From: Acidimicrobiaceae bacterium
Lineage (GTDB): Bacteria > Actinomycetota > Acidimicrobiia > Acidimicrobiales > Salinilacustritrichaceae
Direction of reading: 5' to 3'
Length of the DNA stretch: 10,788 nucleotides
Assembly: GCA_003476595.1 (NCBI GenBank)
Contig: DMTU01000223.1
Span: forward strand, 7,147-17,934
In this document: positions 1-10,788 of the stretch, piece by piece
Layout: every line of letters begins with the position of its first letter
Position numbering within the stretch: position 1 is the stretch's first letter
The notes under the pieces: model-generated
Told to the model about the DNA's origin: nothing
The model's input: only the letters and a program-made list of their open reading frames with translations
Database searches by the model: none
Made by a program: the position numbers and the translations under genes

Positions 1-285
1 CAGATCGGGGTGGGTGACGTCGTGGCGGCCGAGGGCCACCACCGGCACGCCGGCCCGTCGGGCGCACACCGTGCCGGCCGAGGGGGCGTCCTGGGGGTGC
101 TGCAGCGCGGTGATGGCGAGGTCGGCGCCCTCGTCGAGCGGGCACCGGTGCTCGACCAGGCCACGGCAGGTCAGGGGCGATGCCGCGTCGGGGAGGCACA
201 GGTCCACGATCTCGTGGCCGTCCGCGCGGAGGCCCTCGGCCACCGTGGTGCTGGTGTCGGAGCGGTCGGTCAGCATGATCCGCAT
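1..285 (-). CDS. Unrecognised protein, 5' part (3' end outside window)
   Basis: An open minus-strand frame of 95 codons begins with ATG at 285 and runs uninterrupted off the left edge, so the stop is not seen. The start is preceded by GGGGGA about nine bases upstream, a good Shine-Dalgarno; a second ATG lies at codon 4. The visible protein begins MRIMLTDRSD, then a short segment GLRADGHEIVDL that looks like beta-alpha-beta, as in an N-terminal Rossmann-like or receiver-like fold, and later CRGLVEHRCPLD and VPVVALGRHDV. The C-R-G-L...C-P-L-D cysteine pair (residues 40 and 48) looks like a family signature and recalls small uncharacterised actinobacterial proteins, but I cannot name the family. 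The gene diverges from the pirin gene and shares its promoter region. Function unknown. Confidence 0.72.
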   Translation of the reverse strand, partial: MRIMLTDRSDTSTTVAEGLRADGHEIVDLCLPDAASPLTCRGLVEHRCPLDEGADLAITALQHPQDAPSAGTVCARRAGVPVVALGRHDVTHPDL

Positions 286-391
286 CGGAGGTCCCCCTGG
301 TCGCGTCGGTGCGTCTGTTCGCCGACATCGTCGGCGGCGCCGCGGGCCGGCGACAGGGTCCAAGGTCCCGGGTCACCCGGGCCGGGGGAAT

Positions 392-405
392 GTTGCACGT
401 GCAAC
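392..405. promoter_or_regulatory. Perfect 14-bp palindrome in the pirin promoter region
   Basis: GTTGCACGTGCAAC reads identically on both strands. It lies in the 164-bp divergent space between the minus-strand gene starting at 285 and the pirin gene starting at 450. A -10-like hexamer TACTGT follows immediately at 406-411, so a bound repressor would sit in the promoter spacer; no convincing -35 is visible. MarR-family regulators commonly bind TTGC...GCAA type palindromes, and such regulators often control pirin and redox genes. The palindrome is seen; the operator role and the regulator family are inference. No regulator gene is present in the window. Confidence 0.5.
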
Positions 406-449
406 TACTGTTGGACTGGGATGACCACCGACCGACCGAGAGGTGCGCC

Positions 450-1196
450 ATGAACGCCCCGACCACCGACCTGCGCCGAGCCGACGAGCGGTTCCACACC
501 CGGATCTCCTGGCTCGACTCCCGCCACAGCTTCAGCTTCGGCGGCCACTACGACCCCGCCGAGGTCGGCCACGGCCTGCTCATCGTGTCCAACGACGACC
601 GGGTCGCGGCCGGCGGCGGGTTCTCCACCCACCCCCACCGCGACATGGAGATCGTGACCTGGGTGCTCGACGGGGAGCTGGAGCACCGCGACTCCGAGGG
701 CAACGAGGGCATGATCTACCCGGGGCTCGCCCAGCGCATGAGCGCGGGGAGCGGCATCATGCACTCCGAGATGAACCACTCCTCGACGTCCGACGTGCAC
801 TTCGTGCAGATGTGGGTGCCGCCGCACGAGCGCGGGATCACGCCGGGCTACGAGCAGCTGGACCTCAACGCCGAGCTCGACGCCGGCGGTCTGGTTCCGG
901 TCGCGTCCGGGCGGGGCCACGACAGCGCCATCTCGATCCACCAGCAGCACGCCGCCATGTGGGTCGCCCGCCTGGAGGCGGGACGCTCGGTCGACCTGCC
1001 CGCCTCGCCGTTCGTGCACCTGTTCGTGGCTCGCGGAGCCGTGGAGCTGAGCCAGACCGACGGCGCCCCCGGTGCGCCGCTGGCCCTCGCCGCGGGTGAC
1101 GCCGCCCGCTTGCGCGACGCCGGGCACCCGGTGGTGACCGCCACCGAACGGTCCGAGGTCATCGTGTGGGAGTCCGACCTGGAGGTCCGGCGATGA
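450..1196 (+). CDS. Pirin family protein (cupin, quercetinase-like)
   Basis: This 248-residue protein is a pirin of the YhhW type. The N-terminal cupin carries the pirin signature: FSTHPHRDMEIVTWVLDGELEHRDS around residues 58-82, then MSAGSGIMHSEMN (97-109). The expected metal ligands are all present: His61, His63, His105 and Glu107. A second, degenerate cupin fills the C-terminal half, ending VIVWESDLEVRR. Bacterial pirins are cytoplasmic metalloproteins; some oxidise quercetin, others modulate partner enzymes, so the substrate here is open. The ATG at 450 is chosen because GAGAGGTG ends five bases upstream and the protein then starts where pirins do; the frame stays open upstream to 309, but that would add 47 residues of non-pirin sequence. 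The stop overlaps the next start as ATGA, so this gene and the VOC gene are translated together. Confidence 0.93.
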   Translation: MNAPTTDLRRADERFHTRISWLDSRHSFSFGGHYDPAEVGHGLLIVSNDDRVAAGGGFSTHPHRDMEIVTWVLDGELEHRDSEGNEGMIYPGLAQRMSAGSGIMHSEMNHSSTSDVHFVQMWVPPHERGITPGYEQLDLNAELDAGGLVPVASGRGHDSAISIHQQHAAMWVARLEAGRSVDLPASPFVHLFVARGAVELSQTDGAPGAPLALAAGDAARLRDAGHPVVTATERSEVIVWESDLEVRR

Positions 1197-1756
1197 GCGA
1201 CGTCCCGGAAGCAGGCAGCGCCGGCACCGCTGCCCCGCGCGCCATGCGCGCCGCCGAGACCGACCACGGCGAGGTCGTCGACCGGACCGCCGAGTGGGAG
1301 CGGCTGCGCGAGCAGCACCTGGAGGCAGGCCCGGGCCGGCGCATGTCCTCCGCCCGAGGCGTGCACCACGTGGCGCTGATCTCCGGCGACCTCGAGCGGA
1401 CCATCGAGTTCTACTCGGGCCTGCTCGAGTTCCCGCTCGTCGAGCTGTTCGAGAACCGCGACTACCGCGGTTCGACCCACTTCTTCTTCGACATCGGCGC
1501 CGGCAACGCTCTCGCCTTCTTCGACTTCCCCGGGCTCGACCTCGGACCGTACGCCGAGGTGCTGGGTGGCCTCCACCACCTGGCCATCTCCGTCGATCCC
1601 CTCCGATGGGCGCGCCTCAAGGGCAAGCTCGACGAGGCCGGCGTCGAGTACCACCACGAGAGCGGCTCGTCGTTGTACTTCCGTGGCCCCGACGGTGAGC
1701 GCCTCGAGCTCATCTCGGACCCGCTCGGCGAGATGTACGGCGAGGTCATCGGCTGA
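1193..1756 (+). CDS. VOC superfamily (glyoxalase/extradiol dioxygenase fold) protein
   Basis: A 187-residue protein whose residues 56-182 form one vicinal-oxygen-chelate domain: GVHHVALISGDLERTIEFYSGLLEFPLVE, then LHHLAIS, then YFRGPDGERLELISDP. His59, His129 and Glu172 are at the usual VOC metal positions; the fourth glyoxalase I position falls in LAFFDFPG and has no obvious acidic ligand, which fits a dioxygenase-like or other VOC activity better than classical glyoxalase I. The substrate cannot be read from sequence. The first 50 residues are an unusual acidic, probably helical extension. The start at 1193 is well supported: GGAGGT at 1181-1186 has a six-base spacer, and the ATG overlaps the pirin stop. 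An internal ATG at 1343 would remove the extension but lacks a nearby ribosome site. Co-translation with pirin suggests a shared metabolic or detoxification role. Confidence 0.88.
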   Translation: MSDVPEAGSAGTAAPRAMRAAETDHGEVVDRTAEWERLREQHLEAGPGRRMSSARGVHHVALISGDLERTIEFYSGLLEFPLVELFENRDYRGSTHFFFDIGAGNALAFFDFPGLDLGPYAEVLGGLHHLAISVDPLRWARLKGKLDEAGVEYHHESGSSLYFRGPDGERLELISDPLGEMYGEVIG

Positions 1757-1764
1757 ACCGCCGT

Positions 1765-1779
1765 CCGACCTCGGGTCGG
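1765..1779. terminator. Short GC hairpin after the VOC gene
   Basis: CCGACC at 1765-1770 can pair with GGTCGG at 1774-1779 around a TCG loop, nine bases after the VOC stop. There is no T-run, so it is at best a weak or Rho-assisted terminator. It also lies 17-32 bases upstream of the proposed S10 -10 element and could instead be a regulator site. Confidence 0.25.
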
Positions 1780-1796
1780 GGGTGCGAACGCCTCGT

Positions 1797-1802
1797 TAGC
1801 GT
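1797..1802 (+). promoter_or_regulatory. -10 element (TAGCGT) for a leaderless S10 transcript
   Basis: TAGCGT fits the actinobacterial TAnnnT -10 pattern and ends seven bases before the ATG at 1810, so transcription would begin at or next to the start codon. No Shine-Dalgarno is present, as expected for a leaderless mRNA. No clear -35 is seen. Confidence 0.45.
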
Positions 1803-1809
1803 GCGCCCC

Positions 1810-3327
1810 ATGTCCGACGAGAACGCGAGCCCCGACGACACCGCGAAGCCGAAGCTGCCGGAAGGCGCCACGACCGCCGCGGCGTGGACCAACCCCGACG
1901 GCGGCAGCCTGCCGTACACGGCCGAGGCCCGGTGGATGGCGCTGCGGGACGACGACGAGCCGGTCGCCGACATCTTCTCGGTCTCGTACCTGGTCGACGA
2001 CGCCGGACCCGCCCGTCCGGTCACCTTCGTGTTCAACGGCGGACCCGGCGCGTCGTCGGCGTACCTGCACGTCGGTGCGCTCGGGCCCCGCCGGGTGGGC
2101 TTCGACGAGCGGGGCATGCCGCTCGCCCCGCCGACCGCGCTCGTCGACAACGACGAGTCGTGGCTGGCCTTCACCGACCTCGTGTTCGTGGACCCGGTCG
2201 GCACCGGCTGGAGCCGCATCGTGAAGGACGAGGCGGCCAAGGGCGGTGGCGACAAGGGCGACGACAAGGGCAAGGGAGGCGGCGAGGGTCGGGACCCCAA
2301 GGCGTTCTTCGGCGTCAACAAGGACCTCGACTCCCTCACCGAGCTGATGGCCCGCTGGCTGTCGGGTCACGACCGGTGGGCGTCGCCGGTGTTCGTGGCC
2401 GGCGAGTCCTACGGCGGGTTCCGGGCCGCCAAGCTCGCCCGCCTGGCGAACGAGCGGGGTATCGGCTTGAACGGGACGATCCTCATCTCCCCGGCCCTCG
2501 AGTTCGCGCTGCTCGACCCCTCCGACTACGACGTCCTCCCCTGGGTCGACCTGGTGCCCACCATGGCCCTGGCCGCCCACCACCACGGCCGCAGCCGGGC
2601 CTTCCCGTCCGACGCCACGCCGGGTGCGGTCCGCCAGGTCGCGGAGGACTTCGCCACCGGCCCCTACGCCACCGCCCTCATCCGCGGCGCCTCGATGCCG
2701 GCGGCCGAGCGGGCCGAGGTCGTCACCCGGATGGCCGACCTGCTCGGCCTGCCCGAGCAGGTCGTCGACCAGCACGAGTGCCGGATCTCCATGACCCGGT
2801 TCGCGCGGGAGCTGCTGCGGGACGAGGGCACGGTCATCGGCCTCTACGACGCCACCGCCACCGGGCGGGACCCCTTCCCCGACCGGGACGGCATGGCCTG
2901 GCCCGACCCGACGCTGAGCGGCATCGAGCGGGTGTTCAACGCCGGCATCAATGCCCGGCTCCGCACCGAGCTCGGTGTGCGCACCGACCGCGAGTACCAC
3001 CTGCTCTCGATGGCGGTGAACAAGGACTGGAAGATCGACTTCGACCAGCACGCCCTCGAGAGCCAGGTCGGTGCCACCGACGACCTGCGCTACGGCATGG
3101 CGCTCAACCCGCACATGAAGGTGTTCCTCACCCACGGCCTCTACGACATGGTCACGCCGTACTTCGCGTCCGAGCGCATCAGGAACCTGCTGCGGCTCGA
3201 CGAGGCGACGGCCGCGTCGCTCACCGTGGCGCACTTCGCCGGCGGCCACATGTTCTACGCCTGGGAGGACAGCCGCACCGCGTTCCGGGACGCCATCGCC
3301 GAGTTCTACGCCGGCGCCCTCGGGTGA
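1810..3327 (+). CDS. S10 family serine carboxypeptidase-like protein
   Basis: This 505-residue alpha/beta hydrolase matches peptidase family S10. The oxyanion region FVFNGGPGASSAYLHVGALGPRRV (73-96) is followed by LVFVDPVGTGWSR (124-136). The nucleophile motif GESYGG has Ser200; Asp446 lies in HGLYDMVTPYF and His480 in AGGHMFYAWE, giving a complete catalytic triad in canonical order. Family S10 enzymes release C-terminal residues from peptides at acidic pH, usually in vacuoles or outside the cell. Here the N-terminus (MSDENASPDDTAKPKLPEG) is polar with no signal peptide or membrane segment, so it is probably cytoplasmic. A Gly/Lys/Asp-rich insertion at 145-162 interrupts the region just after GTGWSR and looks like a flexible loop. 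ATG 1810 is preferred to GTG 1801, giving a leaderless start behind TAGCGT. Its stop lies four bases from the stop of the convergent HemD-GNAT gene. Exact substrate unknown. Confidence 0.92.
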   Translation: MSDENASPDDTAKPKLPEGATTAAAWTNPDGGSLPYTAEARWMALRDDDEPVADIFSVSYLVDDAGPARPVTFVFNGGPGASSAYLHVGALGPRRVGFDERGMPLAPPTALVDNDESWLAFTDLVFVDPVGTGWSRIVKDEAAKGGGDKGDDKGKGGGEGRDPKAFFGVNKDLDSLTELMARWLSGHDRWASPVFVAGESYGGFRAAKLARLANERGIGLNGTILISPALEFALLDPSDYDVLPWVDLVPTMALAAHHHGRSRAFPSDATPGAVRQVAEDFATGPYATALIRGASMPAAERAEVVTRMADLLGLPEQVVDQHECRISMTRFARELLRDEGTVIGLYDATATGRDPFPDRDGMAWPDPTLSGIERVFNAGINARLRTELGVRTDREYHLLSMAVNKDWKIDFDQHALESQVGATDDLRYGMALNPHMKVFLTHGLYDMVTPYFASERIRNLLRLDEATAASLTVAHFAGGHMFYAWEDSRTAFRDAIAEFYAGALG

Positions 3328-3331
3328 CCGG

Positions 3332-4663
3332 TCAGGGCAGCGGCTTCTCGAAGAACCGCTGCGCGTACGGGTTGTCGTTGTAGCGCTCGACCTCGACGTA
3401 CCCGGACCGCTCGTACAGGGCGATCGCCTCGGTGAGCTCCCCGTTGGTGTCCAGGCGCACGAGCCGGTGCCCGAGGGCGGCGCTGCGGGCCTCGAGCTCG
3501 GCGAGCAGCTTCCGGCCCAGGCCCTGGCCGCGGACGTCGCCGGCCACCCACATGCGCTTGATCTCCCCCATGTCGTCGCCGATGGTCTGGACGCCACCGC
3601 AGGCGACGACCCGATCACCCTGGCGGGCGAGCACGAACGCTCCGCCCGGCGGGGCGAGGGCAGCGTCGTCGCCGGTGCGGGCGTCGCCGGGGTCGAACCC
3701 GGTGGGGAAGCGAGCGTCGAGCTCGTCGAAGTAGGCGGCCATCGCAGCGCGGGCGTCGGCCGACTGCGGATCGACGACCTCGAAGCTCGCTGGGGACCGA
3801 TTCGTCGACGATTCGTCGCGACGAATCGCCGACGAATCGTCGCCCAGGGCCGCCAGCCGCTCCTCGGCCAGCTTCACCATCGGCACGAGGCGGTAGGGGT
3901 CGGGCCAGACGGCGGTGCGGATCCCGGCGGCGGCGATCGGCTCCGCGCACACGGGCCCGACGCACACCGGGAGCACGGCGCCGTCGTTGCAGGCGGCGAC
4001 GAGCCCGTCGAGGACACCCTCCTCGGCGGCGACCTCGAGCAGGAAGCGGACGGCGGGCTGGCTGGTGAAGGTGACGGCATCCACGTCGCGGCGGGCGATG
4101 CGGTGGGCCAGGTCGCGGACGGGGTCCTCGTCGTCGGGCCGGCGCCAGCGGTACACGGGCACCTCGGTGACCTGCGCGGCCATGGCCACCAGCTCGGCGG
4201 TGGAGGGGTGGTCCTCCGGGTCGAAGAGCTGGACGACGACGGACGCGCCGGCGATGGCGTCCTGCGCGCCCAGCCAGGCCACGACCTCGGGCATGGACTC
4301 GCCCGGCGCCCGCCACATCACGTCGAGGCCCCGCTGGCGACAGGCGGACTGCGCCTTCGGGCCCCGGGCGACGACCTTGCTCGTGCCGAGGGCGCGGATC
4401 AGCGGGTCACCGAGATCCCAGGCATCGGCGGCCTCGAACCAGAGGCGCATGCCGAACCCGGTGGTGGCCACCACCCAGTCGGGCGGGTCGGCGATGACGG
4501 CTTCGGTGGTGGCGCGCAGCGCGGCGTCGCCGGTGAGGTCGACCGTGTGGACCGTGGTGGCCACGACCACCTCGGCGCCGCGCTTGCGGAACAGCTCCGC
4601 CTGCTCCTCGGCACGGCGCTCCGCGGTCACGGCCACCGTGCGGCCGGTGAGATCGACCGCCAC
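3332..4663 (-). CDS. HemD-like (uroporphyrinogen-III synthase family) domain fused to GNAT acetyltransferase
   Basis: This 443-residue protein has two parts. Residues 5-272 form the bilobed HemD fold in its actinobacterial Rv0260c-like version: LTGRTVAVTAERRAEEQ, DPPDWVVATTGFGMRLWFEAADAWDLGD, VVARGPKAQSACRQRGL, VYRWRRPDDEDP, DAVTFTSQPAV and VCVGPVCAEPI. In mycobacterial relatives this domain is joined to a winged-helix DNA-binding domain; here residues 293-443 are instead a GNAT N-acetyltransferase, with motif A IKRMWVAGDVRGQGLGRKLL (acetyl-CoA loop 378-383) and ALYERSGYVEVERY near the end. The acceptor is unknown. True uroporphyrinogen-III synthase activity is uncertain, because this subfamily may be paralogous to the haem-pathway enzyme. 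Start is GTG at 4663, nine bases after the thioredoxin stop, with no strong Shine-Dalgarno, so translational coupling is likely. The linker (275-289) is encoded by a 42-bp palindrome. Last gene of a three-gene operon. Confidence 0.87.
   Translation of the reverse strand: MAVDLTGRTVAVTAERRAEEQAELFRKRGAEVVVATTVHTVDLTGDAALRATTEAVIADPPDWVVATTGFGMRLWFEAADAWDLGDPLIRALGTSKVVARGPKAQSACRQRGLDVMWRAPGESMPEVVAWLGAQDAIAGASVVVQLFDPEDHPSTAELVAMAAQVTEVPVYRWRRPDDEDPVRDLAHRIARRDVDAVTFTSQPAVRFLLEVAAEEGVLDGLVAACNDGAVLPVCVGPVCAEPIAAAGIRTAVWPDPYRLVPMVKLAEERLAALGDDSSAIRRDESSTNRSPASFEVVDPQSADARAAMAAYFDELDARFPTGFDPGDARTGDDAALAPPGGAFVLARQGDRVVACGGVQTIGDDMGEIKRMWVAGDVRGQGLGRKLLAELEARSAALGHRLVRLDTNGELTEAIALYERSGYVEVERYNDNPYAQRFFEKPLP
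3798..3839. repeat. 42-bp near-perfect palindrome encoding the interdomain linker
   Basis: The unit CGATTCGTCG occurs twice (3798-3807 and 3809-3818), followed directly by its inverted form CGACGAATCG twice (3819-3828 and 3830-3839). The two 21-base arms differ at one pair (A3808 against C3829). In the mRNA of the resident gene, which is minus-strand, that pair becomes U-G, so the whole arm can pair into an uninterrupted hairpin closed by a four-base turn. The element is exactly 14 codons long, keeps the frame, and encodes residues 275-289 between the HemD-like and GNAT domains. It is richer in A+T than its surroundings (ATT, AAT, GAT and GAA codons), which suggests an inserted repeat. I see no second copy in the window. 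Confidence 0.85.
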
Positions 4664-4672
4664 GGTCGGGTC

Positions 4673-5335
4673 TCAGCCCACCTGGGCGACGAAGTCCCGC
4701 AGCCCATCGAGGCCGAGGCCGCCGGCGTTGCGGTCGACGATGTTGCCGTCCCCGTCGACCAGCACCAGGTACGGGTAGGAGGTCAGCCCGAACGCGCTGG
4801 CCGCGGTGCCGTTCTCGTCGTCGAGCAGGACGCGACCGGTCCAGCCCTCGCGGTCGACCCACGGGCCGGGCGGGTAGTTGGGAGCGGACTCGTCGGTGCC
4901 GGTGAGGACCACGACGGCGTCGAGCTCGTCGAGGTCGCCCGACCCGGCCAGCTCCACCAGCTCGGGCAGCTCGGCCTGGCAGTGCGGGCACCAGTGGGCC
5001 ATGAAGGCGATCAGGGTCGGCTGGTCGAACCCGACGGCGGTGCCCTGGCCGGCCGGTGACACGCCCTCGAGCGTGGGCGCCGCCGTGCCGACGGCCGGGT
5101 CGTCGCCGCTCTCGGGCAGCGGCGGCAGCTGGGCGCCGGTGGCGGTGACGCCGGCGGTGGACAGCAGCTGGCCCCCGTCGACGCCGCCCTCCGCGCCGTC
5201 GTCCCCGCCGCTCGAGGCGAGCAGGGCGATGCCGACCGCCACGACGAGGATCACGCCGAGGACGATGAAGGGCGTGTAGGACCGGCGGGTGGCGACCGGC
5301 CCGCCCGGGCGCGGACGCTGCTTGGTGGTGCTCAT
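4673..5335 (-). CDS. Membrane-anchored thioredoxin-fold protein (TlpA/DsbE-like, CPHC)
   Basis: A 220-residue protein with a basic N-terminus, one transmembrane segment (about 22-41, TPFIVLGVILVVAVGIALLA), a Gly/Asp-rich spacer, and a thioredoxin-like domain from about residue 80. The active site is AHWCPHC (Cys116, Cys119), and the cis-proline loop SYPYL has Pro188. The domain should face the cell exterior. CPHC is the dipeptide of oxidising DsbA rather than the CxxC typical of cytoplasmic thioredoxin, so with the DsbB-like neighbour this is probably a disulfide-introducing or isomerising protein; a reducing TlpA role is the alternative. ATG 5335 follows GGAGGA at 5344-5349 and overlaps the DsbB stop by ATGA. 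An upstream extension of this frame is shadow of the DsbB gene. Confidence 0.9.
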   Translation of the reverse strand: MSTTKQRPRPGGPVATRRSYTPFIVLGVILVVAVGIALLASSGGDDGAEGGVDGGQLLSTAGVTATGAQLPPLPESGDDPAVGTAAPTLEGVSPAGQGTAVGFDQPTLIAFMAHWCPHCQAELPELVELAGSGDLDELDAVVVLTGTDESAPNYPPGPWVDREGWTGRVLLDDENGTAASAFGLTSYPYLVLVDGDGNIVDRNAGGLGLDGLRDFVAQVG

Positions 5336-5931
5336 GGGGTGGGTCCTCCGACGGGGGTGTTCGAGTGGAGATCGTAGGGGTGCGGCTCGTCGTCCCGGCC
5401 GCGGCGGTCCGTGCGGTCGACCAGTAGCGCCAGCCCGACGAGGACGAGGGTCACCGTGGCCAGCCGCGGGATCGTGAAGAAGCCGATGCCCTCGACCCAG
5501 CGCACGGTGCACGGCACGGCGGCGTCGCACGCACCGGTGTCGAGGTCCGGGAACGTCTCGATGGCCACGTGCCACAGGTTGACCACCAGGCCCAGGCCGA
5601 CGAGGACCAGCCCGGCGAGGCGGAGGTCCCGGCTGCCGCCTCGTCGCAGGGCGCGGATGCCGAGCACGACGACGAGCGGGTAGATGGCGATGCGCTGGTA
5701 CCAGCACAGCTCGCACGGGGGGAAGCCAGCCGACTCGGAGAACCACAGGCTCCCGCCCGTGGCGATGGCGGCGACGAGCCAGGCGCTGATCCGGCCGTGC
5801 TCGTCGACGAGCTCGCGCACCAGGTCGCGGGTCGGTCGGTGGGCGACAGCGGCGATGCCGGCGAGCACCACGCCGACCACAGCCATGGCGGCCATCGCGC
5901 CGAACACGTCGGCCACCTGGGTTGCGTCCAT
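5332..5931 (-). CDS. DsbB/BdbC-like disulfide bond formation protein
   Basis: A 199-residue integral membrane protein with about five hydrophobic segments (near 14-30, 48-64, 80-94, 106-122 and 152-171). It has the DsbB redox centres: PPCELCWYQR with Cys73 and Cys76 at the start of a helix, followed by the conserved arginine region, and a second pair Cys135/Cys141 in TGACDAAVPCTVRWVEGIGFFTIP. DsbB proteins reoxidise an extracytoplasmic thioredoxin-like oxidase and pass electrons to quinone; the partner is very likely the CPHC protein encoded directly downstream with an ATGA overlap. The extra N-terminal helix is unusual compared with four-helix DsbB. The start at ATG 5931 has GGAG about eight bases upstream; the frame remains open to 6222, but that extension antisenses the nitroreductase and carries no DsbB features. 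First gene of the operon. Confidence 0.92.
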   Translation of the reverse strand: MDATQVADVFGAMAAMAVVGVVLAGIAAVAHRPTRDLVRELVDEHGRISAWLVAAIATGGSLWFSESAGFPPCELCWYQRIAIYPLVVVLGIRALRRGGSRDLRLAGLVLVGLGLVVNLWHVAIETFPDLDTGACDAAVPCTVRWVEGIGFFTIPRLATVTLVLVGLALLVDRTDRRGRDDEPHPYDLHSNTPVGGPTP

Positions 5932-5969
5932 TCGGTGCTCCGGTCGGGGGGAAGCGGGCACGGTGACGA

Positions 5970-5983
5970 TTGCACCGGTGCGA
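5970..5983. promoter_or_regulatory. Inverted repeat between DsbB and nitroreductase genes
   Basis: TTGCACCGGTGCGA contains a perfect 10-bp palindrome, GCACCGGTGC (5972-5981), and 12 of its 14 positions are symmetric. It resembles the palindrome at 392-405 (shared TTGCAC half-site). It lies in the 124-bp divergent promoter region, 39 bases from the DsbB start and just upstream of the proposed nitroreductase -35. An operator role is inference. Confidence 0.35.
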
Positions 5984-5988
5984 CCCGG

Positions 5989-6016
5989 TCGACAACCGAC
6001 CAAGGTCACGAATGAT
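5989..6016 (+). promoter_or_regulatory. Candidate nitroreductase promoter
   Basis: TCGACA (5989-5994, one mismatch to TTGACA) and AATGAT (6011-6016, four of six to TATAAT) are separated by 16 bases. This would give a leader of about 33 bases that includes GGGGGAA before the GTG at 6056. Predicted from base pattern only. Confidence 0.35.
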
Positions 6017-6055
6017 CGGTCAGACTCGGGGCCACACGACCGAACGGGGGAACGG

Positions 6056-6715
6056 GTGGACCTGTACCAGGCGATGAGCACGCAGCGGACGGTTCGACGT
6101 CTGCGACCGGATCCGATCCCCGACGACGTGCTCGAGCGCGTCCTGCAGGCGGCCTGCTGGGCGCCGACCGGCGGGAACCAGCAGCCGTGGCGGGTCGTCG
6201 TGGTCACCGACGACGAGGGCAAGTCGGGTCTCCAGGCGATCTACCAGCCGGAGTGGGACCGCTACGTCGCCGGCTTCATGGCGCGCCTCGAGGGCCTCCC
6301 GGACGAGCAGCTCGCACCGTGGCGCAAGATCGCCGCCGCCGGCGATCACCTCGCCCAGCACCTGGCCGAGGCGCCCGCGATCCTCGTCTTCTGCGCCGAC
6401 CCGTCGCAGATGGCGATCACCGACGCCCGGCTCGACCGGATCAGCATCGTCGGCGGCGGCTCGGTCTACCCGGCGGTGCAGAACCTGCTGCTGGCGTGCG
6501 TCGCCGAGGGCCTCGGGTGCGCGATCACCACGTTGCACTGCCGGCGCGAGGACGAGGTGCGGGCGCTCCTCGACATCCCCGACGGGTGGGCCACGGCCGC
6601 GATGGTGCCCATCGGCTACCCGGTCCTCGGCGGGCACGGACCGATCACCCGGCAGCCGCCATCGCGCCTCGCCCACCGGGACCGCTTCGGCGCCCCGTGG
6701 CCCGGGGTCAGCTGA
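6056..6715 (+). CDS. Nitroreductase family FMN-dependent oxidoreductase
   Basis: This 219-residue flavoprotein starts VDLYQAMSTQRTVRRLRPDPIPDD, the usual opening of the nitroreductase family, with the FMN-phosphate arginines in QRTVRR. APTGGNQQPWRVVVVTD (36-52) is the second flavin-binding segment, GGGSVYPAVQNLLLACVAEGLGC (133-155) is the conserved central helix, and VPIGYPVLGGHGP (184-196) is the C-terminal flavin loop. Members use NAD(P)H, or sometimes F420H2, to reduce nitroaromatics, quinones or enones, or act as dehydrogenases; the substrate is not determined. The GTG at 6056 is chosen because GGGGGAA lies just upstream and the alignment begins there; ATG 6074 would remove the family's first residues. 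The longer open frame back to 5684 runs over the DsbB gene and is not real. The 3' end overlaps the convergent six-cysteine protein gene by eight bases. Confidence 0.92.
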   Translation: MDLYQAMSTQRTVRRLRPDPIPDDVLERVLQAACWAPTGGNQQPWRVVVVTDDEGKSGLQAIYQPEWDRYVAGFMARLEGLPDEQLAPWRKIAAAGDHLAQHLAEAPAILVFCADPSQMAITDARLDRISIVGGGSVYPAVQNLLLACVAEGLGCAITTLHCRREDEVRALLDIPDGWATAAMVPIGYPVLGGHGPITRQPPSRLAHRDRFGAPWPGVS

Positions 6716-7544
6716 CGACGATCGTGAACGTGCGCGAGAAGCTGTTGGTGTAGGGGCTCTCGCACCCGTCGGCGAGGTGGGTGGCGATGTTGCCGCTGAT
6801 GCTCACCTCGTGCTCGCCCGGGGTCTCGAACACGATGGTCCGCTCGAGCGAGATGCGGTCCCGGCTCGGTGCCGGCGGGTCGTGGGGGCCGGTGCGGTCG
6901 CAGGCGGTGGCCAGGACCTCGCAGCTCGAGGTGTTGACGACGGCCGGGTCGGTGACGAACCAGTTGAGGCACGCCCCCTCGGCGTCGGCTCCGGCCGGGT
7001 CGATGTAGTCCACCGCGAAGGTCACCGGTTCGCCGGCGGTGGCGGTGACGGGGGTGGACACGGCGTAGACCTCGACGTCGTAGTCGCCGGGCTGCGGGTC
7101 CCAGGAGAACTCGCCGCAGGACGGGTCGGTGCTGTTGCGGCACACCGTGGTGGGCGGCGCCGTCGGGGCCGGAGCGCTCGTCGTGGGCGGGGCGGTCGGC
7201 GCCGGCGTGGGTGCGGGCGTGACCGGCGCCGGAGCCGGCGCAGGCGCCGCGGTGGTCACCGTCGTGTCGGCGCCGGCGTCGACCTCGGCATCACCGTCGG
7301 TGTCGGGATCGCGCTCGGTGGTCTCGCCGAGCACCTCGGGGGCCTCGCTGGTGGTGGTCGTGGGCCGCGGCGGGATGCGTCGGGTGGCCTCCGTGGTGCT
7401 GGTCGACCCGTCGACGTCGACGAAGGCTCGCTCGTCGTCGCCGCCGATGTTGCTCATCACGGTGACGGTCAGCAGCGAGAGCGCGGCGACGACCGCGACC
7501 GCAGCCACCACGGGAACTGAGGCGCGCCAGCGTTGGGAGAGCAC
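6708..7544 (-). CDS. Secreted or membrane-anchored six-cysteine protein with Pro/Thr/Ala-rich stalk
   Basis: I do not recognise a named family. The 278-residue protein has one N-terminal hydrophobic segment (about 10-30, VPVVAAVAVVAALSLLTVTVM) serving as anchor or signal. A low-complexity stalk rich in Thr, Asp, Pro and Ala follows (about 46-133, with PAPAPAPVTPAPTPAPTAPP), then a compact C-terminal domain (134-278) of predicted beta-strands such as YDVEVYAVSTPVTATAGEPVTFAVDYIDP, ending RTFTIVVS. That is reminiscent of an Ig- or PKD-like sandwich. All six cysteines (135, 143, 192, 208, 215, 261) lie in this outer domain, consistent with three disulfides. The stalk could be glycosylated. The start is GTG at 7544, with no Shine-Dalgarno but TACACT six bases upstream, so a leaderless message is likely. 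The 3' end overlaps the nitroreductase gene. Confidence 0.82.
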   Translation of the reverse strand: MLSQRWRASVPVVAAVAVVAALSLLTVTVMSNIGGDDERAFVDVDGSTSTTEATRRIPPRPTTTTSEAPEVLGETTERDPDTDGDAEVDAGADTTVTTAAPAPAPAPVTPAPTPAPTAPPTTSAPAPTAPPTTVCRNSTDPSCGEFSWDPQPGDYDVEVYAVSTPVTATAGEPVTFAVDYIDPAGADAEGACLNWFVTDPAVVNTSSCEVLATACDRTGPHDPPAPSRDRISLERTIVFETPGEHEVSISGNIATHLADGCESPYTNSFSRTFTIVVS

Positions 7545-7550
7545 GCAGGA

Positions 7551-7556
7551 AGTGTA
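7551..7556 (-). promoter_or_regulatory. -10 element (TACACT) for a leaderless transcript
   Basis: On the minus strand TACACT is followed by six bases and then the GTG start at 7544. This fits TAnnnT and puts the transcription start at the start codon. It lies in the 22-bp gap after the DUF4235 gene, which suggests the six-cysteine gene has its own promoter. Confidence 0.42.
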
Positions 7557-7566
7557 CGCGGACGTG

Positions 7567-7857
7567 TCAGGTCTTCAGGCCAGGGGGTGCCGATCCGGTG
7601 GCCGCCTCCCAGCCCGCCGCGGCAGCGCGCTGGCTGATCACCCGGGCGAGGCCGGCGCCCACGCCCGCGGCGATGCCCCACTGCACGGCGGTGGACCAGG
7701 CGACGCGCCGGTCGGCCGGGTTGAACGGCGGCCCGGTCGTGTCATCGCCGGCGGGCCACAGCGCCTGGAGCAGCTTGCGGGTGGCGATGGCGCCGGCCAC
7801 GGCGCTCACCTTGGACAGGGCGGCCCAGCGGACGCGTTCGGAGCGGGTGTCAGCCAT
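7567..7857 (-). CDS. DUF4235 family small membrane protein
   Basis: A 96-residue protein with two hydrophobic helices (about 12-33, containing SKVSAVAGAIATRKLLQALW, and about 53-72, containing AVQWGIAAGVGAGLARV) separated by the polar loop PAGDDTTGPPFNPADRRVAW. The length, the K...A...W..G...P pattern in the first half, and the second helix ending in GLAR match the actinobacterial DUF4235 family as I know it. Function unknown. ATG 7857 is the only sensible start. Upstream TAGGGC, six bases away, is either a weak ribosome site or, less likely, a -10 element. It lies 22 bp ahead of the six-cysteine gene in the same direction, so the two may be cotranscribed in part. Confidence 0.82.
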   Translation of the reverse strand: MADTRSERVRWAALSKVSAVAGAIATRKLLQALWPAGDDTTGPPFNPADRRVAWSTAVQWGIAAGVGAGLARVISQRAAAAGWEAATGSAPPGLKT

Positions 7858-7922
7858 GGACGTGCCCTACCCAGCTCTCACGCCGACCGACCCGGGTGCC
7901 GGTTCGTCACTCTATGACGGCA

Positions 7923-7951
7923 TTGCCCCACATTGCGTAGTGGGTTACGCT
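7923..7951 (+). promoter_or_regulatory. Promoter of the diguanylate cyclase gene with embedded inverted repeat
   Basis: TTGCCC (7923-7928) and TACGCT (7946-7951) are separated by exactly 17 bases, the best -35/-10 arrangement in the window; it predicts a leader of roughly 27 bases. Between them CCCAC (7927-7931) and GTGGG (7940-7944) form an inverted repeat with an eight-base centre. CATTGC is also repeated at 7921 and 7931, one helical turn apart. A regulator bound here would block or tune the promoter. Confidence 0.5.
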
Positions 7952-7984
7952 TCTGGCGGGCGGCAGTTCGGGTATCAGGGATGG

Positions 7985-9025
7985 ATGGACGTGCCAGCAC
8001 GACGCGACGAGGGGCGGACGCTCAGCGCTTCGACACCGGTCGAGGGTGCGGCACCCATCGCGATCATCGACTTCCTCGCGAACGCCGAGTCCGTCGTCGC
8101 CCGCCTCGGCACGAGCACCTGTGTGTCGGACTGGGTGCTGGCCCGCTACCTGGGCGACGAGTGGATCGTGCTGGCGGGCCGCGGGGGCCACGGGTTCCGC
8201 CCCGGCGACGTGCTGGACCACCCGGTCGGGGCCGGCGAGCACCTGGCCGCGCTGGCATCGGTCTGGGCCGACGACGTGGTGGTCGATCTCACGGAGGGCA
8301 ACGTGGAGCCGTTGCGGGGTCAGCGGCCCGCCGAGGTGCCCGACTTCGACGGGCTCGTCGCGTTCCCGCTCTGGGGTGGCGACGGACTGTTCGGAGCGAT
8401 CTGCGCGCTGCCCGCCGACGCCGAGGGGGAGGCCGCGCTGCGCGACGCCGAGTCCATGGTCCGCCTGACGGTGGAGCTGCTCACGTCCGTGCTCGGCCTC
8501 GACCTCGATCGCAGCCGCCTGCAGCGACGCCTCGACGCGGCCGAGAGCGCGGCGCTCAGCGATCCGATGACCGGTCTCGGCAACCGCCGCGCCTTCGAGC
8601 GCGCCGTCGACCGCGAGGAGGCCCGGTGCGCCCGGTTCGGGCACCGGGCGGGGATCGTCGTCCTCGACCTCGATGGCCTGAAGGCCATGAACGACACCTG
8701 GGGCCACGGTGCGGGCGACGACCTGATCCGCCGGGCCGGCGAGACGATCCGCGACACCCTCCGCTCCGCCGACCAGGCGTTCCGGATCGGTGGCGACGAG
8801 TTCGCCCTGCTCCTGCCGGAGGTCACCGCCGATGGCCTCGCCGGTCTGCACCAGCGCCTGACCGAGGCGCTGGCCGCCGCCGGCGTCGCCGCCTCCGTCG
8901 GCTTCGCCGTCCGGGAGCCGACCGGCAGCCTCCACGCCACCGTGCGGGCCGCCGACGGCCAGATGTACGAGCGCAAGCGGGCCCGGGCCGCGACATCCGG
9001 GCGCACCCCCCGCCTCCGGCACTGA
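7985..9025 (+). CDS. GAF domain diguanylate cyclase (GGDEF)
   Basis: A 346-residue, apparently cytoplasmic signalling enzyme. Residues about 25-172 form a GAF-like sensor domain (FLANAESVVARLGTSTCVSDW ... LVAFPLWGGDGLFGAICALP), a helical linker follows (172-190), and residues 190-333 are a GGDEF domain: DPMTGLGNRRAF (193-204), VVLDLDGLKAMNDTWGHGAGDDLIRR with metal ligand Asp228, and the active site GGDEF at 269-273. The sequence Arg260-x-x-Asp263, five residues upstream, is an intact inhibitory I-site, so the enzyme should both make cyclic di-GMP from GTP and be feedback-inhibited by it. No EAL or HD-GYP domain is attached. ATG 7985 is preferred: AGGG lies four bases upstream and the promoter at 7923-7951 would be inside the gene if the in-frame ATG at 7856 were used. 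The GAF ligand is unknown. Confidence 0.93.
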   Translation: MDVPARRDEGRTLSASTPVEGAAPIAIIDFLANAESVVARLGTSTCVSDWVLARYLGDEWIVLAGRGGHGFRPGDVLDHPVGAGEHLAALASVWADDVVVDLTEGNVEPLRGQRPAEVPDFDGLVAFPLWGGDGLFGAICALPADAEGEAALRDAESMVRLTVELLTSVLGLDLDRSRLQRRLDAAESAALSDPMTGLGNRRAFERAVDREEARCARFGHRAGIVVLDLDGLKAMNDTWGHGAGDDLIRRAGETIRDTLRSADQAFRIGGDEFALLLPEVTADGLAGLHQRLTEALAAAGVAASVGFAVREPTGSLHATVRAADGQMYERKRARAATSGRTPRLRH

Positions 9026-9065
9026 GCGCGCCCGCGGGTCGACGCCGGTGGTAACCGTCGGTAAT

Positions 9066-9079
9066 TGACCGGCGGGTCA
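9066..9079. promoter_or_regulatory. Inverted repeat TGACC-N4-GGTCA upstream of the MFS gene
   Basis: TGACC (9066-9070) and GGTCA (9075-9079) flank GGCG. TTGACC at 9065-9070 also matches a -35 in five of six positions, but no good -10 is found at 16-18 bases, so a promoter is not certain. A possible operator for the MFS gene. Confidence 0.3.
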
Positions 9080-9122
9080 GGCAGGATTCTCCCGCGGGCA
9101 CGAAGAACGAGGCACCAGGGAA

Positions 9123-9149
9123 TCGGTGCACCGGGGGATGGTGCGCCGA
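9123..9149 (+). promoter_or_regulatory. Strong leader hairpin just before the MFS ribosome site
   Basis: Bases 9123-9132 can pair with 9140-9149 to give a ten-pair stem (one G-U) around the loop GGGGGAT. It ends nine bases before the GGGGGAAG ribosome site at 9159-9166. A competing hairpin, GCACC (9112-9116) with GGTGC (9125-9129), shares bases with it, so only one can form at a time. This is the layout of an attenuator or translational switch. I recognise no known riboswitch class. Confidence 0.4.
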
Positions 9150-9168
9150 CGTGTGCTTGGGGGAAGAC

Positions 9169-10734
9169 ATGTCGAGCGAAGGGCGACCGCTGGTCACGAC
9201 CCGAGGAGGTCCGGACGTGGCCATCGTCGATCCCGCCACCGCTCGGACCCGGTCCCGCCGGCGCGAGCCCCTCCGCGCCGCCGGTCGGGAGGACCAGCCC
9301 CGTGACCCGGTGCTGGTGGAGGACCCCGCCGTCGCCGCCCCGGTGGATCCGCCCGTCGAGGTGCCACCAGCCGTCCCGCCCGACCCCGACGCCGTCTTCG
9401 ACCTGGTGCCGCCACCGGCCCCGGTCGAACCCGGTCGCAGCCGGTGGGACATCCGCCGGGTCACCGGCACCGCGCCGGCGCTGCCGCTGCTCGTGCTCTT
9501 CGGGCTCAACGCCGTCGACGAGCTGGATCGCACCGCGTTCGGCGTCCTGGCCCCTGACATCCGCGACCACTTCGGCCTGGCCAACCAGGGCATCCTCTCG
9601 CTGATCACCGCGTTCTCCCTCGTGGTGCTGGTGCTCGGCCTGCCCATCGCGCACCAGGCCGATCGCCGCAGTCGGCTCGGCATGGCCCGGGGCGGCGCGG
9701 TGGCCTGGGCCGGGTTCTCGGTGCTCACCGGCGTGGCGCCGGCCGTCGGCGTGCTGCTGCTCGCCCGCATCGGGTCCGGGGTCGGCAAGGCGGTGAACGA
9801 CCCGACGCACAACAGCCTGCTGGCCGACTACTACCCGCCGGACACCCGGGCCCGGGTGTACTACCTGCACAAGATGGCCAACACGGTCGGCCAGATCGCG
9901 GGGCCGGTCACGGCCGGCGTGCTCGCCACCCTGTTCACCTGGCGCACGCCGTTCCTCGTGTTCGCCGTGCCCACCGTGGTGCTCGTCGTGATCTCGCTGC
10001 GGCTGGTCGAGCCGTCCCGAGGCGTGTGGGACCGGCGCGCCGCAGGCGCCGACGACGACGCGGTCGAGGTCGAGGAGGAGCCGCTGCCCTTCCGGGAGGC
10101 GTGGCGGACCCTGTGGGCGATCCGCAGCCTCCGGCGCGTCTTCTACGCGCTGCCCTTCCTGTCGGCCAGCCTCATCGGCCTCGCCGCCCTGCTCTCCCTG
10201 TTCTGGGAGGAGGTCTACGGCCTGTCGCCGGCCGAGCGCGGCCTGCTCGAGTCCGGCTCCGAGGCGTTCCAGCTCGTCGGCATCGCGGTCGGTGCGGTCG
10301 TGGTGCAGCGGGCGCTGACGAAGGACCCGTCGCACGTCGTGAAGCTCCTCGCCGGGGCGGGCTTCGTCGCCGGCGGCGCCATCGCGGCCATGGCGCTGTC
10401 GCCGGTGTTCCTCGGGTCGGTGGTGGCCCGGGTCGTGTTCGCCATCCTCGCCGTCGCCCTCATCCCCGGCATCTACGCCGTCGGGTCGCTGGTGCTGCCG
10501 GCCCGCTGCCGGGCGCTCGGGTTCTCGGCGGCCGGCATCTTCGCCCTCCCCGGCATCCTCTTCCTCCCGGTCGCCGGCGCCATCGGCGACGCCCACGGCC
10601 TGCGGGCCGGGATGCTCGTGCTGATCCCCGTGTACCTCCTCGGCTCCGTCGTGCTGGCCTCGTCCGGGCTGTTCGTGAACGACGACATCGAGACCAACCG
10701 CCGGGCGGCGAAGGCGGCGGCGAGCCGTCCGTAG
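9169..10734 (+). CDS. Major facilitator superfamily transporter (spinster-like) with long N-terminal extension
   Basis: A 521-residue protein. Residues 1-100 are a hydrophilic extension, basic at first (TRSRRREPLR), then rich in Pro, Val and Asp (about 44-88). Transport helices begin near 103. The first loop carries DELDRTAFGVLAPDIRDHFGL (117-137) and the loop after helix 2 is HQADRRSRLG (162-171), a motif A variant; GSGVGKAVNDPTHNSLLADYYP (202-223) and NTVGQIAGPVTAGVL (238-252) also fit spinster-like MFS carriers. An acidic central loop (DDDAVEVEEEP, 295-305) separates the two six-helix halves. The substrate is unknown; this type moves small molecules by coupled or facilitated transport. ATG 9169 follows GGGGGAAG by a few bases; the in-frame GTG at 9151 lies between the leader hairpin and that ribosome site. 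It follows the diguanylate cyclase gene after 143 bases. Confidence 0.9.
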   Translation: MSSEGRPLVTTRGGPDVAIVDPATARTRSRRREPLRAAGREDQPRDPVLVEDPAVAAPVDPPVEVPPAVPPDPDAVFDLVPPPAPVEPGRSRWDIRRVTGTAPALPLLVLFGLNAVDELDRTAFGVLAPDIRDHFGLANQGILSLITAFSLVVLVLGLPIAHQADRRSRLGMARGGAVAWAGFSVLTGVAPAVGVLLLARIGSGVGKAVNDPTHNSLLADYYPPDTRARVYYLHKMANTVGQIAGPVTAGVLATLFTWRTPFLVFAVPTVVLVVISLRLVEPSRGVWDRRAAGADDDAVEVEEEPLPFREAWRTLWAIRSLRRVFYALPFLSASLIGLAALLSLFWEEVYGLSPAERGLLESGSEAFQLVGIAVGAVVVQRALTKDPSHVVKLLAGAGFVAGGAIAAMALSPVFLGSVVARVVFAILAVALIPGIYAVGSLVLPARCRALGFSAAGIFALPGILFLPVAGAIGDAHGLRAGMLVLIPVYLLGSVVLASSGLFVNDDIETNRRAAKAAASRP

Positions 10735-10755
10735 GCTCGCTCGCTCGGGGCGGCC

Positions 10756-10788
10756 GTGAGGGACCGGTTGGACGACGACCGCGATGGC
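10756..10788 (+). CDS. Possible start of a further gene (cut by window edge)
   Basis: After the MFS stop, GTG at 10756 follows GGGGCGG and opens a frame of 11 codons (VRDRLDDDRDG) to the edge. An ATG at 10784 is an alternative in another frame. The fragment is too short to identify or to be sure it is coding. Confidence 0.15.
   Translation, partial: MRDRLDDDRDG

Follow-up and report, generated by a model that had tools for sequence, protein, structure and literature searches.

What does a HemD-like domain do when the domain joined to it is an acetyltransferase? The question is raised by one gene in the 10,788-nucleotide stretch of Acidimicrobiaceae DNA analysed here (the window), in which the first-pass annotation had seen a HemD-like domain and a GNAT acetyltransferase on one chain and had proposed a new arrangement with the former as sensor for the latter. 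In agreement with the claim of novelty, we found no description of a HemD-like and GNAT fusion in the literature searched. For the transcriptional regulator NnaR, the function of the HemD-like domain is posed as an open question in PMC11162112. In the window, an NnaR-type domain is attached to a predicted enzyme with an output that lends itself to in vitro assay, and what the HemD-like domain senses therefore becomes directly testable.

The fusion gene and its distribution

The gene lies at 3332..4663 on the reverse strand, as do all genes and domains placed below, and its 443 codons, beginning with GTG, form an open reading frame without internal stop. Both domains were matched within this single 443-aa ORF. 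The NnaR-type HemD-like domain (aa 4-274; 3842..4654) has a Pfam match to HEM4 (PF02602) at aa 21-262 of 97.8 bits (cut-off 27.5) and an NCBIfam match (NF005568/PRK07239, aa 4-274) of 272.5 bits (E 5.2e-81), which falls 0.5 bit below the whole-protein cut-off of 273. It is followed by a linker (aa 275-290; 3794..3841), of low model confidence and of varying length among fusions, and by the GNAT domain (aa 291-443; 3335..3793), with a Pfam match to Acetyltransf_1 (PF00583) at aa 312-422 of 59.7 bits (cut-off 20.7). The acetyl-CoA loop of the GNAT superfamily has the motif R/Q-x-x-G-x-G/A, and the window protein carries it as RGQGLG (aa 378-383; 3515..3532), so that predicted fold, Pfam match and loop all place this half in the superfamily. 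R378, G381, and G383 are invariant in 45/45 fusions, and the loop is intact, as had been read from the sequence. In an AlphaFold2 model of the fusion (mean pLDDT 92.7, pTM 0.72) the halves are predicted with high confidence to adopt a uroporphyrinogen-III synthase fold and a GNAT fold, respectively, while the pTM and the weak linker leave the mutual orientation of the two domains uncertain.

The fusion is a real conserved gene and no assembly accident. Both Pfam domains were found in 46 of the 120 best homologues (of 871), namely 45 full-length sequences (P0001-P0045, of which P0001 is the window's own protein) and the N-truncated P0097. The 45 are 63-100% identical to the window protein, have the HemD-like domain followed by GNAT throughout, as expected if the order is conserved, and align without rearrangement (19 of the 45, then all 45). 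A frameshift or assembly artefact was rejected because the fusion recurs with an open frame in all 45, the window's own among them, and is found in two genomes; the arrangement is accordingly neither unique to one assembly nor a pair of genes in all homologues. Nor do two adjacent genes appear to be the normal state, given that a search of 39 loci with HemD-like genes in relatives gave no match to the fusion's GNAT domain (E 1e-5). The second genome, Acidimicrobiia bacterium EGI L10123 (G002), encodes a fusion protein 91% identical to that of the window, and dN/dS between the two genes is 0.24 for the HemD-like half and 0.31 for the GNAT half (one pair, simple count). Purifying selection acts on both halves.

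The distribution of the fusion is narrow: of 397 genomes sampled from the order, two have it (the window's own and G002), and of 396 sampled from the phylum, one (the window's own). A second sample of the order gave G002 alone at a stricter cut-off, and a scan of genome contigs gave one locus. The gene neighbourhood is known from these two genomes, which are 80% (own) and 97% (G002) complete, the remaining fusions being metagenomic; of these, P0007, P0013-P0015, and P0036 lie on long contigs (22-256 kb). In a third member of the genus (G001) no fusion match was found; there, a HemD-like protein with a winged helix is encoded next to a NirB-like gene, and another contig has a relative of the GNAT half (58% identity). 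A quick tree was computed from 139 rows with SH-aLRT as the sole support measure, after removal of one short row, with P0053 treated as a fusion and P0097 omitted. In this tree the fusions fall inside a branch (SH-aLRT 99) from which winged-helix rows are absent, which suggests that the fusion branches within a lineage without winged helix. One fork, with a support of 84, unites the 46 fusion rows with 7 single-domain rows, and a tree in which the 46 fusion rows group exclusively was rejected (p-AU 0.0005), with P0046, P0047, P0049, P0050, and P0055 interspersed among them. A single origin of the fusion is consistent with this tree but not proven by it. The simplest reading is GNAT loss in a few members of the clade; repeated gain of GNAT is less simple but conceivable. 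In P0053 the GNAT half runs out of frame, and in P0050 and P0055 it is reduced to a stub; these may be output-domain losses or sequence errors.

Relatives of the two halves

NnaR (Rv0260c, MSMEG_0432, SCO2958, MAB_3520c), the HemD-like orphan response regulator of nitrate and nitrite assimilation, has an N-terminal domain of the same HemD-like subfamily as the fusion, a likeness for which the residue signature was compared on the order's winged-helix relatives. In NnaR this domain is followed by an OmpR-type winged helix, whereas in the fusion GNAT takes its place; and while NnaR is linked to nitrite assimilation genes, no nitrite reductase was found near the fusion in 19 kb of its own contig or in a 17-kb stretch of G002. 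The closest relatives of the HemD-like half, with up to 77% identity among the best 120 of 871 matches, are stand-alone Acidimicrobiia HemD-like proteins, which unlike the fusion have no second domain and some of which are encoded directly before a siroheme reductase. Among 39 HemD-like loci of relatives (tblastn, E 1e-5), a winged helix follows the domain in 20 (confirmed by Pfam as Trans_reg_C at L075) and nothing follows it in 19, and these are the two states that had been given for known proteins with this domain.

The predicted fold of the HemD-like half is that of canonical uroporphyrinogen-III synthase (HemD; 1wcx, 3d8n, 1jr2), from which the fusion differs in that several conserved positions are replaced and a separate canonical gene is present in the genome. 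T68, W75, R100, K103, Q145, P254, and R258 occur in 45/45 fusions and in 0/8 canonical HemD proteins of the same order, none of which has any of them; because the canonical proteins are shorter, the positions were matched through an alignment with gaps. Among relatives, the same residues are kept by 18-19 of the 19 that lack a winged helix and by 18-20 of the 20 that have one, where the two missing P254 and R258 are partial sequences with gaps at these positions. Cys239 (codon at 3947..3949) is likewise present in 45/45 fusions and 19/19 relatives without winged helix, in 15/20 winged-helix relatives (the others having three Ser and two gaps), and in all 73 stand-alone HemD-like proteins among the matches listed. 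At this position 8/8 canonical HemD proteins of the order have Thr, as do the Thermus thermophilus HemD enzymes in the alignment, and this Thr is, we assume, an active-site residue of the human enzyme. Common to the fusion and 8/8 canonical HemD proteins are Y171, T200, and G236. Cys234, from the same CVGPVC stretch as Cys239, is shared with 7/8 canonical HemD proteins. When the model is used as a guide, conserved positions of the HemD-like half are enriched at the five residues after predicted strand ends (35/55 against 98/268 overall, P = 4e-6), as are strictly invariant ones (11/23, P = 0.002), in a test chosen after the model had been seen; these sites are where the interdomain cleft would lie.

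The first-pass annotation had asked whether the genome has a separate canonical hemD, and it does, on contig 345 (PF02602, 204 bits). Beyond this gene and the fusion, no HemD-like protein was found in the own genome (80% complete) or in G002 (97%). The HemD domain of Streptomyces coelicolor NnaR is reported as inactive in two papers citing Streptomyces work (PMC6277429, PMC11162112). Because of this relative and of the canonical hemD in the genome, the HemD-like half of the fusion is probably no longer an enzyme that makes uroporphyrinogen III.

The neighbours of HemD-like genes in relatives point to the tetrapyrrole branch or to nitrite and sulfite. A siroheme reductase gene lies near the HemD-like gene in 24/39 loci, as judged with reductase queries taken from three of the loci compared and with the sulfite or nitrite kind assigned by resemblance; NIR_SIR was confirmed by Pfam for L064 and several further places. 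In 18/20 winged-helix loci the reductase gene, putatively of the nitrite reductase kind, is 182-5752 bases away. In 6/19 loci without winged helix it follows directly in the same orientation, at a distance of 57-284 bases, and these six loci span three genera (L060 and L068; L062, L063, and L064; L066). The stand-alone gene directly before a siroheme reductase, apparently of the sulfite reductase kind, would link the HemD-like domain to sulfate assimilation, a link of which no description was found in the literature searched. For the other 13/19 loci without winged helix, no siroheme reductase was found in the fetched stretch; in two of them (L067, L131) the contig ends within 461 bases, and the other 11 have none. 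An Rrf2 regulator gene precedes the stand-alone HemD-like gene in L060 and L068, and L065 adjoins ORFs that by eye resemble hemA and hemC. Beside the fusion itself there was no siroheme reductase, CysG-like, or Rrf2 match (19-kb own contig, 17-kb G002 stretch); a single NIR_SIR gene is present in each of the two genomes, away from the fusion and beside an ORF that by eye is cysH-like.

Relatives of the GNAT half were sought with aa 288-443 as query among proteins of 244-775 residues, which gave 2719 matches, of which 120 were listed: 42 of these fusions and 78 others. All of the 78 listed non-HemD chains have MarR-type domains (77) except for one with PF02668; shorter stand-alone GNATs, which lie outside the length range searched, exist in the order (e.g., a 162-aa ORF in L078). 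The MarR-GNAT proteins (bifunctional helix-turn-helix transcriptional regulator/GNAT) share the GNAT subfamily of the fusion, with 58-66% identity among the matches listed, and differ from it in their N-terminal MarR winged helix, for which the window protein has no match, having the HemD-like domain instead. Two less usual chains were seen: P0194 (448 aa), in which the same GNAT subfamily is joined to PF02668, and P0156 (454 aa), in which it occurs with MarR_2 and is joined to PF14542. Since relatives of both halves are often joined to DNA-binding domains (winged helix for the HemD-like half, MarR among the GNAT matches listed), each half seems to have exchanged a DNA-binding partner for the other.

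A proposed ligand-gated acetyltransferase and its alternatives

Effector-type domains joined to GNAT in one chain are known. The class I-beta regulated protein acetyltransferases described in PMC6434083 are of this kind, their GNAT domain being controlled by cAMP (MtPat/MsPat), NADP (MxKat), or amino acids (the ACT-GNAT AAPatA). We liken the fusion to these by architecture without claiming membership; its sensor fold would be HemD-like and its regulatory role is deduced. For the NnaR HemD domain, it has been suggested that hydroxymethylbilane (HMB) or uroporphyrinogen III is sensed (PMC11162112). A ligand-gated acetyltransferase would account for the fusion most economically, with ligand, acceptor, and coupling all conjectural. 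The HemD-like half would no longer make uroporphyrinogen III, while its cleft would still hold hydroxymethylbilane, uroporphyrinogen III, or a near product. Closing of the cleft might then alter how accessible or how active the GNAT half is, and this half would use acetyl-CoA and pass the acetyl group to a protein amine or a small amine. The signal that NnaR elsewhere turns into transcription through its winged helix would here be delivered as acetylation.

We tentatively favor the core of this mechanism, binding of a siroheme-branch tetrapyrrole precursor by the HemD-like half and control of GNAT acetyl transfer by that binding. The full account, a retired heme-pathway enzyme turned acetyltransferase sensor that reads a siroheme-branch tetrapyrrole, acetylates a target, and bypasses transcription, is somewhat unlikely. 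Support for a tetrapyrrole sensor comes from the conserved residues, the relatives near siroheme reductase genes, the NnaR reports, and the analogous sensor-GNAT chains. The proposal that a HemD-like domain acts as sensor for the acetyltransferase is plausible, and the residue signature and the relatives' gene neighbours lend it support. Counted against it are the absence of siroheme reductase, CysG-like, and Rrf2 matches beside the fusion in both genomes, the 13/19 relatives without winged helix whose fetched stretch had no siroheme reductase, the uncertain domain orientation, the variable linker, and the gapped alignment of canonical HemD. If a tetrapyrrole does gate acetylation, it would be a new class of effector beside the known cAMP, NADP, and amino acids (PMC6434083), and through the fusion the NnaR signal would gain another output besides transcription.

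The absence of a siroheme or CysG-like match beside the fusion gene, together with conserved residues that differ from those of canonical HemD (Cys239 for Thr, R100/K103/R258), would also suit a HemD-like half that senses a small molecule other than a tetrapyrrole, such as a sulfur or nitrogen metabolite, in a reused cleft, with GNAT responding; we consider this unlikely, as the 24/39 loci of relatives near a siroheme reductase point to the tetrapyrrole branch or to nitrite/sulfite. Alternatively, the halves may have been joined for convenience, a constitutive GNAT being carried by a HemD-like scaffold, dimerisation module, or targeting part. A linker of widely varying length, which for some fusions includes the translation of a repeat, the pTM of 0.72 with a low-confidence linker, and the presence in the same genus (G001) of the GNAT relative not joined to HemD are all compatible with such a protein. 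We judge it rather unlikely, however, in view of conservation near the predicted HemD cleft that exceeds the needs of a scaffold, and of a GNAT subfamily that is habitually fused to regulator domains (MarR-type in 77/78 non-HemD chains among the matches listed). That the HemD-like half is instead a working uroporphyrinogen-III synthase in a bifunctional protein would agree with its PF02602 match above the cut-off, with the Y171, T200, and G236 that it shares with 8/8 canonical HemD proteins, and with the name uroporphyrinogen-III synthase given to several members by JGI. This is highly improbable for a genome that already has a canonical hemD and a protein in which seven positions and Cys239 differ from 8/8 canonical HemD proteins, besides the inactivity reported for Streptomyces NnaR (PMC6277429, PMC11162112).

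The tetrapyrrole-gated reading had originally been extended by a possible redox input from a disulfide-forming pair of genes located upstream, and this part of the proposal found no support. The pair consists of a DsbB-like membrane protein (5332..5931, with an inner ATG start assumed; PF02600, 49.1 bits) and a TlpA/redoxin-like thiol protein with a CPHC motif (4673..5335; PF08534, 35.4 bits; PF00578, 34.5 bits). The two genes and the fusion are codirectional, with 9 bases between the TlpA stop and the fusion start, and G002 has DsbB, TlpA, and the fusion in the same order and with this 9-base spacing. Of 10 genomes searched for TlpA, 5 had matches. In the DsbB/TlpA stretches fetched from three relatives (G001, G342, and G054; G342 has a second, weaker TlpA match outside the comparison), the pair occurs with no HemD or GNAT match, which rules out redox input as a conserved link; because the pair stands without the fusion in these relatives, its association with the fusion gene is either recent or incidental. 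The site of action of DsbB and of TlpA-like proteins is the membrane or the space outside it. The fusion starts within the HemD-like fold and has no leader that could be seen by eye, and it is therefore taken as cytoplasmic. The TlpA neighbour is probably not part of the mechanism, and the chance that the pair supplies redox input to the fusion appears very small.

The linker and a dispersed palindrome

In the AlphaFold2 model the confidence within the linker falls below a pLDDT of 50 at aa 281-285. By eye, some fusions have hardly any linker and others one of close to 30 residues, a variation as compatible with a loose connection of the halves as with their tight coupling. In the window the linker contains the translation of a palindrome with 29-nt arms (3790..3847; inverted repeat, 86% complementary), a copy of a dispersed palindromic repeat with the core CGATTCGTCGACGAATCG, often with GGGC...GCCC ends, and this copy is read in frame. 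Linkers of the palindrome type, rich in Ser, Thr, Asn, and Arg, were seen by eye in 15/45 fusions, and many divergent fusions have short linkers without the palindrome. The repeat is ruled out as the cause of the fusion by these divergent members, and therefore it probably entered after the fusion had arisen.

With up to 2 mismatches to the pattern, related copies of the palindrome were found at six other sites in the own genome (G000 C54, C80, C162, and C242) and at six in G002 (C21, C22, C24, and C27), and a backward control gave none. G001 has three weaker copies. A simple ORF caller places 7 of these 12 sites outside its ORFs and 5 inside.
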